Shown: positions 1-64,000 of the stretch, in pieces
Layout: each line of letters begins with the position of its first letter
Position numbering within the stretch: the stretch's first letter is position 1
Source: Bacteroidaceae bacterium
GTDB taxonomy: Bacteria > Bacteroidota > Bacteroidia > Bacteroidales > Bacteroidaceae
Reading direction: 5' to 3'
NCBI GenBank assembly: GCA_017557635.1
Contig: JAFYYH010000016.1
Span: 248,001-312,000, forward strand
Length of the DNA: 64,000 nucleotides
Made by a program: the position numbers and the translations under genes
The notes under the pieces: generated by a model
Database searches by the model: none
What the model was told of the DNA's origin: nothing
The model's input: only the letters and a program-made list of their open reading frames with translations

Positions 1-2
1 AC

Positions 3-179
3 CGCAACACGGCTTACGTCTGGGTAAGCAGTAACGGCACAGACTGGAGGGTATATTATGGAAAGTCTGCAGTAGGCACTTACCATCACAACTACTACAA
101 GGGCTTCTTTGCACTCCGTCCTGCATACTTTTTGGATGGTGATGCAAAACTTGTATCGTTCGACTACAAGCCTCTGTGA
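3..179 (+). CDS. C-terminal fragment of an unidentified protein (cut by window edge)
   Basis: An open frame runs from the left edge to a TGA at 177-179, giving 58 residues rich in Tyr, Trp and Phe (for example FFALRPAYFLDGD near the end). The style resembles the C-termini of secreted or surface Bacteroidales proteins with FISUMP- or fimbrillin-like beta domains, but too little is present to name a family. Its 3' end lies 37 nt before the putative carA promoter, so it is probably a separate transcription unit. Confidence 0.5.
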   Translation, partial: RNTAYVWVSSNGTDWRVYYGKSAVGTYHHNYYKGFFALRPAYFLDGDAKLVSFDYKPL

Positions 180-216
180 TAATGCTAAAATTGTTGAAAA
201 CTTATCACTTACATAA

Positions 217-246
217 TTGAGGATTGGAGGAAAAGCCGTAACTTTG
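217..246 (+). promoter_or_regulatory. Bacteroidota-type promoter for the carA leader
   Basis: TTG at 217-219 and TAACTTTG at 239-246 are separated by 19 nt, an exact match to the Bacteroidota -33/-7 consensus (TTG, about 19 nt, TAnnTTTG). Transcription would begin near 251-254, leaving a leader of about 160 nt before carA. Confidence 0.75.
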
Positions 247-250
247 CGGC

Positions 251-337
251 ATGCAAAGAATAGGAGGAAATATAAGTTGCTCACCAAAGCATAAGCAGAC
301 CGGTGGGGATAATGTTTCCGAGAGAAATATTTTTTAG
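251..337 (+). CDS. Putative 28-codon leader peptide upstream of carA
   Basis: An ATG at 251 opens a 28-codon frame ending with TAG at 335-337, exactly one base before the terminator-like hairpin at 338-368. It begins at or very near the expected transcription start, so its translation would be nearly leaderless, or would use an internal start after the strong AGGAGG at 262-267. The last codons are A/T-rich (AAT ATT TTT TAG). The position between promoter and terminator suggests an attenuation leader, but no homologue is recognised and it may be a chance frame. Confidence 0.35.
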   Translation: MQRIGGNISCSPKHKQTGGDNVSERNIF

Positions 338-374
338 AAGGAGGAATTGTTTTTTACAGTTTCTCCTTTTTTTT
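338..374 (+). terminator. Intrinsic terminator / possible attenuator in the carA leader
   Basis: AAGGAGGAA (338-346) pairs with TTTCTCCTT (360-368) as a 9-bp stem with one G-U pair, followed by a run of T to 374. It lies 41 nt before the carA start and downstream of the carA promoter, so it is placed to attenuate carAB rather than to end the upstream gene. Confidence 0.6.
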
Positions 375-415
375 ACCGCAAGGTTGAGAAGAGTTTAACA
401 ACAATAATAGAGAGA

Positions 416-1477
416 ATGACAGTATCATTGATTTTGGCCGACGGCACCTGCTTCAAGGGTGAATCATTCGGCTATGAACATCCCGTAAGCGGTGAGTTGG
501 TATTCAACACCGCTATGGCAGGTTATCCTGAGATCCTGACTGAGCCTGCATCACGCGGTCAGCTCATTGTAATGACCTATCCGGTCATTGGTAACTATGG
601 TATACAGCCCATGACTCCCGATGAGTTCGGACTGCCCACCAATGCAGAGAGTGCAAGCGCACAGGCACGCGCCCTGATAGTAAGTGAGGTCAGTGATTTC
701 TACAGTCACTGGAACGCCAAGGAGTCACTCGGCGAGTGGATGAAGCGCAATAAGATTGTAGGTGTTATGGGTGTCGATACCCGTGAACTTACCAAGCACA
801 TCCGTAACCACGGCAGCATGACCGCCAAGATCCTGTTTGACGGCCAGAAGAAACCCGAGGAGTACGCCTACACAAATATGCTTCCGGAGGTATCGGTCGA
901 GAAACCTGTTACCTATAACGAGGGTGCATCAAAGAAGGTGGTACTGGTAGACTGCGGTGTTAAGGCCGGAGTCGTACGCTGCCTGATCAATGAAGACCTT
1001 GAGGTTGTACGCGTTCCCTGGAACTATGACTACTCAAAGATTAAGATGGACGGTCTTGTAATCTCAGACGGTCCCGGTAACCCCAGTTACTGCAGTGAGG
1101 TTGTAACACGCCTGCAGAAGTTCATGGCCAAGAACGACACTCCCATTCTGGGTATCGGCATGGGATGCCTGCTGCTGGGTCTTGCCGGCGGTATGGATAC
1201 ATACAAGCTCAAGTTCGGTCACCACACTCAGAATCAGCCGGTACAGCTGGTTGGAACAGACTGTTGCTACATCACCACACAGAACCACAACTACGCCATC
1301 CGTGAGGATTCAGTTGTAGGTCAGTGGAAGGTATACCTCAAGAACCTGAACGATGATTCAGTTGAGGGCATCTACAACACACGCAAGCCCTGGGTAGGCG
1401 TGATGTTCCACTCAGAGAGCGATCAGGTTAACACTGACGCCATGTTTATTTACGATGATTTTGTTTCAAAACTCTAA
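416..1477 (+). CDS. carA: Carbamoyl-phosphate synthetase small subunit, lacking the catalytic Cys
   Basis: 353 residues, close to the usual CarA length. The N-terminal CPSase small domain (ADGTCFKGESFGYE, GELVFNTAMAGYPE) is followed by a class I glutamine amidotransferase domain with SDGPGNP, FGHHTQNQP, TTQNHNYAI and FHSES. The normal nucleophile motif GICxGHQ reads GIGMGCLL: the Cys position is Gly248 and the GHQ His is Cys251, while His332 and Glu334 of the triad remain. Glutamine hydrolysis should therefore be lost, leaving a structural subunit that supports ammonia-dependent synthesis by CarB, as in vertebrate CPS I. The ATG at 416 is preferred over an upstream TTG at 347 because homology begins at TVSLILADG. 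carB follows after 12 nt. Confidence 0.93.
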   Translation: MTVSLILADGTCFKGESFGYEHPVSGELVFNTAMAGYPEILTEPASRGQLIVMTYPVIGNYGIQPMTPDEFGLPTNAESASAQARALIVSEVSDFYSHWNAKESLGEWMKRNKIVGVMGVDTRELTKHIRNHGSMTAKILFDGQKKPEEYAYTNMLPEVSVEKPVTYNEGASKKVVLVDCGVKAGVVRCLINEDLEVVRVPWNYDYSKIKMDGLVISDGPGNPSYCSEVVTRLQKFMAKNDTPILGIGMGCLLLGLAGGMDTYKLKFGHHTQNQPVQLVGTDCCYITTQNHNYAIREDSVVGQWKVYLKNLNDDSVEGIYNTRKPWVGVMFHSESDQVNTDAMFIYDDFVSKL

Positions 1478-1489
1478 CACCCCGCTACT

Positions 1490-4400
1490 ATGGCATTGAA
1501 GAAATACAAGAAAGTGCTGCTCCTGGGTTCAGGTGCACTCAAGATAGGTGAGGCCGGCGAATTCGATTACTCAGGTTCACAGGCCCTCAAGGCTCTTAAG
1601 GAGGAGAACATTGAGACTATCCTCATTAATCCTAACATCGCTACAGTACAGACCAGTGAGGGTGTAGCTGACAGAGTTTATTTCTACCCTGTAACCCCGT
1701 TCTTTGTAGAGAAGGTAATTGCTAAGGAGCGTCCCGATGCAATCCTGCTGGCATTCGGTGGTCAGACCGCCCTGAACTGCGGTGTTGCCCTGGAGCAGAA
1801 CGGTGTTCTGGATAAATATAAGGTAAAGGTTCTGGGTACTCAGGTTAAGGCCATCATGGACACTGAGGACCGCGACCTCTTTATCAAGCGTCTGGATGAG
1901 ATAGGTGTACAGACCATCAAGAGCCACGCCGTAGAGACTATGGACGATGCACGCGCAGCCGCACGTGAGCTGGGTTACCCGGTTATCATCCGTTCTGCAT
2001 ACGCTCTGGGCGGTCTTGGTTCAGGTTTCTGCGACAATGAGGAGGAACTGAACAAGCTGGCCGAGAAGTCATTCTCATTCTCACCGCAGATTCTGGTTGA
2101 GAAGAGCCTCAAGGGCTGGAAGGAGATTGAGTTTGAGTGCGTGAACGATAAGAGCGGCAACTCAATCATCGTCTGCTCGATGGAGAACTTTGACCCGCTG
2201 GGAATCCATACCGGTGAGAGTATCGTAGTTGCTCCTACACAGACCCTGACTCACCACGAGGTGCAGAAACTTGAGGAGCTGACCATCCGCATTGCCCGTC
2301 ACATCGGCATCGTAGGTGAGTGCAACATCCAGTTCGCCTTTGACCCGCAGTCTGAGGAGTACCGCGTAATCGAGGTTAACGCCCGTCTGAGCCGCTCATC
2401 GGCCCTGGCATCAAAGGCTACAGGTTATCCTCTGGCTTTCGTTGCCTGCAAGCTGGGTCTTGGTTACAACCTCTATGAACTCAAGAACTCCATTACAAAG
2501 GATACAACCGATTTCTTTGAGCCCTCTGTTGACTATGTAGTCTGCAAGATTCCCCGTTGGGATTTGAGCAAGTTCCACGGTGTTGACCGTGAGATCGGCT
2601 CTTCAATGAAGTCTGTAGGTGAGGTTATGTCTATCGGCCGCAGCTTTGAGGAGGTTATCCAGAAGGGTATCCGTATGATCGGTCAGGGCATGCACGGATT
2701 CGTTGAGAACAAGAGCATCAAGTTCGATGATCTGGACAAGGCACTCAAGGAGCCTACCGATAAGCGTCTGTTCGCCATCAGCCAGGCCTTCAGCGAGGGT
2801 TACACCATTGACCGCATCTGGGAACTCACCAAGATTGACAAGTGGTTCCTGAACCGCCTGAAGGGTATTGTTGACCTGTCAAAGCAGTTGCACAAGTGCA
2901 AGGGTCTGGATGCCCTGAGCGAGGATATGATCCGCAAGGCCAAGAAGATCGGTTACTCAGACTTCCAGATTGCACGTGCCATCGGTCTTGAGAAGAGCAT
3001 GGGCTCACAGGCCGGCCTGCTGGCTGTACGTAACAAGCGTAAGAGCCTGGGCATTGTACCTTACGTTAAGCAGATAGATACCCTGGGCGGTGAGTATCAG
3101 GCTAAGGAGAACTACCTCTACATGACATACAACGGCTGCGCACATGACATACCGTTCTTTGATGACAAGAAGTCAATCATCGTTATCGGCTCTGGCGCAT
3201 ACCGTATCGGTTCATCTGTTGAGTTTGACTGGTGCGGCGTTCAGGCTCTGAACACCGTCCGCAAGGAGGGTTACCGCAACATCGTCATCAACTGCAACCC
3301 TGAGACAGTAAGTACTGACTACGACGTTACAGACCGTCTGTTCTTTGATGAGCTGACATTTGAGCGCGTAATGGATATCATCGAGCTGGAGAATCCCTAC
3401 GGTGTGATTGTATCAACCGGCGGACAGATCCCCAACAACCTGGCTATGAAGCTGGATGCAATGAAAGTGCCTATCCTGGGTACAAGCGCCAAGGATATCG
3501 ATAACGCCGAGGACCGTGAGAAGTTCTCTGCAATGCTTGACCGCATAGGCGTTGACCAGCCCGAGTGGAGCGAGCTGACCTCTATGAAGGAGATCGGCAA
3601 GTTCATCGACAAGGTTGGATTCCCAGTACTGGTTCGTCCTTCATACGTGCTCTCAGGTGCTGCAATGAACGTCTGCAGTAACCAGGAGGAGCTGGAGAGA
3701 TTCCTGCAGCTGGCCGCTGAGGTATCAAAGGAGCACCCTGTTGTTGTAAGCCGCTTCATTGAGAACGCCAAGGAGGTTGAGATGGATGCAGTTGCCAAGG
3801 ACGGTGAGATCATTGCTTACGCCATCAGTGAGCACATTGAGTTTGCCGGTGTACACTCAGGTGACGCTACCATCCAGTTCCCGCCCCAGAAACTCTACGT
3901 TGAGACTGTTAAGCGTATCAAGCGAATCAGCCGTCAGATTGCAAAGGAACTTCATATCAACGGACCTTTCAATATCCAGTATCTGGCCCGTGAGAACGAT
4001 ATCAAGGTAATTGAGTGTAACCTGCGTGCTTCACGTTCATTCCCGTTCGTAAGCAAGGTGCTCAAGATCAACCTGATTGAGATAGCAACCAAGATCATGC
4101 TTGGCATTCCTGTAGAGGCACCAGAGAAGAGCCTGTTCGATATCGACTATGTTGGTATCAAGGCTTCACAGTTCTCATTCAACCGTCTGCAGAAGGCCGA
4201 TCCTGTTTTGGGTGTAGATATGGCATCAACCGGTGAGGTTGGCTGCCTTGGTGATGACCAGCGCTACGCCATCCTGGAGTCAATGCTCTCAGTAGGCTAC
4301 CGCATCCCCAAGAAGAACGTACTCCTGTCAACCGGTACCGCAAAGCAGAAAGCTGCCATGCTGGATGCCGCCAAGATGCTGGTTTCAAACGGATACAACC

Positions 4401-4717
4401 TCTATGCTACCGGTGGTACAGCAAAGTACCTTGAGGATAACGGCATAAAGAACACCCGCGTATATTGGCCCAGCGAGGAGGGACAGCAGCCTCAGGCTCT
4501 TGACATGCTGCACAACAAGCAGATTGACATGGTGGTGAACATTCCCAAGAATCTCACCCAGCATGAGCTCACAAACGGATACAAGATCCGTCGTGCTGCA
4601 ATCGACCTGAACATTCCGCTGATCACCAACGCCCGATTGGCAAGCTCGTTCATCAATGCCTTCTGCACAGTAGACATAGATGACATACCCATCAAGAGTT
4701 GGGATAGTTTCAAGTGA
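1490..4717 (+). CDS. carB: Carbamoyl-phosphate synthetase large subunit (CPS I-like)
   Basis: 1075 residues with the duplicated ATP-grasp architecture: a carboxyphosphate half (VIEVNARLSRSSALASKATG), an oligomerisation region, a carbamoyl-phosphate half (VIECNLRASRSFPFVSK) and a C-terminal MGS-like regulatory domain. It makes carbamoyl phosphate from bicarbonate, two ATP and ammonia for arginine and pyrimidine synthesis. The second half and regulatory domain read much closer to animal CPS I/CAD than to E. coli CarB as I recall them. Thr974, Thr977 and Trp993 (in YWPSEEG) have the spacing of the N-acetylglutamate-site residues of human CPS I, and Asn1017 sits in a matching VNIP motif. It is co-transcribed with carA. 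Its stop codon lies inside the left arm of the palindromic element that follows. Confidence 0.96.
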   Translation: MALKKYKKVLLLGSGALKIGEAGEFDYSGSQALKALKEENIETILINPNIATVQTSEGVADRVYFYPVTPFFVEKVIAKERPDAILLAFGGQTALNCGVALEQNGVLDKYKVKVLGTQVKAIMDTEDRDLFIKRLDEIGVQTIKSHAVETMDDARAAARELGYPVIIRSAYALGGLGSGFCDNEEELNKLAEKSFSFSPQILVEKSLKGWKEIEFECVNDKSGNSIIVCSMENFDPLGIHTGESIVVAPTQTLTHHEVQKLEELTIRIARHIGIVGECNIQFAFDPQSEEYRVIEVNARLSRSSALASKATGYPLAFVACKLGLGYNLYELKNSITKDTTDFFEPSVDYVVCKIPRWDLSKFHGVDREIGSSMKSVGEVMSIGRSFEEVIQKGIRMIGQGMHGFVENKSIKFDDLDKALKEPTDKRLFAISQAFSEGYTIDRIWELTKIDKWFLNRLKGIVDLSKQLHKCKGLDALSEDMIRKAKKIGYSDFQIARAIGLEKSMGSQAGLLAVRNKRKSLGIVPYVKQIDTLGGEYQAKENYLYMTYNGCAHDIPFFDDKKSIIVIGSGAYRIGSSVEFDWCGVQALNTVRKEGYRNIVINCNPETVSTDYDVTDRLFFDELTFERVMDIIELENPYGVIVSTGGQIPNNLAMKLDAMKVPILGTSAKDIDNAEDREKFSAMLDRIGVDQPEWSELTSMKEIGKFIDKVGFPVLVRPSYVLSGAAMNVCSNQEELERFLQLAAEVSKEHPVVVSRFIENAKEVEMDAVAKDGEIIAYAISEHIEFAGVHSGDATIQFPPQKLYVETVKRIKRISRQIAKELHINGPFNIQYLARENDIKVIECNLRASRSFPFVSKVLKINLIEIATKIMLGIPVEAPEKSLFDIDYVGIKASQFSFNRLQKADPVLGVDMASTGEVGCLGDDQRYAILESMLSVGYRIPKKNVLLSTGTAKQKAAMLDAAKMLVSNGYNLYATGGTAKYLEDNGIKNTRVYWPSEEGQQPQALDMLHNKQIDMVVNIPKNLTQHELTNGYKIRRAAIDLNIPLITNARLASSFINAFCTVDIDDIPIKSWDSFK

Positions 4718-4846
4718 TACCATTGGGGACGGTTCCGTTTGGTATCGTTTTGCTAAATAAGAAACAGCGGCTTAATTGTAAGTCGCTGTTCTTTTTGTAG
4801 TTGGATATAAAACGATACCAAACGGAACCGTCCCCAGTGGTATCAC
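4714..4846. repeat. REPIN-like palindromic element 1
   Basis: Arms 4714-4751 and 4809-4846 are inverted copies, 38 nt long with one T/C difference (a G-U pair in RNA). Each arm is itself an imperfect palindrome bounded by GATACCA and TGGTATC around the core TTGGGGACGGTTCCGTT, the layout of a REP sequence; two inverted REPs make a REPIN. The spacer holds a separate terminator hairpin. The stop codons of both convergent neighbours (carB TGA 4715-4717; GH13 TGA 4845-4843) lie in the arm ends. A related copy is at 57276-57409. No RAYT transposase is in the window. Confidence 0.8.
4763..4796 (+). terminator. Terminator inside REPIN-like element 1
   Basis: AACAGCG-G-CTTA (4763-4774) pairs with TAAG-T-CGCTGTT (4779-4790) around the loop ATTG, followed by CTTTTTG. 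On the other strand the stem is followed by TTTCTTATTT, so it can act for both carAB and the converging GH13 gene. Confidence 0.8.
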
Positions 4847-6513
4847 CTCCAGCGGAGGATGACGCCGGATTGGGCGGGAACGGTGACGCGGATGGGGGAG
4901 TCGGGATGGATGTTAGCCTTGAAAGACTGGCCTGAGAGCAGTTCCTTTACTGCTGCTCCGTCCTTCTGCGAGAGTTCCATGTAGTCAAACGCATGCTGCG
5001 GGATATTGACTGTGGTATTCATGGGCTGGTCGCTGAAGTTGGTGACCACCAGAATGGCGTCCTTGCCGTCGGCACGAAGGAATGCGTACTGCTTGTGCGG
5101 ATTGAAAGACTCTGAGAGCGGATTCACGTACATAAGGTCAAAGAACTTTCCGTCACGTACGGCGTGCTCCTGATTGCAGATACGCAGCAGAGTGGAGTAG
5201 AAGGCCCTGAGTTCACGCTCATCCCTGGTCAGTCGGGCATCGTTCCATTTTCCGTCGTTATAGAGGCGTGAAAGGGTATCGGGAGCCCAATAATCAAAGA
5301 TCGTGGTACGTCCGTCAAGTCCGCTGAATCCCTCCTGGTCCATGCCGGATTCGCCTACCTCCTGACCTGAATAAACCATGACAGGACAGCTGTCCATAAG
5401 GGCTGATACAATCATGGCAGGACGTCCCTTTTGTGCCGTTCCACCGAAGAATCGGGATGCTATGCGCTGCTCGTCATGGTTCTCCATGAAGTGCAGCATG
5501 CTCTGGCCGTTGCCGCCGTTCTGCTGCCAGCAACGGGTTATTGCCGTGGCCGATTCACGACCCTCGACAACGGCACGCAACGTGTCGTAAAGACCCACCT
5601 TGTCATATATGTAGTCAAAGTGGCCGATGTTGATGTAATCCCAGTAGGATCCAGGGTTATAGATTTCGGCGATGAAACGTATCTTTTTGTGCGCTTTCTT
5701 TACTCTTGATACGGCCCAGTCCCAGAACTGAACGGGTACCATCTCGGCCATGTCGCAACGGAATGCGTCAACACCTTTTCCGGCCCAGAAAAGAAGTATG
5801 TCGAGCATCTTCTTCCAGGTGTCGGGAACGGGGTCGAAACAGCGCTGTCCGCCGGCCGTGTAATCAACTCCGTAGTTCAGTTTTACGGTTTCATACCAGT
5901 CTGAATATGTGGGAGTTGCGCTGAATTTGTCATTGCCTGTGGCACGGGCCGGAAACTCCTTGTAGTCACCCCAGTCGGGCTCTCCTGAAAGGGCCTGTCC
6001 GGGCAGGTAATAGAAGTTGTTCCGGGGGCTGAACGCAAGTGTTTTGTCATCGGCCTCACCAAGGTCTTTTACACCTTTGGGTTTGGCAATGGAGAGGTAC
6101 TCGCGGGCAACGTGGTTGGGTACGAAATCCATGATGAATTTCATGCCTGCCGAGTGGACACGGTCAACCAGACTTTGGAATTCGGCCATGCGGTCGGGAA
6201 CGGAGAGTGCAAGGTCGGGATCTATGTCGTAATAGTCACGGATGGCGTAGGGTGAGCCGGCACGTCCCTTGACGGTTCCCGGATGTGACACGGGGATGCC
6301 GTACTTGCTGTAATCTGTGCAGGATGCGTGGGCTATCAGGCCGGTGAACCATATATGAGTAACTCCCATCGCCTTGATGTTCTCAAGGACGGTGGGAGTA
6401 TAACTTTCCAGCTTGCCGGAACCATTGGTGCTGATGTCACCTCCAGGCACATTCCTGCCTGCGCTGTTGCAGCAAACACGCGTGAATATCTGGTAGATGA
6501 CAGCCTTTTCCAT
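4843..6513 (-). CDS. Glycoside hydrolase family 13 (alpha-amylase superfamily), cytoplasmic
   Basis: 556 residues with the four GH13 regions in order: DFVPNH, GVDAFRCDMAEM (nucleophile Asp254), FIAEIYNP (acid/base Glu283) and MENHDEQ (Asp347). A C-terminal beta domain follows (ILVVTNFSDQPMNTTVNIP). There is no signal peptide, so it probably acts in the cytoplasm on maltodextrin or glycogen-derived oligosaccharides; the exact specificity cannot be read. The ATG at 6513, 5 nt after the fabD stop, is chosen because family homology starts at EKAVIYQIFTR; an in-frame extension to 6570 would overlap fabD. It is transcribed with fabD. The stop codon lies in REPIN-like element 1. Confidence 0.88.
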   Translation of the reverse strand: MEKAVIYQIFTRVCCNSAGRNVPGGDISTNGSGKLESYTPTVLENIKAMGVTHIWFTGLIAHASCTDYSKYGIPVSHPGTVKGRAGSPYAIRDYYDIDPDLALSVPDRMAEFQSLVDRVHSAGMKFIMDFVPNHVAREYLSIAKPKGVKDLGEADDKTLAFSPRNNFYYLPGQALSGEPDWGDYKEFPARATGNDKFSATPTYSDWYETVKLNYGVDYTAGGQRCFDPVPDTWKKMLDILLFWAGKGVDAFRCDMAEMVPVQFWDWAVSRVKKAHKKIRFIAEIYNPGSYWDYINIGHFDYIYDKVGLYDTLRAVVEGRESATAITRCWQQNGGNGQSMLHFMENHDEQRIASRFFGGTAQKGRPAMIVSALMDSCPVMVYSGQEVGESGMDQEGFSGLDGRTTIFDYWAPDTLSRLYNDGKWNDARLTRDERELRAFYSTLLRICNQEHAVRDGKFFDLMYVNPLSESFNPHKQYAFLRADGKDAILVVTNFSDQPMNTTVNIPQHAFDYMELSQKDGAAVKELLSGQSFKANIHPDSPIRVTVPAQSGVILRWR

Positions 6514-6518
6514 AGGTC

Positions 6519-7382
6519 TTAGCCTCTGATTCTCTTGATGAGGCCGGTCAGGACTGCGCCGGGACCGCACTCGGTGAACTCCTCAGCGCCGTCGGCAATC
6601 ATGTTGAGGACGCTCTGAGTCCAGCGTACCGGTGAATTGAGCTGTGTCACCAGGTTTGCCTTGATCTCCTCAGGGTTGGTATGAGGCTTGGCGTCAACAT
6701 TCTGGTAAATGGGGCATACCGGGTTGTTGAACTGTGTGTTGCTGATAGCCTCAGCCAGTTCATCCTTGGCAGGAGTCATAAGGGGTGAGTGGAATGCACC
6801 GCCTACAACCAGGGGCAGGGCACGCTTTGCGCCGGCCTCGGTCATGAGGGGGCATGCAGCGGCGATGGCCTCTTTTGAACCTGAGATAACAACCTGTCCG
6901 GGGCTGTTGTAGTTGGCGGGAACAACCACCATGCCCTTTGCGTTCAGGTCAGCGCAGATGGCCTCGATCCTGTCATCGGCCAGACCGATGATGGCAGCCA
7001 TTGTGCCGGGTACCTTCTCGCAGCATTTCTGCATTGCACCCGCACGCTGTGAAACCAGTTTCAGACCGCTCTCGAATGAGAGTGCGCCGCAGGCTACAAG
7101 TGCTGAAAACTCGCCCAGAGAGTGTCCTGCAACCATGTCAGGCTTGAAATCAGCGCCGTGTGACTTGGCAACTGCAACTGAATGGATGAACACTGCGGGC
7201 TGTGTTATATCTGTGCGGCGCAGATCTTCGTCAGAGCCGCTGAACATGATGTCTGAAATCTTGAATCCGAGGATTGAATCGGCCTCTGCAAACAACTCTT
7301 TTGCCCAGTCAAACTGGTCATACAGGTCCTTACCCATGCCCGAGAACTGGGCACCCTGTCCGGGAAAAACGTATGCTTTCAT
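6519..7382 (-). CDS. fabD: Malonyl-CoA:ACP transacylase
   Basis: 287 residues, the typical FabD length. It shows the N-terminal FPGQGAQFSGMG motif, the nucleophile elbow GHSLGEFS (Ser88) with a downstream catalytic His in GGAFHSPLM, and the oxyanion-side motif NYNSPGQ. It transfers malonyl groups from CoA to acyl carrier protein in the cytoplasm, the step that feeds chain elongation in fatty-acid synthesis. It is followed after 5 nt by the GH13 gene on the same strand, a pairing without an obvious metabolic link. No other fab gene is adjacent. Confidence 0.95.
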   Translation of the reverse strand: MKAYVFPGQGAQFSGMGKDLYDQFDWAKELFAEADSILGFKISDIMFSGSDEDLRRTDITQPAVFIHSVAVAKSHGADFKPDMVAGHSLGEFSALVACGALSFESGLKLVSQRAGAMQKCCEKVPGTMAAIIGLADDRIEAICADLNAKGMVVVPANYNSPGQVVISGSKEAIAAACPLMTEAGAKRALPLVVGGAFHSPLMTPAKDELAEAISNTQFNNPVCPIYQNVDAKPHTNPEEIKANLVTQLNSPVRWTQSVLNMIADGAEEFTECGPGAVLTGLIKRIRG

Positions 7383-7414
7383 ATCTAAATGTTAAGTATA
7401 TCCAGTAATTTGAT

Positions 7415-7422
7415 TATCTTTG
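7415..7422 (+). promoter_or_regulatory. -7 element upstream of the exopolysaccharide locus
   Basis: TATCTTTG fits the TAnnTTTG -7 consensus and points to the sugar transferase gene at 7585. The expected -33 region has only TTA-like sequence. The resulting leader of about 160 nt has no recognised element; no UpxY/UpxZ antitermination genes are present. Confidence 0.5.
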
Positions 7423-7584
7423 CGCGACTTTTCCAAACAATTGAAAAAGCGTACTTAAAAGCGCTTGTGAGTGCAAAAATAGTCATCATTCCGAATGTGC
7501 AGGAATGGATTATTGACATTTTTATGCGTCGCTACACAATTATTGCTTTTTGTGCGCGTTATATAATAAACCTGTAAATCTACA

Positions 7585-8235
7585 ATGTTGAACTACAAAA
7601 TACAGAGCTACGGTAGCATGTACCGTATGGAGCATTCGGATGCAATGGGATCCTTTCAGTTGGGACTGAAGAGGGCTTTTGACATCATCTTTTCAGTGTT
7701 GGGTCTGGTGCTCTTTTCTCCGCTGATTCTGATATTCTCCGCCATCCTGTTTTACGACAAGGGTCCTGTATTCTTCAAACAGGAGAGAGTGGGCTACAAA
7801 GGAAAACCGTTCCTGATCTACAAGTTCCGTACAATGCGCACTGATGCCGAATCAGACGGTATTCCGCGTCTTGAGAGTGAACGCAACAAATATCTGACTC
7901 CGTTCGGAGGCTTCCTGCGTGCACATCACCTTGACGAACTTCCGCAGCTTTGGAATGTGCTTAAGGGTGACATGTCATTTGTAGGTCCCCGTCCGGAACG
8001 CCAGTATTTCATTGACCAGATAAACCGTGAGACCGATGACTACCGTTACATCTATCTGATGCGTCCGGGAGTCACATCATACGCAACATTATTCAACGGC
8101 TACACAGACACAATGGACAAGATGCTTAAGCGTCTTGAATATGACCTGGACTATCTGGATAACCGCAATATCTTCACTGACCTGGGAATCATCGCAAGGA
8201 CTTTCTTCTCGGTGTTCAGTGGCAAGAAATTCTGA
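7585..8235 (+). CDS. Undecaprenyl-phosphate sugar phosphotransferase (initiating transferase)
   Basis: 216 residues: one N-terminal hydrophobic segment (about residues 33-55) followed by the bacterial sugar transferase domain, with FFKQERVGYKGKPFLIYKFRTMR, the LDELPQLWNVLKGDMSFVGPRPE block and the catalytic Asp-Glu pair in LDELPQ. It belongs to the short WbaP/PglC-type class that moves a sugar-1-phosphate onto undecaprenyl phosphate on the inner face of the membrane, starting the repeat unit. It is the first gene of the exopolysaccharide locus; the export gene follows after 26 nt. The block before LDELPQ reads RAHH rather than the common RKTS, a small departure. The sugar donor cannot be inferred. 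Confidence 0.92.
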   Translation: MLNYKIQSYGSMYRMEHSDAMGSFQLGLKRAFDIIFSVLGLVLFSPLILIFSAILFYDKGPVFFKQERVGYKGKPFLIYKFRTMRTDAESDGIPRLESERNKYLTPFGGFLRAHHLDELPQLWNVLKGDMSFVGPRPERQYFIDQINRETDDYRYIYLMRPGVTSYATLFNGYTDTMDKMLKRLEYDLDYLDNRNIFTDLGIIARTFFSVFSGKKF

Positions 8236-8261
8236 TTTTGAATTAGTTACTACCGTTTTTT

Positions 8262-10769
8262 ATGAGAAAGTATCTTGTTTTGTCATTGTTCCTGTTCACC
8301 GGTCTGTCTGCTTTTGCGCAGATGTCGGAAGATAAGATAATACAGTACGTTCAGGAACAGCAGGCCAAGGGAGTTTCACAGGAACAGATTGTATATAATC
8401 TGAACAAGAGAGGTGTTACAGTCCAACAGCTCCAGCGGATGCGCGAGAAATATGAAAAGCAGCAGGCCACTGGCGTATTGGGCAATACGATTCCGTCTCA
8501 GGGCTCCTCAACATCCCGTTCAAGAACGGGGCAGGGGGAGTCTTTTAATTTGGTTAATCCTGCCGACCAGTCATTAGGCGGCACACAGATGACCGATAGC
8601 AGAACCCTTGAGAAGGAGAGACTCCAGAGCATGTACAACGAGTCCATGTTCCTTTTTGTGGATTCCATATATCTTCTGAAACAGTCTCTGCTTCCCCAGA
8701 AGAAAGAGATTTACGGTCATGACATTTTCAAGAGCCAGAATCTGACTTTCGAACCGAGTTCCAGTCTGGCTACTCCGCAGAACTACCGTCTCGGCCCCGG
8801 TGATGAGGTCATCATCGATATATGGGGCGCAGCCCAGAGTTCCATCCGTGAGGTGATTTCACCCGACGGCAATATCATGGTTCAGGACCTGGGACCTGTT
8901 TACCTCAACGGAAAAACCATACAGGAGGCCGATGCTTATATAAAGAAGGTATTCAGCCAGATCTATTCAGGACTGGACGGTTCCGATTCAAATTCGAGCA
9001 TCAAACTGTCACTCGGCCAGAACCGCTCAGTACTGGTGAATGTGATGGGTGACGTTGAGAATCCCGGCACATATCAGGTTTCATCATTTGCCACCGTATT
9101 CAATGCAATATACATGGCAGGCGGTGTAAATGACCTGGGATCACTCAGGGAGATCAAACTCTATCATGAGAATGAGGAGGTGGCCAAGATCGACATGTAT
9201 GACTATATCCGCAACGGCAAGGTACAGGATGACATCCGTCTGAATGACAATGACGTTGTAATAGTATCACCTCATTCACTTCTGGTCAACATTGACGGAC
9301 GCGTACGCAGGCCGATGCTTTATGAGATGACTCCCGAGGAATCACTCTCAGACCTTATTGATTATGCCGGCGGTCTGGAGTCAAACGCATATAAGAAGGA
9401 TGTACGTGTAGTCCGCATGGGCGATTTCCAGCGTCAGATCTTTACTGTCACAAAGGAACAGCAGTCCAGTTTCAAACTCGTAGACGGTGATTCGGTCTAT
9501 GTTGATTCCATTCAGGTGTCATTTGCCAATATGGCCGAGGTACGCGGTGCCGTATACCGTCCGGGACAGTTCCAGATAGACGGTGACATAACTACTGTCA
9601 AAGGCCTGATTGAGGCTGCCGGCGGTCTTAAGGAGGATGCATTCCCATCAAGAGCACTGCTGAGCCGCACCAATCCCGACAAGACCCTTACGAACCTTGC
9701 CATCGACATAAAGGGACTGATGGAAGGTACCGCACAGGATGAGACATTGCGTAATCATGACGTACTGTTCATTCCCAGTCTGTTTGACGTAGGTGAGGTC
9801 AAGACATTCAGCGTATACGGTGAGGTGCTGTTCCCCGGCGATTACCGTTATGCCGACAATACAAGCATTGAGGACCTGATCCTGCAGGCCGGCGGTCTTA
9901 AGGAGGATGCCTCTCTGAGTAAGGTGGATGTGGTACGCCGCAACCGTGACAAGGAGGCAGTCGAGAAAGCCCAGTCACTTGCCGAGACATTCTCATTCAG
10001 TATCAACGAAGACCTTTCAATCCAGGACAACGATTTCCGTCTGGAGCCATACGATGAGGTATATATCCGCCGCAGTCCGGGTTATTCGGTTAACCGTCGA
10101 GTAATTGTGGAGGGTGAGGTTACATTCCCCGGATATTATTCTCTGGCTACCAATAACGAGCGTCTGAGTGACATCATGGAGAGAGTAGGCCAGTTCAGTT
10201 CTGAGGCGTATCCCGAGGGAGCGCGTCTGGAACGTAAGATGACCGACGACGAGAGAGCCCGTATGCATGACATCGCAGAGATTCTTGCGGGTAATGACTC
10301 CATTGCACTGGCCAAGGCTGTGGACAAGCTCATCAACATGACAACCTTTGAGGTCGGTATCAACCTTAAGGAGGCAGTTGAAAAGCCGGGTGGTCCTGCC
10401 GATATCGTTCTTCGTGACGGTGACCGAATCATAGTTCCGGTATTCACCAATACCGTTAAGATCAACGGTGAGGTGATGTTCTCGAACACTACACCTTATG
10501 TAAAGGGTAAGAACCTGAAATACTACATCGAGAAGGCCGGTGGATACTCACAGAGAGCAAAGAAGAGCAAGGCTTACGTGGTTTATATGAACGGTTCCGT
10601 AGCCAAGGCCAAGAAACGTTCATCCAAACTGGTACAGCCGGGTTGCGAGATAGTCGTTCCTGCCCGTCAGGTACGTGAGGGACTCACAGCAACCGAGATT
10701 CTCAGCTTAGGCTCGACATCAGCATCATTGGCAACAGTTGTATTGGCTCTCATGAGTCTCTTGAAATGA
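8262..10769 (+). CDS. Polysaccharide export outer-membrane protein with six SLBB repeats
   Basis: 835 residues with a signal peptide (about 1-20, ending AFAQ), a short helical N-terminal segment, a Poly_export domain (LGPGDEVIIDIWG near residue 176) and six SLBB-type repeats starting near residues 257, 343, 425, 516, 614 and 732, each with a GxVxxPGxY-like strand and a later AGG turn. A hydrophobic C-terminal stretch (about 812-833) could be a membrane segment. This is the large Wza-like form of Bacteroidales that carries capsule or EPS across the outer membrane. Repeats 3 and 4 share an identical stretch of over 20 nt (near 9618 and 9890), a sign of internal duplication. Its stop overlaps the next start (ATGA). 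Confidence 0.92.
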   Translation: MRKYLVLSLFLFTGLSAFAQMSEDKIIQYVQEQQAKGVSQEQIVYNLNKRGVTVQQLQRMREKYEKQQATGVLGNTIPSQGSSTSRSRTGQGESFNLVNPADQSLGGTQMTDSRTLEKERLQSMYNESMFLFVDSIYLLKQSLLPQKKEIYGHDIFKSQNLTFEPSSSLATPQNYRLGPGDEVIIDIWGAAQSSIREVISPDGNIMVQDLGPVYLNGKTIQEADAYIKKVFSQIYSGLDGSDSNSSIKLSLGQNRSVLVNVMGDVENPGTYQVSSFATVFNAIYMAGGVNDLGSLREIKLYHENEEVAKIDMYDYIRNGKVQDDIRLNDNDVVIVSPHSLLVNIDGRVRRPMLYEMTPEESLSDLIDYAGGLESNAYKKDVRVVRMGDFQRQIFTVTKEQQSSFKLVDGDSVYVDSIQVSFANMAEVRGAVYRPGQFQIDGDITTVKGLIEAAGGLKEDAFPSRALLSRTNPDKTLTNLAIDIKGLMEGTAQDETLRNHDVLFIPSLFDVGEVKTFSVYGEVLFPGDYRYADNTSIEDLILQAGGLKEDASLSKVDVVRRNRDKEAVEKAQSLAETFSFSINEDLSIQDNDFRLEPYDEVYIRRSPGYSVNRRVIVEGEVTFPGYYSLATNNERLSDIMERVGQFSSEAYPEGARLERKMTDDERARMHDIAEILAGNDSIALAKAVDKLINMTTFEVGINLKEAVEKPGGPADIVLRDGDRIIVPVFTNTVKINGEVMFSNTTPYVKGKNLKYYIEKAGGYSQRAKKSKAYVVYMNGSVAKAKKRSSKLVQPGCEIVVPARQVREGLTATEILSLGSTSASLATVVLALMSLLK

Positions 10770-11833
10770 CGGTTATGGAGGACAATCAGAACAAAAAGGA
10801 GAATCTGAAAGAAATCATAGATCTCTTCAAATTACTTTGGGATAAACGCAAGAGGTTAATACTCAATTGCTTTTACGGCGGTGTGCTTTCCATTATCGTG
10901 GCATTCAGCATTCCTAAGGAGTTCACGTCAACTGCCATAATCGCTCCCGAGATTTCACCGTCCCTGGGTATAGGCGGAGGTTTGGGCGCATTGGCTTCGA
11001 TGGCCGGTATCAATGTGGATACCGAGGAAGAGGCTATCTATCCTCAACTCTATCCTCAGGTTGTCTCTACAACTCCCTTCCTTTGTGACCTGGCTGTCAT
11101 TAAGGTTGAAGGAAAGTACAGGAAAGACTCCATTTCCACCAATCTCTATAACTATCTCAGCGAGTATCAGAAAGAGCCATGGTGGGGTAAGGTGCTGGCC
11201 GCTCCGTTCAAGCTGATCAAGCGCGATAAGGTTGAACTGCTGGATGATGACACCGTACTTGATCCCAAACGTCTTAACAGGCAGCAGCAGAAACGCCTGA
11301 AAGAGTTGAATGACAGGATCTCAATTGAATTTGACAAGACATCCAGCGCTATACTGGTGAATGTAACCATGCAGGATGCGGGAATTGCATCAATAGTGGC
11401 CGATGCCGTTACTGAAAACATCCAGAACTATGTGATTGAGTACAGGACAGCCAAGGCCCGCAAGGATATGGATAACACCCAGCGCATGTATGATGAGGCC
11501 AGGGATAACTATTATGCCGCCCAGCGTGCATATGCGGAATACTGCGATCAGCACATGGGAGTGACAAAACTCCAGTATCTCATGGAGCAGGACCGTCTGT
11601 CGGACGAGAAGGATATTGCATACAACCTTTACAATCAGTTGGCCCAGCAGTTGGACATGTGCAGGACCAAACTGCTTGAAAAGACTCCGGTAGTTGTACT
11701 CCTGCAGCCTTCAACCGTTCCTTACAAAGCAACAACCCCCAAGAAGATGATGATAGGAATACTGTTCGTGTTCCTGGCATTCTTTGGAACTGCAGCCTGG
11801 ATTATCGTAAAGGACCGTATTCTTGAAGCTTAA
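10766..11833 (+). CDS. Wzz-type polysaccharide chain-length determinant
   Basis: 355 residues with a transmembrane segment near residues 33-50, a periplasmic coiled-coil region rich in Arg, Gln and Lys (about 150-315), a Pro-rich turn (TPVVVLLQPSTVPYKATTPKK) and a second transmembrane segment at about 330-350. This is the classical polysaccharide co-polymerase layout without a C-terminal tyrosine-kinase domain. It sits in the inner membrane and would set chain length with the polymerase encoded next. It overlaps the export gene by 4 nt and the polymerase gene starts 2 nt after its stop. Confidence 0.9.
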   Translation: MTVMEDNQNKKENLKEIIDLFKLLWDKRKRLILNCFYGGVLSIIVAFSIPKEFTSTAIIAPEISPSLGIGGGLGALASMAGINVDTEEEAIYPQLYPQVVSTTPFLCDLAVIKVEGKYRKDSISTNLYNYLSEYQKEPWWGKVLAAPFKLIKRDKVELLDDDTVLDPKRLNRQQQKRLKELNDRISIEFDKTSSAILVNVTMQDAGIASIVADAVTENIQNYVIEYRTAKARKDMDNTQRMYDEARDNYYAAQRAYAEYCDQHMGVTKLQYLMEQDRLSDEKDIAYNLYNQLAQQLDMCRTKLLEKTPVVVLLQPSTVPYKATTPKKMMIGILFVFLAFFGTAAWIIVKDRILEA

Positions 11834-11835
11834 CT

Positions 11836-13053
11836 ATGGGATTGTTGATACTCCTTACACTTTTAATTGAGGTGGGAGTACTGCTCTACCTTGAAGTTAA
11901 GGCGTGGCATACGCTTTATACTCCTCTTACATTTCTGATGCTGCCGTATGTGGCAGTACTGCTGCTGACTGTGGCAGTGGCAGGCAGGTGGGGAATAGTG
12001 GAATTCTATTACCCGAGTGTGGTCTATTGGAATGTCGGCCTGCTGTTGTTTGCCATACCCAGTTATGTGATGGGTTTCGCGTTGCAGAAACACGGCAAGC
12101 CTGTCATCAAACCCATAGATGACGGCAACGGTATGTCTAAAGTGGCTACCATCCTTGCGGTTATAATGTGCCTGCTCTTCATATACAGGTTCAAGGTCGT
12201 ATTGGGAACATCGACAGCCCCGCTCGGTTCCGATGAGTTCGGAATGGACTATGACGGACACGGCCTGTGGGCACACTTGAGCAAGTTCAACCTGCCGCTG
12301 CTGGTTTTATGTGTCTATTATGCAGACCGTAAGAAATGGTGGCTCTGGGTGCTAATGATACTGCTCATAGCCATAACCTTCCTCCATCAGGTTAAAGGAT
12401 GGGTCATAATACCGTGCGTAGCCGGTTTGGCAATGAGGTTATATTCAGGCAAGACGCATCTGACGATGAAGTTTGTATTCTACATTGTAATAGGTGCCGT
12501 TGCCGTATTCCTAATTTCTTACATATTGTCTCTTGTGGTAGGCGGTAGCGCAGTTCTGGGCGGGGCGATCATTGAGTTCATCCTGCGCCATTTCCTCCAT
12601 TACGTTACCAGCGGAGTACTGGGATTCAGTATGGACCTGGCTGCCGGCATGCCTGATAAGGGCAGCATGGAGGTGCTGTTTGCCCAGTTCGTCAATATCA
12701 TTAATCTTATTACCGGAAATAATGAGATTATCTCACAGGTAAACGGCGTATTCGTGTATACCGGCTTGAACTATACGAATGTAAGAACCATGTTCGGTAC
12801 GATAGCCGTCTATACAGGTCCTGCCCAGTTCGCATTTGTCACTGTGCTTATCAGTACGGTCATCTATCTGCTCAAGGTGATGACGATTCGTTTCAGGAGT
12901 GTCTATGTCAATCTCATCTATTTCTATGAGTGCGCTCTGCTGTGTATGGGATGGTTTGAGTATTATTTCTTCCATCTGGATGCGATTGAGGTGCCTGTTA
13001 TGACAATCATAGTAATGGTTATTGTTTCATTGTTAGACAGTAAGACAGCATGA
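11836..13053 (+). CDS. Putative O-antigen/EPS polymerase (Wzy-like)
   Basis: 405 residues, almost entirely hydrophobic with about ten to twelve predicted membrane helices separated by short charged loops, and a larger loop near residues 255-310. Such proteins have little sequence conservation, so the call rests on topology and position: it lies between the chain-length determinant and the flippase and is translationally coupled to the flippase by a 4-nt overlap. It would join repeat units on the periplasmic face of the inner membrane. No other candidate polymerase exists in the locus. Confidence 0.75.
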   Translation: MGLLILLTLLIEVGVLLYLEVKAWHTLYTPLTFLMLPYVAVLLLTVAVAGRWGIVEFYYPSVVYWNVGLLLFAIPSYVMGFALQKHGKPVIKPIDDGNGMSKVATILAVIMCLLFIYRFKVVLGTSTAPLGSDEFGMDYDGHGLWAHLSKFNLPLLVLCVYYADRKKWWLWVLMILLIAITFLHQVKGWVIIPCVAGLAMRLYSGKTHLTMKFVFYIVIGAVAVFLISYILSLVVGGSAVLGGAIIEFILRHFLHYVTSGVLGFSMDLAAGMPDKGSMEVLFAQFVNIINLITGNNEIISQVNGVFVYTGLNYTNVRTMFGTIAVYTGPAQFAFVTVLISTVIYLLKVMTIRFRSVYVNLIYFYECALLCMGWFEYYFFHLDAIEVPVMTIIVMVIVSLLDSKTA

Positions 13054-14348
13054 GTTTAAGAGAAACCGTCAACAGGATTGTTGCAAGACTGCAGGGAGGC
13101 GATTCCGGTGCCATCAAAAGGGTGACCGGCAATTTCCTGTATCTGTCAGTACTGAACGCCCTGAATATCCTGTTGCCCCTTATTACGCTGCCTTACATAC
13201 TGAATGTGGTTGGCAAGGCCAACTATGGTATCTATACCTACGTTTATACTATACTTCAGTACATAATCATCATTGCCACATACGGTTTCAATTTCTCGGC
13301 CACCAAGCAGATTTCACAGTGCAGGGATGATGTCAAGAGAGTAAACGAGATCTATAATGCGGTAATTATAAGCAAGTTCATGATTGCCCTGGTACTATCG
13401 GCACTGGTAATGGTATTGTCCCGTTTCATTCTTAAGGATGACGTTGCTCCGTTGATGTTCATGTTGGGCCTGGGAATGGTTATCGGCGATGTACTGACTC
13501 CGGTCTGGCTCTTCCAGGGCATGGAAAGGATGAAGTATATGACGATTGTCAATGCCTCATCAAAGATCCTGTTTACCGTACTGGTGTTTGTGGTGATACG
13601 CAGCACTGAGGATTTCTTCCTTCTGATTCTCCTGAATTCCGCAGGTTACATATTGGCCGGTGTGCTGAGCCTTATACTCTCCGCCAGGCAGTTCGGAATG
13701 AAACTGGGATTGGCCTCCGTACGTGACATAGCATATCAGTTAAAGGAGGGCAGCGCTGTGTTCGGCTCGACATTCGGCATTTTCCTTTACAGGAATGCGA
13801 ACGTCCTGATACTCAAGCAACTGGCTCCCAACGAAGTAGTGGGCGTCTATTCGGCTGCCGAAAAGGTTATAAAAGGCTTCCAGTCAATCGTGGCACCGGC
13901 CGCACAGGCTTTGTTCCCGCATCTGAGCCAGCGTTTCAAGGACAAGCGGGACGTTGAGAATATCAGCCTGCTCAAAAAGATATCACTGCCGTTCTCGGCG
14001 GTTCTGGCACTGCTGTCCGGCGCGGTTTACATATTCGCTCCGTGGATATCGGACCTGTTGTGCGGCGTCGGCATGCGTGACTGCATACCTCTGATAAGGA
14101 TCATGACGCTTGTCATTTTCTTTGGTGAGGTCAACTACCTGATTGGTATTCTGGGCCTGATAAACATGAACCGTCAGAAACAGTTTTTCAACTCGGTGAT
14201 CATTACAGGAGTGTTCAGTGTCATATTTATTCTCATATTTGCAGGAAAATACGGCGCTACTGCGGCAGCCTGTTCAATGTCACTGTCAGAGATGCTTCTG
14301 ACAATGCTTTGCCTGGGTTGTCTTTTCAAAATAAGAGGTAGGAAATGA
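13050..14348 (+). CDS. Polysaccharide repeat-unit flippase (Wzx/MATE-like)
   Basis: 432 residues with about twelve to fourteen hydrophobic segments. The N-terminal block (NFLYLSVLNALNILLPLITL, then PYILNVVGKANYGIY) is typical of the PST/Wzx oligosaccharide flippases of the MOP superfamily, and a second similar unit begins near residue 225 (GSAVFGSTFGIFLYRNANVL). It would turn lipid-linked repeat units across the inner membrane. It overlaps the polymerase gene and the following glycosyltransferase by 4 nt on each side. Confidence 0.9.
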   Translation: MSLRETVNRIVARLQGGDSGAIKRVTGNFLYLSVLNALNILLPLITLPYILNVVGKANYGIYTYVYTILQYIIIIATYGFNFSATKQISQCRDDVKRVNEIYNAVIISKFMIALVLSALVMVLSRFILKDDVAPLMFMLGLGMVIGDVLTPVWLFQGMERMKYMTIVNASSKILFTVLVFVVIRSTEDFFLLILLNSAGYILAGVLSLILSARQFGMKLGLASVRDIAYQLKEGSAVFGSTFGIFLYRNANVLILKQLAPNEVVGVYSAAEKVIKGFQSIVAPAAQALFPHLSQRFKDKRDVENISLLKKISLPFSAVLALLSGAVYIFAPWISDLLCGVGMRDCIPLIRIMTLVIFFGEVNYLIGILGLINMNRQKQFFNSVIITGVFSVIFILIFAGKYGATAAACSMSLSEMLLTMLCLGCLFKIRGRK

Positions 14349-15295
14349 AGACGGCGGTCATATTGCTGAACTGGAACGGGGCCGATGATACCGTAATGTG
14401 CCTGGATTCTCTTGCTAAAGCAAGGGGAGACTTCTTTACGGTCATTGTCGACAATGGTTCTGCCGATGATTCCGTAAGCAGGCTGCGTCAGTACAAGGAA
14501 ACCTCATCACTTGACATAAGGCTGCTCGAGCTGGACCGTAACTACGGTTTTGCGGGAGGCAACAACAGGGGTGTCAGGTTTGCATCGGCCGATAATCCGG
14601 ATGCCTATCTGCTCCTTAACAACGACACGGAAGTGACACCTGACTTCCTGGAGAGACTTGAAGGGTTTGTCAGTACCCATAAGGAGTACAGCATCCTTAC
14701 TCCCAGGATCAACTACTATTATGACAAGAACATTATCTGGAACTGCGGCGGTAAACTGAGGTTCGGGTTCCGGAGATATAAATATGCCGGTTGCCGCGAG
14801 GATAAGGTGAAAGGAAAGGATTTCCTGCCCATATCTTTCGTTACCGGTTGCGCTTTGTTCTGCCTTCCTTCAGTGCTGGAGCCCGACGGATCGCTTCTGA
14901 CCGAGAGGTTCTTCTTTGGCGAGGAGGATTTTGATTTCTCCATGAGAATGGGAAAACGCGGCCTCAAGATGGCCTGCGTTATGGATTCGGTCATCTATCA
15001 TAAAGTGGGTTCGGCAGGTAACATGATGCAGAAATCCGGTAAGGTATATCTGCATCTGCTTAACCGTTATGTGGATATAAGACTCAACAGAGGCCCTCTT
15101 TTCGGCTTTTTCTGGCGTGCGGTATCATTCCCCTTTACGATGCGTTCATTGAAAAAGGCGTTCGGATCAACCGGTCAGGCATGGACCAAATACCGCCGGT
15201 TGCTGTCCGATATGCGTTCAAAGGATTCCGTTGACCGCAGTGTGTTTGAAAGTCTGGTTATAAAAGGAGATTATTTCAATGGACAGGAAGGTTGA
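14345..15295 (+). CDS. Family 2 glycosyltransferase
   Basis: 316 residues with a GT-A fold: KTAVILLNWNGADDTVMCL at the N-terminus, VDNGSADDS, the nucleotide-binding block NYGFAGGNNRG and the metal-binding NNDTEV, then FFGEEDFDFSMRMGKRG in the acceptor half. This is the rhamnosyltransferase-like GT2 pattern common in surface-polysaccharide loci. It should add one sugar to the lipid-linked repeat unit in the cytoplasm; donor and linkage are unknown. It overlaps the flippase gene by 4 nt and the next glycosyltransferase by 17 nt. Confidence 0.9.
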   Translation: MKTAVILLNWNGADDTVMCLDSLAKARGDFFTVIVDNGSADDSVSRLRQYKETSSLDIRLLELDRNYGFAGGNNRGVRFASADNPDAYLLLNNDTEVTPDFLERLEGFVSTHKEYSILTPRINYYYDKNIIWNCGGKLRFGFRRYKYAGCREDKVKGKDFLPISFVTGCALFCLPSVLEPDGSLLTERFFFGEEDFDFSMRMGKRGLKMACVMDSVIYHKVGSAGNMMQKSGKVYLHLLNRYVDIRLNRGPLFGFFWRAVSFPFTMRSLKKAFGSTGQAWTKYRRLLSDMRSKDSVDRSVFESLVIKGDYFNGQEG

Positions 15296-16319
15296 AATAT
15301 GGGGCGTCTATCCGCCTCCCATAGGTGGTATCTCGGCTTATTGCAAGAAACTGACTGCAGCACTTCATGCAATGGACCAAACGGTTACCATGAAGAACTT
15401 TGCCCGTTCCCGATCCGGATGTGATTACGTGAAGGATGTGAGATTCCAGTTCTGTGAATTTCTGAAACTTCCGTTCGTGTCACGCAGGATAATACATGTC
15501 CAGCTTTGTAACGTATGGTTCCTTACCGCACTGTATCTGACCGGATGGCGTCATGATATCGTCATTACACTCCACAACAGGAAACTGCTGCTGCTCAAGG
15601 GTTGGAAGGAGAGGATGGTGCGCCGTTTCCTGTCGCGTACCCGTGCCGTCATTTTCAATGATCCGCAATTTGTTGACCTTCTGGCCGGCAAGTACGGCAT
15701 CGACAAGTCCGTAATGACCGTACTGCCTACATATATTCCGCCTACTGAGAGTGAAAGACGCGGTCTTCCGGAGGAGATAGTCTCATTCTGCAGCAAGCAC
15801 AGATATACCATATCCACCAATGCACACAGTCTCATAGTGAACACATGGGGCGATGTCTACGGCTTTGACCAGATTATCGGAATGATGGATATCCTGGTCA
15901 ACCGCAAAGGAATGGATGTGGGTTTGGTATTCCTGTTTTCTATACTTGGTGACAAGGAGTACTTTGACAAGTGCGTCGAGCGTATAAAGTCACTCGGACT
16001 TGAGGAGAGATTCCTTCTGATTGTCGGGTCCGATGCCAACGGCTTTGAGGTCTGGGAAAAGAGTGACCTTTTTGTACGCGCCACCAATTCGGACATGGAG
16101 GGAATATCAATCAAGGAAGCGTTGCAGTTCGGAACCCCTGTTATAGCCAGCGACGTCTGCACAAGACCGGCTGAGGCGATCCTCTACCATAAGGGCGATG
16201 TTGAAGAACTGGCCCGTAAGTGTGCCGATGCACTTGAATCCGGAAAAAAGGTGGAATACCATCCGCAGACTACCGTACCCGGTAAGGTGATGGAAATCTA
16301 CAATCTTATAAGGCGGTAA
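15279..16319 (+). CDS. Family 4 glycosyltransferase
   Basis: 346 residues with a GT-B fold. The N-terminal glycine-rich loop (YPPPIGGISAYCKKL) and the C-terminal donor-site block (DLFVRATNSDMEGISIKEALQFGTPVIASD) are characteristic of GT4 enzymes; the Glu of the E-x7-E motif is seen in EGISIKEAL. It should extend the repeat unit at the inner face of the membrane. It starts inside the preceding GT2 gene and ends 14 nt inside the 3' end of the convergent heparinase-like gene. Confidence 0.88.
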   Translation: MDRKVEIWGVYPPPIGGISAYCKKLTAALHAMDQTVTMKNFARSRSGCDYVKDVRFQFCEFLKLPFVSRRIIHVQLCNVWFLTALYLTGWRHDIVITLHNRKLLLLKGWKERMVRRFLSRTRAVIFNDPQFVDLLAGKYGIDKSVMTVLPTYIPPTESERRGLPEEIVSFCSKHRYTISTNAHSLIVNTWGDVYGFDQIIGMMDILVNRKGMDVGLVFLFSILGDKEYFDKCVERIKSLGLEERFLLIVGSDANGFEVWEKSDLFVRATNSDMEGISIKEALQFGTPVIASDVCTRPAEAILYHKGDVEELARKCADALESGKKVEYHPQTTVPGKVMEIYNLIRR

Positions 16320-17841
16320 TTACCGTCGTCAGACTCTCACTGAATCTTATTGAAACTGCTTTGCAGGATCTGAAACGGTTGTATTCGACCGATGTCTCCA
16401 CATCCATGATTTCCACATGGGATGCGCCGTCAAGGGTGATTACAGCCTTATCGGTCTCAATCCTGTTGTTCTGAGCCGACAGGATTTTAACATCGGGAGC
16501 GAAATGGATCAGGCTTACGGTCTCCAGGTGGGATTTGCAGTGATCTGTGACGGTCAGCGAGTCTGTACCTGACAGGAATGAGCGAGTGTGCAGGTGCCTG
16601 CGGCCGAATCCGTCATGACTGGCTGTGATAATGCCGGCCTGATCTTCAATGATTCTGACATTTGCTCTGCCGGCAACCCTGAAACCTCCCCAGACCGCTG
16701 ATGAGTCGCGGCCTCCGACAGTCACGGTGTTGTGCGCTGTAGTGCTTCGCTCATACTGGCGGCGGTCATTCTTGTTGTAAGTGGATATGCCGGTGTCGAT
16801 TATGAAAGGAGCACCGTCCAGACGCATCTCATAACTGAATGTGTCGGCATGGGTATGACCTGGCTGATATGAAGCGGTGACATTGCCTATGTCAACAATA
16901 ACCTCCAGCCTTTGGGATTCCATCTTACGGTAACCGCATTGTGAAAGTACGGTGCTGTCACTTACAATGTCAAGTCTTCCGGCATAGTCAATAATCTCGG
17001 AGGCAGCAGGCGCAATACCGTATGCGGAATCATTCAGAAGAGGTATGCTTCCGTCTTTCCATACTATACTCTTGAGGTGTCCTGTCATGGCGGCAGCTTT
17101 ATCCCTCATGTAGCTGTCAAACTGCTCGGGCAGGGAACCATGGGTATAGTTGATGCAGTCAAGCAGTCTGTCCAGCAGAATGCAGTGATACATGGGAGAC
17201 TGCTCAAAATGAGCGCCGTCCGGCAGTATCTGCCTGTCAAGTTCCCTTTTGAGGAGACGGACAGCCTTACGGATCAATCTGTCGCTTTTGAAATATACGG
17301 AACCGATTAAAAGTGCATAGGCATCCTCAAGTATGTGATTGCCGGCCAGATGCCTTTCGACAGACCTGGAGAGCAGATACAACTGCGAATACAACGAATC
17401 CAGTCGTGCTTTTGTGGCGCACTCACGGTGCTCACTGAAGAACTTGATCCAGTTGATTATCCTCAATGCGGTAGGATAGGGCTGCAGTCCGATGCTTCCG
17501 TGTCCCGTCTCCCCGACGAAACGGTCAATCCATGCGGTGCATTCATCAGTGCCGATGCCCGGCTGGTTCAGCCAGTCCATGTAATTGAGATTGTAGGCCC
17601 AAAGGGGACCGTTTGAAGAGTCTTCCCAGCCATTGAAACCGGCATTCAGGTTGAGGAACGTGAATGTGCCTTCACGGAGTGAAACGGGCTTTGCCAAAGG
17701 TGCTGTCAAAAGGCCTGTTCCAAAATGGTCAGGAGCCTCCTTTTTTATGTACCTGGGATGATGTATCTTTCTTATAATCTGAAAGATAATCTGCTCGGGC
17801 CTGAGGTGGCACACAGTGGATGTATATAGACTCAACCGCAT
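16306..17841 (-). CDS. Heparinase II/III-like polysaccharide lyase in the EPS locus
   Basis: 511 residues. The N-terminal half is an alpha-helical toroid region; the C-terminal half is a heparinase II/III-type beta-sandwich with the signature HTHADTFSYEMRLDGAPFI, then DTGISTYN, YERSTTAHNTV and GGFRVAG. No signal peptide is visible, as in other heparinase-like proteins of EPS loci. It may trim or modify the polymer made by this locus, but substrate and activity are not established. The ATG at 17841 is chosen over an upstream GTG at 17859 because an AAAGAG stretch precedes it. It is the only minus-strand gene within the locus besides the terminal epimerase, and its end overlaps the GT4 gene. 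Confidence 0.85.
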   Translation of the reverse strand: MRLSLYTSTVCHLRPEQIIFQIIRKIHHPRYIKKEAPDHFGTGLLTAPLAKPVSLREGTFTFLNLNAGFNGWEDSSNGPLWAYNLNYMDWLNQPGIGTDECTAWIDRFVGETGHGSIGLQPYPTALRIINWIKFFSEHRECATKARLDSLYSQLYLLSRSVERHLAGNHILEDAYALLIGSVYFKSDRLIRKAVRLLKRELDRQILPDGAHFEQSPMYHCILLDRLLDCINYTHGSLPEQFDSYMRDKAAAMTGHLKSIVWKDGSIPLLNDSAYGIAPAASEIIDYAGRLDIVSDSTVLSQCGYRKMESQRLEVIVDIGNVTASYQPGHTHADTFSYEMRLDGAPFIIDTGISTYNKNDRRQYERSTTAHNTVTVGGRDSSAVWGGFRVAGRANVRIIEDQAGIITASHDGFGRRHLHTRSFLSGTDSLTVTDHCKSHLETVSLIHFAPDVKILSAQNNRIETDKAVITLDGASHVEIMDVETSVEYNRFRSCKAVSIRFSESLTTVITAL

Positions 17842-17899
17842 CGTAAATGCTCTTTCCACAAAAGTAGTAATTTAAAGCAGAAATATGACGTATTTATTG

Positions 17900-17907
17900 T
17901 ATCTTTG
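17900..17907 (+). promoter_or_regulatory. -7 element of the wecC promoter
   Basis: TATCTTTG matches TAnnTTTG; transcription would start about 35 nt before the wecC ATG at 17947. The -33 box is weak. It lies in the divergent gap between the heparinase-like gene and wecC, so wecC, wecB and the last glycosyltransferase may form their own transcript. Confidence 0.55.
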
Positions 17908-17946
17908 TCAAACCACTTGTTTGGCGTTTGCCATAGCATCCTTTGT

Positions 17947-19164
17947 ATGAAAGTTAATTTTATAGGGTTGGGGTATATAGGCCTTCCGACCGCTATCATA
18001 GCCGCCCGGCACGGTGTTGAAATTGCCGGAACTGATATCAATCCTGATGTCGTAAAAGCCACCAATGAGGGCCATCTCCATATAGTTGAACCCGGCATGG
18101 AGGAGATGCTTAAGGAGGTCGTAGCCAACGGCCGTCTCAAGGCATATACAGAGCCTCAGTTATCGGATGCATATTTCATTGTAGTCCCGACTCCTTTCAA
18201 AGGTAATCATGAGCCTGACATATCGTTTGTCGAGGCTGCCACCAGAAGCGTAGTTCCATTCCTTAAGGAAGGTGACCTTTTTGTGATCGAATCGACATCA
18301 CCCGTAGGTACCACCGAGAAGATGCGTGACGTGATCTGTTCCATGCGTCCGGAACTCAAGGGCAAGATATACATGGCATACTGCCCGGAGCGTGTACTGC
18401 CCGGCAATGTGGCATATGAACTGATCAACAACGACCGTGTCATAGGAGGTATCAATCCCGAATCGACCGAGAAAGCCAAGGAGTTCTACTCACAGTTCGT
18501 GAAAGGAACCCTTCATTCTACCGACAGCCGTACCGCCGAGATGTGCAAACTCACTGAGAACGCTTCACGCGACGTTCAGATAGCATTTGCCAACGAACTC
18601 TCATTGGTATGCGCAAAGGCCGGCATCAACGTCTGGAAACTTATAGAACTTGCCAACAGACATCCGCGTGTGAACATACTCCAGCCGGGATGCGGAGTCG
18701 GCGGTCATTGCATAGCCGTTGATCCCTATTTCATCACGGCCGATTATCCCGAGGAGTCCAAACTGATAGCACAGGCCCGTGAGACCAACAACGGTAAGGC
18801 CGATTGGTGCACAGGACAGATCCTGGCTCAGATCCTTAAGTTCGAGAAAGAGAACGGCCGCAAACCTCAGGTAGCCCTGATGGGTCTGGCGTTCAAGCCC
18901 AATATCGATGATTTGCGTGAGAGTCCTGCCATGGAGATAGCCCAAGGCGTAACAGACGCTGTCGAGGCCCGCTATATCATGGTTGTGGAACCCAATATAA
19001 AGTCACATCCCCGTTTTGCGCTGACCGGATACAAGGAGGCTTATGACAAGGCCGATATCGTAGTATTCCTGGTTAACCACAGGGAGTTCGCGTCACTCAA
19101 CTACCGTACAGACGTGAAGGTGCTGGATTTCTGCGGCGTATTCAAGCTGCCGTACATTATCTGA
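17947..19164 (+). CDS. wecC: UDP-N-acetyl-D-mannosamine dehydrogenase
   Basis: 405 residues with the UDP-glucose/ManNAc dehydrogenase layout: NAD-binding FIGLGYIGLPTA, the central region with PERVLPGNV and KLTENASRDVQIAFANEL, the catalytic-Cys motif GCGVGGHCIAVDPYF and a C-terminal UDP-binding domain starting near GLAFKPNIDDLRESPA. It oxidises UDP-ManNAc to UDP-ManNAcA with two NAD+. The neighbouring wecB makes its substrate, which supports this over a UDP-glucose dehydrogenase. The ATG at 17947 is chosen because homology starts at KVNFIGLG; a TTG at 17905 lies within the -7 element. Confidence 0.92.
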   Translation: MKVNFIGLGYIGLPTAIIAARHGVEIAGTDINPDVVKATNEGHLHIVEPGMEEMLKEVVANGRLKAYTEPQLSDAYFIVVPTPFKGNHEPDISFVEAATRSVVPFLKEGDLFVIESTSPVGTTEKMRDVICSMRPELKGKIYMAYCPERVLPGNVAYELINNDRVIGGINPESTEKAKEFYSQFVKGTLHSTDSRTAEMCKLTENASRDVQIAFANELSLVCAKAGINVWKLIELANRHPRVNILQPGCGVGGHCIAVDPYFITADYPEESKLIAQARETNNGKADWCTGQILAQILKFEKENGRKPQVALMGLAFKPNIDDLRESPAMEIAQGVTDAVEARYIMVVEPNIKSHPRFALTGYKEAYDKADIVVFLVNHREFASLNYRTDVKVLDFCGVFKLPYII

Positions 19165-19170
19165 CCGTAT

Positions 19171-20331
19171 ATGAAAAAGATAATCCTTGTGTTCGGAACC
19201 CGTCCGGAGGCCATCAAGATGGCTCCGCTGGTAAAGGAACTTGAAAAGTATCCTGATGAGTTCCATACCCTTGTATGTGTTACAGGGCAGCACAGGGAGA
19301 TGCTTGACCAGGTGTTACGCCTGTTCAGCATAAAGCCGGATTATGACCTGAATATAATGAAGGCGGGTCAGACTCTGTACGATGTCACATCACGTGTGCT
19401 CTGCGAGTTCGGCAAGGTACTTCAGAAAGAACATCCGGACCTGGTTCTGGTTCACGGAGATACAACAACATCGATGGCATCGGCTCTGGCCGCATTCTAC
19501 GAACAGATCCCTGTGGGTCATGTCGAGGCGGGACTGCGTACCGGCAATATCTACAGCCCGTGGCCCGAAGAGATGAACCGCGCCATTACAGGACGCATAG
19601 CCGTGCTGGACTTTGCTCCTACAGAGTTCGGCCGCAATAACCTGCTCAAAGAGAATGTTCCGGACAGCAGGATCACCGTCACCGGCAATACGGTGATAGA
19701 CGCATTGTACTATGTCGTTGACAGGATAGGCAATGATGCCTCTTTGAAGGAATCGCTTGAAAAGAACATATCCGCTCAAGGTTATGACGTGAACCGTCTC
19801 AAGGAGAACGGCAGGCGTCTGGTACTGATTACCGGCCACAGGCGTGAGAACTTCGGCGAAGGTTTCCATAACATCTGCAAGGCGTTGGATACGCTGTCAC
19901 GCAGATACAAGGATGTGGATTTTGTCTATCCCATGCACCTTAACCCCAACGTACGCAAGCCCATACATGAGACATTTGACGGCAGAGTGCCTGAAAATAT
20001 GTTCTTCATTGAGCCGTTGGACTATTTCGATTTCGTTCTGCTTATGGAGCGGAGCAATATCGTGCTTACTGACAGCGGAGGCATTCAGGAGGAGGCTCCC
20101 GGATTGGGCAAGCCGGTTGTCGTCATGCGTGACACGACCGAACGTCCTGAGGCTGTTGAAGCCGGAACCGTCAAACTGGTGGGTACCGATTATGACCGTA
20201 TCGTCAATGAGATAAGTACCCTGCTTGACGATCCTGAATACTACTCGGCTATGAGTGAGGCGGTTAATCCTTACGGAGACGGAAAAGCGTGTCCCAGAAT
20301 CGTCCGTTTCATCCGATCATTCCTTCAATAA
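19171..20331 (+). CDS. wecB: UDP-N-acetylglucosamine 2-epimerase (non-hydrolysing)
   Basis: 386 residues, the usual length. Diagnostic segments are [48 protein letters not shown] and [21 protein letters not shown], including the conserved His, Glu and Arg around the UDP site. It converts UDP-GlcNAc to UDP-ManNAc, the substrate of WecC encoded 6 nt upstream. Together they supply UDP-ManNAcA, so the exopolysaccharide probably contains an N-acetylmannosaminuronic acid residue. The next glycosyltransferase starts directly after its stop. Confidence 0.95.
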
Positions 20332-21510
20332 ATGAAAATACTGTTCCTGTCATATTCTTTCGAACCTGATCTTGGCGCATGCGCATTCAGGAATTCGCAT
20401 CTGTTCCATGAATTGCTGAAACATCTTGACAAGGATGATTATGTACGCGTCATCTCGACGGTTCCCAACAGATACTCTTCATTTTCACTGGATGTTCCTT
20501 ATGAGGAGCGCGGTGATAACTACATGATAACCAGACTGCCTGTTCCCAAGCACAGCAACGGCAAGAAAGGTCTGGTAAAGGCGTTCGTTTCCTATTACAG
20601 GGGCGTGAAGAAACTGGTCCGCAAGGAGAGATATGATATGGTTTATGCGACATCGGCCAAACTGTTCACAGCTTTCCTGGGAAGGCGCATGTCATACAGG
20701 ATGAAGTGTCCGCTGTATCTCGATATCAGAGACCTATTTGTGGATAATCTGGGAGATATATACTCGAACAGCAAAGTCGCAGGCCGTATCATGGTGTGGC
20801 TGATGTCCAGGGTTGAGAAGTACACTTTCGGTAAGGCCACACACATTAATCTGATTTCGGAAGGTTTCAAGCCGTATTTCGACAAGTATCCCAAACCGGA
20901 ATACTCATTCTTCTCAAACGGTATAGACGATATCTTCCTTGAAGCGGGTAAGGCCAGGACGCCGGAAAGGAGCAAACCTTATGTAATTACCTATGCCGGC
21001 AACGTCGGAACGGGTCAGAGCCTGGATATGGTTATCCCGGATGCAGCACTCAAGTTGGGTGACGATTACATTTTTAGGATAATCGGTGACGGCGGTACGT
21101 TGCCTTTACTCAAAGAGCGTCTTGAGTCCAAGGGTGTCAAAAATGTACAACTGATACCTCCAGTAAAGCGCGAGGAAATAATCAACTACTATAAGGACTC
21201 CGATTTCCTTTTCCTGCAGTTGAATGATCTGGACTGTTTCAAGAAAGTTCTGCCTTCAAAGATTTTCGAGTATGGTGCTTTTGACAAACCGGTGATTGCC
21301 GGAGTTGCAGGTTTTGCAAGACAGTTCATCCGGAAGAATGTCTCCAACCACATCCTTTATGATCCCAATGACGCCGAAGGTCTGGTGAATGGACTTAAGA
21401 ACTATCAGCTTAAGTTTGAGAGCAGGGATGCTTTCAGGGAAACATATAAAAGAGAGTTCCAGGACAAGGCTATGGCCGACAGCATCGTCCAGGTAGGAAG
21501 AAGAGGCTGA
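20332..21510 (+). CDS. Family 4 glycosyltransferase (WbuB-like)
   Basis: 392 residues. The N-terminus (KILFLSYSFEPDLGACAFRN) and the middle segment LYLDIRDLFVDNLG resemble WbuB-type GT4 enzymes; the donor domain shows TYAGNVGTGQSLD, IIGDGG and LPSKIFEYGAFDKPVIAG with the conserved Glu. It would transfer a sugar, plausibly ManNAcA or an amino sugar given its wecC-wecB neighbours, to the lipid-linked intermediate. The ATG follows the wecB TAA with no gap, so the two are translationally coupled. Confidence 0.88.
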   Translation: MKILFLSYSFEPDLGACAFRNSHLFHELLKHLDKDDYVRVISTVPNRYSSFSLDVPYEERGDNYMITRLPVPKHSNGKKGLVKAFVSYYRGVKKLVRKERYDMVYATSAKLFTAFLGRRMSYRMKCPLYLDIRDLFVDNLGDIYSNSKVAGRIMVWLMSRVEKYTFGKATHINLISEGFKPYFDKYPKPEYSFFSNGIDDIFLEAGKARTPERSKPYVITYAGNVGTGQSLDMVIPDAALKLGDDYIFRIIGDGGTLPLLKERLESKGVKNVQLIPPVKREEIINYYKDSDFLFLQLNDLDCFKKVLPSKIFEYGAFDKPVIAGVAGFARQFIRKNVSNHILYDPNDAEGLVNGLKNYQLKFESRDAFRETYKREFQDKAMADSIVQVGRRG

Positions 21511-22497
21511 TTACTCGGACTCAAACAGAATCCCGTCAGTTTGTGGGTGAATGAACTCGAATTCAAGAGTTCTTGTAAGGCCTTCCTTAAGAGTATAGGG
21601 GGCTTTGAAACCGGTGTTGTGTGCTTTTGTCGAATCAAACTGTGTTGTGGCGCAGAACTTCTTGACTCTTACGGAACTTACCTCCAGTTTCTTTCTTGTT
21701 ATGAATGCAATGAAATCAAAGAAGTAACCGCCTGCCATTCCTATCCAGTAAGGTATCTTGATTGACGGTATCTTCCTGCCGAGCTTTTCGCATACCACCT
21801 CGGTAAGCTGGTTCATGTTGAAATCGGGCTTGTCAATGTAATTGAAGACGTTGTATCCGTCAGTCACGTTTTCAATCATGTATTTTACGAAAGCGACCAC
21901 GTTACCCACGTATGCCATTGACTTTACGTTCCTGCCGTTTCCCACTCTGAGGAATTTGCCTGTAGAGAGCAGATGGAGCAGATTGTATACATTGCCTCGG
22001 TTACGTTCACCGAATATGACGGTGGGGCGGATGATGTCGATGTTCCAGTCCTGATGGGTCTTGTACCACTCCTGAAGCACCTGCTCGGCCTGCCATTTGG
22101 ATTTGCCGTAGTGATTGAAAGGATCGGCCGGGGCATCCTCATTGGGGTTGTTCTTGTCAAGTCCGTAGATGGCTACGGATGAGAAGAATACAATCCTCTT
22201 TACACCATTGTTCTCCATTGCCTGAAGGACATTCTTCATGCCCTCGACATTGGTGTCATAATAGAGTGAAGTGGGGGTGACGTCGTCCCTGTGCTGGGCT
22301 GCCAGAAGTACTACCGCGTCGGTATCGGCCAACAGAGCATTGAGTGATGAGGGAACTGTCACGTCGCCCTTGACGGTTAATTCCGGGAAGAAGTGGCTGG
22401 GCTGGATGTCGATATTGCGGAGCTGATGGTCATCTTTCAAAAGATCCATCAGCCTGGTACCTACAAATCCCGATGCTCCTACCAGAGTGACTCTCAT
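21511..22497 (-). CDS. NAD-dependent sugar-nucleotide epimerase/dehydratase
   Basis: 328 residues, an extended short-chain dehydrogenase with VGASGFVGTRL (NAD loop), the catalytic Ser/Tyr/Lys set in SSVAIYG and YGKSKWQAE, and the RPTVIFGERNRG substrate block. It probably epimerises, reduces or dehydrates an NDP-sugar for the EPS; the exact reaction is not readable. It ends back-to-back with the GT4 gene with no intervening base. The ATG at 22497 begins the Rossmann motif; an upstream TTG would add an unrelated extension. Confidence 0.85.
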   Translation of the reverse strand: MRVTLVGASGFVGTRLMDLLKDDHQLRNIDIQPSHFFPELTVKGDVTVPSSLNALLADTDAVVLLAAQHRDDVTPTSLYYDTNVEGMKNVLQAMENNGVKRIVFFSSVAIYGLDKNNPNEDAPADPFNHYGKSKWQAEQVLQEWYKTHQDWNIDIIRPTVIFGERNRGNVYNLLHLLSTGKFLRVGNGRNVKSMAYVGNVVAFVKYMIENVTDGYNVFNYIDKPDFNMNQLTEVVCEKLGRKIPSIKIPYWIGMAGGYFFDFIAFITRKKLEVSSVRVKKFCATTQFDSTKAHNTGFKAPYTLKEGLTRTLEFEFIHPQTDGILFESE

Positions 22498-22520
22498 TCT
22501 CCGTTCAGTTGTTGACGGCG

Positions 22521-22528
22521 CAAAGATA
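22521..22528 (-). promoter_or_regulatory. -7 element of the epimerase promoter
   Basis: Read on the minus strand the sequence is TATCTTTG, matching TAnnTTTG, 24 nt before the ATG at 22497. The -33 box is only TTA-like. It is close to the divergent promoter of the esterase gene. Confidence 0.55.
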
Positions 22529-22553
22529 TGGTTTTTTTTCAACCGCGCTTTAA

Positions 22554-23537
<984 letters not shown>

Positions 23538-23542
23538 TCAGA

Positions 23543-25582
23543 TTACATTCTCAACATTTTTAGGAAGTCACGTTCCGTTCGGAGCGTGGCTTCTTCTTTT
23601 CCCTTTACTGTCTGGGTCTCGGGGAAGAGAAGCATGGTGGAGAAGTCTGTATCCGGCATGTGGATACGCTCGTAGAGGTGACGGAATGAACGTCCGGCGT
23701 GGCTCTCGCTTTCGCGTGGGCCTACAATCATAAGCAGGTGGTCAGTCTTGAGTCCGCTGATTACCCAGTGCATATCGGCCGTCTCACTGACCTCATTATA
23801 TGAAACGCGACCGCTTGAGAAGTTGAGTCCTGTACCGCGTACAGCCGATATGGGCTGATCCTTGCCGTAGAATTCGGTGGCACAGCCGATGGCCATGGTG
23901 ATGCGGTAGATGCTCTCCATGCACTTCTCGAATGCGTCATCCTGGATAACCGGTCCGGGAACCAGTACGACAATGCGTCTGATGGTGTTTATTGGCGTAA
24001 CGAAACGCTGCAGAACTATCTGGCCGTGGAATCCGTCATTAAGCGGGCTGATGATGTTGTCCAGATAGGGCAGGTTGATGCTGTGACGCAGCGGAAGTCC
24101 CATCAGCATACGGTCTGCAGCGAACTCATTGGATGCGTGCAGTATGCTGTCGATGATGTTGTTGCCCAGACGGTTGTGCGCAATGAAAGGGACATCGGCC
24201 GATGCCGCAATCCTTGATGCCTCCTCAAGTCGGCCCTTGCCGTCCTGCATGTATTTGGGGGCGTGCTCACCGTTAATGGTGACATAGAGGCCTACCAGTT
24301 CTGGACTGTTCTTGTCATACAGGGTGATGGCCGTATCCATAAGTGCCTGTAGGGTGTTTGAACCCGTTAGCATCACCATAAGACGTGACTCCGACTGGGT
24401 ATCCGACTGTTCGTTCTGGTGCAGTGCATTGGCTGCATTTTCAGTTATGATATTGCTAAGGATGCATGAGAACAGCACTATCAGCACCGTGGCACTGAGA
24501 GTGGTGTTGTCCATCAGACCTCCGTCATACGCACCCATCGCTATGGCCAGGGCTCCGGCAGCATGTGATGCGCTCAGTCCGAATACAACCCTGCGGTCAT
24601 CGGCCGTAAAGCCGTTCGCCTTCTGGGTAATCAGGGCGGCAAACCACTTTCCGAAGGTTCCTATGATGAACAGAACTGCAAATGCCGTCAGGAACAGCCA
24701 GTTGCCGGTCATTCCGGTCAGGTCTATCATAAGTCCGGTGTTCAGCAGGAACATGGGAACGAACAGCGTGTTGCCCACAAAATCCAGTCGGTTCATCAGA
24801 GGTGATGACTTGGGTATGTATCGGTTCAGCACGATACCTGCAAGGAATGCGCCTACGATTGAATCCAGACCGATCAACTGAGCCAGACCGCAACTGAGAG
24901 CCAACAGAATCATCACGAACAGGAAGTGCGAGAAACTGTTGGTGACGCGGTGGAAGAAATCGCGCGCCATACGCGGATATATAAGTATCACCGCTGTGAT
25001 GTATATTGCGATCTTAAGTATGAACCACAAGGGATTGAATTCAGCGTCGCCGTGGGTTGACATCATCACCGCATAGACTATCAGAGCCAGCAGAATGGCA
25101 ACCAGGGCACCCGCAACTGAAATGGTCACGCTCTTGCGTCGGGCCAGTCCGTATCGGCTTATGATAGGATAGGAGATAAGGGTGTGCGATCCCATTATAC
25201 ATGCCAGTATGGCCGATGTGCGGGCGGGCAGTTTCAACAGCCAGACGCATGAAAAATAGCACAATGCCCATGGAACGGCAAAGGTGAGTATACCGAACAG
25301 AATGCCCCATACTTTGTTGCGCTTCATCTCCTCCAGGTCAATGCCCAATCCGGCAAAGAACATGATGAAGAGCAGTCCCATACGGCTGAAGAACTGAATC
25401 TCGGGAGTGACGTTGAGAATGTTCAACAGTCCCGGTCCGATGAGCACGCCTGTTATGATAAGACCTGCTATCTGAGGGAATCTGAGCCGTTTACAGAGTA
25501 TAGGCACAAACAAAACCAGCGTCAGGACCACAAAACAGATCCAGATGCTGTCAGTCATGGGGAACAGTTGTTGATAACTCAT
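23543..25582 (-). CDS. CPA2-family cation:proton antiporter with C-terminal Usp-like region
   Basis: 679 residues. The first 385 or so contain about twelve membrane helices with Na+/H+ exchanger features (FFAGLGIDLEEMKRN, GLDSIVGAFLAGIVLNR, FVPMFLLNTGLMIDL). The remaining part is soluble and has two universal-stress-protein-like stretches (MLTGSNTLQALMDTAITLYD and IRRIVVLVPGPVIQDDAFEK). It probably exchanges Na+ or K+ for protons in the inner membrane, with the soluble part sensing nucleotide or stress. It ends 5 nt from the convergent esterase gene; it is divergent from uvrD. Confidence 0.88.
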   Translation of the reverse strand: MSYQQLFPMTDSIWICFVVLTLVLFVPILCKRLRFPQIAGLIITGVLIGPGLLNILNVTPEIQFFSRMGLLFIMFFAGLGIDLEEMKRNKVWGILFGILTFAVPWALCYFSCVWLLKLPARTSAILACIMGSHTLISYPIISRYGLARRKSVTISVAGALVAILLALIVYAVMMSTHGDAEFNPLWFILKIAIYITAVILIYPRMARDFFHRVTNSFSHFLFVMILLALSCGLAQLIGLDSIVGAFLAGIVLNRYIPKSSPLMNRLDFVGNTLFVPMFLLNTGLMIDLTGMTGNWLFLTAFAVLFIIGTFGKWFAALITQKANGFTADDRRVVFGLSASHAAGALAIAMGAYDGGLMDNTTLSATVLIVLFSCILSNIITENAANALHQNEQSDTQSESRLMVMLTGSNTLQALMDTAITLYDKNSPELVGLYVTINGEHAPKYMQDGKGRLEEASRIAASADVPFIAHNRLGNNIIDSILHASNEFAADRMLMGLPLRHSINLPYLDNIISPLNDGFHGQIVLQRFVTPINTIRRIVVLVPGPVIQDDAFEKCMESIYRITMAIGCATEFYGKDQPISAVRGTGLNFSSGRVSYNEVSETADMHWVISGLKTDHLLMIVGPRESESHAGRSFRHLYERIHMPDTDFSTMLLFPETQTVKGKEEATLRTERDFLKMLRM

Positions 25583-25654
25583 TTTTGGTTATTACGCTAC
25601 GAAGATAATTATAATTCCCTGATTTTGTAATTTCGCATTCACAAAAGATTGATT

Positions 25655-27985
25655 ATGATAGACTACCAAAAGGAACTCAATCCAAGCCAGTGTGACGCCG
25701 TCCTTTATACCGAGGGCGACTCAATGGTCATAGCCGGTGCGGGTTCCGGAAAAACACGTGTACTTACATATAAGATTGCCCATCTGCTTGAGGAGGGAGT
25801 CGATCCCTGGTCCATACTGGCACTCACCTTTACCAACAAGGCAGCCGGTGAGATGAAGCAGCGAATTGCCGCAAGAGTAGGCGAGAACCGCGCCCGTTAT
25901 CTCTGGATGGGTACATTCCACAGCATTTTCAGCCGCATTCTCAGGTCTGAGGCCGATAAAATTGGTTACAGTTCAAACTTCACCATCTATGACCAGACCG
26001 ACAGTCAGAACCTGATAAAGTCTATCATCAAGGAGATGCAGCTGGACGATAAGACATATAAGGCAAACGTAGTTCAGAGCCGCATATCGAACGCCAAGAA
26101 CCGTCTTGTGACCGCATCGGCATATGTCCAGAACGCCGATATCTACAAGAACGACCAGTTCAAGAAGATTCCCATGACTGGCAAGATATATGAGCGCTAT
26201 GAGCAGCGCTGCCGTCAGTCGGATGCCATGGACTTTGATGACCTGCTGCTCAATACTTTCATACTGTTCCGCGAGCATCCCGATGTTCAGGAACGTTACG
26301 GCTCGTCATTCAGGTACATTCTGGTTGATGAGTACCAGGATACCAACTATGCCCAGCACTGCATAGTATGGCAACTGACACGATTCGGCGCAAAGGTATG
26401 CGTGGTAGGTGACGATGCCCAGAGCATCTACTCCTTCCGCGGAGCCAACCTGGACAACATGCTCAAGTTCTCCAAGCTCTATCCTGATTCCAAGCTGTTC
26501 AAACTGGAGCAGAACTACCGCTCAACCCAGACAATCGTTGAGGCAGCCGGCAGTCTTATCTGCAAGAACCACGCCCAGATACCCAAGAAGGTCTTCTCGG
26601 AGAACGAGCAGGGTGACAAGATCAAGGTTATGTGCGCCCATTCAGACCTTGAGGAGAGTGAAATGGTGGTAAACCGTCTGCTTGACCTCCATACCTTTAA
26701 GGATACGCCATGGAGTCAGATGGCCATACTATATCGCACCAACGCACAGTCCCGTCCGCTTGAGGAGGCCCTGCGCAAACGCGGTCTGCCTTACAAGATT
26801 TACGGAGGCCTGTCATTCTACCAGCGCAAGGAGGTAAAGGATGTGATTGCATACTTCCGCATGAGTGTGAATCCCAATGACGAGGAGGCGTTCAAGCGCA
26901 TAATCAACTATCCTGCCCGCGGAATAGGCCAGACTACAGTAGGCAAGATACTTTCCATTGCTATGGATAGCGGAGTGAGCCTGTGGACCGTTATCTGCAA
27001 CCCCGCCGAATACAACCTTGGTGTCAATTCCGGCACAGCCACCAAACTCCAGACATTCCGCAATATGCTGGAGAGCTTTATGGCCGATGCCTCAACCCTG
27101 GATGCACAGAAGCTCTCCGAGCGTATAGTTGAGGAGACAGGCATCATGCGGGAACTCAAAGCCGATACCGCTATTGAGGGCGAAGGCCGCTTGCAGAACG
27201 TCGAGGAACTGCTTGCCAATATTGCACAGTTCTGTCTGGACCGCAAGGAGGAGGGTAATGACAAGTGCCAGATGACCGACTATCTGAGTGAGGTCTCACT
27301 AATGACCGATCAGGACAACGAGACTGATGAGGATCTTGAAAAAGTCACCCTGATGACCGTCCACGCAGCCAAGGGTCTGGAATTTGATGCCGTATTCATC
27401 GTGGGTCTGGAAGAACACCTGTTTCCCAGCGACATGAGCGGCGATGACGAGCGCCAGATAGAGGAGGAACGCCGTCTCTTCTACGTTGCAATGACCCGAG
27501 CCCGCAAGTACCTAACGCTATTGTTTGCAACAACGAGATTCAAATACGGAAGTGTAGATTTCTGCACACCCAGCAGATTCCTTAAAGATATAGATTCCAA
27601 ATATCTTAACATGCCCAGTGAGGGTATAAAAAGCTCGTGGAACAGCCGCTCGCTCGGTGATGAGGACTCAAAACCGATTTTTCAGCGTCGTGAGTATTCT
27701 TCTGTGCCTACATTCCAAGCCAAGAAGAAGCTTGAAACCGAGCAGCCGGTTCGCAAACCGTGGCAACAGGGAAAATTTCAAGTTGTTACTGAATCCATGC
27801 TCAAGGATACTACACCTGTTCAAACCTTACAGGTAGGAAACGTAATTGAACACGAACGTTTTGGAATAGGAAGTGTATTATCCGTAGAAGGCTCTGGTGG
27901 AGACACCAAAGCCGTCATACGTTTTGTCAATGTAGGCGAGAAGACGCTGCTTCTCAAGTTTGCCCGCTACAAGATCCTGAAGTAA
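25655..27985 (+). CDS. UvrD/PcrA-type ATP-dependent DNA helicase
   Basis: 776 residues with the superfamily 1 helicase motifs in order: Q-motif LNPSQCDAV, Walker A AGAGSGKT, ALTFTNKAAGEM (Ia), LVDEYQDTN (II), GDDAQSIYSFRGA (III), LEQNYRST (IV), LMTVHAAKGLEFDAVFIVGLEE (V) and RRLFYVAMTRAR (VI). The C-terminal GNVIEHERFGIGSV segment is typical of PcrA/UvrD. It unwinds DNA in nucleotide-excision and mismatch repair and clears RNA polymerase or recombinases. The ATG at 25655 is preferred over a TTG 6 nt earlier. The convergent DUF4249 gene begins (stop end) at the next base. Confidence 0.95.
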   Translation: MIDYQKELNPSQCDAVLYTEGDSMVIAGAGSGKTRVLTYKIAHLLEEGVDPWSILALTFTNKAAGEMKQRIAARVGENRARYLWMGTFHSIFSRILRSEADKIGYSSNFTIYDQTDSQNLIKSIIKEMQLDDKTYKANVVQSRISNAKNRLVTASAYVQNADIYKNDQFKKIPMTGKIYERYEQRCRQSDAMDFDDLLLNTFILFREHPDVQERYGSSFRYILVDEYQDTNYAQHCIVWQLTRFGAKVCVVGDDAQSIYSFRGANLDNMLKFSKLYPDSKLFKLEQNYRSTQTIVEAAGSLICKNHAQIPKKVFSENEQGDKIKVMCAHSDLEESEMVVNRLLDLHTFKDTPWSQMAILYRTNAQSRPLEEALRKRGLPYKIYGGLSFYQRKEVKDVIAYFRMSVNPNDEEAFKRIINYPARGIGQTTVGKILSIAMDSGVSLWTVICNPAEYNLGVNSGTATKLQTFRNMLESFMADASTLDAQKLSERIVEETGIMRELKADTAIEGEGRLQNVEELLANIAQFCLDRKEEGNDKCQMTDYLSEVSLMTDQDNETDEDLEKVTLMTVHAAKGLEFDAVFIVGLEEHLFPSDMSGDDERQIEEERRLFYVAMTRARKYLTLLFATTRFKYGSVDFCTPSRFLKDIDSKYLNMPSEGIKSSWNSRSLGDEDSKPIFQRREYSSVPTFQAKKKLETEQPVRKPWQQGKFQVVTESMLKDTTPVQTLQVGNVIEHERFGIGSVLSVEGSGGDTKAVIRFVNVGEKTLLLKFARYKILK

Positions 27986-29083
27986 TTACTTGAACTTGTG
28001 CTTGAATTCCTTGTGGAATGCCCTTGATGTGTAGGTGGCCACGATTCCTGCGCCGCCCTTTACGTTGTGAAGTATTGTGACGGGTTCTGAGAGGAATGAT
28101 ATGTCATCGGCATCCCTGTAATCATTTACAGATCTGTGGTAGTAATAATATGCGTTTGAGAGTACGTACAGTCTGACATCGATCGAATATATTACCTCAT
28201 CCTTCATCTTATCTGCAATTGAGAAGGGAGATGTACTCTCCAGGTATCCTCCTTCAGAATAAACGTACATAGATTCCAGCGTATCGGGCTTTTCCATCAT
28301 GATGTTGAAACTGAACTTGTTTCCGTCCTTGATGTGAAGGTCATCAAAGAAAATCTCCTTTGAACCCCATTCAAACTGACTGTCAGCCTCGGTATCCTCA
28401 AGGATGGCGGTGGCGTCATCGGCCAAACCCAACAGGACCTTGGTCTCGGAAGGAATCTTGTAATGAAGACTGACAGTCATGGTGTCATATTCATTTTCGC
28501 TCCAGTCGTGATTTACGTAATAGGTCATGGACGGAGAGATGGTCAGCATGTAGAAGTCTTTCCTGTCGTCCAGACCCTGGATCTCGAAATCCACTACCCA
28601 GACTGAGTCTACGGCTGAGTCGTCAAAGATTGAGACATAATCATCAAACAACTCACTCATGGTATGGGTGGGGACATACTCCTTACGGTAATCGGTGAAC
28701 AGGCAGTTTTGTGCGTGGGGAACTGTGTCAGTGGCCGATATTGTTCCGTACAGCGGATGTGAGGCGGTGACGGAGATGATGTCGCCGTCATTGATTACAC
28801 GTCCGTCGGAATATGCCTTAAGGCTGTCCACATATACGGCGGTGTTTGTCTGGCCGTTGATGCTTACGTTTACGGTAACATCGTCGTCCAGGTTGTAGCC
28901 GCTGTAGTATGAGTCCAGGAAGAATGCGCTGTGGCTCATCTTGAATGTGGGTATGTTGCCGGATTGGGTGATGCTGTTGACAATAAGCATACGCTCGCTG
29001 TCCGGGCCTTTGTACTCTATGTCCTTGGTGCATGCGCAGATAAGTACTGCGGCTGCAAATATGATGGTGTTGTACTTTTTCAT
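27986..29083 (-). CDS. DUF4249-family lipoprotein partner of the TonB receptor
   Basis: 365 residues with a lipoprotein signal (hydrophobic stretch ending AVLICAC, acylated Cys at 18). The rest is beta-rich and matches DUF4249 in style: an N-terminal extracellular Ig-like part with MLIVNSITQSG and DDDVTVNVSINGQ, and a C-terminal region containing NDYRDADDISFLSEPVTILHNVKGGAGIV. In Bacteroidota these lipoproteins are encoded just after a TonB-dependent receptor and are presumed to be its surface lid or ligand-binding partner. Here it starts 4 nt after the receptor stop. The substrate is unknown. The ATG at 29083 starts the lipoprotein signal. Confidence 0.85.
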   Translation of the reverse strand: MKKYNTIIFAAAVLICACTKDIEYKGPDSERMLIVNSITQSGNIPTFKMSHSAFFLDSYYSGYNLDDDVTVNVSINGQTNTAVYVDSLKAYSDGRVINDGDIISVTASHPLYGTISATDTVPHAQNCLFTDYRKEYVPTHTMSELFDDYVSIFDDSAVDSVWVVDFEIQGLDDRKDFYMLTISPSMTYYVNHDWSENEYDTMTVSLHYKIPSETKVLLGLADDATAILEDTEADSQFEWGSKEIFFDDLHIKDGNKFSFNIMMEKPDTLESMYVYSEGGYLESTSPFSIADKMKDEVIYSIDVRLYVLSNAYYYYHRSVNDYRDADDISFLSEPVTILHNVKGGAGIVATYTSRAFHKEFKHKFK

Positions 29084-29087
29084 AACC

Positions 29088-31523
29088 TTAGAATGATATG
29101 GCGTAACTGATTGTGGGAAGAATGGGGAACAGTGTAAGCTGACGCAGTTTGCGGTCCTCGATAATCTGATTTCCGTTATAATAGCTGTCAGAGTAAACGT
29201 ATACAAGGAACGGATTGCGGCGGTTGTATGCGTTGTATATGCTCAGGTTCAGTGTTCGGTTTACCCTTTCACTGAATTTGCGGTGCCAGTTGAAACTCAG
29301 ATCCAACCTGTGTGTGGGGTTGAGGCGGAAATTGTTGCGGTTGTCATAATAACCCAGAGTATAGTATGACGGGTACAGTTCATCCTGCTCATCGGCAAGA
29401 GGTTCCGAATCATAATACTGGGTATAGATGGTTCCGCAGTTTCCGGTCTCAAAGAGCCATGTGGCTGACATGTCGAACTTTTCGCTGAATTTGTAGTTGC
29501 AGGTTATGTCCAGCTTGTGACGGCGGTCATACTTTGCGTCGAATACACGTCCGCCGTTCAGGACCATTCCGGGACGGTCAAACTTGCGCTGTGACTTGTT
29601 CCATGTGTATGCCACCCAACCGTTCAGTCTTCCGACCGAGCGCTGTGCCATGAACTCCACGCCGTAACTCCAACCCTGACCGAGCGCAATCTTGTTCTGC
29701 CAGTCGGTGTCGCCCGACAGATAGGTCGAGCCCTCCTTGTACTCCAGCAGGTTGTCCATCTGCTTGTAATAACCCTCAAGGGTGAAATCGGCCAGTCCCT
29801 CGACGCTGTATGCGGCTCCCAATGCCCACTGGTGTGAGTGCTCCGGCTCAATCTTATCGGTAACAGGTACCCAGAGGTCTGTTGGAAGGCTTATCACATT
29901 GTTTGAGAGCAGGTGCACATATTGTGTCATATATGCATAGCCGGTCTTGAGTGAGAGGTCATCGGTAATGAGGAATCGGGCACTCAGTCTTGGCTCCAGA
30001 GAGTTGTAGTAGCGGCCGTTCACGCTGAATCCCGCATATCCGGCACCCAGATTGAATCTTATGATATCTGTCAGTTCAATGTCATCCTCGACATAGATCT
30101 GGTACTCATGCGCAATGACATCCTTTGAACCATATGACTGGTTGAAGTTGTCGTTCTTGACTGAGTCGTTCTCCAGGGTCTGCGTGCTGTTCACGCTCAG
30201 GCTCATGACATCGGGCGTAAACTTGTGGTGTGTGTAACTGCCGCCGAATCTGATTTCCTGCTTGGCCGATGGTGACCAGTGGAAATCACTGCGGAAAGAG
30301 GCATCGTAGATACCTGATTTCATTCTGATTGCAGTGTTGGCATCGGTCTTGTTGACCTTGTCTTTCTCATCGATGGTGATACCCATCCTGTGGCGGTACT
30401 GGGTGTAGTTGGCACTCAGGTCCATAAAGAGCTTGGGATTGAGGACATGGTTCCAGCGAATGGCTGATACGGTGTTTCCCCAGCGCCAGTCAAGTTTTGT
30501 CTTGGATTTGTACTGGCCGCCTGAACTCTTGTAGTTGAAGTAGATGTCATCGTCGCCGCTATACCAGCTTACATACAAACGGTCGCGGTCGCTGAACTTG
30601 TGGTTCAGTTTCACGTTCAGGTCATAGAAGTAGTAACCCATGCTGAAGTCCTCATCAGTGTCGGCAAACTGGAACTGCTTGTTCAGCCAGAGAGCGGAGT
30701 TCAGCATCAGGTCAGAGTATGTACGGCGGGCTGAGATGTTGAATGATGTCTTACCTTTTATAATAGGACCCTCCAGGTTGATCTTGGATGAGATGAATCC
30801 TAATGATACGTTGCCGTGATACTGCTCCATGTCACCGTCCTTCATACGGATATCTACGACTGATGACAGACGTCCGTAGTAGTGGGCGGGGAAACTGCCC
30901 TTGTACAGGGTCACGTTCTTGATGGCATCGGGGTTGAATACCGAGAACATACCGAACATGTGGTTTACGTTGTATACGGGAACACCGTCCAGAAGCAGAA
31001 GGTTCTCGTCGGGGTTGCCTCCGCGTACATAGAGTCCGGCGGTTGCCTCGGTGCCGGCCTGTACACCGGGCAGCAACTGAAGTGCCTTGAGCACATCGGT
31101 CTCACCGAACATGGCGGGAACAGCCTTGATCTGCTCAATGGGAATATCCACGGCACTCATCTGTGAGCCGCGTACGCCCAGAATCTCACGGTTACCGTAG
31201 ATTGTAACCTCGTTTAGTTCGTCAATTGTGGGAACGTCGATATTGATCAAGGTATCCTTGAAGAGTGTGAAGGGTACTACTACGGGCTTGTAGCCTACGT
31301 AACCCGTTCGAATCTCGACGGGACCGTCGGGTAGGGTGATGGAGTAGAATCCGTACTCATTGGTGATTGTTCCGCGACCGCTTTTAAGGTCGAGGATCGT
31401 GGCACCGATCAGTGTCTCCTTGCTAGCCTTGTCGGTAATGTAGCCACTGATAGTGTGCTTGTTTTGGGCTTGCAAACAAAGTACTGACATTAAAGCCAGT
31501 AAGAATGTCGTAGTTCTTTTCAT
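29088..31523 (-). CDS. TonB-dependent outer-membrane receptor
   Basis: 811 residues: signal peptide (about 1-20, ending CLQAQ), a carboxypeptidase-regulatory-like beta-sandwich (ISGYITDKASKETLIGATI), a plug domain (QLLPGVQAGTEATAGLYVRG, then NPDENLLLLDGVPVYN) and a 22-strand-type barrel ending in ISYAISF. It imports an unknown ligand through the outer membrane with TonB energy. It pairs with the DUF4249 lipoprotein, not with a SusD, so it is not a canonical glycan-utilisation pair. Its ATG lies only 14 nt after the T-run of the terminator that ends the upstream tRNA unit, and no clear promoter fits between. Confidence 0.93.
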   Translation of the reverse strand: MKRTTTFLLALMSVLCLQAQNKHTISGYITDKASKETLIGATILDLKSGRGTITNEYGFYSITLPDGPVEIRTGYVGYKPVVVPFTLFKDTLINIDVPTIDELNEVTIYGNREILGVRGSQMSAVDIPIEQIKAVPAMFGETDVLKALQLLPGVQAGTEATAGLYVRGGNPDENLLLLDGVPVYNVNHMFGMFSVFNPDAIKNVTLYKGSFPAHYYGRLSSVVDIRMKDGDMEQYHGNVSLGFISSKINLEGPIIKGKTSFNISARRTYSDLMLNSALWLNKQFQFADTDEDFSMGYYFYDLNVKLNHKFSDRDRLYVSWYSGDDDIYFNYKSSGGQYKSKTKLDWRWGNTVSAIRWNHVLNPKLFMDLSANYTQYRHRMGITIDEKDKVNKTDANTAIRMKSGIYDASFRSDFHWSPSAKQEIRFGGSYTHHKFTPDVMSLSVNSTQTLENDSVKNDNFNQSYGSKDVIAHEYQIYVEDDIELTDIIRFNLGAGYAGFSVNGRYYNSLEPRLSARFLITDDLSLKTGYAYMTQYVHLLSNNVISLPTDLWVPVTDKIEPEHSHQWALGAAYSVEGLADFTLEGYYKQMDNLLEYKEGSTYLSGDTDWQNKIALGQGWSYGVEFMAQRSVGRLNGWVAYTWNKSQRKFDRPGMVLNGGRVFDAKYDRRHKLDITCNYKFSEKFDMSATWLFETGNCGTIYTQYYDSEPLADEQDELYPSYYTLGYYDNRNNFRLNPTHRLDLSFNWHRKFSERVNRTLNLSIYNAYNRRNPFLVYVYSDSYYNGNQIIEDRKLRQLTLFPILPTISYAISF

Positions 31524-31536
31524 TACTTTTATTCAA

Positions 31537-31574
31537 CAAAAAAAGCAACCTGTTCTTAGAAAGACAAGCTGCTT
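31537..31574 (-). terminator. Terminator between the tRNA cluster and the TonB receptor gene
   Basis: On the minus strand AGCAGCTTGT pairs with ACAGGTTGCT (two G-U pairs), followed by seven T. It ends tRNA transcription 14 nt before the TonB receptor ATG; because it sits in the receptor's 5' region it could also affect read-through into that gene. Confidence 0.65.
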
Positions 31575-31591
31575 AGTAATTCATAATTTGG

Positions 31592-31664
<73 letters not shown>

Positions 31665-31813
31665 AGAAAAAAACCTTCGGCTTTTTTCTGCGGCGAAGGT
31701 CTCCGGCGCCTCGGCATAGTGAAAACAAGCTTTCCCTCTGCTCTCGGCTTGTGCGACCATTGCCTAACTACAATAGGGTAGTTAGAAAAAAACCTCAGAT
31801 TGTCAAAGTTCCT
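31665..31813 (-). other. 149-nt structured spacer inside the tRNA cluster
   Basis: No coding frame is credible. On the minus strand three hairpins follow each other: CTAACTAC/GTAGTTAG (perfect 8 bp), ACAAGC/GCTTGT, and ACCTTCG/CGAAGGT with a T-run. The other spacers in this cluster are only 7 and 30 nt. It may be a small structured RNA or the remnant of a lost tRNA gene. Confidence 0.4.
31667..31700 (-). terminator. Terminator-like hairpin directly before tRNA-Gly copy 1
   Basis: On the minus strand ACCTTCG pairs with CGAAGGT and is followed by seven T, then CT and the first base of tRNA-Gly. An alternative hairpin pairs CCGCAGAAAAAA with TTTTTTCTGCGG and would take in the tRNA 5' end itself. 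It would end the transcript carrying the two tRNA-Leu genes. Confidence 0.6.
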
Positions 31814-31900
31814 TGGTGAAGAGAATGAGACTCGAACTCACACGACATAACTGTCACTACCCCCTCAAAGTAGCGCGTCTACCAATTCCGCCATCTCTCC
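31814..31900 (-). tRNA. tRNA-Leu(GAG)
   Basis: Class II tRNA with acceptor GGAGAGA/TCTCTTC, D arm containing GGCGGAATTGGTAGACGC, anticodon stem CTACT/GGTAG around TTGAGGG (anticodon GAG), a long variable arm and T arm GTGAG-TTCGAGT-CTCAT. The discriminator A and an encoded CCA are included; it is the only one of the four tRNAs here with an encoded CCA. Confidence 0.95.
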
Positions 31901-31907
31901 AGAGAAG

Positions 31908-31989
31908 TGCCCAGAACAGGACTCGAACCTGCACACCTCGCGGCACACGCACCTGAAACGTGCGCGTCTACCAATTCCGCCACCTGGGC
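31908..31989 (-). tRNA. tRNA-Leu(CAG)
   Basis: 82-nt class II tRNA: acceptor GCCCAGG/TCTGGGC, anticodon stem CACGT/GCGTG around TTCAGGT (anticodon CAG), long variable arm and T arm GTGCAGG-TTCGAGT-CCTGT. The discriminator is A and is followed by CTT, so CCA must be added after transcription. It lies 7 nt before tRNA-Leu(GAG) in the same transcript. Confidence 0.95.
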
Positions 31990-32019
31990 ATTTCTAAATA
32001 AATCAAAGATCTACTTTTG

Positions 32020-32092
<73 letters not shown>

Positions 32093-32115
32093 AGGTGCTT
32101 TTTGTTTAAGCGGTG

Positions 32116-32146
32116 CAAAGGTAAGAGTTTTGGGTTTATCTGCCAA
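32116..32146 (-). promoter_or_regulatory. Promoter of the tRNA cluster
   Basis: On the minus strand TTG (32146-32144) and TACCTTTG (32123-32116) are separated by 20 nt, a good Bacteroidota promoter. Transcription would start about 15-20 nt before tRNA-Gly copy 2. Confidence 0.75.
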
Positions 32147-32184
32147 AAGCAAATGCAACTTTTTTATCCGCTATTTGCACTTTT

Positions 32185-33489
32185 TTATTTTGCCATCAAG
32201 GCGTCAATGTGCTTTTGGGCAGTACTGCATACCTCTTGGGCGTTCATAGTAAGGCAATTGCGGTTTTCTACGACAATATTGCCATTTACGATGACAGTAT
32301 CCACATCCGATGCATGTGCGCTGTAAACCAACTCTGAAATAAGGTTGGTATGAGGATACAGATGGGCTTTTTCCATATCGACAAGCAGTACGTCGGCATA
32401 AGCATCGGCCGCCAAAACACCAAGTTCTCCTTCACGTCCTATGGCCTTGGCGCCGTTGACCGTCGCCATCTGCAATGCGGTGTATGCCGGAATGGCGCAG
32501 GGATCAAGAGTGCTCACTTTCTGAAGCAGAGAGGCGGTACGCATTTCGTCCCACATGTCCAGGTCATTGTTTGATGATGCACCGTCTGTACCTATGGAGA
32601 CGTTTATGCCGGCATCAAGCATCTTCTTAACGGGGGCAATGCCGGAGGCGAGTTTCATATTGCTCTGCGGGTTGTGGGCTACCGATACTCCGTTCCTTGC
32701 CAGGATCTCAATGTCATGGTCTGACATTACCACGCAGTGTGCGGCAAGTGTCTTGGTGGTGAACAGGCCTTTCTTCTCAAAATACTCGGTAGGACTCATT
32801 CCGTACTGCGTCATGCTGTTATCATGCTCAGTCTGAGTCTCGGCCAGATGAACGTGGCTTCCAACACCAAGTTCCTTGGAAAGGCTGATGGAGCGCTGCA
32901 GATGCTCGCCGGACAGGGTATATATTGCGTGCGGACCCATCCACATTGAAACCAGGCGGCTGGATGAGAACCTCTTCTGAACCTGTTTCCAGTCATTCTC
33001 AAAATGATCCATCCTGAAGTCCATGGGGCAGGGACTTACCAGAGCACGTATGCCTGCAGTCTCGGCAGCCTCGGCCACAGCCTCCTCGTACGGGTACATA
33101 TCTACAAAGGTGGTGGTGCCTCCCATAAGCATCTCGAGGATGCCCAGTCTGGCTCCGTCAAACACCTCCTGATATCCCATCTTGCCTTCAATAGGCCAGA
33201 TATGCTGTTCGAGCCATTCCATCAGAGGCACATCGTCCGATATGCCGCGCAGCAACGCCATAGCCACATGCGTGTGGGTGTTTATGAGTCCCGGCATAAC
33301 AATCTTGCCGGTAGCGTCAATCTGTTTTGCATCGGGGTGCCTGGCTGCAAACTCAGATGCGTCTTTTATATCCGAACTGACAAAGGAAATCTTCTCTCCC
33401 TCGATTCCTACGTATCCTTTAAAATACAGATTATCGCCCTCTGAGGCAGTCATGGGCACTATTATGCCGTCGTTTATGAGAATGTTCAT
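32185..33489 (-). CDS. mtaD: Amidohydrolase, probably S-adenosylhomocysteine/methylthioadenosine deaminase
   Basis: 434 residues with the amidohydrolase metal and active-site motifs: PGLINTHTHVAMALLRG, HVHLAETQTEHD, the zinc-ligand His in AHCVVMSDHDI, HNPQSNMKLASGIAP and the Asp in GTDGASSNND. The ALLRGISDDVPLMEWLEQHIWP stretch is characteristic of the MtaD/SAH-deaminase group, which deaminates 5'-methylthioadenosine or S-adenosylhomocysteine in purine/methionine salvage. Other aminohydrolases of the TRZ/ATZ type share this layout, so substrate is inferred. The gene is monocistronic, with a TACATTTG -7 box at 33511-33518 on the minus strand. Confidence 0.85.
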   Translation of the reverse strand: MNILINDGIIVPMTASEGDNLYFKGYVGIEGEKISFVSSDIKDASEFAARHPDAKQIDATGKIVMPGLINTHTHVAMALLRGISDDVPLMEWLEQHIWPIEGKMGYQEVFDGARLGILEMLMGGTTTFVDMYPYEEAVAEAAETAGIRALVSPCPMDFRMDHFENDWKQVQKRFSSSRLVSMWMGPHAIYTLSGEHLQRSISLSKELGVGSHVHLAETQTEHDNSMTQYGMSPTEYFEKKGLFTTKTLAAHCVVMSDHDIEILARNGVSVAHNPQSNMKLASGIAPVKKMLDAGINVSIGTDGASSNNDLDMWDEMRTASLLQKVSTLDPCAIPAYTALQMATVNGAKAIGREGELGVLAADAYADVLLVDMEKAHLYPHTNLISELVYSAHASDVDTVIVNGNIVVENRNCLTMNAQEVCSTAQKHIDALMAK

Positions 33490-33510
33490 AGGTCAAATCA
33501 ATTGTACGTG

Positions 33511-33518
33511 CAAATGTA
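33511..33518 (-). promoter_or_regulatory. -7 element of the amidohydrolase promoter
   Basis: The minus-strand sequence TACATTTG matches TAnnTTTG and lies 22 nt before the ATG at 33489. No clear TTG is seen at the -33 position. Confidence 0.5.
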
Positions 33519-33646
33519 GTAAATAGCTTTCAAGAGCCGAAATTTTGTTCAAAATCGTTCAAAAGTGCGTTTTTACATTTTTAAACATTTGTTTGAAGCG
33601 ACGAATAATTTTAATCAAATTATGCAAGTCCACCTATTTTCCAACA

Positions 33647-33675
33647 TTGTTGACTGAAATACATTTTTATCTTTG
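33647..33675 (+). promoter_or_regulatory. Promoter of the fimbrillin-like gene
   Basis: TTG at 33647-33649 and TATCTTTG at 33668-33675 are separated by 18 nt. Transcription would begin about 20 nt before the ATG at 33701. Confidence 0.65.
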
Positions 33676-33700
33676 GTTCGGTAATCAACCCGAAAACGAA

Positions 33701-34822
33701 ATGAGACGTTCCGACCTAACATCTATTGTTATAGCAACTGCAGCGTTGCTGTTGTCTTCTTGTGCCAGAGAGGATAGGTTCACTGTTGTTTCTTATGATC
33801 AGGAAACCAATACCGTATTTAATATATCGGTTGCGCGTAATACTAAGACTAAAACCAAGTCTTTGACTAAAACTACAAAGTCAGAGTTTGTCGGCCTAAC
33901 CGAGATAGATACAAAGAATATAACTGATTACACCGCCGAGAAGAATCATGCATATCTGGATGCAGGAATTGCTTTCGGTCTGGTGGGAGTTGACAATGAG
34001 GATAACACTATTCTTGTTGACAACAATCCGGTTTATGAGACAGAAGGCGTCAGAACTGCCAATCTGGTTACGTCCAGCCTTTCAAGCGGTTCTATGAGAG
34101 TCGGTGCGTATTATCCTTATGTAAGTAGCGTGAGTTATCACAAAGATGGCTCATACGCCATATCTTTCACACCCAATGATATTAAGAAAGGCCCGTTGGC
34201 CTCAAATACTGTTGACATGAGATGTGACCAGAATCACGAAATGGTCAATTTACAATTTCATCACATCTCCAACAGTGTTGGTTTTAAAGTTTGCGACATT
34301 ACCGATGACGAGCAGCTTAAGGGCTTGATGCATGTCCGTAAGATAGTGCTCCACGGAATGCCTGCTGAAGGTTTGTTTATGGTAGACGGCGAGAACAGCC
34401 GTTGGGTTCCGAATGCCAAGCGCCAGAACATCGTTTTCTATGAAGGCAACGATCTGGTAAAATGCGGTGTCGAGAATGCCGATTTCGTGGGAGGAGCAAA
34501 ACTTTCCGTAGAGAGGGATAATTGCAACCACATCTATGTGGTACCCGAGGAGTTGAAGGACGGAAAGCATTTTGTAGAAGTGACTTTTGACGTTGATCCG
34601 TTTGAATATGAGGGGACCAGGTATCGTGGTGCAAAGAACCAGTCTCAGATAATCCAGTTGTCAGGCGTGCTTCCGAATGACGAGATGGAACTGGGACTCC
34701 AGTATACCTTCGTTCTTGGTCTGAATATTTACACGGTTTACAGACCTATTGAATTTACTGCTTCGGTTGATGACTGGGAGGTTAAGTTCAATGGCCGTGT
34801 ACTTGATTATGATAATGAATAA
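33701..34822 (+). CDS. Fimbrillin-like (Mfa1/FimA-type) lipoprotein
   Basis: 373 residues with a lipoprotein signal (TAALLLSSC, acylated Cys about residue 21). The body is beta-rich and ends with NDEMELGLQYTFVLGLN, then IYTVYRPIEFTASVDDWEV, the pattern of the C-terminal domain of Bacteroidales fimbrillins, in which a last strand (here near VDDWEVKF) can be donated to the next subunit. The N-terminal domain is shorter than in major pilins. It may be a surface fimbrial subunit or anchor; no accessory fimbrial genes follow. The ATG at 33701 starts the lipoprotein signal. The next gene overlaps its stop by 8 nt. Confidence 0.75.
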   Translation: MRRSDLTSIVIATAALLLSSCAREDRFTVVSYDQETNTVFNISVARNTKTKTKSLTKTTKSEFVGLTEIDTKNITDYTAEKNHAYLDAGIAFGLVGVDNEDNTILVDNNPVYETEGVRTANLVTSSLSSGSMRVGAYYPYVSSVSYHKDGSYAISFTPNDIKKGPLASNTVDMRCDQNHEMVNLQFHHISNSVGFKVCDITDDEQLKGLMHVRKIVLHGMPAEGLFMVDGENSRWVPNAKRQNIVFYEGNDLVKCGVENADFVGGAKLSVERDNCNHIYVVPEELKDGKHFVEVTFDVDPFEYEGTRYRGAKNQSQIIQLSGVLPNDEMELGLQYTFVLGLNIYTVYRPIEFTASVDDWEVKFNGRVLDYDNE

Positions 34823-35315
34823 ACGCAATAGAAAGAGACTGATAATTGATCTAAGGACAGAAACAGAAATGACTATGAGAAAGATTTGGAATTATGTACA
34901 GGGGCTGAGGTTTATGTACTGGAAGAGGAGGATAGAAGGAAACTGGTATTTCTCAGATGTGGTATATTACCGTGATGCCAAGAGAATCCAGAAGAACACT
35001 ACAGTCAACAAGCGTAAATGGAATCTGGTGATCAGTCCCAATTCCTACGTCATGTACGGTGACGCTCCGTTGACCGTGGCAAACATGGTTACTATGGAAG
35101 GACATTACTCGCTTCGTCCGGACGGAAGCCTTACATTCTGTGAGGAGAGTGACGGCGGTGAGACCATAGTAAAGAAGGCAAGACTCTGTAAGTTGAGCGA
35201 CAAGGAACTTGTTTACAGTTTCGACCGTGACCAGTTCGAGAACCTCAATTACATGAACGAGCAGAAACAGACCGCAATGGCGGACAAGGTTTACTATTCT
35301 TTCTTCAGACTATAA
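34815..35315 (+). CDS. Conserved-looking hypothetical protein, lipocalin-like beta domain
   Basis: 166 residues from the ATG at 34815, which overlaps the fimbrillin-like stop codon (ATGAATAA); an ATG at 34869 is an alternative giving 148 residues. A basic N-terminus is followed by a beta-strand-rich part with EGNWYFSDVVYY, WNLVISPNSYVMYGD and GHYSLRPDGSLTFCEE, a run resembling small lipocalin-like domains of Bacteroidota. There is no signal peptide. The family is not recognised. It is co-transcribed with the fimbrillin-like gene and followed by a strong terminator. Confidence 0.6.
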   Translation: MNKRNRKRLIIDLRTETEMTMRKIWNYVQGLRFMYWKRRIEGNWYFSDVVYYRDAKRIQKNTTVNKRKWNLVISPNSYVMYGDAPLTVANMVTMEGHYSLRPDGSLTFCEESDGGETIVKKARLCKLSDKELVYSFDRDQFENLNYMNEQKQTAMADKVYYSFFRL

Positions 35316-35367
35316 ATAATTAGGTTGAGGGATTCCAAACGGGAATCCAAGTTGGCTAAGAAAGAGA

Positions 35368-35400
35368 AACGCGCCCCGATTGGGGGCGCGTTCTGTTTTT
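35368..35400 (+). terminator. Strong intrinsic terminator after the fimbrillin operon
   Basis: AACGCGCCCC (35368-35377) pairs perfectly with GGGGCGCGTT (35383-35392), followed by CTGTTTTT. It lies between two convergent units. Confidence 0.9.
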
Positions 35401-35418
35401 GATTATGTGCTGTAGAAC

Positions 35419-36525
35419 TTACTTGATGTTCTTGCGCTCAATCATCCAACCGGCCATCTTGCTGACTCCGGGCTCATTGCCGGTGAACATTGTGCTTGCC
35501 TCCTTGTCGCCCTTGAGCCACCATTTGAGCCATGCACCTGCTACCTTTGCGTAGTCACCGCCGTTGGGCTGCATGTAAGTACCGCCGTGGCCGATGCCGT
35601 CAAGGCTTACAAGACATGCGGGCATTGAACCTGACATGCGCTTGAAGTCATCGTTACCGTTCTCCCATGCGATATCGGTTGAACCGCCGAGGATCCAGAT
35701 AACTGATTTCTGCTTCATCTTGGCAAGGCTGGCCTTATCCTCACTCTCTTCACTGCCGAAGAAACCGCTGTTCATAACCAGAATGGTCTTGATACGAGCG
35801 TCGTCCAGCATGTGGAGAGCCTGCAGACCGCCGCATGACATACCTGCTGCTGCGATGTTGTCAATGTCAAGCTTGCCGTAGTAGGGGCTGTTCTTGTCGG
35901 CGTTCTGAGCGATAGCCCATTCCAGAGCCTGCTTCAGGCCTTCGGGGTCACCCATGGACATTCCGCCGCCCATGCCGCCACCACCGGGCATTCCACCGCC
36001 CATCTGAGGCATACCGCCTCCCATGCCTCCCATACGGGGCATTCCGCCACCCTGGCCACCACCTTGGGGTGCACCCTGGGGACGCTGACCACCCATACCG
36101 CCGGGCATTCCGCCGCCCATGGGCATACCACCGCCCATACCGCCGGGCATACCGCCACCCATACGGGGAACATCACCGGTCTGACCGGGACGCGGAGCCT
36201 CCTGCTGCTGGTAGTTGCTGGGGCCGATAGCTACGATAAGGAAGCCCTGTGAAGCAACCTCATTAAGGAAATTGATGTGGCCGCTGGGTGAGTTTGCGCA
36301 ACCTCCGTTACCCCATACTACAACGGGAAGCGGATTCTTCTTGTCAAACTTGCTCAGATCCTGCGGACGGAAAATGGTGTGTGTGGTGAGGGATGCCTCT
36401 TCCATCATGATGGCTTTGTAGGGGCCTGAACCTCCCTCTTCAACGATTCTTGAATTCTGTGCCTGCATAGGCATCGCAACCAGGGCCATAATGGCTGAAG
36501 CTGCAAATAATAAATCCTTTCTCAT
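35419..36525 (-). CDS. Secreted alpha/beta hydrolase with a 72-residue Gly/Met-rich insertion
   Basis: 368 residues: signal peptide (about 1-23, ending PMQAQ), then an alpha/beta hydrolase fold with VVVWGNGGCANSP, the nucleophile GMSCGG (Ser230), an Asp in GGSTDIAWENGND and a C-terminal His in LDGIGHGGTY. Between strand FLIVAIGPSNY and helix DPEGLKQALEWAI, residues about 121-192 are a low-complexity tract of Gly, Met and Pro. The core resembles chlorophyllase/PET-hydrolase-like or acetyl-xylan esterase-like enzymes; substrate unknown. The ATG at 36525 starts the signal peptide. It is divergent from the OPT transporter. Confidence 0.8.
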   Translation of the reverse strand: MRKDLLFAASAIMALVAMPMQAQNSRIVEEGGSGPYKAIMMEEASLTTHTIFRPQDLSKFDKKNPLPVVVWGNGGCANSPSGHINFLNEVASQGFLIVAIGPSNYQQQEAPRPGQTGDVPRMGGGMPGGMGGGMPMGGGMPGGMGGQRPQGAPQGGGQGGGMPRMGGMGGGMPQMGGGMPGGGGMGGGMSMGDPEGLKQALEWAIAQNADKNSPYYGKLDIDNIAAAGMSCGGLQALHMLDDARIKTILVMNSGFFGSEESEDKASLAKMKQKSVIWILGGSTDIAWENGNDDFKRMSGSMPACLVSLDGIGHGGTYMQPNGGDYAKVAGAWLKWWLKGDKEASTMFTGNEPGVSKMAGWMIERKNIK

Positions 36526-36561
36526 ATAAATGATAGTTAGTAAATGTGGTTTTTTGTGACC

Positions 36562-36569
36562 CAAATGTA
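36562..36569 (-). promoter_or_regulatory. -7 element of the Gly/Met-rich hydrolase promoter
   Basis: The minus-strand sequence TACATTTG matches TAnnTTTG, 37 nt before the ATG at 36525. No clear -33 TTG is present. Confidence 0.5.
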
Positions 36570-36639
36570 ATGTTTTTTTTTCGATTATTATCTATATTCG
36601 CAATGCCATTTTCTAACAGTCAAATTCAATAATCAAATA

Positions 36640-38634
36640 ATGGAAGAAGAGAAAAAGCCGGTTGAACTGCCGGAAAACGCGTATCGCGAGCTTAAGGAAG
36701 GAGAGTCTTACGAACCTATAATGAAACCCGGCAAGGTCTATCCTGAGGCCAATCTCTGGTCAGTGGGCTGGGGTCTGCTCATGGCTGTACTGTTCTCGGC
36801 AGCAGCCGCTTATCTGGGCCTTAAGGTAGGTCAGGTGTTTGAGGCTGCAATACCTATTGCAATCATTGCCGTAGGTGTATCGTCAGTTGCCAAGCGCAAG
36901 GGCGCTCTCGGTGAGAATGTTATCATTCAGTCAATCGGTGCCTGCTCAGGCGTAATCGTGGCCGGTGCGATTTTCACACTCCCGGCTCTTTACATACTTC
37001 AGGCCAAGTATCCTGACATGACGGTGAACTTCATGCAGGTGTTCATCAGTTCACTGCTGGGCGGTGTGCTGGGTATCCTGTTCCTGATTCCTTTCCGCAA
37101 GTATTTCGTTAAGGATATGCACGGAAAGTATCCTTTCCCCGAGGCAACTGCCACCACTCAGGTGCTTATCTCAGGCGAGAAGGGCGCCGGACAGGCCAAG
37201 CCTCTGGTTGTATCAGGTATCATTGGCGGTATCTATGATTTCATAGTTTCCACATTCGGCCTGTGGACCGAGAACTTCACCTCAAGGGTTTGTGCGTGGG
37301 GATCGGCCCTGGCTACAAAGGCCAAGCTGGTGTTCAGCATCAATACCGGTGCAGCTGTTCTGGGTCTGGGCTATATTGTAGGTCTCAAGTACGCATGCAT
37401 CATCGCTGCCGGTTCTGCAGTTGTATGGTTCATTATTGTTCCTATTCTGCCTATGCTGGGTGATGCTTTCCTGCAGTCACTCAATCCCGCCGTTACCGAT
37501 GCCGTTGCAGGTATGGAGCCTGAGCAGATATTCTCAAGTTACGCACGTCATATCGGCATTGGCGGTATAGCAATGGCCGGTATCCTGGGCATCATCAAGT
37601 CATGGCCCGTTATCAAGGGTGCCGTAAGCCTGGCCGGCCGTGAACTCAAGGGCGGTGCCGGTTCTGCCAACGTTCAGGTGGAGCGCACACAGCGTGACCT
37701 TCCCATGAAGATAGTTATAATAGGTATAATAGTAGCGCTGGTTGCAGTATTTGCATTCTTCTATTTCGGCGTGATGGATTTCAACCTGATGCATGCCGTT
37801 GTAGGTATTCTGGTAGTGGGAATCATTGCATTCCTGTTCACTACAGTCGCTGCCAACGCCATTGCCATCGTGGGTACCAACCCCGTATCAGGTATGACTC
37901 TGATGACACTTATTCTTGCATCGGTTATCATGGTTGCAGTTGGTCTTAAGGGCACTCCCGGTATTGTGTCGGCCCTGATCATGGGTGGTGTTGTATGTAC
38001 TGCACTCTCTATGGCCGGCGGTTTCATTACCGACCTCAAGATAGGTTACTGGCTGGGTTCAACTCCGGCCGTTCAGCAGGGTTGGAAGTTCCTGGGTACT
38101 CTGGTATCGGCCCTGACAGTTGGCGGTGTGCTGATAATCCTGAACAAGACTTACGGATTTGTAGGTGAGAACGCTCTGGTTGCTCCTCAGGCAAATGCAA
38201 TGGCTGCCGTTATTGACCCGCTTATGTCAGGTACAGGCGCTCCCTGGTGGCTTTATGCTACAGGCGCTGTGATTGCCCTGATACTGAACTTCTTCAAGAT
38301 TCCGGCTCTGGCATTTGCCCTGGGTATGTTCATACCGTTCCAGCTGAATATCCCTCTGGTTGTAGGCGGATTCATCAACTGGTATGTAGGCAGCCGTTCA
38401 ATCGATCCCGCTGTCAATACTTCACGCGTAGAGCACGGAACACTTCTGGCCTCAGGTTTCATTGCCGGCGGTGCGCTGATGGGCGTAGTAAGCGCAGCAC
38501 TGAGATTTGCCGGTCTGGATCTGTTCATGGCCGATTCATGGACCGGTTCACATATGGCCGAGTGGCTCTCACTGATTATGTACGCAGTACTGATATGGTA
38601 CTTTGTACGCAGCGTTATGAAGCGTAAGGATTAA
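36640..38634 (+). CDS. OPT-family oligopeptide transporter
   Basis: 664 residues with about fourteen to sixteen membrane helices and OPT hallmarks: an N-terminal YPEANLWSVGWGLLMAVLFS, the KYPFPEATATTQVLISGE block and repeated Gly-rich helices. Proteins of this length in Bacteroidota form the prokaryotic OPT/YSL branch and take up small peptides or peptide-like compounds across the inner membrane. It is followed by a convergent Ca2+/Na+ exchanger gene whose end overlaps it by 4 nt. A TATATTCG at 36593-36600 may be its -7 box. Confidence 0.9.
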   Translation: MEEEKKPVELPENAYRELKEGESYEPIMKPGKVYPEANLWSVGWGLLMAVLFSAAAAYLGLKVGQVFEAAIPIAIIAVGVSSVAKRKGALGENVIIQSIGACSGVIVAGAIFTLPALYILQAKYPDMTVNFMQVFISSLLGGVLGILFLIPFRKYFVKDMHGKYPFPEATATTQVLISGEKGAGQAKPLVVSGIIGGIYDFIVSTFGLWTENFTSRVCAWGSALATKAKLVFSINTGAAVLGLGYIVGLKYACIIAAGSAVVWFIIVPILPMLGDAFLQSLNPAVTDAVAGMEPEQIFSSYARHIGIGGIAMAGILGIIKSWPVIKGAVSLAGRELKGGAGSANVQVERTQRDLPMKIVIIGIIVALVAVFAFFYFGVMDFNLMHAVVGILVVGIIAFLFTTVAANAIAIVGTNPVSGMTLMTLILASVIMVAVGLKGTPGIVSALIMGGVVCTALSMAGGFITDLKIGYWLGSTPAVQQGWKFLGTLVSALTVGGVLIILNKTYGFVGENALVAPQANAMAAVIDPLMSGTGAPWWLYATGAVIALILNFFKIPALAFALGMFIPFQLNIPLVVGGFINWYVGSRSIDPAVNTSRVEHGTLLASGFIAGGALMGVVSAALRFAGLDLFMADSWTGSHMAEWLSLIMYAVLIWYFVRSVMKRKD

Positions 38635-39587
38635 AAGAGCTGCCACGCATAGATTGCGTAAGCCAATAGGAAGAGGATGCCTGCGGTTCGGCCCAGGCGT
38701 CCTTTCTTTTTTCTCATCGTGGTGAAGATGATTATGAAGGCTGAGAATCCCAGCATCCAGATGAAATCACTCATGTAGTCCTGGAACTCCAGCGATATGG
38801 GCTTGATGGATGTGGAAACACCCAACACGCAGAGTATGTTGAATATGTTTGAGCCGATGATATTGCCTATGGAGATATCCATCTGCTTTTTTACGGCTGC
38901 AGCGACTGATGCTGCAAGTTCGGGCAGGCTGGTTCCCAAGGCTACTATTGTAAGGCCGATGACCTTATCGCTTACGCCCATGGCGCTTGCCAGGGTAGTG
39001 GCGCCGTCTACAAGGATATCGGCACCGAATGCAAGCATGGCGCATGAGAGTACTATCAGTCCTATGGCTGCAAGTATGGTCATGGGCTTGCCCTCCTGAT
39101 CTTCAATATCGGCCTCCTGAGGCTGTGTGCGTCCTTTTCTGATAGATATTGTGGTAAAGAGGATGAGGCAGGCAAAAAGCGTCAGACCCTCTATTCTGGA
39201 GATACCTGAATGCAGCGCGAAAACCATCAGAAGCAGTGATGCCACAATCATTATCGAGCCGTGACGGACCACCTTGCTGTTATCGGTCTCAATAGGACAT
39301 ATCAAAGAGGTAAGACCCAGGATAAGGCCGATGTTTGCTATGTTTGAACCTATTACGTTGCCCATGGCAATGCCTGCGCTGCCCTTGATGGCCGATATCG
39401 TGCTCACCAGAAGTTCCGGGGCCGATGTTCCAAATGCCACAATGGTCATACCGATTACGAGCGGAGAGATGCGGAAACGGCGTGCAATGGCAACGCCTCC
39501 GTTAACCAGCCAGTCGCCTCCGAAAAAGAGCAGAACGAAGCCTCCGATAAGCTGTGCGGCGATTATGAGTATGTCTGTTGCATTCAT
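38631..39587 (-). CDS. CaCA-family calcium/sodium antiporter (YrbG-like)
   Basis: 318 residues with two inverted halves, each carrying an alpha-repeat: GMTIVAFGTSAPELLVSTISA, then GNVIGSNIANIGLILG in the first, and GLTIVALGTSLPELAASVAAA, then GNIIGSNIFNILCVLG in the second. The acidic and Asn/Ser residues of these repeats bind Ca2+ and Na+. About ten membrane helices are predicted. It should move Ca2+ against Na+ or H+ across the inner membrane. The ATG at 39587 is chosen; an in-frame TTG at 39596 would add three residues. Confidence 0.93.
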   Translation of the reverse strand: MNATDILIIAAQLIGGFVLLFFGGDWLVNGGVAIARRFRISPLVIGMTIVAFGTSAPELLVSTISAIKGSAGIAMGNVIGSNIANIGLILGLTSLICPIETDNSKVVRHGSIMIVASLLLMVFALHSGISRIEGLTLFACLILFTTISIRKGRTQPQEADIEDQEGKPMTILAAIGLIVLSCAMLAFGADILVDGATTLASAMGVSDKVIGLTIVALGTSLPELAASVAAAVKKQMDISIGNIIGSNIFNILCVLGVSTSIKPISLEFQDYMSDFIWMLGFSAFIIIFTTMRKKKGRLGRTAGILFLLAYAIYAWQLF

Positions 39588-39639
39588 CGGGTGCAAAGTT
39601 AACTTTATTTTATTGTTTATTTATCTCAAAAAGGAATAA

Positions 39640-41220
<1,581 letters not shown>

Positions 41221-41226
41221 TACAGG

Positions 41227-41463
41227 ATGCTTAAGCTGCGAATCATAACTCCGAGTGAGGCTCTCTTTGAGGGTGAAGTTGAGAGCGTGACACTGCCTGG
41301 AACAGCCGGTAGTTTTACGGTGCTCTACAACCATGCTCCCATAATCTCATCCCTGGAGAGCGGAAGGGTGGTTGTCAAAACCGCGAACGGTACTCAGGAG
41401 TATGCGTTAAACAGCGGGTTCGCAGAGGTTGAGAACAACAATATAACGGTTTGCATAGAATGA
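41227..41463 (+). CDS. atpC: F1Fo ATP synthase subunit epsilon, short form
   Basis: 78 residues: only the N-terminal beta-sandwich (LKLRIITPSEALFEGEVESV, TLPGTAGSFTVLYNHAPIIS) is present; the C-terminal two-helix domain that inhibits hydrolysis in other bacteria is absent. This short form is common in Bacteroidota, where rotor coupling is kept and the helix-mediated inhibition is missing. It begins 6 nt after atpD and its stop overlaps the start of the next gene. Confidence 0.93.
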   Translation: MLKLRIITPSEALFEGEVESVTLPGTAGSFTVLYNHAPIISSLESGRVVVKTANGTQEYALNSGFAEVENNNITVCIE

Positions 41464-41831
41464 TGAAAAAGCTGATTATCTGGTATCTGGCTGCATTGTC
41501 GGTGCTTTCTGTGGCATCATCGGCAGCATTACGCATCTGCTGGCCGGAGCACTATCCTGCAATGCTGTACCTTATACCGCTGTTCTATGCCCTCATGCTT
41601 GGAGTTATGATATGGCTCAAGCGCGCCAATGAAAAAAAAGGCAAGGACCGCAGCATATTCTTCCTCAGTTACAGGATTGTCAAGATTCTGCTTGCCATAG
41701 TCCTGTTGCTGGTTTACTTCACTGCAGTAGGAGAGGAACTGTTGACTTTTGCTGTTGTATTTGCAGTGTTTTACCTGTGTCTTTCAATGGTTGAGACGAC
41801 ACTGTTCATTAAAGGAGAGAAAAAGAGTTGA
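41460..41831 (+). CDS. Small four-helix membrane protein of the atp operon
   Basis: 123 residues with four hydrophobic segments (about 4-26, 35-54, 71-92 and 93-114) and a basic loop (KRANEKKGKDRS). It sits between atpC and atpB, translationally coupled to both: its ATG overlaps the atpC TGA and its TGA overlaps the atpB TTG start. Position, size and topology suggest an AtpI-like assembly or accessory protein of the c-ring, but there is no convincing sequence signature. Confidence 0.7.
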   Translation: MMKKLIIWYLAALSVLSVASSAALRICWPEHYPAMLYLIPLFYALMLGVMIWLKRANEKKGKDRSIFFLSYRIVKILLAIVLLLVYFTAVGEELLTFAVVFAVFYLCLSMVETTLFIKGEKKS

Positions 41832-42928
41832 AAAGATTCATAGCCATATTGTCATTGTTGCTCCTTGCGGTGCTTCCCTGTGTAGCTCAGGAGAGTGCCC
41901 AGGATGAGACTGTCGATGTCAAAGGCATCATATTCGGCCATCTGAAGGACTCATACCATTGGCACATTATCACAATAGGTGAGAAAGAGGTGAGCCTGCA
42001 ACTTCCTGTAATGCTCTACAGCAAGGTGTCCGGCTGGCATTTCTTTATGTCCGATAAACTTGAGGAGACTGAAAGCTATGACGGATTCCGTATTGCAGAG
42101 GAGGGTGCCTACGCAGGCAAACTGGTTGAGGTCTTGCCCGACGGCACTGAACTCAAGCCTCTGGACCTTTCACTGACTAAGGTGGCTCTGGGAGTAATCA
42201 TCAATGCACTGCTGCTTTGTGTGATAGTTATGTGCACGGCCCGCTGGTACAAACGTCACAAGGCCACTGATCCCGCTCCCGGAGGTTTTGTAGGCCTGAT
42301 GGAGTATGTGGTGGCCATGATTGTGGATGATGTCATCAAACCCTCGGTCGGAAAGGATTACAAGCGCTACACACCGCTGCTGCTCACAATATTCTTCTTT
42401 ATACTGCTGAGCAACATAATGGGTCTTATTCCGATATTTCCGGCAGGTGCCAACGTAACCGGCAATATAGCGATTACCCTTACTCTGGCATTGGTAACGT
42501 TCTTTACCGTGAACGTATTCGGCAACCGGGAATACTGGAAAGAGATACTCTGGCCTGATGTGCCGGTATTCCTCAAGGCACCTGTCCCCTTGTTGCCGTT
42601 CATTGAGATAGTAGGTATATTCACAAAGCCTTTTGCACTGACTGTCCGTCTGTTTGCAAACATTACAGCCGGTCATGCCATCATACTGTCACTTACATGC
42701 GTGATTTTCATAACCGCCAAGATGGGACCTCTGATCGGTGCTCCCATGACGGTGCTTTCAGTATTCTTCATGGTATTCATGAATATGCTGGAACTTCTGG
42801 TGGCATACATTCAGGCATACGTGTTCACCATGCTGTCAGCAGTGTTCATCGGCCTTAGCCGTCCGGAGGAACACCATGCAAAAGAGGAGGAGGTACAAGT
42901 AGAAAAAGAAAATTCATTAACAACTTAA
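41828..42928 (+). CDS. atpB: F1Fo ATP synthase subunit a, with N-terminal signal-like extension
   Basis: 366 residues, longer than the E. coli subunit because of a signal-peptide-like N-terminus (about 1-20, ending CVAQ) and a periplasmic segment up to about residue 115, as usual in Bacteroidota. The proton-channel helices follow, with the essential Arg in FALTVRLFANITAGH and a C-terminal AYIQAYVFTMLSAVFIGL. The start is a TTG at 41828 overlapping the TGA of the previous gene (TTGA); no ATG lies between it and the conserved signal-like region, so the TTG appears real and coupled. Confidence 0.94.
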   Translation: MKRFIAILSLLLLAVLPCVAQESAQDETVDVKGIIFGHLKDSYHWHIITIGEKEVSLQLPVMLYSKVSGWHFFMSDKLEETESYDGFRIAEEGAYAGKLVEVLPDGTELKPLDLSLTKVALGVIINALLLCVIVMCTARWYKRHKATDPAPGGFVGLMEYVVAMIVDDVIKPSVGKDYKRYTPLLLTIFFFILLSNIMGLIPIFPAGANVTGNIAITLTLALVTFFTVNVFGNREYWKEILWPDVPVFLKAPVPLLPFIEIVGIFTKPFALTVRLFANITAGHAIILSLTCVIFITAKMGPLIGAPMTVLSVFFMVFMNMLELLVAYIQAYVFTMLSAVFIGLSRPEEHHAKEEEVQVEKENSLTT

Positions 42929-42939
42929 ATATCAACATT

Positions 42940-43197
42940 ATGATGTTAGCAACATTCTTACAGGCTGCCGTTGGTGCAGCATTCGGAAATGCAGGTATTG
43001 CACTTGGTGCAGCTATTGCAGTTGTAGGTGCCGCTATGGGTCTGGGCCGTATCGGCCAGTCCGCAATGGAGTCAATCGCCCGTCAGCCTCAGGCTGCCGG
43101 TGATATCCGCAGTTCTATGATTCTTATCGGTGCTTTCATGGAGGGTGTCTCCCTGTTGGCCGTTATCGTTTGTCTGTTGGCTCTCTACGCTAAGTAA
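42940..43197 (+). CDS. atpE: F1Fo ATP synthase subunit c
   Basis: 85 residues forming the two-helix hairpin of the c-ring. Helix 1 is Gly/Ala-rich (GAAIAVVGAAMGLG), the polar loop is ESIARQPQAAG and helix 2 holds the ion-binding Glu in GAFMEGVSLLAVIV. The Gln and Glu-Ser pair of Na+-binding c subunits is not seen, so the ring probably carries H+. Two adjacent ATG codons (42940, 42943) are possible starts. Its stop overlaps the atpF start by 1 nt. Confidence 0.96.
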   Translation: MMLATFLQAAVGAAFGNAGIALGAAIAVVGAAMGLGRIGQSAMESIARQPQAAGDIRSSMILIGAFMEGVSLLAVIVCLLALYAK

Positions 43198-43694
43198 TGG
43201 ATCTGCTGATTCCCGAAGTCGGTACAATCATCTGGATGCTCATTGCAGCCGGAATTGTCTTCTTCATATTGGTTAAGTGGGGATTCCCAATCATAACCGA
43301 TATGGTGGACAAGCGCAATGAGTATATCGACAAGTCGCTTGATGCGGCCAAGAAGGCCAATGAGCGTCTTGCAGGTATCCAGAATGAGTGTGATGAACTG
43401 CTTAAGGAGACCCGTGCCGAGCAGGCCCGTATCCTTAAGGAGGCTGCCGACCGGCGTGATGAAATCATTGCAGATGCAGAGAACCGTGCCAAGGAGAGTG
43501 GCGAGAAGATCATATCCGATGCACGGGAACAGATCCGTCAGGAGAAGGAGGAGGCTCTGCGCAGCCTCCGCCGTCAGGTGGCGGAACTGTCAGTCCAGGT
43601 GGCTGAAAAGGTGGTCCGTAAGCAGCTTGACTCCAATGAGGAGCAGCTGTCTATGATTGACCGCATGATTGATGATGTAAAGACCGGTAAGTAA
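43197..43694 (+). CDS. atpF: F1Fo ATP synthase subunit b
   Basis: 165 residues: one N-terminal membrane helix (about 8-25, TIIWMLIAAGIVFFILV) followed by a long charged coiled coil (MVDKRNEYIDKSLDAAKKAN and onward) that forms the peripheral stalk. It links subunit a in the membrane to delta on top of F1. The ATG overlaps the atpE stop (TAATG), and atpH follows 3 nt after its stop. Confidence 0.95.
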   Translation: MDLLIPEVGTIIWMLIAAGIVFFILVKWGFPIITDMVDKRNEYIDKSLDAAKKANERLAGIQNECDELLKETRAEQARILKEAADRRDEIIADAENRAKESGEKIISDAREQIRQEKEEALRSLRRQVAELSVQVAEKVVRKQLDSNEEQLSMIDRMIDDVKTGK

Positions 43695-43697
43695 AAA

Positions 43698-44261
43698 GTG
43701 AATACAGGAACCGTTTCCGTAAGATATGCCAAGGCTCTGCTTGCCTATGCAGTGGAGCAGGGTGATGATAAGCAGGTGTATGCCGAGATGCAGACGCTTG
43801 CCGGACGGTTACGTCAGATTCACGCCATACACGACCGTATTAACGACCCCACGATACCCGACAGTGCCAAGTGCAGCCTTCTTGAGACTGCCGTTACTGA
43901 CGGAAAGAGCAAGGTGAGCGGATCAACCGCCGCTTTCTTCAGGCTTGTGGTGGGTGCCGGACGCGGTGACTGCCTGCTCTTTATGTCTGTAAGCTATATG
44001 GACCAATACCGCAGGCGCAATGGCATTGTGCCGGTTGAACTTGTTACAGCCACTCAGGTTGGCGATGAACGCCGTGAGAGGCTTAAACAGCTGGTTGATA
44101 ACGTTGAGCACGGAAAGGTGGAGTGGACTCATACCGTTGACCCGTCTATTGAGGGCGGATTCGTGCTTATGGTTGACGGATTCCGCATGGACGCAAGTGT
44201 GGCTTGGCAGTTGCAGCGTATCCGCAAGGAACTTATTGAAAAGAATAACCGTATCATATAA
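43698..44261 (+). CDS. atpH: F1Fo ATP synthase subunit delta
   Basis: 187 residues. The N-terminal helical domain ([16 protein letters not shown]) binds F1 alpha, and the C-terminal part has [20 protein letters not shown] and [18 protein letters not shown], the family signature. The start codon is GTG at 43698, 3 nt after atpF; no ATG occurs before the conserved region. Its stop overlaps the atpA ATG (TAATG). Confidence 0.94.
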
Positions 44262-45847
44262 TGGCAAACGGAATAAAGGCAAGTGAGGTATCGGAGGTAC
44301 TTCTGGAACAGCTTAAAGGCATAGATACATCTGCCAGGTTTCAGGAGGTTGGCACCGTGCTCCAGGTGAGTGACGGTGTAGTCCGCATCTACGGACTTAA
44401 GAATGCCGAGGCCGATGAGCTGATAGAGTTTGACAATGGCATACGTGCCATAGTGATGAATCTTGAGGAGGATAATGTAGGTGCCATCCTGCTTGGTCCT
44501 ACCGACAAGATCAAAGAGGATATGATTGTACACCGTACCGGCCGTATCGCCTCCATCAATGTGACAGAGAGCATGCTGGGACGCGTGGTAAACCCGCTTG
44601 GACAGCCTCTGGACGGACTTCAGGAACTTGAAGGCCCGTTCTTTGAGATGCCGCTGGAGCGTAAGGCACCGGGTGTTGTATTCCGTGAGCCCGTGCATCA
44701 GCCCCTTCAGACAGGTCTGCGTGCCATCGACGCCATGATTCCCATAGGCCGCGGTCAGCGTGAGCTTATAATCGGCGACCGTCAGACCGGTAAGACCGCC
44801 ATTGCCATTGATACCATCATCAACCAGCGTAAGAACTATGAGGCAGGTGATCCTGTCTATTGCATATATGTGGCTGTAGGTCAGAAAGGCTCAACGGTTG
44901 CAACCATCGTGAATACACTGCGCCAGCACGGTGCACTGGATTACACCATCGTGGTTGCCGCTACCGCTGCTGATCCTGCCGCCCTGCAGTACTACGCTCC
45001 TCTGGCAGGTGCTGCCATAGGTGAGTATTTCCGTGATACCGGCCGTCATGCACTGGTTGTCTATGATGACCTTTCAAAACAGGCTGTTGCCTACCGTGAG
45101 GTATCACTTATCCTGCGCCGTCCTTCAGGCCGTGAGGCATATCCCGGTGATATCTTCTACCTGCACTCACGTCTGCTTGAGCGTGCCGCCAAGATCATCA
45201 GCCAGCAGGAGGTTGCCGAGAAGATGAATGACCTGCCCAAGTCACTTGTAGGTCATGTAAAGGGTGGCGGTTCACTTACCGCTCTGCCTATCATCGAGAC
45301 ACAGGCCGGTGACGTATCGGCCTACATTCCTACCAACGTGATCTCTATCACCGACGGTCAGATATATCTGGAGTCAAGCCTCTTCAACCAGGGATTCCGT
45401 CCTGCCATCAACGTAGGTATATCGGTATCACGTGTGGGTGGTAACGCACAGATCAAGTCCATGAAGAAGGTGGCTGGTACACTTAAGATCGATCAGGCCC
45501 AGTACCGTGAGCTGGAGGCATTTTCAAAGTTCAGCAGCGATATGGACCAGGTTACCGCCATGGTGCTTGACAAGGGACGTAAGAACAACCGTCTGCTTAT
45601 CCAGCCGCAGTATTCACCTATGCCTGTAGGTGAGCAGATTGCCGTACTTTACTGCGGTATCCACGGTCTGCTCAAGAACGTTCCTCTGGAGCGCATTACC
45701 GAGTTCCAGGAGCGCTTTGTTGAGATTGTACGTTCCAAGTATCAGGAGACCATCCTGGATGTGCTTTCAAAAGGTATAATGAATGATGAGGTCGGCGCTC
45801 TGATTGAGGAGGCTGCCGGCAAAACCATAACTGAGCTGGGAATCTGA
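44261..45847 (+). CDS. atpA: F1Fo ATP synthase subunit alpha
   Basis: 528 residues with the non-catalytic nucleotide site: Walker A GDRQTGKT and Walker [12 protein letters not shown], the conserved [24 protein letters not shown] stretch (shown in two parts: [13 protein letters not shown] and [11 protein letters not shown]) and the arginine finger region VSRVGGNAQ. It alternates with beta in the F1 head. It overlaps atpH by 1 nt and precedes atpG by 6 nt. Confidence 0.97.
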
Positions 45848-45853
45848 TAGGAT

Positions 45854-46711
45854 ATGTCACTCAAGGAGATTAAGATACGACTGGGATCGGTCCGCAATAC
45901 ACGCAAGACGACATCGGCCATGAAGATGGTGTCTAGCGTGAAACTGCGCAAGGCACAGCAGAGCATTCAGTTTGCAGTGCCTTACGTGGAGCAGCTGGAC
46001 CATATCCTGAAGCGTCTTTCCGGCATGCCTGCCGCCCAAAAGGTATCTCCGCTCGTAGTGGAGCGTGAGGTCAAGGAGGTGGCACTGGTATGCTTCTCAT
46101 CTGATTCCAGCCTTTGCGGAGGTTTTAACGGCAATATCATCAAACACAGCCGCGCCCTCTATGACGAGCTCTACAAGGTTGACAAGACACCTCTTGTATA
46201 TACTGTAGGTCAGAAGATAACCGATGCGTTCCGTAAGGAGGGCCTTACCATCAATGCCGGTTATGCCGATATGATGGCCAAGCGCAGTTATGAGGAGGCT
46301 GCATCATTGGCCGATGACCTTATGGATATGTATCTGAACGGCCATCTGGACAAGATAATCCTTACCTATACCCACTTTAAGAGTGCGGGCTCACAGCGTA
46401 TTGTCGATGAGGTCCTGCTCCCTGTAAGCGTACCCGCGGGTGAGACAGAAGAGGAGAGTGACTACATCCTTGAACCGTCGGCCGAGGAACTGATGAAGGT
46501 CCTTCTGCCCAAGGTTATACGCACCAAGGTCTATTGCGCCATGCTGGATTCGTACGCCAGCGAGCAGGCTGCACGTGTCATTGCCATGCAGGCTGCTACC
46601 GAGAACGCCGACAAACTGATTGGTGAACTGACCCTGCAGTACAACAAACTTCGTCAGCAGGCTATCACCAATGAGATTCTTGATCTGGCGGGAGGCGCCC
46701 AGAACAACTGA
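45854..46711 (+). CDS. atpG: F1Fo ATP synthase subunit gamma
   Basis: 285 residues. The N-terminal helix (LKEIKIRLGSVRNTRKTTSA, then MKMVSSVKLRKAQ) and the C-terminal helix (AARVIAMQAATENADKLIGE) form the rotating coiled-coil shaft, with a Rossmann-like middle part. It transmits rotation from the c-ring to the catalytic beta subunits. It is the last gene of the operon; the nucleoid-associated protein gene starts 8 nt later and may be co-transcribed. Confidence 0.96.
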   Translation: MSLKEIKIRLGSVRNTRKTTSAMKMVSSVKLRKAQQSIQFAVPYVEQLDHILKRLSGMPAAQKVSPLVVEREVKEVALVCFSSDSSLCGGFNGNIIKHSRALYDELYKVDKTPLVYTVGQKITDAFRKEGLTINAGYADMMAKRSYEEAASLADDLMDMYLNGHLDKIILTYTHFKSAGSQRIVDEVLLPVSVPAGETEEESDYILEPSAEELMKVLLPKVIRTKVYCAMLDSYASEQAARVIAMQAATENADKLIGELTLQYNKLRQQAITNEILDLAGGAQNN

Positions 46712-46719
46712 TTTGAATT

Positions 46720-47745
46720 ATGTCTGAAATGAAGATAGAGAGCCTGGCACTGCATTATGTCGGTAACCAGGCGGGTGAGGAGCCGTTTGTTTGCTCCAAG
46801 AAACTGTTCACACTGTCCGAGGATATGAACACTCTGCTCACTGAGTACTTTGTGGGTGCTTTCAAGAGTGAGGAGCGTTTTGTGTTCCATGATGACATGG
46901 GACTTGAGAACAACCGTGTATACCGCCTTGTAAGCGATATATTCGATAATCCCGGCATGCTTTATGACTTCTCGGTCGATCTGGCCACACACCTTTATGA
47001 GAACTGCCAGCATCCCAAGATCAAGGGTGGCGACTTTATTGTTGCTCACATAACCGGTCTGGGCATGGGACGTGACATCGACGAGGCCATCGGCCTGTTT
47101 AAGATAGAGAATAAGGAGACATTCCTGACCTTTGAACATGATGAGGAGGGTTTTGACATCACTCCGGTTGACGGTGTGAACCTGCGTCGCATGGACAAGG
47201 GCTGCCTTATCATGAATTATGAGCGTGAGAAAGGCTATATGGTTGCTGTGGTTGACAAGACCAATGGTCAGGGCGCAAGTTACTGGGTGGATGATTTCCT
47301 GCATCTCAAGGCCCGTGAGGACTCATATTTCCAGACTCAGAACGTCATGGAACTGACCCGTAACTTCGTGGCGCAGGAACTCCCCAAGCAGTTTGACGTT
47401 AACCGTGCCGATCAGGCCGACCTTCTGAGCCGCACCATGGGCTTCTTCAAGAACAACCCCAAGTTTGATATGCCGGCATTTGAGCAGCAGGTTATGGCAC
47501 AGCCTGAGGTGGTGGGCATGTTTGATGATTACCGCAACCGATACGAGCAGGAGCGCCAGATCCAGCTACAGGATCAGTTTGACGTAAGCGAGGGTGCGGT
47601 CAAGAAACAGAACCGTCTTTACAAGAGCGTAATAAAACTGGATAAGAACTTCCACATATACGTACACGGCAGCCGATCCCTGATAGAACAGGGTGAGGAT
47701 GAGCACGGTAAGTTCTACAAGCTCTACTTTAACGAAGAATCCTGA
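46720..47745 (+). CDS. NA37-family nucleoid-associated protein
   Basis: 341 residues matching the 37-kDa nucleoid-associated protein (NdpA/YejK, PF04245) family: an N-terminal ALHYVGNQ segment, a central LRRMDKGCLIMNYEREKGYMV-type stretch (LRRMDKGCLIMNY) and ARDSYFQTQ-like AREDSYFQTQNVMELT, and a C-terminal KSVIKLDKNFHIYVHG. Family members bind double-stranded DNA; a precise function is not known. It begins 8 nt after atpG and ends in a terminator that overlaps its stop codon. Confidence 0.85.
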   Translation: MSEMKIESLALHYVGNQAGEEPFVCSKKLFTLSEDMNTLLTEYFVGAFKSEERFVFHDDMGLENNRVYRLVSDIFDNPGMLYDFSVDLATHLYENCQHPKIKGGDFIVAHITGLGMGRDIDEAIGLFKIENKETFLTFEHDEEGFDITPVDGVNLRRMDKGCLIMNYEREKGYMVAVVDKTNGQGASYWVDDFLHLKAREDSYFQTQNVMELTRNFVAQELPKQFDVNRADQADLLSRTMGFFKNNPKFDMPAFEQQVMAQPEVVGMFDDYRNRYEQERQIQLQDQFDVSEGAVKKQNRLYKSVIKLDKNFHIYVHGSRSLIEQGEDEHGKFYKLYFNEES

Positions 47746-47769
47746 GCCGTCCGGTTCAGGTTTTTTTTT
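47741..47769 (+). terminator. Terminator after the atp/NA37 unit
   Basis: CCTGAGCC (47741-47748) pairs with GGTTCAGG (47753-47760) with one G-U pair, followed by nine T. The NA37 stop codon is within the left strand of the stem. Confidence 0.88.
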
Positions 47770-47791
47770 ACTTCTGATTAAAAAATTTCAT

Positions 47792-47811
47792 TTTTAGTTT
47801 GCAAACTAAAA
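47792..47811. promoter_or_regulatory. Perfect 20-bp palindromic operator of the BlaI-like repressor
   Basis: TTTTAGTTTGCAAACTAAAA is a perfect palindrome and includes the -33 TTG of the promoter. A further half-site (CTTAGTTT, 47813-47820) lies next to the -7 box. This is the placement expected for autorepression by the BlaI/MecI-type protein encoded downstream. Confidence 0.8.
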
Positions 47812-47828
47812 TCTTAGTTTTATATTTG
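47799..47828 (+). promoter_or_regulatory. Promoter of the BlaI-M56 operon
   Basis: TTG (47799-47801) and TATATTTG (47821-47828) are separated by exactly 19 nt. The repressor ATG lies 20 nt downstream of the -7 box. The operator palindrome covers the -33 element. Confidence 0.8.
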
Positions 47829-47848
47829 CATCGTTAATTTGAATTACG

Positions 47849-48229
47849 ATGGATAACAAGAAGCAAAAACTGCAGGAACTCACCAAGGTTGAGCTTGAGG
47901 TGATGCAGATTATCTGGAAGCTTGACAAGGAGTTCATAGTGCGTGACGTACACGATATGATGCCAGAGCCAAAACCGGCCTACAACACCGTATCGACAAT
48001 GGTTCGCATACTGGATTCCAAAGGATTTTTGACTCACAGGACAATAGGGCACACCAACCTTTACCAGGCTGCCGTAACCAAACATGAATATACCGGCAGT
48101 TTCATGCAGGGTGTCCTCAACTCTTTCTTTGACGGTTCGGTAAGCCGGCTCGTCAGTTTCTTTTCCGATAACAAGAACCTTTCAGTGAGTGAGGCTGACA
48201 AGATTCTCGAAATGCTGAACAAAAAATAA
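47849..48229 (+). CDS. BlaI/MecI-family transcriptional repressor
   Basis: 126 residues, the family's usual length. The N-terminal winged helix-turn-helix (LTKVELEVMQIIWKLDKEF, AYNTVSTMVRILDSKGFL) is followed by a dimerisation region (SFMQGVLNSFFDGSVSRLVS). In Bla/Mec systems such repressors bind palindromic operators and are cleaved after a signal from an M56 sensor. Here the sensor gene follows after 12 nt and a perfect palindrome overlaps the promoter, so the pair probably regulates itself and perhaps other genes. No beta-lactamase gene is nearby. Confidence 0.93.
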   Translation: MDNKKQKLQELTKVELEVMQIIWKLDKEFIVRDVHDMMPEPKPAYNTVSTMVRILDSKGFLTHRTIGHTNLYQAAVTKHEYTGSFMQGVLNSFFDGSVSRLVSFFSDNKNLSVSEADKILEMLNKK

Positions 48230-48241
48230 CCAAATACTCTT

Positions 48242-50308
48242 ATGTACCGATTAATGCTTTATTCCTTTTCCGTTATAGCATGCAGCGGCATGTTCCTGCT
48301 GCTCTATAACCTGTTTGTGTCACGCAAGGCCGGATATACATTCTGCCGCAAGTACCTGCTGGTTACAATGTTGCTCTCCGTAGCCATTCCTACACTCAAT
48401 GTCCCTCTTTATCACAAGACGGTAAAACCGCTTAAACCTGTTGCCGAAGTTATCGCACCGGCTCCAACTGAGGCTGTCAGCGCCGCTCCTTCCGTAACCG
48501 AGGTCAACAGCGTACCTGCTGTAACTGAGGCCGTAGAGGAGGCCGCTGCAGAAAACGTAGAGAGCACAGTCTATCGTTCATCGGGCCAGGATAAGTGGAA
48601 CGTAATATTTTTCTGTATTTATTTTGCAGGCGTCCTGGTTTCACTGGGATTGATAATCAGAAGCATCATATACATCTCGGGAATCAGGAGAAGATCCATT
48701 CTGACACGCAGGGATGGCTATATGCTTGCCGAGAATGCCGAGGTTACATCGCCGTTCTCATTCCTTCACACCATATTCATAGGTAAGAAGTACACCGACA
48801 GTGAGCGCAGACAGATAATGAGCCATGAGACAAGTCATGTGCATCACCGTCATTCCGTTGAGAAACTCACCATGTCACTGATCCGTTCATTATTCTGGTT
48901 CAACCCGTTCATGTGGATGGCCGAGAAGAGTCTGGAGGAGGTTCAGGAGTGGCAGGCCGATAACGACGCACTGTCTGACGGTTACAATGTCGATGATTAC
49001 CGTGACACTATCATAAGAATGCTGTTCGGAATGAGCCCGCTGGCCACAACAGGCATGAGCACCTCATTCACAAGGAAAAGACTGCTTCGCATGATGGAGA
49101 AGGAGTCTAAAGGACATGCTGTGGCTGTTTCAATGCTGACGTTTGCACTTACATCGGCCCTGTTCCTCTGCTTTGGTTGCAAGACTGTCGTATCTGAGGG
49201 TATGGTAAATGACGATGAAAGAGTACTGCCCGGTCAGCCGTCATTCATACATACTGAAGGTGACTACAGGAAATATGTCGGAGGCGAAGACAGAATGTTC
49301 ATCGGTGTGGATGACCTGATATATGCCAAGAAAGGTGACAAGTCAGTAAAGAACACACAGTTCATCGAGTCTTATGATGCATTTGACGATATCAAGAGAG
49401 GAATACAGATCTTAGAGCACCCCGACAGGGAGTCTTACCCGACAGTAGTCTGCATAAACGGATATAAGTGTGCCGATTTCCCCTCATCTAAGGAACTCAA
49501 ATGGGTAAACAATAAGACAATAATCATTATTGGCAGTAAGGTTGCCAGCGTAGAAGAGTTCAGAAAACTCAAGACCGAGGATTATGTCGCTATTATTTAT
49601 TACAAGGCTAAAGACAAAAAGATACCGTCTTTGGTTTATGCAATAACCGAATCGAGCATTGACTATTCATCCAATTATAACTACGCATCAGTTGTCAACA
49701 CTCCTGAAGCCGATTTACCCGAAATCTCAGAACCGGGAGGATTTGGTGTACACGGCAGTTATTTCATCAGCCAGGCAGGCGATTACAACATCGCCATTAC
49801 TGAAAACTTTGCCATCGACGGCAAGTTGGTCAGCTTTGAGGAGTTCTCAGAATTCTACAGGAACAGAAACTGGAGAACTACACTGATGTACAGGAATTCT
49901 CAGGCCGAAAGGGTATTCGGCCAGGGCATAACCGAGGTGGCTGAACTGAGAACCTGGCAGATGCCGTCCGCAAGGGTTCATTTCTCAAATGTCGGCGGAC
50001 TTATAATGGCAGTTGTAAACGGTCATGAATACAATCTCTCACAACTGGCGAATCTTGCACAGCTGGTAGGCGTTACTCCAGACAGACCTGCAGATGCACC
50101 GCGAATCTATGTTGAGTTGATGATTGATGATGAAAACAACAAATGGATAAGCGACGATTTGGTACAACTGATAAAGAGTTATATCCCCTGGGATGATCCT
50201 TCATTGATAATCAATGCATTCCGCAGAACCAGACAAGAGAGTAAGCCCGCTGCGGAATTCGGATTCAACAAGGCCAGCCGCACCACACTGATTCCCCTGA
50301 CAAAGTAA
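48242..50308 (+). CDS. M56-family (BlaR1/MecR1-like) membrane metallopeptidase with unknown sensor domain
   Basis: 688 residues. Membrane segments are predicted near residues 5-25, 36-55, 119-147 and 299-316. The cytoplasmic zinc-protease motif is HETSH (195-199), followed by FNPFMWMAEKSLEEVQEWQAD, the M56 signature with the third ligand. The C-terminal 370 residues are extracytoplasmic and do not show the penicillin-binding SxxK/SxN/KTG set of BlaR1; the family of this part is not recognised. A likely role is sensing an envelope signal and cleaving the BlaI-like repressor encoded 12 nt upstream. Confidence 0.85.
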   Translation: MYRLMLYSFSVIACSGMFLLLYNLFVSRKAGYTFCRKYLLVTMLLSVAIPTLNVPLYHKTVKPLKPVAEVIAPAPTEAVSAAPSVTEVNSVPAVTEAVEEAAAENVESTVYRSSGQDKWNVIFFCIYFAGVLVSLGLIIRSIIYISGIRRRSILTRRDGYMLAENAEVTSPFSFLHTIFIGKKYTDSERRQIMSHETSHVHHRHSVEKLTMSLIRSLFWFNPFMWMAEKSLEEVQEWQADNDALSDGYNVDDYRDTIIRMLFGMSPLATTGMSTSFTRKRLLRMMEKESKGHAVAVSMLTFALTSALFLCFGCKTVVSEGMVNDDERVLPGQPSFIHTEGDYRKYVGGEDRMFIGVDDLIYAKKGDKSVKNTQFIESYDAFDDIKRGIQILEHPDRESYPTVVCINGYKCADFPSSKELKWVNNKTIIIIGSKVASVEEFRKLKTEDYVAIIYYKAKDKKIPSLVYAITESSIDYSSNYNYASVVNTPEADLPEISEPGGFGVHGSYFISQAGDYNIAITENFAIDGKLVSFEEFSEFYRNRNWRTTLMYRNSQAERVFGQGITEVAELRTWQMPSARVHFSNVGGLIMAVVNGHEYNLSQLANLAQLVGVTPDRPADAPRIYVELMIDDENNKWISDDLVQLIKSYIPWDDPSLIINAFRRTRQESKPAAEFGFNKASRTTLIPLTK

Positions 50309-50332
50309 ACCAGGGTTACCAAAACAGAAATA

Positions 50333-50365
50333 GCCTGAAGGGTAACATCCTCCAGGCAATTTTTT
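50333..50365 (+). terminator. Terminator after the BlaI-M56 operon
   Basis: GCCTG (50333-50337) and AGG pair with CCT and CAGGC (to 50357) across one mismatch, followed by AATTTTTT. It lies between convergent genes. Confidence 0.7.
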
Positions 50366-50381
50366 GTTTTGCGGTTTCCGG

Positions 50382-52748
50382 TTACTTCAGGAAGCGGATA
50401 TCAAAGATTCGTGGTGATTGTGCTCCGTCGACTGCTTTGAATGTAATGCGGATCTTTTCCTTTCCTTGGTAGAAGCCTACAGGGATTTGATATTCCTTGC
50501 GGATTATTTCAGCCTGGCCGTTGGTGGGGAATTCACGCTCTGTGATGAAGGGCATGTCTTCTATCAGGATCTCGATTGCGCGGTTCTGATTGTTTTCATT
50601 ACCCCAATAGCCGATGCTAAGGCTCAGACCTGTGTTGCCGTCAGGGTAGAGGTCGTAGCTGAAGGATCCGCCGCGACGTACGGTGCGGTAGGGCTTGTTG
50701 TCCTGGTTGCCGGTTGTGGAGTTCTGACTCTGTATCTTGTGGTCGGCCTCGGGCTGCTGCTCACCGGGTACGATGGCATCGACTGTGCGGCGGTCCAGTT
50801 CAAGGGCTGCGGCTTCATCGGCCTTGATCTTTTCAAGCATCTTGCCGTAGTCACTACTGTTGAGTGAGAGGAAGTAGATGGCGTAGCGGCTGTCGTGCAG
50901 GCTGAAGAAGGGCTCCAGTTCAACACTGGCAAAGCGGCTGTTGTCAAACAGGGCGTTAGCGGTGTAGTGGAGCGGCTTGCCTGCTACGGGCTGGAGGTCT
51001 GCAACCTTCTGTTCCAGTTCTGCGCGCGTACCTATCATAATGGGAGTCTCGGCTACGGGTACCAGTGAACCGTGGGCGATATGACTCCAGCGGCCGTCAT
51101 CGGCTACCAAGCCGGCCAGATCCTGATTACCTGTGCGGGCTGCCAAAACAATGGGGCCGTGCTTTACTGCCAGATACTCGGTCTCGTGATCCAACTCCTC
51201 AATGGTGGTCTTCATAGGCATGCTGATCTCAACCACATCACCTTTCTTCCATTTACGCTTGATGGTGACGTATGATGACGGCTTGACGCCCTGGGATTCG
51301 ATCTTGCCGTTTACCTTGATGCAGAAATCACTTGTGGTCCACTCAGGGCAGCGGATGGCAAGACTGAATGTGCGCTTGCGCTTCAGGTTAATGGTAAGTT
51401 TGGAAGTCTCGGAGTAGGGGAACTGGGTCTCCTGTGTGATGACAGCCTTATTCTCGGGCCATGTCAGACGTGATGCCACAAAGAGGTTCACGCGCAGTTC
51501 ATCGGCTCCGTCATGCGTGTAGATGAATTCGCCGTACTTGCCGTGGTTCTCCATTCCGGTTCCTACGCAGCACCACATGCCCTCGTTGACTGCCGAATAA
51601 ACTCGGTAGTGTGCGGGACGCAGCGGTGTGAAATAGACGTAACCTCCGTGTTCGGGATGCTGTGTGGAGAGGATATGGTTGAACATTGCCTTCTCATAGA
51701 AATCGGCATACTCGGCCTTGGGATCCATTGCAAAGAGGAACTCGGTGAGTTTGAGCATGTTGTTGGTGTTGCATGACTCGGGGCCCTCGCGGTGCTCTAC
51801 GTAGCTCTTGTAGTCCGATGCGGCCGGGAAGTGCTCGCTGCGGCTGTTACCGCCTATTACAACTGAGCGATGGTTGGCAACGCGGTCCCAGAAGAACTCT
51901 GCGGCCTTGCGTGCGCGTTCATCATTATCAAGTGCGGCCACGCGCGCGTAACCTACAGCCTTGGGCACCTGGGTATTGGCGTGCTTGTTGTCAAGGTTGT
52001 CGTTACCATCGGCCATATTTTCGAATATCTCCTTGTGGCGGAAACGCTTGGCGGCCTCAATGTACTTGCGGTCACCGGTAATCTGGAATGCATCGGCAAA
52101 CACCTCGTTCATGCCTCCGAACTCGGTTCCGGTCATCTGCTCCATCTGGTTATCGTCCAGTCCTGAGATGATGTCAAGACCCCAGTCACAGAACTTGATG
52201 AACATATCCTTGGCCTTCTCTATGCCTGCATACTGCCATGCGTCGCGCAGTCCTGCATATGTCTTGTGAACATTATACCATGGAACCCATGCACGACGGA
52301 ACAGACCGAAATCACCGTTTTTGAGGTTACCCCACAGTTGTTTGCTGTTTGGTACTCCGCCTACATATCCGTTGCCGTTGGCTATCTGGCAGCGCTCCAG
52401 TTCGTCAATCATATAGACCAGGCGGTCATAGCACTCCTGGTTTCCGGTTGCGGCGTAGTGTATGGCCAGGGCCGATACGTAGTGACCTCCCACATGTCCG
52501 TCCAGTCCTTCCCAGTTGGGGAACAGTTCGGCTTTCATCGGAAGACCGGCCTCCTTTAGGAACGGAGCCAGCAAACGGTCGGTATCATATTCCAACAATA
52601 CCTTGACATTCAGGTCCATGGCGTGCTTGAACGGTCCGTCAAGCAGTTCTACCTGATTGAGGTTGAATGTGTTGTGGTAGAGTTTGTCCTGAGCTGAGGC
52701 AAATGATACAGTCAGGATCAATGCAATTGTTAATGCTGTTCTTTTCAT
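50382..52748 (-). CDS. GH127 beta-L-arabinofuranosidase-like enzyme
   Basis: 788 residues with a signal peptide (about 1-19, ending ASAQ) and the GH127 (DUF1680) catalytic domain: VELLDGPFKHAMDLN, GHVGGHYVSALAIHY, the zinc-binding EGPESCNTNNM and MWCCVGTGMENHGKY motifs. In the characterised bifidobacterial enzyme one of the two adjacent Cys is the nucleophile and the ESC Glu/Cys bind zinc; all are present. The C-terminal part carries DUF4986-like and beta-sandwich regions. It would remove beta-L-arabinofuranose from plant glycans or glycoproteins, in the periplasm or at the surface. The esterase gene lies 24 nt upstream on the same strand. Confidence 0.9.
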   Translation of the reverse strand: MKRTALTIALILTVSFASAQDKLYHNTFNLNQVELLDGPFKHAMDLNVKVLLEYDTDRLLAPFLKEAGLPMKAELFPNWEGLDGHVGGHYVSALAIHYAATGNQECYDRLVYMIDELERCQIANGNGYVGGVPNSKQLWGNLKNGDFGLFRRAWVPWYNVHKTYAGLRDAWQYAGIEKAKDMFIKFCDWGLDIISGLDDNQMEQMTGTEFGGMNEVFADAFQITGDRKYIEAAKRFRHKEIFENMADGNDNLDNKHANTQVPKAVGYARVAALDNDERARKAAEFFWDRVANHRSVVIGGNSRSEHFPAASDYKSYVEHREGPESCNTNNMLKLTEFLFAMDPKAEYADFYEKAMFNHILSTQHPEHGGYVYFTPLRPAHYRVYSAVNEGMWCCVGTGMENHGKYGEFIYTHDGADELRVNLFVASRLTWPENKAVITQETQFPYSETSKLTINLKRKRTFSLAIRCPEWTTSDFCIKVNGKIESQGVKPSSYVTIKRKWKKGDVVEISMPMKTTIEELDHETEYLAVKHGPIVLAARTGNQDLAGLVADDGRWSHIAHGSLVPVAETPIMIGTRAELEQKVADLQPVAGKPLHYTANALFDNSRFASVELEPFFSLHDSRYAIYFLSLNSSDYGKMLEKIKADEAAALELDRRTVDAIVPGEQQPEADHKIQSQNSTTGNQDNKPYRTVRRGGSFSYDLYPDGNTGLSLSIGYWGNENNQNRAIEILIEDMPFITEREFPTNGQAEIIRKEYQIPVGFYQGKEKIRITFKAVDGAQSPRIFDIRFLK

Positions 52749-52772
52749 ATTTGGGTTAGTAGTAAGTTTGTC

Positions 52773-53573
52773 TTATTTCTTGGCGGGGAAACGCTTTATC
52801 AGTTCCTCACTGAACCAGTATTTCCACCAGTCGCGGTCGTGGCCTCCGTTGTAAACCCACGAATTGACCTTTCCGCCGCGCTTTCTGATATCCTTGAGAA
52901 GGCTGGGGAAGTAGTCATCCATGCCGACCTCCTCTTTTGATCCCCAGCAGATTTTGTATGATGTCTCGGCTGACAGCATTCCGTATTCACTTACATCGGA
53001 GTAAACCGGTGAATAGCACCAGTATTCACTGATGAGTCCCTGATTGCGGAAACTTAGGGTAATGCCGAAATCACCGCTGTTTGAAGTTCCGAAGAAGATA
53101 CGGTCTGAGGCCGATTGGGATACCGGGGCCTTCTTTTCTATATAAGGTATGAATTCGTCAATGAAGAAGTTGTAGTGGTTCTCATAGAGCTGGGCCAGCG
53201 TGTTGTCGTTTTTGGCCAGGGTTTCAATGTACTCTGCGTTACGGAAGGCCAGTTTGTAGCCGGGAACGGTTTTCTTGTTCTCGTATGAGCAGGCAACTAC
53301 TACAGGACTGATTGTTCCGCAGTCATACAGGGAGTCAAGCATCCTCTTGAAGCCGCATTCCTTGAACACAAGGCCGTCGGCCATGTAAATAACCGGTAAC
53401 TTATCCTTTGACTTGATTCCAGGTGGCAGATAGATGCCTCCTTTACGTACGGTACCGTCCTGACATTTGATCTCAAACTCGTTGAATTCCGATGAAGCGC
53501 TCATTTCTTCTTTGCATGAAATGACTACCGACATCATGAAAACCGAAGTGAGAAGTATGAATATTTTTTTCAT
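52773..53573 (-). CDS. CE1-like esterase lipoprotein
   Basis: 266 residues with a lipoprotein signal ending in MSVVISC (Cys about residue 20). The domain is an esterase-D/enterochelin-esterase-type alpha/beta hydrolase: LPVIYMADGLVF, the nucleophile elbow FGTSNSGDFG and the C-terminal GGHDRDWW His. Such lipoproteins remove acyl groups (acetyl or feruloyl) from plant polysaccharides or hydrolyse siderophores. It is in an operon with the GH127 gene, which favours a glycan substrate. A TACCTTTG -7 box lies at 53608-53601 on the minus strand. Confidence 0.8.
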   Translation of the reverse strand: MKKIFILLTSVFMMSVVISCKEEMSASSEFNEFEIKCQDGTVRKGGIYLPPGIKSKDKLPVIYMADGLVFKECGFKRMLDSLYDCGTISPVVVACSYENKKTVPGYKLAFRNAEYIETLAKNDNTLAQLYENHYNFFIDEFIPYIEKKAPVSQSASDRIFFGTSNSGDFGITLSFRNQGLISEYWCYSPVYSDVSEYGMLSAETSYKICWGSKEEVGMDDYFPSLLKDIRKRGGKVNSWVYNGGHDRDWWKYWFSEELIKRFPAKK

Positions 53574-53600
53574 AACCTAAAACAGTGTTAATGTTATCTG

Positions 53601-53608
53601 CAAAGGTA
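53601..53608 (-). promoter_or_regulatory. -7 element of the esterase-GH127 operon
   Basis: The minus-strand sequence TACCTTTG matches TAnnTTTG and lies 28 nt before the esterase ATG at 53573; no convincing -33 TTG. The rest of the 197-nt divergent gap up to 53770 is A/T-rich without a recognised element. Confidence 0.5.
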
Positions 53609-53770
53609 GGAAAATTAAGTTGAGATTAAACCATAGGGCACTTTTTATGTCTAAAAGTAAATTATTTGTTAAATTGTCAATTTCACATTTAACCATGCGT
53701 GACTTGCTTTATAGTAAAGGTGTATTTTCATTAATGTGCATACAATCAAAACAAAAATAACTACAATCAA

Positions 53771-56700
53771 ATGAAAAGAATTGCCACTCTGCTTGCACTT
53801 CTTGCGACTTCAGCCACAGCGCTTCTCGCACAGAATCTATCAGTTAAGGGAACGGTTTACGATTTCGACTCGGCTGAACCCCTTTCACCAGCCGCCGTGC
53901 AGATTTATCAGATTGCAGGTACCGATTCTACCTATATCGGTGGTACCTCTACTGATGACGACGGTGTATTCGTAGTCAATAACCTCAGCGCCGGTAACTT
54001 CCGTGTGAAAGTTACCTTCCTTGGTTATGATGATGTTTACAAGAACTTTACACTCAGATCCGGTTCAGGCACAACAGATCTTGGTAAGATTACCATGAGA
54101 GGCGGTCAGATGCTGGAAGAGGTTGCCATCAACGCAGTTGTGGCCAAGGTTCAGATGATCAACGATACCGTTATGTTCAACAGCGCAGCTTACAAACTTC
54201 CTGAGGGCTCATCAGTTGAGGACCTTATCCGTAAGCTTCCCGGTGTACAGATCAGCAGTGACGGTAACATCACCGTTAACGGTAAGCAGGTTTCAAGAAT
54301 CCTTGTAAACGGTAAGGAGTTCTTCAATGACGATAAGACCGTTGCTCTGACACAGCTCACAGCCGATATGATCGAGAAGGTCAAGGCTTATGAGAAGCAG
54401 AGTGACCTGGCACGTCAGACCGGTATTGATGACGGTGAGGAAGAGACAGTGCTCGACCTCCAGGTTAAGAAGGGCATGGCCAAGGGTTGGTTCGGTAACC
54501 TTTCTGTAGGTGGTGGTGCTCCTCTTGAGAAGGAGGGCTTTGATATAGCAGCACTCTACCAGGTTAACGCTTCACTTAACCGTTTCGATGAGGACAAGCA
54601 GTTCACCATCATGGGTTCTGCAAGCCAGTCTTCAGGCGGTATGGGTGGCTTCGGCGGCATGCGTATGGGCGGCGGTGTCGGCATGGGCATGGGCGGCATG
54701 GGCATGGGCGGCGGCTTCGGCGGTATGACCGGTGGCGGCGGCGGTGTCAGCAAGAGCTACTCAGGCGGTGCTAACTTCGCTATGAACCTTGGTAATGAGG
54801 TTTCATCAGACAACTATCAGTATGAGGTGGGCGGTAGTATCAACTGGAGCCACAGTGACAATGAGTCAAGCTCAAAGTCTTCAGGTGAGCAGTGGTATAC
54901 CGGCGGTATGCATACTTATTCAAACAGCAAGAGCAGCAACAACAGCGGTAGCGAGAGCCTGAGCGGCCAGCTCCGTATTGAGTGGAACAAGGATAATTAC
55001 ACCAGCTTGCTCTTCCAGCCTCAGTTCTCATACAGCAAGTCAAACAGCGGTAGCGCAAGTGAGTCAAAGACATTCAATAAGGATCCTTATAAGTATGCTT
55101 TCTCACCTCTGGATACTACTACAATTTATTCAGTTAACTACAATCCCAACAATCTGGATCTTGATCCCGCTGCTTCTTATCTTGATTCTCTTAACGATGC
55201 TCTCTGGAACAGCCAGCAGAGTCTTAACAAGAGCAACAACGTAAGCACATCTGCAAGCGGTAACCTGCAGTTCGTAAGACGTTTCGGTAACCGTGGTCGT
55301 AACGTATCAATCCGTGGTACCTATAACTACAGCAACCAGACCGGTGAACAGTATCAGCGTAACTACCAGATCACTTCCAACAATGTCATGACCGGTGGAT
55401 TCGGCGGCGGTGCTGCCGGCGGTGGTGCAGCTCCTGCTACAACTGTCAAGAGAGATACTACAGATCTTAAGCGTTTGAACGACAACCCCAGCGATCGTCT
55501 TAACTGGAGTGTTCAGGCAACCTATTCAGAACCTATCTCAACCGGTACATATCTGCAGTTCAGCTATCAGTTCCAGTACAGCAAGCAGAACAGTGACCGT
55601 GCTACCTACGATATCAACAATGATACATGGGGTAATCCTTGGGATCAGCCGCAGTGGATTTATGAGGACAATGAAAAGGTTATCAACCAGAAGCTGAGCA
55701 CCAACTCATACTACTACAACTTGGACCAGACAGCTCAGATCCAGTTCCGTAAGAATGCTACAGACCAGTCATACAACTTCACAGTTGGTCTCTCTGTTCT
55801 GCCTCAGTATTCAAAGATGAACTACACTGGTATGGGCGTTGTTGATACACTCCTTGAGCGTACAGTATTCAACTGGACTCCTACCGTACAATTCCGTTAC
55901 AGAGTTACCCGTCAGGAGCAGATCAACATCCGTTATAACGGTCGTTCAAGCCAGCCTCAGATGTCACAGCTGCTTGACATCCGCGATGATAGCAACCCGC
56001 TGCGTGTATCAAGCGGTAATCCTAACCTGCTTCCTACATTCAACAACCAGTTGAGCGTTGGTTATCAGAAGTACAATCCTGTTACAATGGGTAGCTTCAA
56101 CGTCAATGCAAGCGTAAGCAATACATTGCGTCAGATTCAGAACAAGACCGAACTTCTTGCTAACGGTGGTACAGAGAGCAAGCCTATGAACATGGAAGGT
56201 TTCTGGGCTAACTGGAACTCAAGCTTGAACTTGACTTACAACTACACATTCCCGGATGACCGTTATTCAATCATGTCAAATACAACCGGTAACTTCAGCC
56301 ATCAGGAAGGTTGGGCATCAATCGTAGGTCAGGAGGCACAGCTTCGTAAGACCAACACCACTGGTGCTAACGAGAGCTTGAGCGCTGAGTATCGTGACGA
56401 CTATCTGACAATTTCATTGGATGGAACACTCCGCTATCAGCACTCTACCAATGACCTGCAGCCTGAGCGTAACATGGATACCTATGACTTCAGCTATGGT
56501 ACCAGCTTCATGGCTTACATTCCTTGGAGAAACATGCGTCTGGGTTCTGACCTTAACATGAACAGCCGTCGTGGTTATGACGCTGAGATGAATACCGATG
56601 AGCTTATCTGGAATGCTTCACTGTCATTCTCATTCCTCAAGGGTAACAAGGCCAGCCTTTCACTCGCTGCTTACGATATCCTGCACCAGCGCAGTACTGT

Positions 56701-56959
56701 TAGCCGTTCAATGAGCGCTACTTCACGTACTGATACTGAGAGCAAGAACATCACCAGCTACTTCATGGCTACTCTGACCTATCGTCTGTCACTTATGGGT
56801 GACCGCAACTCACGTGCTCAGCTCCGTGGTAACATGGGCGGCTTCGGCGGCGGATTTGGTGGCGGCATGGGCGGCTTCGGCGGCGGCATGGGCGGCATGG
56901 GCGGTGGTATGCCTATGGGCGGCGGCGGCTTCGGCGGCGGCATGGGAGGTCGTTTCTAA
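53771..56959 (+). CDS. Outer-membrane beta-barrel protein with Gly/Met-rich segments
   Basis: 1062 residues. Signal peptide (about 1-20, ending LLAQ), a carboxypeptidase-regulatory-like domain (LSVKGTVYDFDSAEPLSPAA), a TonB-plug-like domain (GSSVEDLIRKLPGVQISSDG, VNGKQVSRILVNGKEFF) and a long barrel of the OMP_b-brl_3 type. Two low-complexity Gly/Met/Phe tracts are present: about residues 290-328 in the barrel and about 1020-1062 at the extreme C-terminus, which ends GGRF. It is likely a TonB-dependent transporter-like outer-membrane protein; ligand unknown, no SusD or DUF4249 partner. The final Phe may preserve the usual aromatic end needed for barrel insertion. Confidence 0.85.
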   Translation: MKRIATLLALLATSATALLAQNLSVKGTVYDFDSAEPLSPAAVQIYQIAGTDSTYIGGTSTDDDGVFVVNNLSAGNFRVKVTFLGYDDVYKNFTLRSGSGTTDLGKITMRGGQMLEEVAINAVVAKVQMINDTVMFNSAAYKLPEGSSVEDLIRKLPGVQISSDGNITVNGKQVSRILVNGKEFFNDDKTVALTQLTADMIEKVKAYEKQSDLARQTGIDDGEEETVLDLQVKKGMAKGWFGNLSVGGGAPLEKEGFDIAALYQVNASLNRFDEDKQFTIMGSASQSSGGMGGFGGMRMGGGVGMGMGGMGMGGGFGGMTGGGGGVSKSYSGGANFAMNLGNEVSSDNYQYEVGGSINWSHSDNESSSKSSGEQWYTGGMHTYSNSKSSNNSGSESLSGQLRIEWNKDNYTSLLFQPQFSYSKSNSGSASESKTFNKDPYKYAFSPLDTTTIYSVNYNPNNLDLDPAASYLDSLNDALWNSQQSLNKSNNVSTSASGNLQFVRRFGNRGRNVSIRGTYNYSNQTGEQYQRNYQITSNNVMTGGFGGGAAGGGAAPATTVKRDTTDLKRLNDNPSDRLNWSVQATYSEPISTGTYLQFSYQFQYSKQNSDRATYDINNDTWGNPWDQPQWIYEDNEKVINQKLSTNSYYYNLDQTAQIQFRKNATDQSYNFTVGLSVLPQYSKMNYTGMGVVDTLLERTVFNWTPTVQFRYRVTRQEQINIRYNGRSSQPQMSQLLDIRDDSNPLRVSSGNPNLLPTFNNQLSVGYQKYNPVTMGSFNVNASVSNTLRQIQNKTELLANGGTESKPMNMEGFWANWNSSLNLTYNYTFPDDRYSIMSNTTGNFSHQEGWASIVGQEAQLRKTNTTGANESLSAEYRDDYLTISLDGTLRYQHSTNDLQPERNMDTYDFSYGTSFMAYIPWRNMRLGSDLNMNSRRGYDAEMNTDELIWNASLSFSFLKGNKASLSLAAYDILHQRSTVSRSMSATSRTDTESKNITSYFMATLTYRLSLMGDRNSRAQLRGNMGGFGGGFGGGMGGFGGGMGGMGGGMPMGGGGFGGGMGGRF

Positions 56960-56978
56960 TCCTCTCCACAGTATATGG

Positions 56979-57015
56979 AATCAGGGAATCCTTCGGGGTT
57001 CCCTGATTTCTTTTT
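56979..57015 (+). terminator. Strong terminator after the outer-membrane protein gene
   Basis: AATCAGGGAA-T-CC pairs with GGTTCCCTGATT around TTCGG, followed by TCTTTTT. Very stable stem with one bulged base. Confidence 0.9.
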
Positions 57016-57272
57016 GTGCACCTTGTGGGTTACTGCAATTTGCAACATCCATGAAATTGGACATAGGCTCTGTGGAGAATGCCCTCCCACAACTTTTTGT
57101 ATCTATTCCGAAACTATGAACGAGTTCCTAGTTCCAGAATAGCTACAAAAACTCGCGGGCCCCTCCCACTGGTCACGCGTGGGTGCGAGACTCCCCGATA
57201 CCCTATACTCCTTTTCCTAATCGTTGCAAAACGGGAAGATTCCATCGTGATTCAGATTCAAGGTGAATGTCA
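57016..57272. other. Gene-free stretch with possible RNA structure
   Basis: About 257 nt without a credible gene. A 65-codon frame at 57079-57276 has no recognisable signature. Around 57152-57190 nested complementarity is seen (CTCGC/GCGAG outside CCCAC/GTGGG), so a structured RNA or a decayed repeat is possible. Nothing else is identified. Confidence 0.3.
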
Positions 57273-57275
57273 GTA

Positions 57276-57409
57276 GCCAATGGGGACGGTTGACTTCGTC
57301 GAGCTAAACCTTCTCTTTGGCTTTTCACTGCTGATTAAAAAAGCCACCTGACACTCTAAATGTCAGATGGCTTCTTATTGTAGGGCCAAAGAGAACCGTC
57401 CCCAATGGC
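57276..57409. repeat. REPIN-like palindromic element 2, with an interrupted left arm
   Basis: The right arm (57385-57409) read on the minus strand is GCCATTGGGGACGGTTCTCTTTGGC, 25 nt in total and closely related to element 1 (shared core TTGGGGACGGTTC, TTTGG). The left arm has the same halves GCCAATGGGGACGGTT (57276-57291) and CTCTTTGGC (57313-57321) separated by a 21-nt insertion. The spacer contains a terminator hairpin, as in element 1. The minus-strand gene's stop codon (57411-57413) is adjacent to the right arm. (Sequence is quoted here in full only for parts of 20 nt or fewer: core TTGGGGACGGTTC.). Confidence 0.7.
57341..57373 (-). terminator. Terminator inside REPIN-like element 2
   Basis: AAGCCACCTGACA (57341-57353) pairs with TGTCAGATGGCTT (57361-57373) with one mismatch. 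On the minus strand it is followed by six T (from 57341 downward), so it mainly serves the esterase-GH51 gene; the plus-strand T-tract is weaker. Confidence 0.8.
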
Positions 57410-57410
57410 T

Positions 57411-60400
57411 TTATTTTGCAGGAGTCAGCTTTATTATACCGATGGAGTTCTCGGGGAGAGTTACTTGGAACTGCTTCTTTATAGTTCCCAGGTTTTTGGT
57501 GTGGGGTACTATGGCTTCGGTGTAGCTGACGCGGTTGCGGTTGCCGCCAAAGCCTCCGAACTGGCCGGGACGTCCGCCGGGGCCGAGAGCTTGGGCTTGG
57601 GGCTGAGCTCCGGCGTAGGTGTTCTGATCTCCCTGGTTCTTGATCTTGGTGTCGTGTGAGGAGATGAACTCTACTGTGGCGGTGTATTTCTTGCGGTTCT
57701 GGCCTTTACCCATGTTGATGGTGAGCTGCTTGTCTACGGGTTCGGAGTTGACGAACTTAATGTAGACCTCGCCGGTCTCGGTGTCAATGGTGGGTGAGGT
57801 GTAGATGGAGGCATCGGCCTCGGTTCCGTTCATTACGTCGGTCATTTGGAAGGCGCGGTTACCGGCCTCTGAGAAGAGTTTCTGATAGTAGTAGTTGGTG
57901 GTACGCCACATTCCGCGGTTGTCGAACCAGATCAGGTTGGAGTTCCACTTGTTGTAACCCTTCTTGCAGAACAGCGGGGCGTAGGCTGCCATTACTACCA
58001 TGTCGGAGTTGCGCTCCAGGCTGGTCCAGTATGCGGCCTCGGCCATAGCCGATGCATAATCGTTGTTGCTGTTGTTGTTTGCAAACTCACCTACGAATAC
58101 GCGGGTGGGGCGCTTGCGGTCATAGGTTATGCCATCGGCTCCGCGTACCTTATCGGCATGATAGCGGTCACCGTTGGTGTAGAACCACTGGTTGTTGCGG
58201 TAGTAGTGCTCGTCGACCACGGTGTTCTGATACTTCTCGTCGATTTCATGCATGTTGGCATTGAACTCGGGGCCGTCGGCAGCAGAACCTGCGGTTGAGA
58301 CTATGATGATGTCGGGGTACTTGGCCTGCACCTCTTTATATATGATGTCAAAACGCTCCCAGAATTCAGGGCCCTTGTTCTCATTACCTATACCCAGGTA
58401 CTTGAGGTTGAAGGGCTCGGGGTGTCCCATATCGGCACGCATCTTGCCCCATTTGGTGTCAGTACCACCGTTGCAGAACTCAATGAAATCAAGGGCGTCG
58501 TTTACAAAGATGTCGTGGAAACGCTTGCGGTCAGCCTCGGTCTCCAGCGGTGCAATGTACTGATGTCCTGCAAACTGGCAGGTTACGCCGTTGTTCAGTA
58601 CGGGCAGGGGAGTAGCACCGAGTGACTCTGCCATAAGCAGATACTCGTAGAATCCTACGTATTGTGAGGTCCAGTAACCCCAGTGGTTACGGAAACCTAT
58701 ACGCTCTTCCTCGGGGCCGATGGAGTTCTTCCAGAAGGGCTGGCCGAAGTAGTTGGTGCCTTCACTGGCGCATCCGCCGGGGAATCTCATGAATGTGGGG
58801 TTCAGATCGGCCAGAGCCTGCATCAGGTCCTTGCGGAAGGGTCCGTATTTACCGTCCTGCCAGAGCTGTGAAGCCTCAGGCAGCAGGGTTACGTAGTCAA
58901 GCCAGAATGTTCCGGGCTTATCGGCCACAATTGACAGACGGCTGTCTACTGAACGCTCAGCCTTGAGCTGACCGGTATATTTCTGCCAGTCATTCTTGAG
59001 ATTGCTGATTGTAATTGCATTTGAGTTGGCCTGACCGTTTGCATCCTCCAGCTGTACGGTTATGGTGCCGGGATATGACTGGCCTGCCAGGTAGAGTGTG
59101 AGGTCATAACTTACGCCCTGCTGTGCGGGAATAGATGCCTTCTGGGTGTTGTTTGAGTAGTAGCCGCGGCGGTCATTGGGTGCTGTACCGTAACCGTTGG
59201 CTGCTATTCCGAATCCCTGACCGGCATCCTCAATGTCAAATTTCACGCTGTACTGTGCATAGCGCAGTTCATCGTCATACTTGTCATTCGGGTCGAAATC
59301 ATAGTAACGGGGCATATCCTTTACAAGCGGTTTGTCAGCAACGGCGTGAGCCTCACCCATTGCGCCATCCTTCTTTATTACTGTCCAACCAAAGAATACG
59401 GTATCGGAATATGAGAATTCCTTCTCTTTGTCACGTACGGGTGCATCGGGCACGTTGTATGCCTGGAATGAGTGGTTCTGGATAAGCTGTGCGCAGATAC
59501 CGCCGTCAAGTGACTGGTTGATATCCTCAAAGAATATACCGGACAGAGTGGGGCTTACCTCGATTCCAAGTCCCTTCTTCTTGAGGTTCAGGGTAACTGA
59601 ACGCTCCTGGACGGGCTTGAATCCCTGCAGCTGCAGCATCTTCTCGGCCATGCGGTAACCCATCAGACGCATACCCTCGGTGCTGAAGTGGAACTGGTCA
59701 CCGGTGCTCTCGCAGCCAAGTGATGAGATTACGTAACCGTTCTTCATGACCTTGGGCAGGTTAGCCAGAACAACCTCGTTGAAAGCAGCGCAAACGCCGC
59801 CCTGCTCAGCCTGCTTGAGCTCACCGGCCAGCAGAGGTATCTCATCGGGGTTCAGACCCAGATCGGCGCAGAGGTCATCATGGATCTTCTTGAGTCGTGC
59901 ACACCACTGGTCATCATCGGGGTTTGACTCGCCCTGGTGAACCAGCATACCTTTGATGACACCGCTCTTCTGAGCGATCTTGGCCATATCGACAATACGC
60001 TGGTAGCAGTTCATGTCATACTCCTTGGCCATATTTACAAGCCAGTTGCGGCTGGGATCGGCTGCCTCCATGGCAAGGTACTCCTCGCAGGCGTCCTTGT
60101 CCCAAAGTTCCAGTTTTGCACCGGCAACTGATACGTTGATTACACCTACCTTATACTGCTCGGGGAGTTCCTCAATCATCTTGCGGCCAAAGAAATCGAC
60201 CGGCCCCATGTTGTTGCTCTGACGGCAGATAGGGGGTGTGGCGGTGTACCATTCACCTTTTACGCGGTTGTAACGCGGCATATCTACGGCCGATACGAAC
60301 TGGAAACGGGGATCGTTCCAATCACGGTCCTGCTCGGCAGGTGTGGCGCCGGCCTCCATGTTGGACTGGCCGAAGCAGAGATAGATGAAGAAATTGGGAT

Positions 60401-60470
60401 CAGGCGTCTGAGCCTGGAGCGACAAAGCCGTAAAGACTGTTGCCGCAAACAGCAATAGTTTCTTTTTCAT
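57411..60470 (-). CDS. Two-enzyme fusion: SGNH/CE6-like esterase plus GH51 alpha-L-arabinofuranosidase
   Basis: 1019 residues. After a signal peptide (about 1-20, ending LQAQ) comes a sialate-O-acetylesterase/CE6-like domain (FGQSNMEAG with the Ser, HQGESN, and DQFHFSTEG with the Asp-x-x-His-type pair) to about residue 285. Then a GH51 part: an N-terminal SGIFFEDINQSLDGG segment, an inserted carbohydrate-binding-like beta-sandwich (about 350-520), and the TIM barrel with acid/base GIGNENKG and nucleophile VFVGEFANN. A short Gly/Gln-rich loop (about 955-980) precedes the last beta strands. It would deacetylate and remove alpha-L-arabinose from arabinoxylan or pectin outside the cytoplasm. Confidence 0.9.
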   Translation of the reverse strand: MKKKLLLFAATVFTALSLQAQTPDPNFFIYLCFGQSNMEAGATPAEQDRDWNDPRFQFVSAVDMPRYNRVKGEWYTATPPICRQSNNMGPVDFFGRKMIEELPEQYKVGVINVSVAGAKLELWDKDACEEYLAMEAADPSRNWLVNMAKEYDMNCYQRIVDMAKIAQKSGVIKGMLVHQGESNPDDDQWCARLKKIHDDLCADLGLNPDEIPLLAGELKQAEQGGVCAAFNEVVLANLPKVMKNGYVISSLGCESTGDQFHFSTEGMRLMGYRMAEKMLQLQGFKPVQERSVTLNLKKKGLGIEVSPTLSGIFFEDINQSLDGGICAQLIQNHSFQAYNVPDAPVRDKEKEFSYSDTVFFGWTVIKKDGAMGEAHAVADKPLVKDMPRYYDFDPNDKYDDELRYAQYSVKFDIEDAGQGFGIAANGYGTAPNDRRGYYSNNTQKASIPAQQGVSYDLTLYLAGQSYPGTITVQLEDANGQANSNAITISNLKNDWQKYTGQLKAERSVDSRLSIVADKPGTFWLDYVTLLPEASQLWQDGKYGPFRKDLMQALADLNPTFMRFPGGCASEGTNYFGQPFWKNSIGPEEERIGFRNHWGYWTSQYVGFYEYLLMAESLGATPLPVLNNGVTCQFAGHQYIAPLETEADRKRFHDIFVNDALDFIEFCNGGTDTKWGKMRADMGHPEPFNLKYLGIGNENKGPEFWERFDIIYKEVQAKYPDIIIVSTAGSAADGPEFNANMHEIDEKYQNTVVDEHYYRNNQWFYTNGDRYHADKVRGADGITYDRKRPTRVFVGEFANNNSNNDYASAMAEAAYWTSLERNSDMVVMAAYAPLFCKKGYNKWNSNLIWFDNRGMWRTTNYYYQKLFSEAGNRAFQMTDVMNGTEADASIYTSPTIDTETGEVYIKFVNSEPVDKQLTINMGKGQNRKKYTATVEFISSHDTKIKNQGDQNTYAGAQPQAQALGPGGRPGQFGGFGGNRNRVSYTEAIVPHTKNLGTIKKQFQVTLPENSIGIIKLTPAK

Positions 60471-60485
60471 ATAAAGTTTATAGAG

Positions 60486-60971
60486 TTATTTGTTCTCTTT
60501 TAAAGCCTCCTGGCGTTCTTTTTCCTCCTGCTCCATAGCCTTCTGGCGGGAGTTGTTCTCATGGAAAAGGAACGATGATGCCAGCACCAGGATTACAATG
60601 AAAGTAACCAGGGCCGATACCCATATCAGTCCTACGCCGACTGCAATACCTATTATACTGGTTGCGAATATGCTGGCCGCGGTCGTCAGACCGGACACGT
60701 CGTACTTGTTCTTGATAATCAGACCGGCGCCGATGAAACCGATGCCCGTAACAACCTGGGCTGCTATTCGGCCCGGATCACCGTTTATGAGGTTGAGATT
60801 GGTCTGGCAGATCCATATGGATGCTAGGGTAGCCAGCGTGGAGGCCATGCAGATGAGCATGAATGTCCTTACTCCTGCGGGATGCTTGTGTATGTATCGT
60901 TCAATACCTATGCAGCAGCCAAACAGGGCGCTTATAAGAATTCTGGTTATGGCAATACTTTCGGTCAGCAT
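60486..60971 (-). CDS. MgtC/SapB-family membrane protein
   Basis: 161 residues with four to five hydrophobic segments and the MgtC N-terminal domain pattern: ILISALFGCCIGIERYIHKH, then GVRTFMLICMASTL and TGIGFIGAGLIIKNK, then GLTTAASIFATSIIGIAVG. It lacks the C-terminal ACT-like domain of Salmonella MgtC and ends in a charged tail (EQEEKERQEALKENK). MgtC-type proteins modulate membrane energetics under low Mg2+ and restrain the F1Fo ATPase in some species. It is divergent from the phytase-like gene with overlapping promoters. Confidence 0.88.
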   Translation of the reverse strand: MLTESIAITRILISALFGCCIGIERYIHKHPAGVRTFMLICMASTLATLASIWICQTNLNLINGDPGRIAAQVVTGIGFIGAGLIIKNKYDVSGLTTAASIFATSIIGIAVGVGLIWVSALVTFIVILVLASSFLFHENNSRQKAMEQEEKERQEALKENK

Positions 60972-60990
60972 AATAGTAGGTCGTATCTAT

Positions 60991-61021
60991 TTGCAAAAAT
61001 AATCTAAGATTCTTATCTTTA
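60991..61021 (+). promoter_or_regulatory. Promoter of the phytase-like gene
   Basis: TTG (60991-60993), 20-nt spacer and TATCTTTA (61014-61021). The ATG is 21 nt further. It occupies nearly the same bases as the oppositely directed mgtC promoter. Confidence 0.6.
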
Positions 61022-61024
61022 CAA
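60994..61024 (-). promoter_or_regulatory. Promoter of the mgtC-like gene
   Basis: On the minus strand TTG (61024-61022), 20-nt spacer and TATTTTTG (61001-60994), 22 nt before the ATG at 60971. It overlaps the phytase promoter almost completely. Confidence 0.6.
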
Positions 61025-61042
61025 ACAATTACTAATCGCTTT

Positions 61043-62425
61043 ATGAGAAAGACAATCGTATTATTGTCAGTTTTGCTGCTGACAATAGGTCTTAAGGCAG
61101 AAATCATTAAAAGGGACCAGGTCAATGCCGATAACCTCAGGAAGATGGCAGGTTCAGTGTACGCATATGAGGCTCCCACAGAACCTTTAACCCCGGCTCC
61201 CAAAGGATTCAAACCCGTTTATCTGACACACTTCGGCCGTCACGGTTCACGTTTCCTGGACAACGCGTCCAACTACGACCGTCCGTACAATATCCTCAAG
61301 GAGGCCGATGATGCCGGCGCACTGACCGATTTCGGTAAGGATGTGCTGCGCCGCCTGGAGATAATCCGTGCCGAGGCCGATCAGCGTGCTGGTGACCTTA
61401 CCCAGAAAGGCATGCAGCAGCACCGCGACATTGCCCGCCGTATGGTGGAGAACTATCCGGAACTGTTCACCAATGACAAGATCATCATGGCACGTTCCAC
61501 CACGTCACACCGTGTGCTGGTGAGTGAGTATTCAGCCCTGATGCAGATCCTGCGCATGCGCCCCAAAATCAGACTTGATTATGACTCCAGCAACCATGAT
61601 GAGCCCTGGATGTATACCGAGGATAAGGCAGTATCGGCCCATAAACGCAAGATAAGCGGCGCCGTATCGGAATTCAACCAGCGCCACACACACCCTGAGC
61701 GTCTTATGAGCGTCCTTTTCAAGGATCCCGAGTATATCAAGACAGCAGGCGGACGTGACCAGAGCGGCAGCCTCTATTCATCACTCTATGATGTGGCTTC
61801 ATACGTTCAGGGATCGGACCCCGGAGTAGACCTGGATGACGTATTTACATATGACGAGTGGTATGACCTGTTCCTTATGAACAACATGCGCTGGTACTCA
61901 CAGGCCGGATTCTCACCGCTTACTGACAATGTGATTCCTTACGGCCACTGCGTAACCCTGCAGAACTTCATTGATTTTGCCGATGAGGCTCTTGCCGGCA
62001 ACGGTGTGAGCGTTATACTGCGTTACGGTCACGAGGTAACCCTTATGTCATATTTCTCACTTCTGGACCTGAACGGCTCCGGTTACAGTACCGATGACCT
62101 GGAGAGCGTGGCTGACCACTGGGCTGCATATAATCTGGCTTACATGGGCGGTAACGTACAGTGGGTGTTCTTCCGCGACAAGAAGGGCAACGTAATAGTC
62201 AAGTTCCTGCTTAACGAGCAGGAGGCCACACTGCCGGAAACCGTTCCGTTCTACAAGGATGCCAAGGGCAACGAGCAACGTCCGTATTACCGCTGGGAGG
62301 ATGTAAGGAAGTTCTATCTGGCCAAGATTGCCTATTGGGAGGATTTCAAGGCTCATGACGATACTCCGGTCGAGGAGACTCCCCGCCGCAGTTACCGTCA
62401 GGAAATCAGTACGAGTTCTAACTAA
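61043..62425 (+). CDS. Histidine acid phosphatase, phytase/MINPP-like
   Basis: 460 residues with a signal peptide (about 1-20) and the histidine-phosphatase active site YLTHFGRHGSRFL (RHGxR) near the N-terminus; the second motif, RYGHEVTLM near residue 332, supplies the HE-type proton donor. This is the branch-2 histidine phosphatase layout of multiple inositol-polyphosphate phosphatases and phytases, several of which are exported by gut Bacteroidales. It would release phosphate from phytate or other phosphoesters in the periplasm. A GH3 gene follows after 24 nt, possibly in the same transcript. Confidence 0.85.
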   Translation: MRKTIVLLSVLLLTIGLKAEIIKRDQVNADNLRKMAGSVYAYEAPTEPLTPAPKGFKPVYLTHFGRHGSRFLDNASNYDRPYNILKEADDAGALTDFGKDVLRRLEIIRAEADQRAGDLTQKGMQQHRDIARRMVENYPELFTNDKIIMARSTTSHRVLVSEYSALMQILRMRPKIRLDYDSSNHDEPWMYTEDKAVSAHKRKISGAVSEFNQRHTHPERLMSVLFKDPEYIKTAGGRDQSGSLYSSLYDVASYVQGSDPGVDLDDVFTYDEWYDLFLMNNMRWYSQAGFSPLTDNVIPYGHCVTLQNFIDFADEALAGNGVSVILRYGHEVTLMSYFSLLDLNGSGYSTDDLESVADHWAAYNLAYMGGNVQWVFFRDKKGNVIVKFLLNEQEATLPETVPFYKDAKGNEQRPYYRWEDVRKFYLAKIAYWEDFKAHDDTPVEETPRRSYRQEISTSSN

Positions 62426-62449
62426 CCAAGTAACCCTAATATTAACCTT

Positions 62450-64000
62450 ATGAGAATTGCTAAAGTATTGGCCTTAGGGGCAGTAGTGCTGTCTCTAACG
62501 GCATGTGGAAACGGAAACTCCAAGTATGAGTATCCCTTCCAGAACCCTAACCTGAAAATTGAAAAGAGAGTTGAAAACCTGCTCTCACTGTTGAGCCCTG
62601 AGGAGAAAGTGGGACTTATGATGAACGGCTCAATCTCTATCGACAGCCTTGGCATTCCCGCCTACAACTGGTGGTCAGAGGCCTGCCACGGTATCTGCAT
62701 GAACGGTGCTACCGTATTCCCGCAGGCTATTGCCCTTGCCGCTACATTTGATGATGCACAGCAGTATGAGGTTTACACCGCTGTGTCCGATGAGGCCCGT
62801 GCACATTGGAACACATCGGACCACAACCAGTTCGGCAAGACACGTGCTACCGGCGGTGCATGGCATCAGGGACTTTCATTCTGGTGCCCCAATATCAATA
62901 TCTTCCGTGATCCGCGTTGGGGACGCGGCCAGGAGACAAGCGGTGAGGACCCGTACCTGACAGGTAAGATGGGAACCGCTCTTGTCAAGGGTATGCAGGG
63001 TGACAACCCCAAGTACTACAAGACACATGCCTGCGCCAAGCACTACGCCGTTCACAGCGGACTTGAGGCTGACCGCCACCGCTTTGACGTAAGCGTATCC
63101 ATGCGTGACCTCTGGGAGACCTACCTGCCTGCATTCAAGACTCTGGTAACCGAGGCTAACGTTCAGGAGGTTATGTGCGCCTACAACCGTTATGAGGGCG
63201 AGCCCTGCTGCGGCAGCGACCGTCTTCTGACCGATATCCTGCGCAACAAGTGGGGATTCAAGGCTCTGGTTGTATCTGACTGCGGTGCCATCAACAACTT
63301 CTACACACGCGGCCAGCATGAGACCCATGAGAACGCCACTGATGCAAGTATCGATGCTGTGCTTTCAGGAACCGATATAGAGTGCGGTACCAGTTACAAC
63401 GCTCTGGTTCAGGCAATGAAGGACGGTAAGATAAATGAGGCCGATATCGACGTATCCCTGCGCCGTATCCTGCGTTCACGCTTTGAGCTGGGTATGCATG
63501 ATCCCGTTGAGATGGATCCCTGGAAGGATCTGGGTGCCGATGACATAAGCAGCCCCGCACACGCCGCTCTGGCTCATAAGGCTGCCGACGAGGCTATGGT
63601 TCTGCTCAAGAACCAGGGCAACATCCTGCCTCTTAAGAAGGAGGGTCTGACAATCGCAATCGTAGGTCCCAATGCCGACAACGTATCAATGCAGTACGGT
63701 AACTACAACGGTACTCCTACACGTGAGAACCAGATTTCAATCCTTCAGGCAATCCGTGCCAAGGCTCCTAACGCCAAGATCATCTACGAGCGCGGTTGCG
63801 AGCTGGCCGATGACTACCTGACCGTTAACCATCTTGGTGACCTGAACAACGGCCGCGGACTCTATGCAGAGTTCTGGAACAACACCACCATGAGCGGTAA
63901 GGCTGTCAATGCCGGCTTCTACAATGAGATCAACATGCGCACCATGGGTGACTACCGTTTTGCCGACAATGTTGAGATGACAAACTTCTCAGCCCGCATG
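62450..64000 (+). CDS. GH3 beta-xylosidase/beta-glucosidase lipoprotein (cut by window edge)
   Basis: 517 codons are present and the frame is open at the right edge. A lipoprotein signal ends in VVLSLTAC (Cys about residue 19). The GH3 N-terminal TIM barrel shows WWSEACHGI, NINIFRDPRWGRGQETSGED, KHYAVHSGLEADRH and the nucleophile Asp in VVSDCGAI. The second domain begins near KNQGNILPLKK. From about residue 465 (GRGLYAEFWNN) a PA14-like insert begins. The WGRGQETSGEDPYL and EACHGI forms are typical of xylan beta-xylosidases, which fits the arabinose-releasing enzymes upstream. The C-terminal part lies outside the window. Confidence 0.9.
   Translation, partial: MRIAKVLALGAVVLSLTACGNGNSKYEYPFQNPNLKIEKRVENLLSLLSPEEKVGLMMNGSISIDSLGIPAYNWWSEACHGICMNGATVFPQAIALAATFDDAQQYEVYTAVSDEARAHWNTSDHNQFGKTRATGGAWHQGLSFWCPNINIFRDPRWGRGQETSGEDPYLTGKMGTALVKGMQGDNPKYYKTHACAKHYAVHSGLEADRHRFDVSVSMRDLWETYLPAFKTLVTEANVQEVMCAYNRYEGEPCCGSDRLLTDILRNKWGFKALVVSDCGAINNFYTRGQHETHENATDASIDAVLSGTDIECGTSYNALVQAMKDGKINEADIDVSLRRILRSRFELGMHDPVEMDPWKDLGADDISSPAHAALAHKAADEAMVLLKNQGNILPLKKEGLTIAIVGPNADNVSMQYGNYNGTPTRENQISILQAIRAKAPNAKIIYERGCELADDYLTVNHLGDLNNGRGLYAEFWNNTTMSGKAVNAGFYNEINMRTMGDYRFADNVEMTNFSARM

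What the first reader, a model, noticed from the sequence alone, without database searches (positions are those of the whole stretch)
4385..4714. CarB regulatory domain carries a vertebrate CPS I-like N-acetylglutamate site
Thr974, Thr977 and Trp993 (YWPSEEGQQP) have the same spacing as the human CPS I residues I recall as Thr1391, Thr1394 and Trp1410 (AWPSQEGQNP), and Asn1017 in VNIP matches the following VINLP Asn. E. coli CarB, which binds UMP/ornithine, has no Trp-Pro-Ser motif. The synthetase half also reads CPS I-like (IECNLRASRSFPFVSK). With the Cys-less CarA, this suggests a bacterial ancestor or analogue of acylglutamate-activated CPS I. Some Bacteroidales make arginine through N-succinylornithine, so N-succinylglutamate would be a natural alternative effector.
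Basis: partly seen in the sequence, partly recalled or inferred. Interest (0 to 1): 0.8.

Follow-up and report, generated by a model that had tools for sequence, protein, structure and literature searches.

The report
Bacterial carbamoyl-phosphate synthetase with dead glutaminase
A genus of herbivore-gut bacteria carries a carbamoyl-phosphate synthetase whose glutamine-splitting subunit looks dead, so it probably runs on free ammonia, as our liver enzyme CPS I does; the claimed acetylglutamate switch is not shown.

Summary
The cited residues are there (T974, T977, W993, N1017), but three carry no signal: all 19 ordinary CarB aligned, E. coli included, have T, T and N in those columns. Only Trp discriminates (W in 120 of 126 Bacteroidota-type CarB, R in 6; K in 19 of 19 ordinary), and it marks a whole clade that also holds human CPS1, not the Cys-less enzymes. 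P1439 and T1443 equivalents are kept; N1449 is Gly, Q1368 and R1371 are Lys. Acylglutamate control is neither indicated nor excluded. Ancestry of CPS I is not supported: this CarB is nested among relatives whose CarA keeps its Cys.

The stronger result is CarA. In the genus (33 of 33 genomes where the site is covered) the glutaminase Cys is G, D or E; glutamine-binding Gln273 is Leu, as in human CPS1; Gly359 is V or I (G in 107 of 107 Cys+ CarA). The gene stays intact under purifying selection. Five of eight genomes at least 90% complete show no other CarA; transcarbamylases are in 37 of 37, carbamate kinase over cut-off in 0 of 37. Best reading: a naturally ammonia-dependent bacterial CPS, convergent with CPS I. 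Nothing was measured and no structure prediction ran.

The parts
416..1477 (+). carA1: small subunit, 353 codons from ATG 416, with a degenerate glutaminase site (E. coli C269 is Gly, H272 Cys, Q273 Leu, S47 Ala, G313 Asn, G359 Val; H353 and E355 kept)
   Evidence: TIGR01368 369.8 bits (cut-off 307.35), so automatic annotation would call it glutamine-hydrolysing
1157..1159 (+). Gly codon at the place of the catalytic Cys (GIGMGCLLLG)
1490..4717 (+). carB1: large subunit, 1075 aa, Bacteroidota/eukaryote type; catalytic residues of both ATP-grasp halves kept
4385..4714 (+). MGS-like allosteric domain (Pfam MGS 957-1046 of CarB) with the T974-T977-W993-N1017 residues

Best explanation
carA1-carB1 encodes an ammonia-dependent carbamoyl-phosphate synthetase. 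CarB1 does the chemistry (bicarbonate phosphorylation, carbamate formation from free NH3, carbamate phosphorylation). CarA1 is kept as a structural partner but can no longer hydrolyse glutamine: nucleophile, glutamine-binding Gln and a Gly that I recall as lining the ammonia tunnel are all replaced. The loss most likely happened once at the base of this herbivore-gut Bacteroidaceae genus (which holds Candidatus Colenecus caballi), in an operon inherited from glutamine-using relatives, and is convergent with vertebrate CPS I. The Trp-bearing allosteric domain is the one of Bacteroidota-type CarB in general; its effector is unknown. Shown by sequence: the substitutions, their presence throughout the genus, kept CarB catalytic residues, purifying selection, no second CarA found in five of eight good genomes. 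Inferred: loss of glutaminase activity, use of free ammonia, and the ammonia-rich gut as the reason.
For: Cys269 replaced by G (29), D (2) or E (2) in 33 distinct genus CarA; Q273 Leu and G313 Asn in 33 of 33; S47 Ala in 27 of 33; human CPS1 has Ser, Leu and Ala at 269, 273 and 47. G359 is V (22) or I (11), but G in 107 of 107 Cys+ CarA. 33 of 33 genomes whose site is covered. dN/dS of carA1 0.04-0.06 in five close pairs. Of 8 genomes at least 90% complete 5 have carA1 as the only CarA found, yet PF02729 transcarbamylases are in 37 of 37, ArgB over cut-off in 37 of 37, carbamate kinase over cut-off in 0 of 37. Fixed CarB changes: 25 of 36 lie in residues 1-400, the half that receives ammonia (P 0.0018 against conserved columns). 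Second, independent case: L065 CarA has C269G, H353Q, E355Q.
Against: No activity was measured. The triad His and Glu are kept in all 33 rows, as in human CPS1. The genome of the window also has an intact carA2-carB2, so here the pair need not be essential. carA1 evolves faster than Cys+ carA, which could also mean decay. E. coli CPS uses ammonia only at very high concentrations (PMC6245113, passages), and nothing shows that CarB1 binds ammonia better. Absence of carA2 rests on draft metagenome assemblies. The test was chosen after seeing the pattern, with domain limits of my own.
Confidence: 0.75

Rival explanations
1. One reading: the allosteric site binds an N-acylglutamate (N-acetyl-, or N-succinylglutamate because arginine is made through succinyl intermediates), which switches the enzyme on.
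For: W993, P1019, T1023, R1034 and the Asp equivalent to D1322 match human W1410, P1439, T1443, R1453 and D1322 in 18 of 18 genus rows; the human paper gives Thr1443, Pro1439/Arg1453 and Asp1322 as binding or switch residues (PMC4655335, section 5). A relative of the Bacteroides succinyl-pathway transcarbamylase is present (pathway in PMC7311316, passages).
Against: N1449, which binds the alpha-carboxylate, is Gly in 18 of 18 and Gly or Asp in the other 108 Bacteroidota-type rows; Q1368 and R1371 are Lys in 18 of 18. The residues are shared by both CarB of this genome and by relatives with Cys+ CarA. From memory, not tested: eukaryotic CAD, not NAG-regulated, also has Trp here. No effector data exist for any Bacteroidota CarB that I saw.
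Confidence: 0.08
2. Glutamine-independent pair as in the best explanation, but regulated by nucleotides or PRPP at the same site, as in E. coli, Bacillus or CAD.
For: T974, T977 and N1017 are the residues shared with nucleotide-regulated CarB.
Against: Lys993, named for UMP binding in E. coli, is Trp; the E. coli ornithine-site Glu892 (site list recalled) is Ala or Ser in the two genus rows checked.
Confidence: 0.35
3. CarA1 still hydrolyses glutamine, with the Cys at position 272 (three residues on) as a moved nucleophile.
For: Cys272 is invariant in 33 of 33, and H353 and E355 are kept.
Against: Gln273 is Leu and G359 is V or I in all 33; Cys272 also occurs in a few Cys269-containing CarA (3 distinct rows), so it is simply an allowed residue; the position is on the helix after the elbow (inference).
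Confidence: 0.05
4. carA1-carB1 is a decaying duplicate and carA2-carB2 does the work.
For: carA1 dN/dS median 0.086 (22 of 36 pairs usable) against 0.015 and 0.021 in Phocaeicola and Prevotella carA (6 of 21 and 8 of 28 pairs usable); this genome has carA2-carB2.
Against: carB1 is 85-97% identical across full-length genus copies with catalytic residues kept; carA1 is an open frame in 33 genomes; five good genomes show no other CarA.
Confidence: 0.08

Closest known systems
Vertebrate CPS I (human CPS1)
   Same: Same large-subunit clade; Cys of the glutaminase lost, with Leu at 273 and (in most) Ala at 47 as in human; Trp, Pro and Thr of the NAG site kept.
   Different: Separate CarA and CarB; nested in Bacteroidales, Cys loss independent; N1449, Q1368, R1371 and F1445 differ; G359 changed here but not in human; no evidence for NAG.
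Glutamine-dependent CarAB of Bacteroides, Phocaeicola, Prevotella
   Same: 76-80% CarB identity among the records compared, same Trp-bearing allosteric domain, and in part of the genus the same purF-like neighbour.
   Different: They keep Cys269, Gln273 (104 of 105 non-genus CarA rows keep Cys; one Cys+ row has Leu at 273) and G359.
Ammonia-shifted CPS III of Alcolapia fish and frog CPS I
   Same: A convergent change of nitrogen donor by loss of glutamine-site residues (PMC7657897, passages).
   Different: Those are animal urea-cycle enzymes; Alcolapia keeps its triad.
E. coli CarAB
   Same: Subunit plan, catalytic residues of CarB, T974, T977 and N1015.
   Different: About 40% CarB identity, working glutaminase, Lys993 in the UMP site, Glu892 in the ornithine site (site list recalled).

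Membership tests
CPS I (ammonia-only, NAG-dependent) | Glutaminase Cys absent | tested here: met
   G, D or E in 33 of 33 distinct genus sequences.
CPS I (ammonia-only, NAG-dependent) | Only free ammonia as nitrogen donor | not testable with these tools
   Inferred from sequence only.
CPS I (ammonia-only, NAG-dependent) | Full set of NAG contacts in the allosteric domain | tested here: not met
   T, T, W, N, P, T kept; N1449 Gly, Q1368 Lys, R1371 Lys, F1445 His or Ser.
CPS I (ammonia-only, NAG-dependent) | Obligate activation by NAG | not testable with these tools
   Needs an enzyme assay.
CPS I (ammonia-only, NAG-dependent) | Single fused polypeptide | tested here: not met
   carA1 416-1477 and carB1 1490-4717 are separate frames.
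CPS I (ammonia-only, NAG-dependent) | Branches with vertebrate CPS I | tested here: not met
   Nested in Bacteroidales; only one eukaryotic sequence was at hand.
Bacteroidota-type CarB | Clade membership with Trp (or Arg) where ordinary CarB has Lys993 | tested here: met
Glutamine-dependent CPS (CPS II, CarAB) | Cys-His-Glu triad in CarA | tested here: not met
   Cys lost, His and Glu kept, although TIGR01368 scores over its cut-off.

The most novel reading that the evidence does not exclude
A bacterial enzyme that rebuilt the whole CPS I logic: free ammonia as the only nitrogen donor plus gating by an N-acylglutamate (most plausibly N-succinylglutamate, an arginine precursor in Bacteroidota), so that the vertebrate NAG site would descend from an old acylglutamate site present before eukaryotic and Bacteroidota CPS parted.
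Probability: 0.08. Interest if true: 0.85.

Novelty: new variant of a known kind. Interest (0 to 1): 0.55.

Why it matters
A review says that glutamine is the physiological nitrogen donor of E. [quoted passage not shown] A genus-wide bacterial CPS with a dead glutaminase, in some genomes the only CPS small subunit found, would be a counter-example testable in E. coli, and a natural replicate of the CPS III to CPS I transition, with different residues (Glu, Asp, Gly) at the Cys site among living species. It predicts that such gut bacteria depend on ambient ammonia for pyrimidines and arginine.

Tried and rejected
Rejected: (a) the four-residue match as evidence for a NAG site: T, T and N are general CarB features. 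(b) Ancestry of CPS I, by the tree. (c) A link between Trp and Cys loss: Trp is in both CarB of this genome and in relatives with Cys+ CarA. (d) Gln at E. coli CarA position 293 as a tunnel block like human Gln318: Q in 21 of 33 genus rows but also in 7 of 107 Cys+ rows, and H in 93 of those. (e) The DNA pattern for GI[G/D/E]MGCLL outside the genus: 37 of 399 sampled family genomes match, 28 of this genus and 9 others; I opened 5 of the 9 (one place each) and none is a CarA. The pattern misses other spellings, e.g. genus genomes G019 and G043. (f) An ArgB beside the second transcarbamylase: it reads as ProB. (g) Carbamate kinase as another source of carbamoyl phosphate: 0 of 37 genomes over cut-off, weak hits in 31.

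Results that do not fit neatly: argininosuccinate synthase TIGR00032 was over its cut-off in 0 of 37 genomes, though 30 show near full-length matches of 237-250 bits; one of the 14 controls was also below cut-off. Of the control clades, one (4 rows) had 15, 2, 12 and 7 fixed changes in the four parts of CarB, another (4 rows) 1, 3, 2 and 1, a third (25 rows) 4, 0, 1 and 0.

Led nowhere: structure prediction (never ran); literature on a Cys-less bacterial CarA: the listings showed no such title (searches listed only part of what they found), which is no proof that none exists.

Full report
What was checked. The window lies in a 2.44 Mb, 89% complete genome (G000, contig C13, 248001-312000). CarB is at 1490-4717, CarA at 416-1477. 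The nearest named records are herbivore-gut metagenome genomes (red deer, reindeer, RUG12511, yak) and Candidatus Colenecus caballi, 87-97% in CarB; Colenecus is placed in Bacteroidaceae. That the C. caballi record is one of the genus genomes (G041) I infer from equal contig length (32,034 bases).

The observation. T974, T977, W993 and N1017 are real and align with human CPS1 T1391, T1394, W1410 and N1437. I aligned human CPS1 with 145 distinct CarB, all from the loci then in hand whose match spanned at least 1000 residues; shorter pieces and duplicates were dropped. They split into 126 Bacteroidota-type rows (18 of this genus) and 19 ordinary rows. T1391 and N1437 are invariant in the 145; T1394 is T in 124 and S in 21. 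So three of the four cited residues are general CarB features; Thr977 and Lys993 serve UMP in E. coli (PMC6245113, passages). Only W1410 separates: W 120 and R 6 of 126; K 19 of 19. Among the 126, WPS is in 98, WPD in 14, WPN in 4, WPL in 4, none of these in 6.

Other NAG contacts. The human structure paper (PMC4655335, section 5 read) adds Gln1368, Asn1449, Thr1443, Pro1439 and the switch pair Asp1322/Arg1453; Arg1371 is named among clinical mutations affecting NAG contacts. In the genus D1322, P1439, T1443 and R1453 are kept in 18 of 18; Q1368, R1371 and N1440 are Lys and N1449 is Gly in 18 of 18; F1445 is His in 17 and Ser in 1.

Where CarB sits. A 55-row tree (quick method) puts human CPS1 with 41 Bacteroidota-type CarB (SH-aLRT 100) apart from 13 ordinary ones; the program warns of long branches, human among them, and the human position at the base of that group is unresolved. 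The window CarB lies within a group of 15 Bacteroidaceae, Tannerellaceae, Paludibacteraceae and Prevotellaceae rows (SH-aLRT 100). In a sample of 148 genomes of the phylum, 17 (this one included) have a full-length match of 57% or more, one more a partial match of 56%; the listed rest are more distant types.

The CarA. Its glutaminase elbow reads GIGMGCLLLG. In E. coli numbering C269 is G (29), D (2) or E (2) in 33 distinct genus sequences; Q273 is L and G313 N in 33; S47 is A in 27; His353 and Glu355 stay in 33. Human CPS1 has S, L and A at 269, 273 and 47. Gly359, recalled as a residue of the ammonia tunnel, is V (22) or I (11) in the genus and G in 107 of 107 Cys+ sequences; it is G in human CPS1. 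Work on fish and frog CPS is cited as showing that loss of glutamine-binding residues shifts CPS towards ammonia (PMC7657897, passages). The human paper gives Ser294 for Cys and a blocked ancestral tunnel as reasons why CPS1 cannot use glutamine.

Distribution. Of 37 genus genomes 18 have both small-subunit genes, 16 carA1 only, 2 carA2 only, 1 neither (my count). The 33 carA1 whose site is covered lack the Cys; in G012 the gene is cut before it. Of the 8 genomes at least 90% complete, 5 show carA1 only (G017 100%, G045 98%, G001 97%, G048 96%, G041 90%), 3 both (G007, G021, G052). In G017 and G001 the CarB search also gave one match only (the other three were not in that search). PF02729 transcarbamylases are in 37 of 37 genomes, two or more copies in 36; ArgB over cut-off in 37 of 37; carbamate kinase over cut-off in 0 of 37; argininosuccinate synthase over cut-off in 0 of 37, with 30 near full-length matches below it. 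In this genome one transcarbamylase is followed by a PyrI-like frame; the other follows proB-proA-like frames and matches PDB 1js1, 2fg6 and 2g7m (588-590 bits), which I recall as the Bacteroides fragilis N-succinylornithine transcarbamylase, with Ser at the place of the Pro I recall as Pro90.

Is carA1 kept? It is an open frame throughout, with dN/dS 0.04-0.06 in five close pairs. It is looser than in relatives: medians 0.086 for genus carA1 (22 of 36 pairs usable), 0.044 for genus carB1 (35 of 36), 0.015 for Phocaeicola carA (6 of 21), 0.021 for Prevotella carA (8 of 28); the rest were saturated at synonymous sites. In G001 the order purF-like, carA1, carB1 seen in Parabacteroides is kept, with Glu at the Cys site; a purF-like frame also lies in the stretches of G041, G045, G047 and G048. 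It is missing from the stretches around the pair in this genome and in G017.

What changed in CarB. Between 18 genus rows and 75 relatives there are 36 fixed differences: 25 in residues 1-400, 5 in 401-553, 5 in 554-936, 1 in 937-1075. Columns conserved in the relatives number 325, 71, 270 and 64 there, which gives P 0.0018 for the excess in the first part (test chosen after seeing the pattern). Three control clades gave 15/2/12/7, 1/3/2/1 and 4/0/1/0. This fits a retooled ammonia-receiving half and does not suggest a special allosteric change. The invariant residues of both ATP-grasp sites (list recalled) are the same in the two genus rows checked as in E. coli.

An independent case. In the Paludibacteraceae record L065 CarA has C269G, H353Q and E355Q beside a WPS-bearing CarB, and it is the only CarA found in that genome. 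Two genomes of its genus keep Cys and HPE, so this loss looks separate and recent; it could also be one assembly's error, which I could not test.

Verdict. The pair most likely forms an ammonia-dependent CPS that works like CPS I in its nitrogen donor without being a member of CPS I. The acylglutamate site is neither shown nor excluded. No structure prediction ran and nothing was measured.

Noticed in passing
L033 (G000:C13:338000-356000), 25-11586: Second CarAB of the same genome (carA2 with Cys and HPE, carB2 65% identical to carB1) in a row that reads gltB, gltD, dapF, a dapL-like aminotransferase, carA2, carB2, purF: nitrogen-assimilation genes beside the glutamine-type CPS.
   Followed up: partly
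L022 / L038 (G026:C20), open frame of 1457 aa: CarA and CarB run as one open frame in another Bacteroidales genome, a bacterial CarA-CarB fusion with Cys kept in CarA. Fused bacterial CPS is mentioned in PMC6022934 (passages).
   Followed up: no
L065, 2858-3925: Paludibacteraceae CarA that lost all three triad residues (C269G, H353Q, E355Q) while two genomes of its genus keep them; the purF-like gene there follows carB.
   Followed up: partly
L037 (G018:C39): A CarB-like frame of 1077 aa with no CarA found in the 11 kb around it; a CarB of the same subtype in a Bacteroides finegoldii record is likewise listed without a neighbouring carA (L189).
   Followed up: no
window 416-1477: TIGR01368 (glutamine-hydrolysing small subunit) scores this Cys-less CarA above its curated cut-off, so routine annotation will name it glutamine-hydrolysing.
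   Followed up: no
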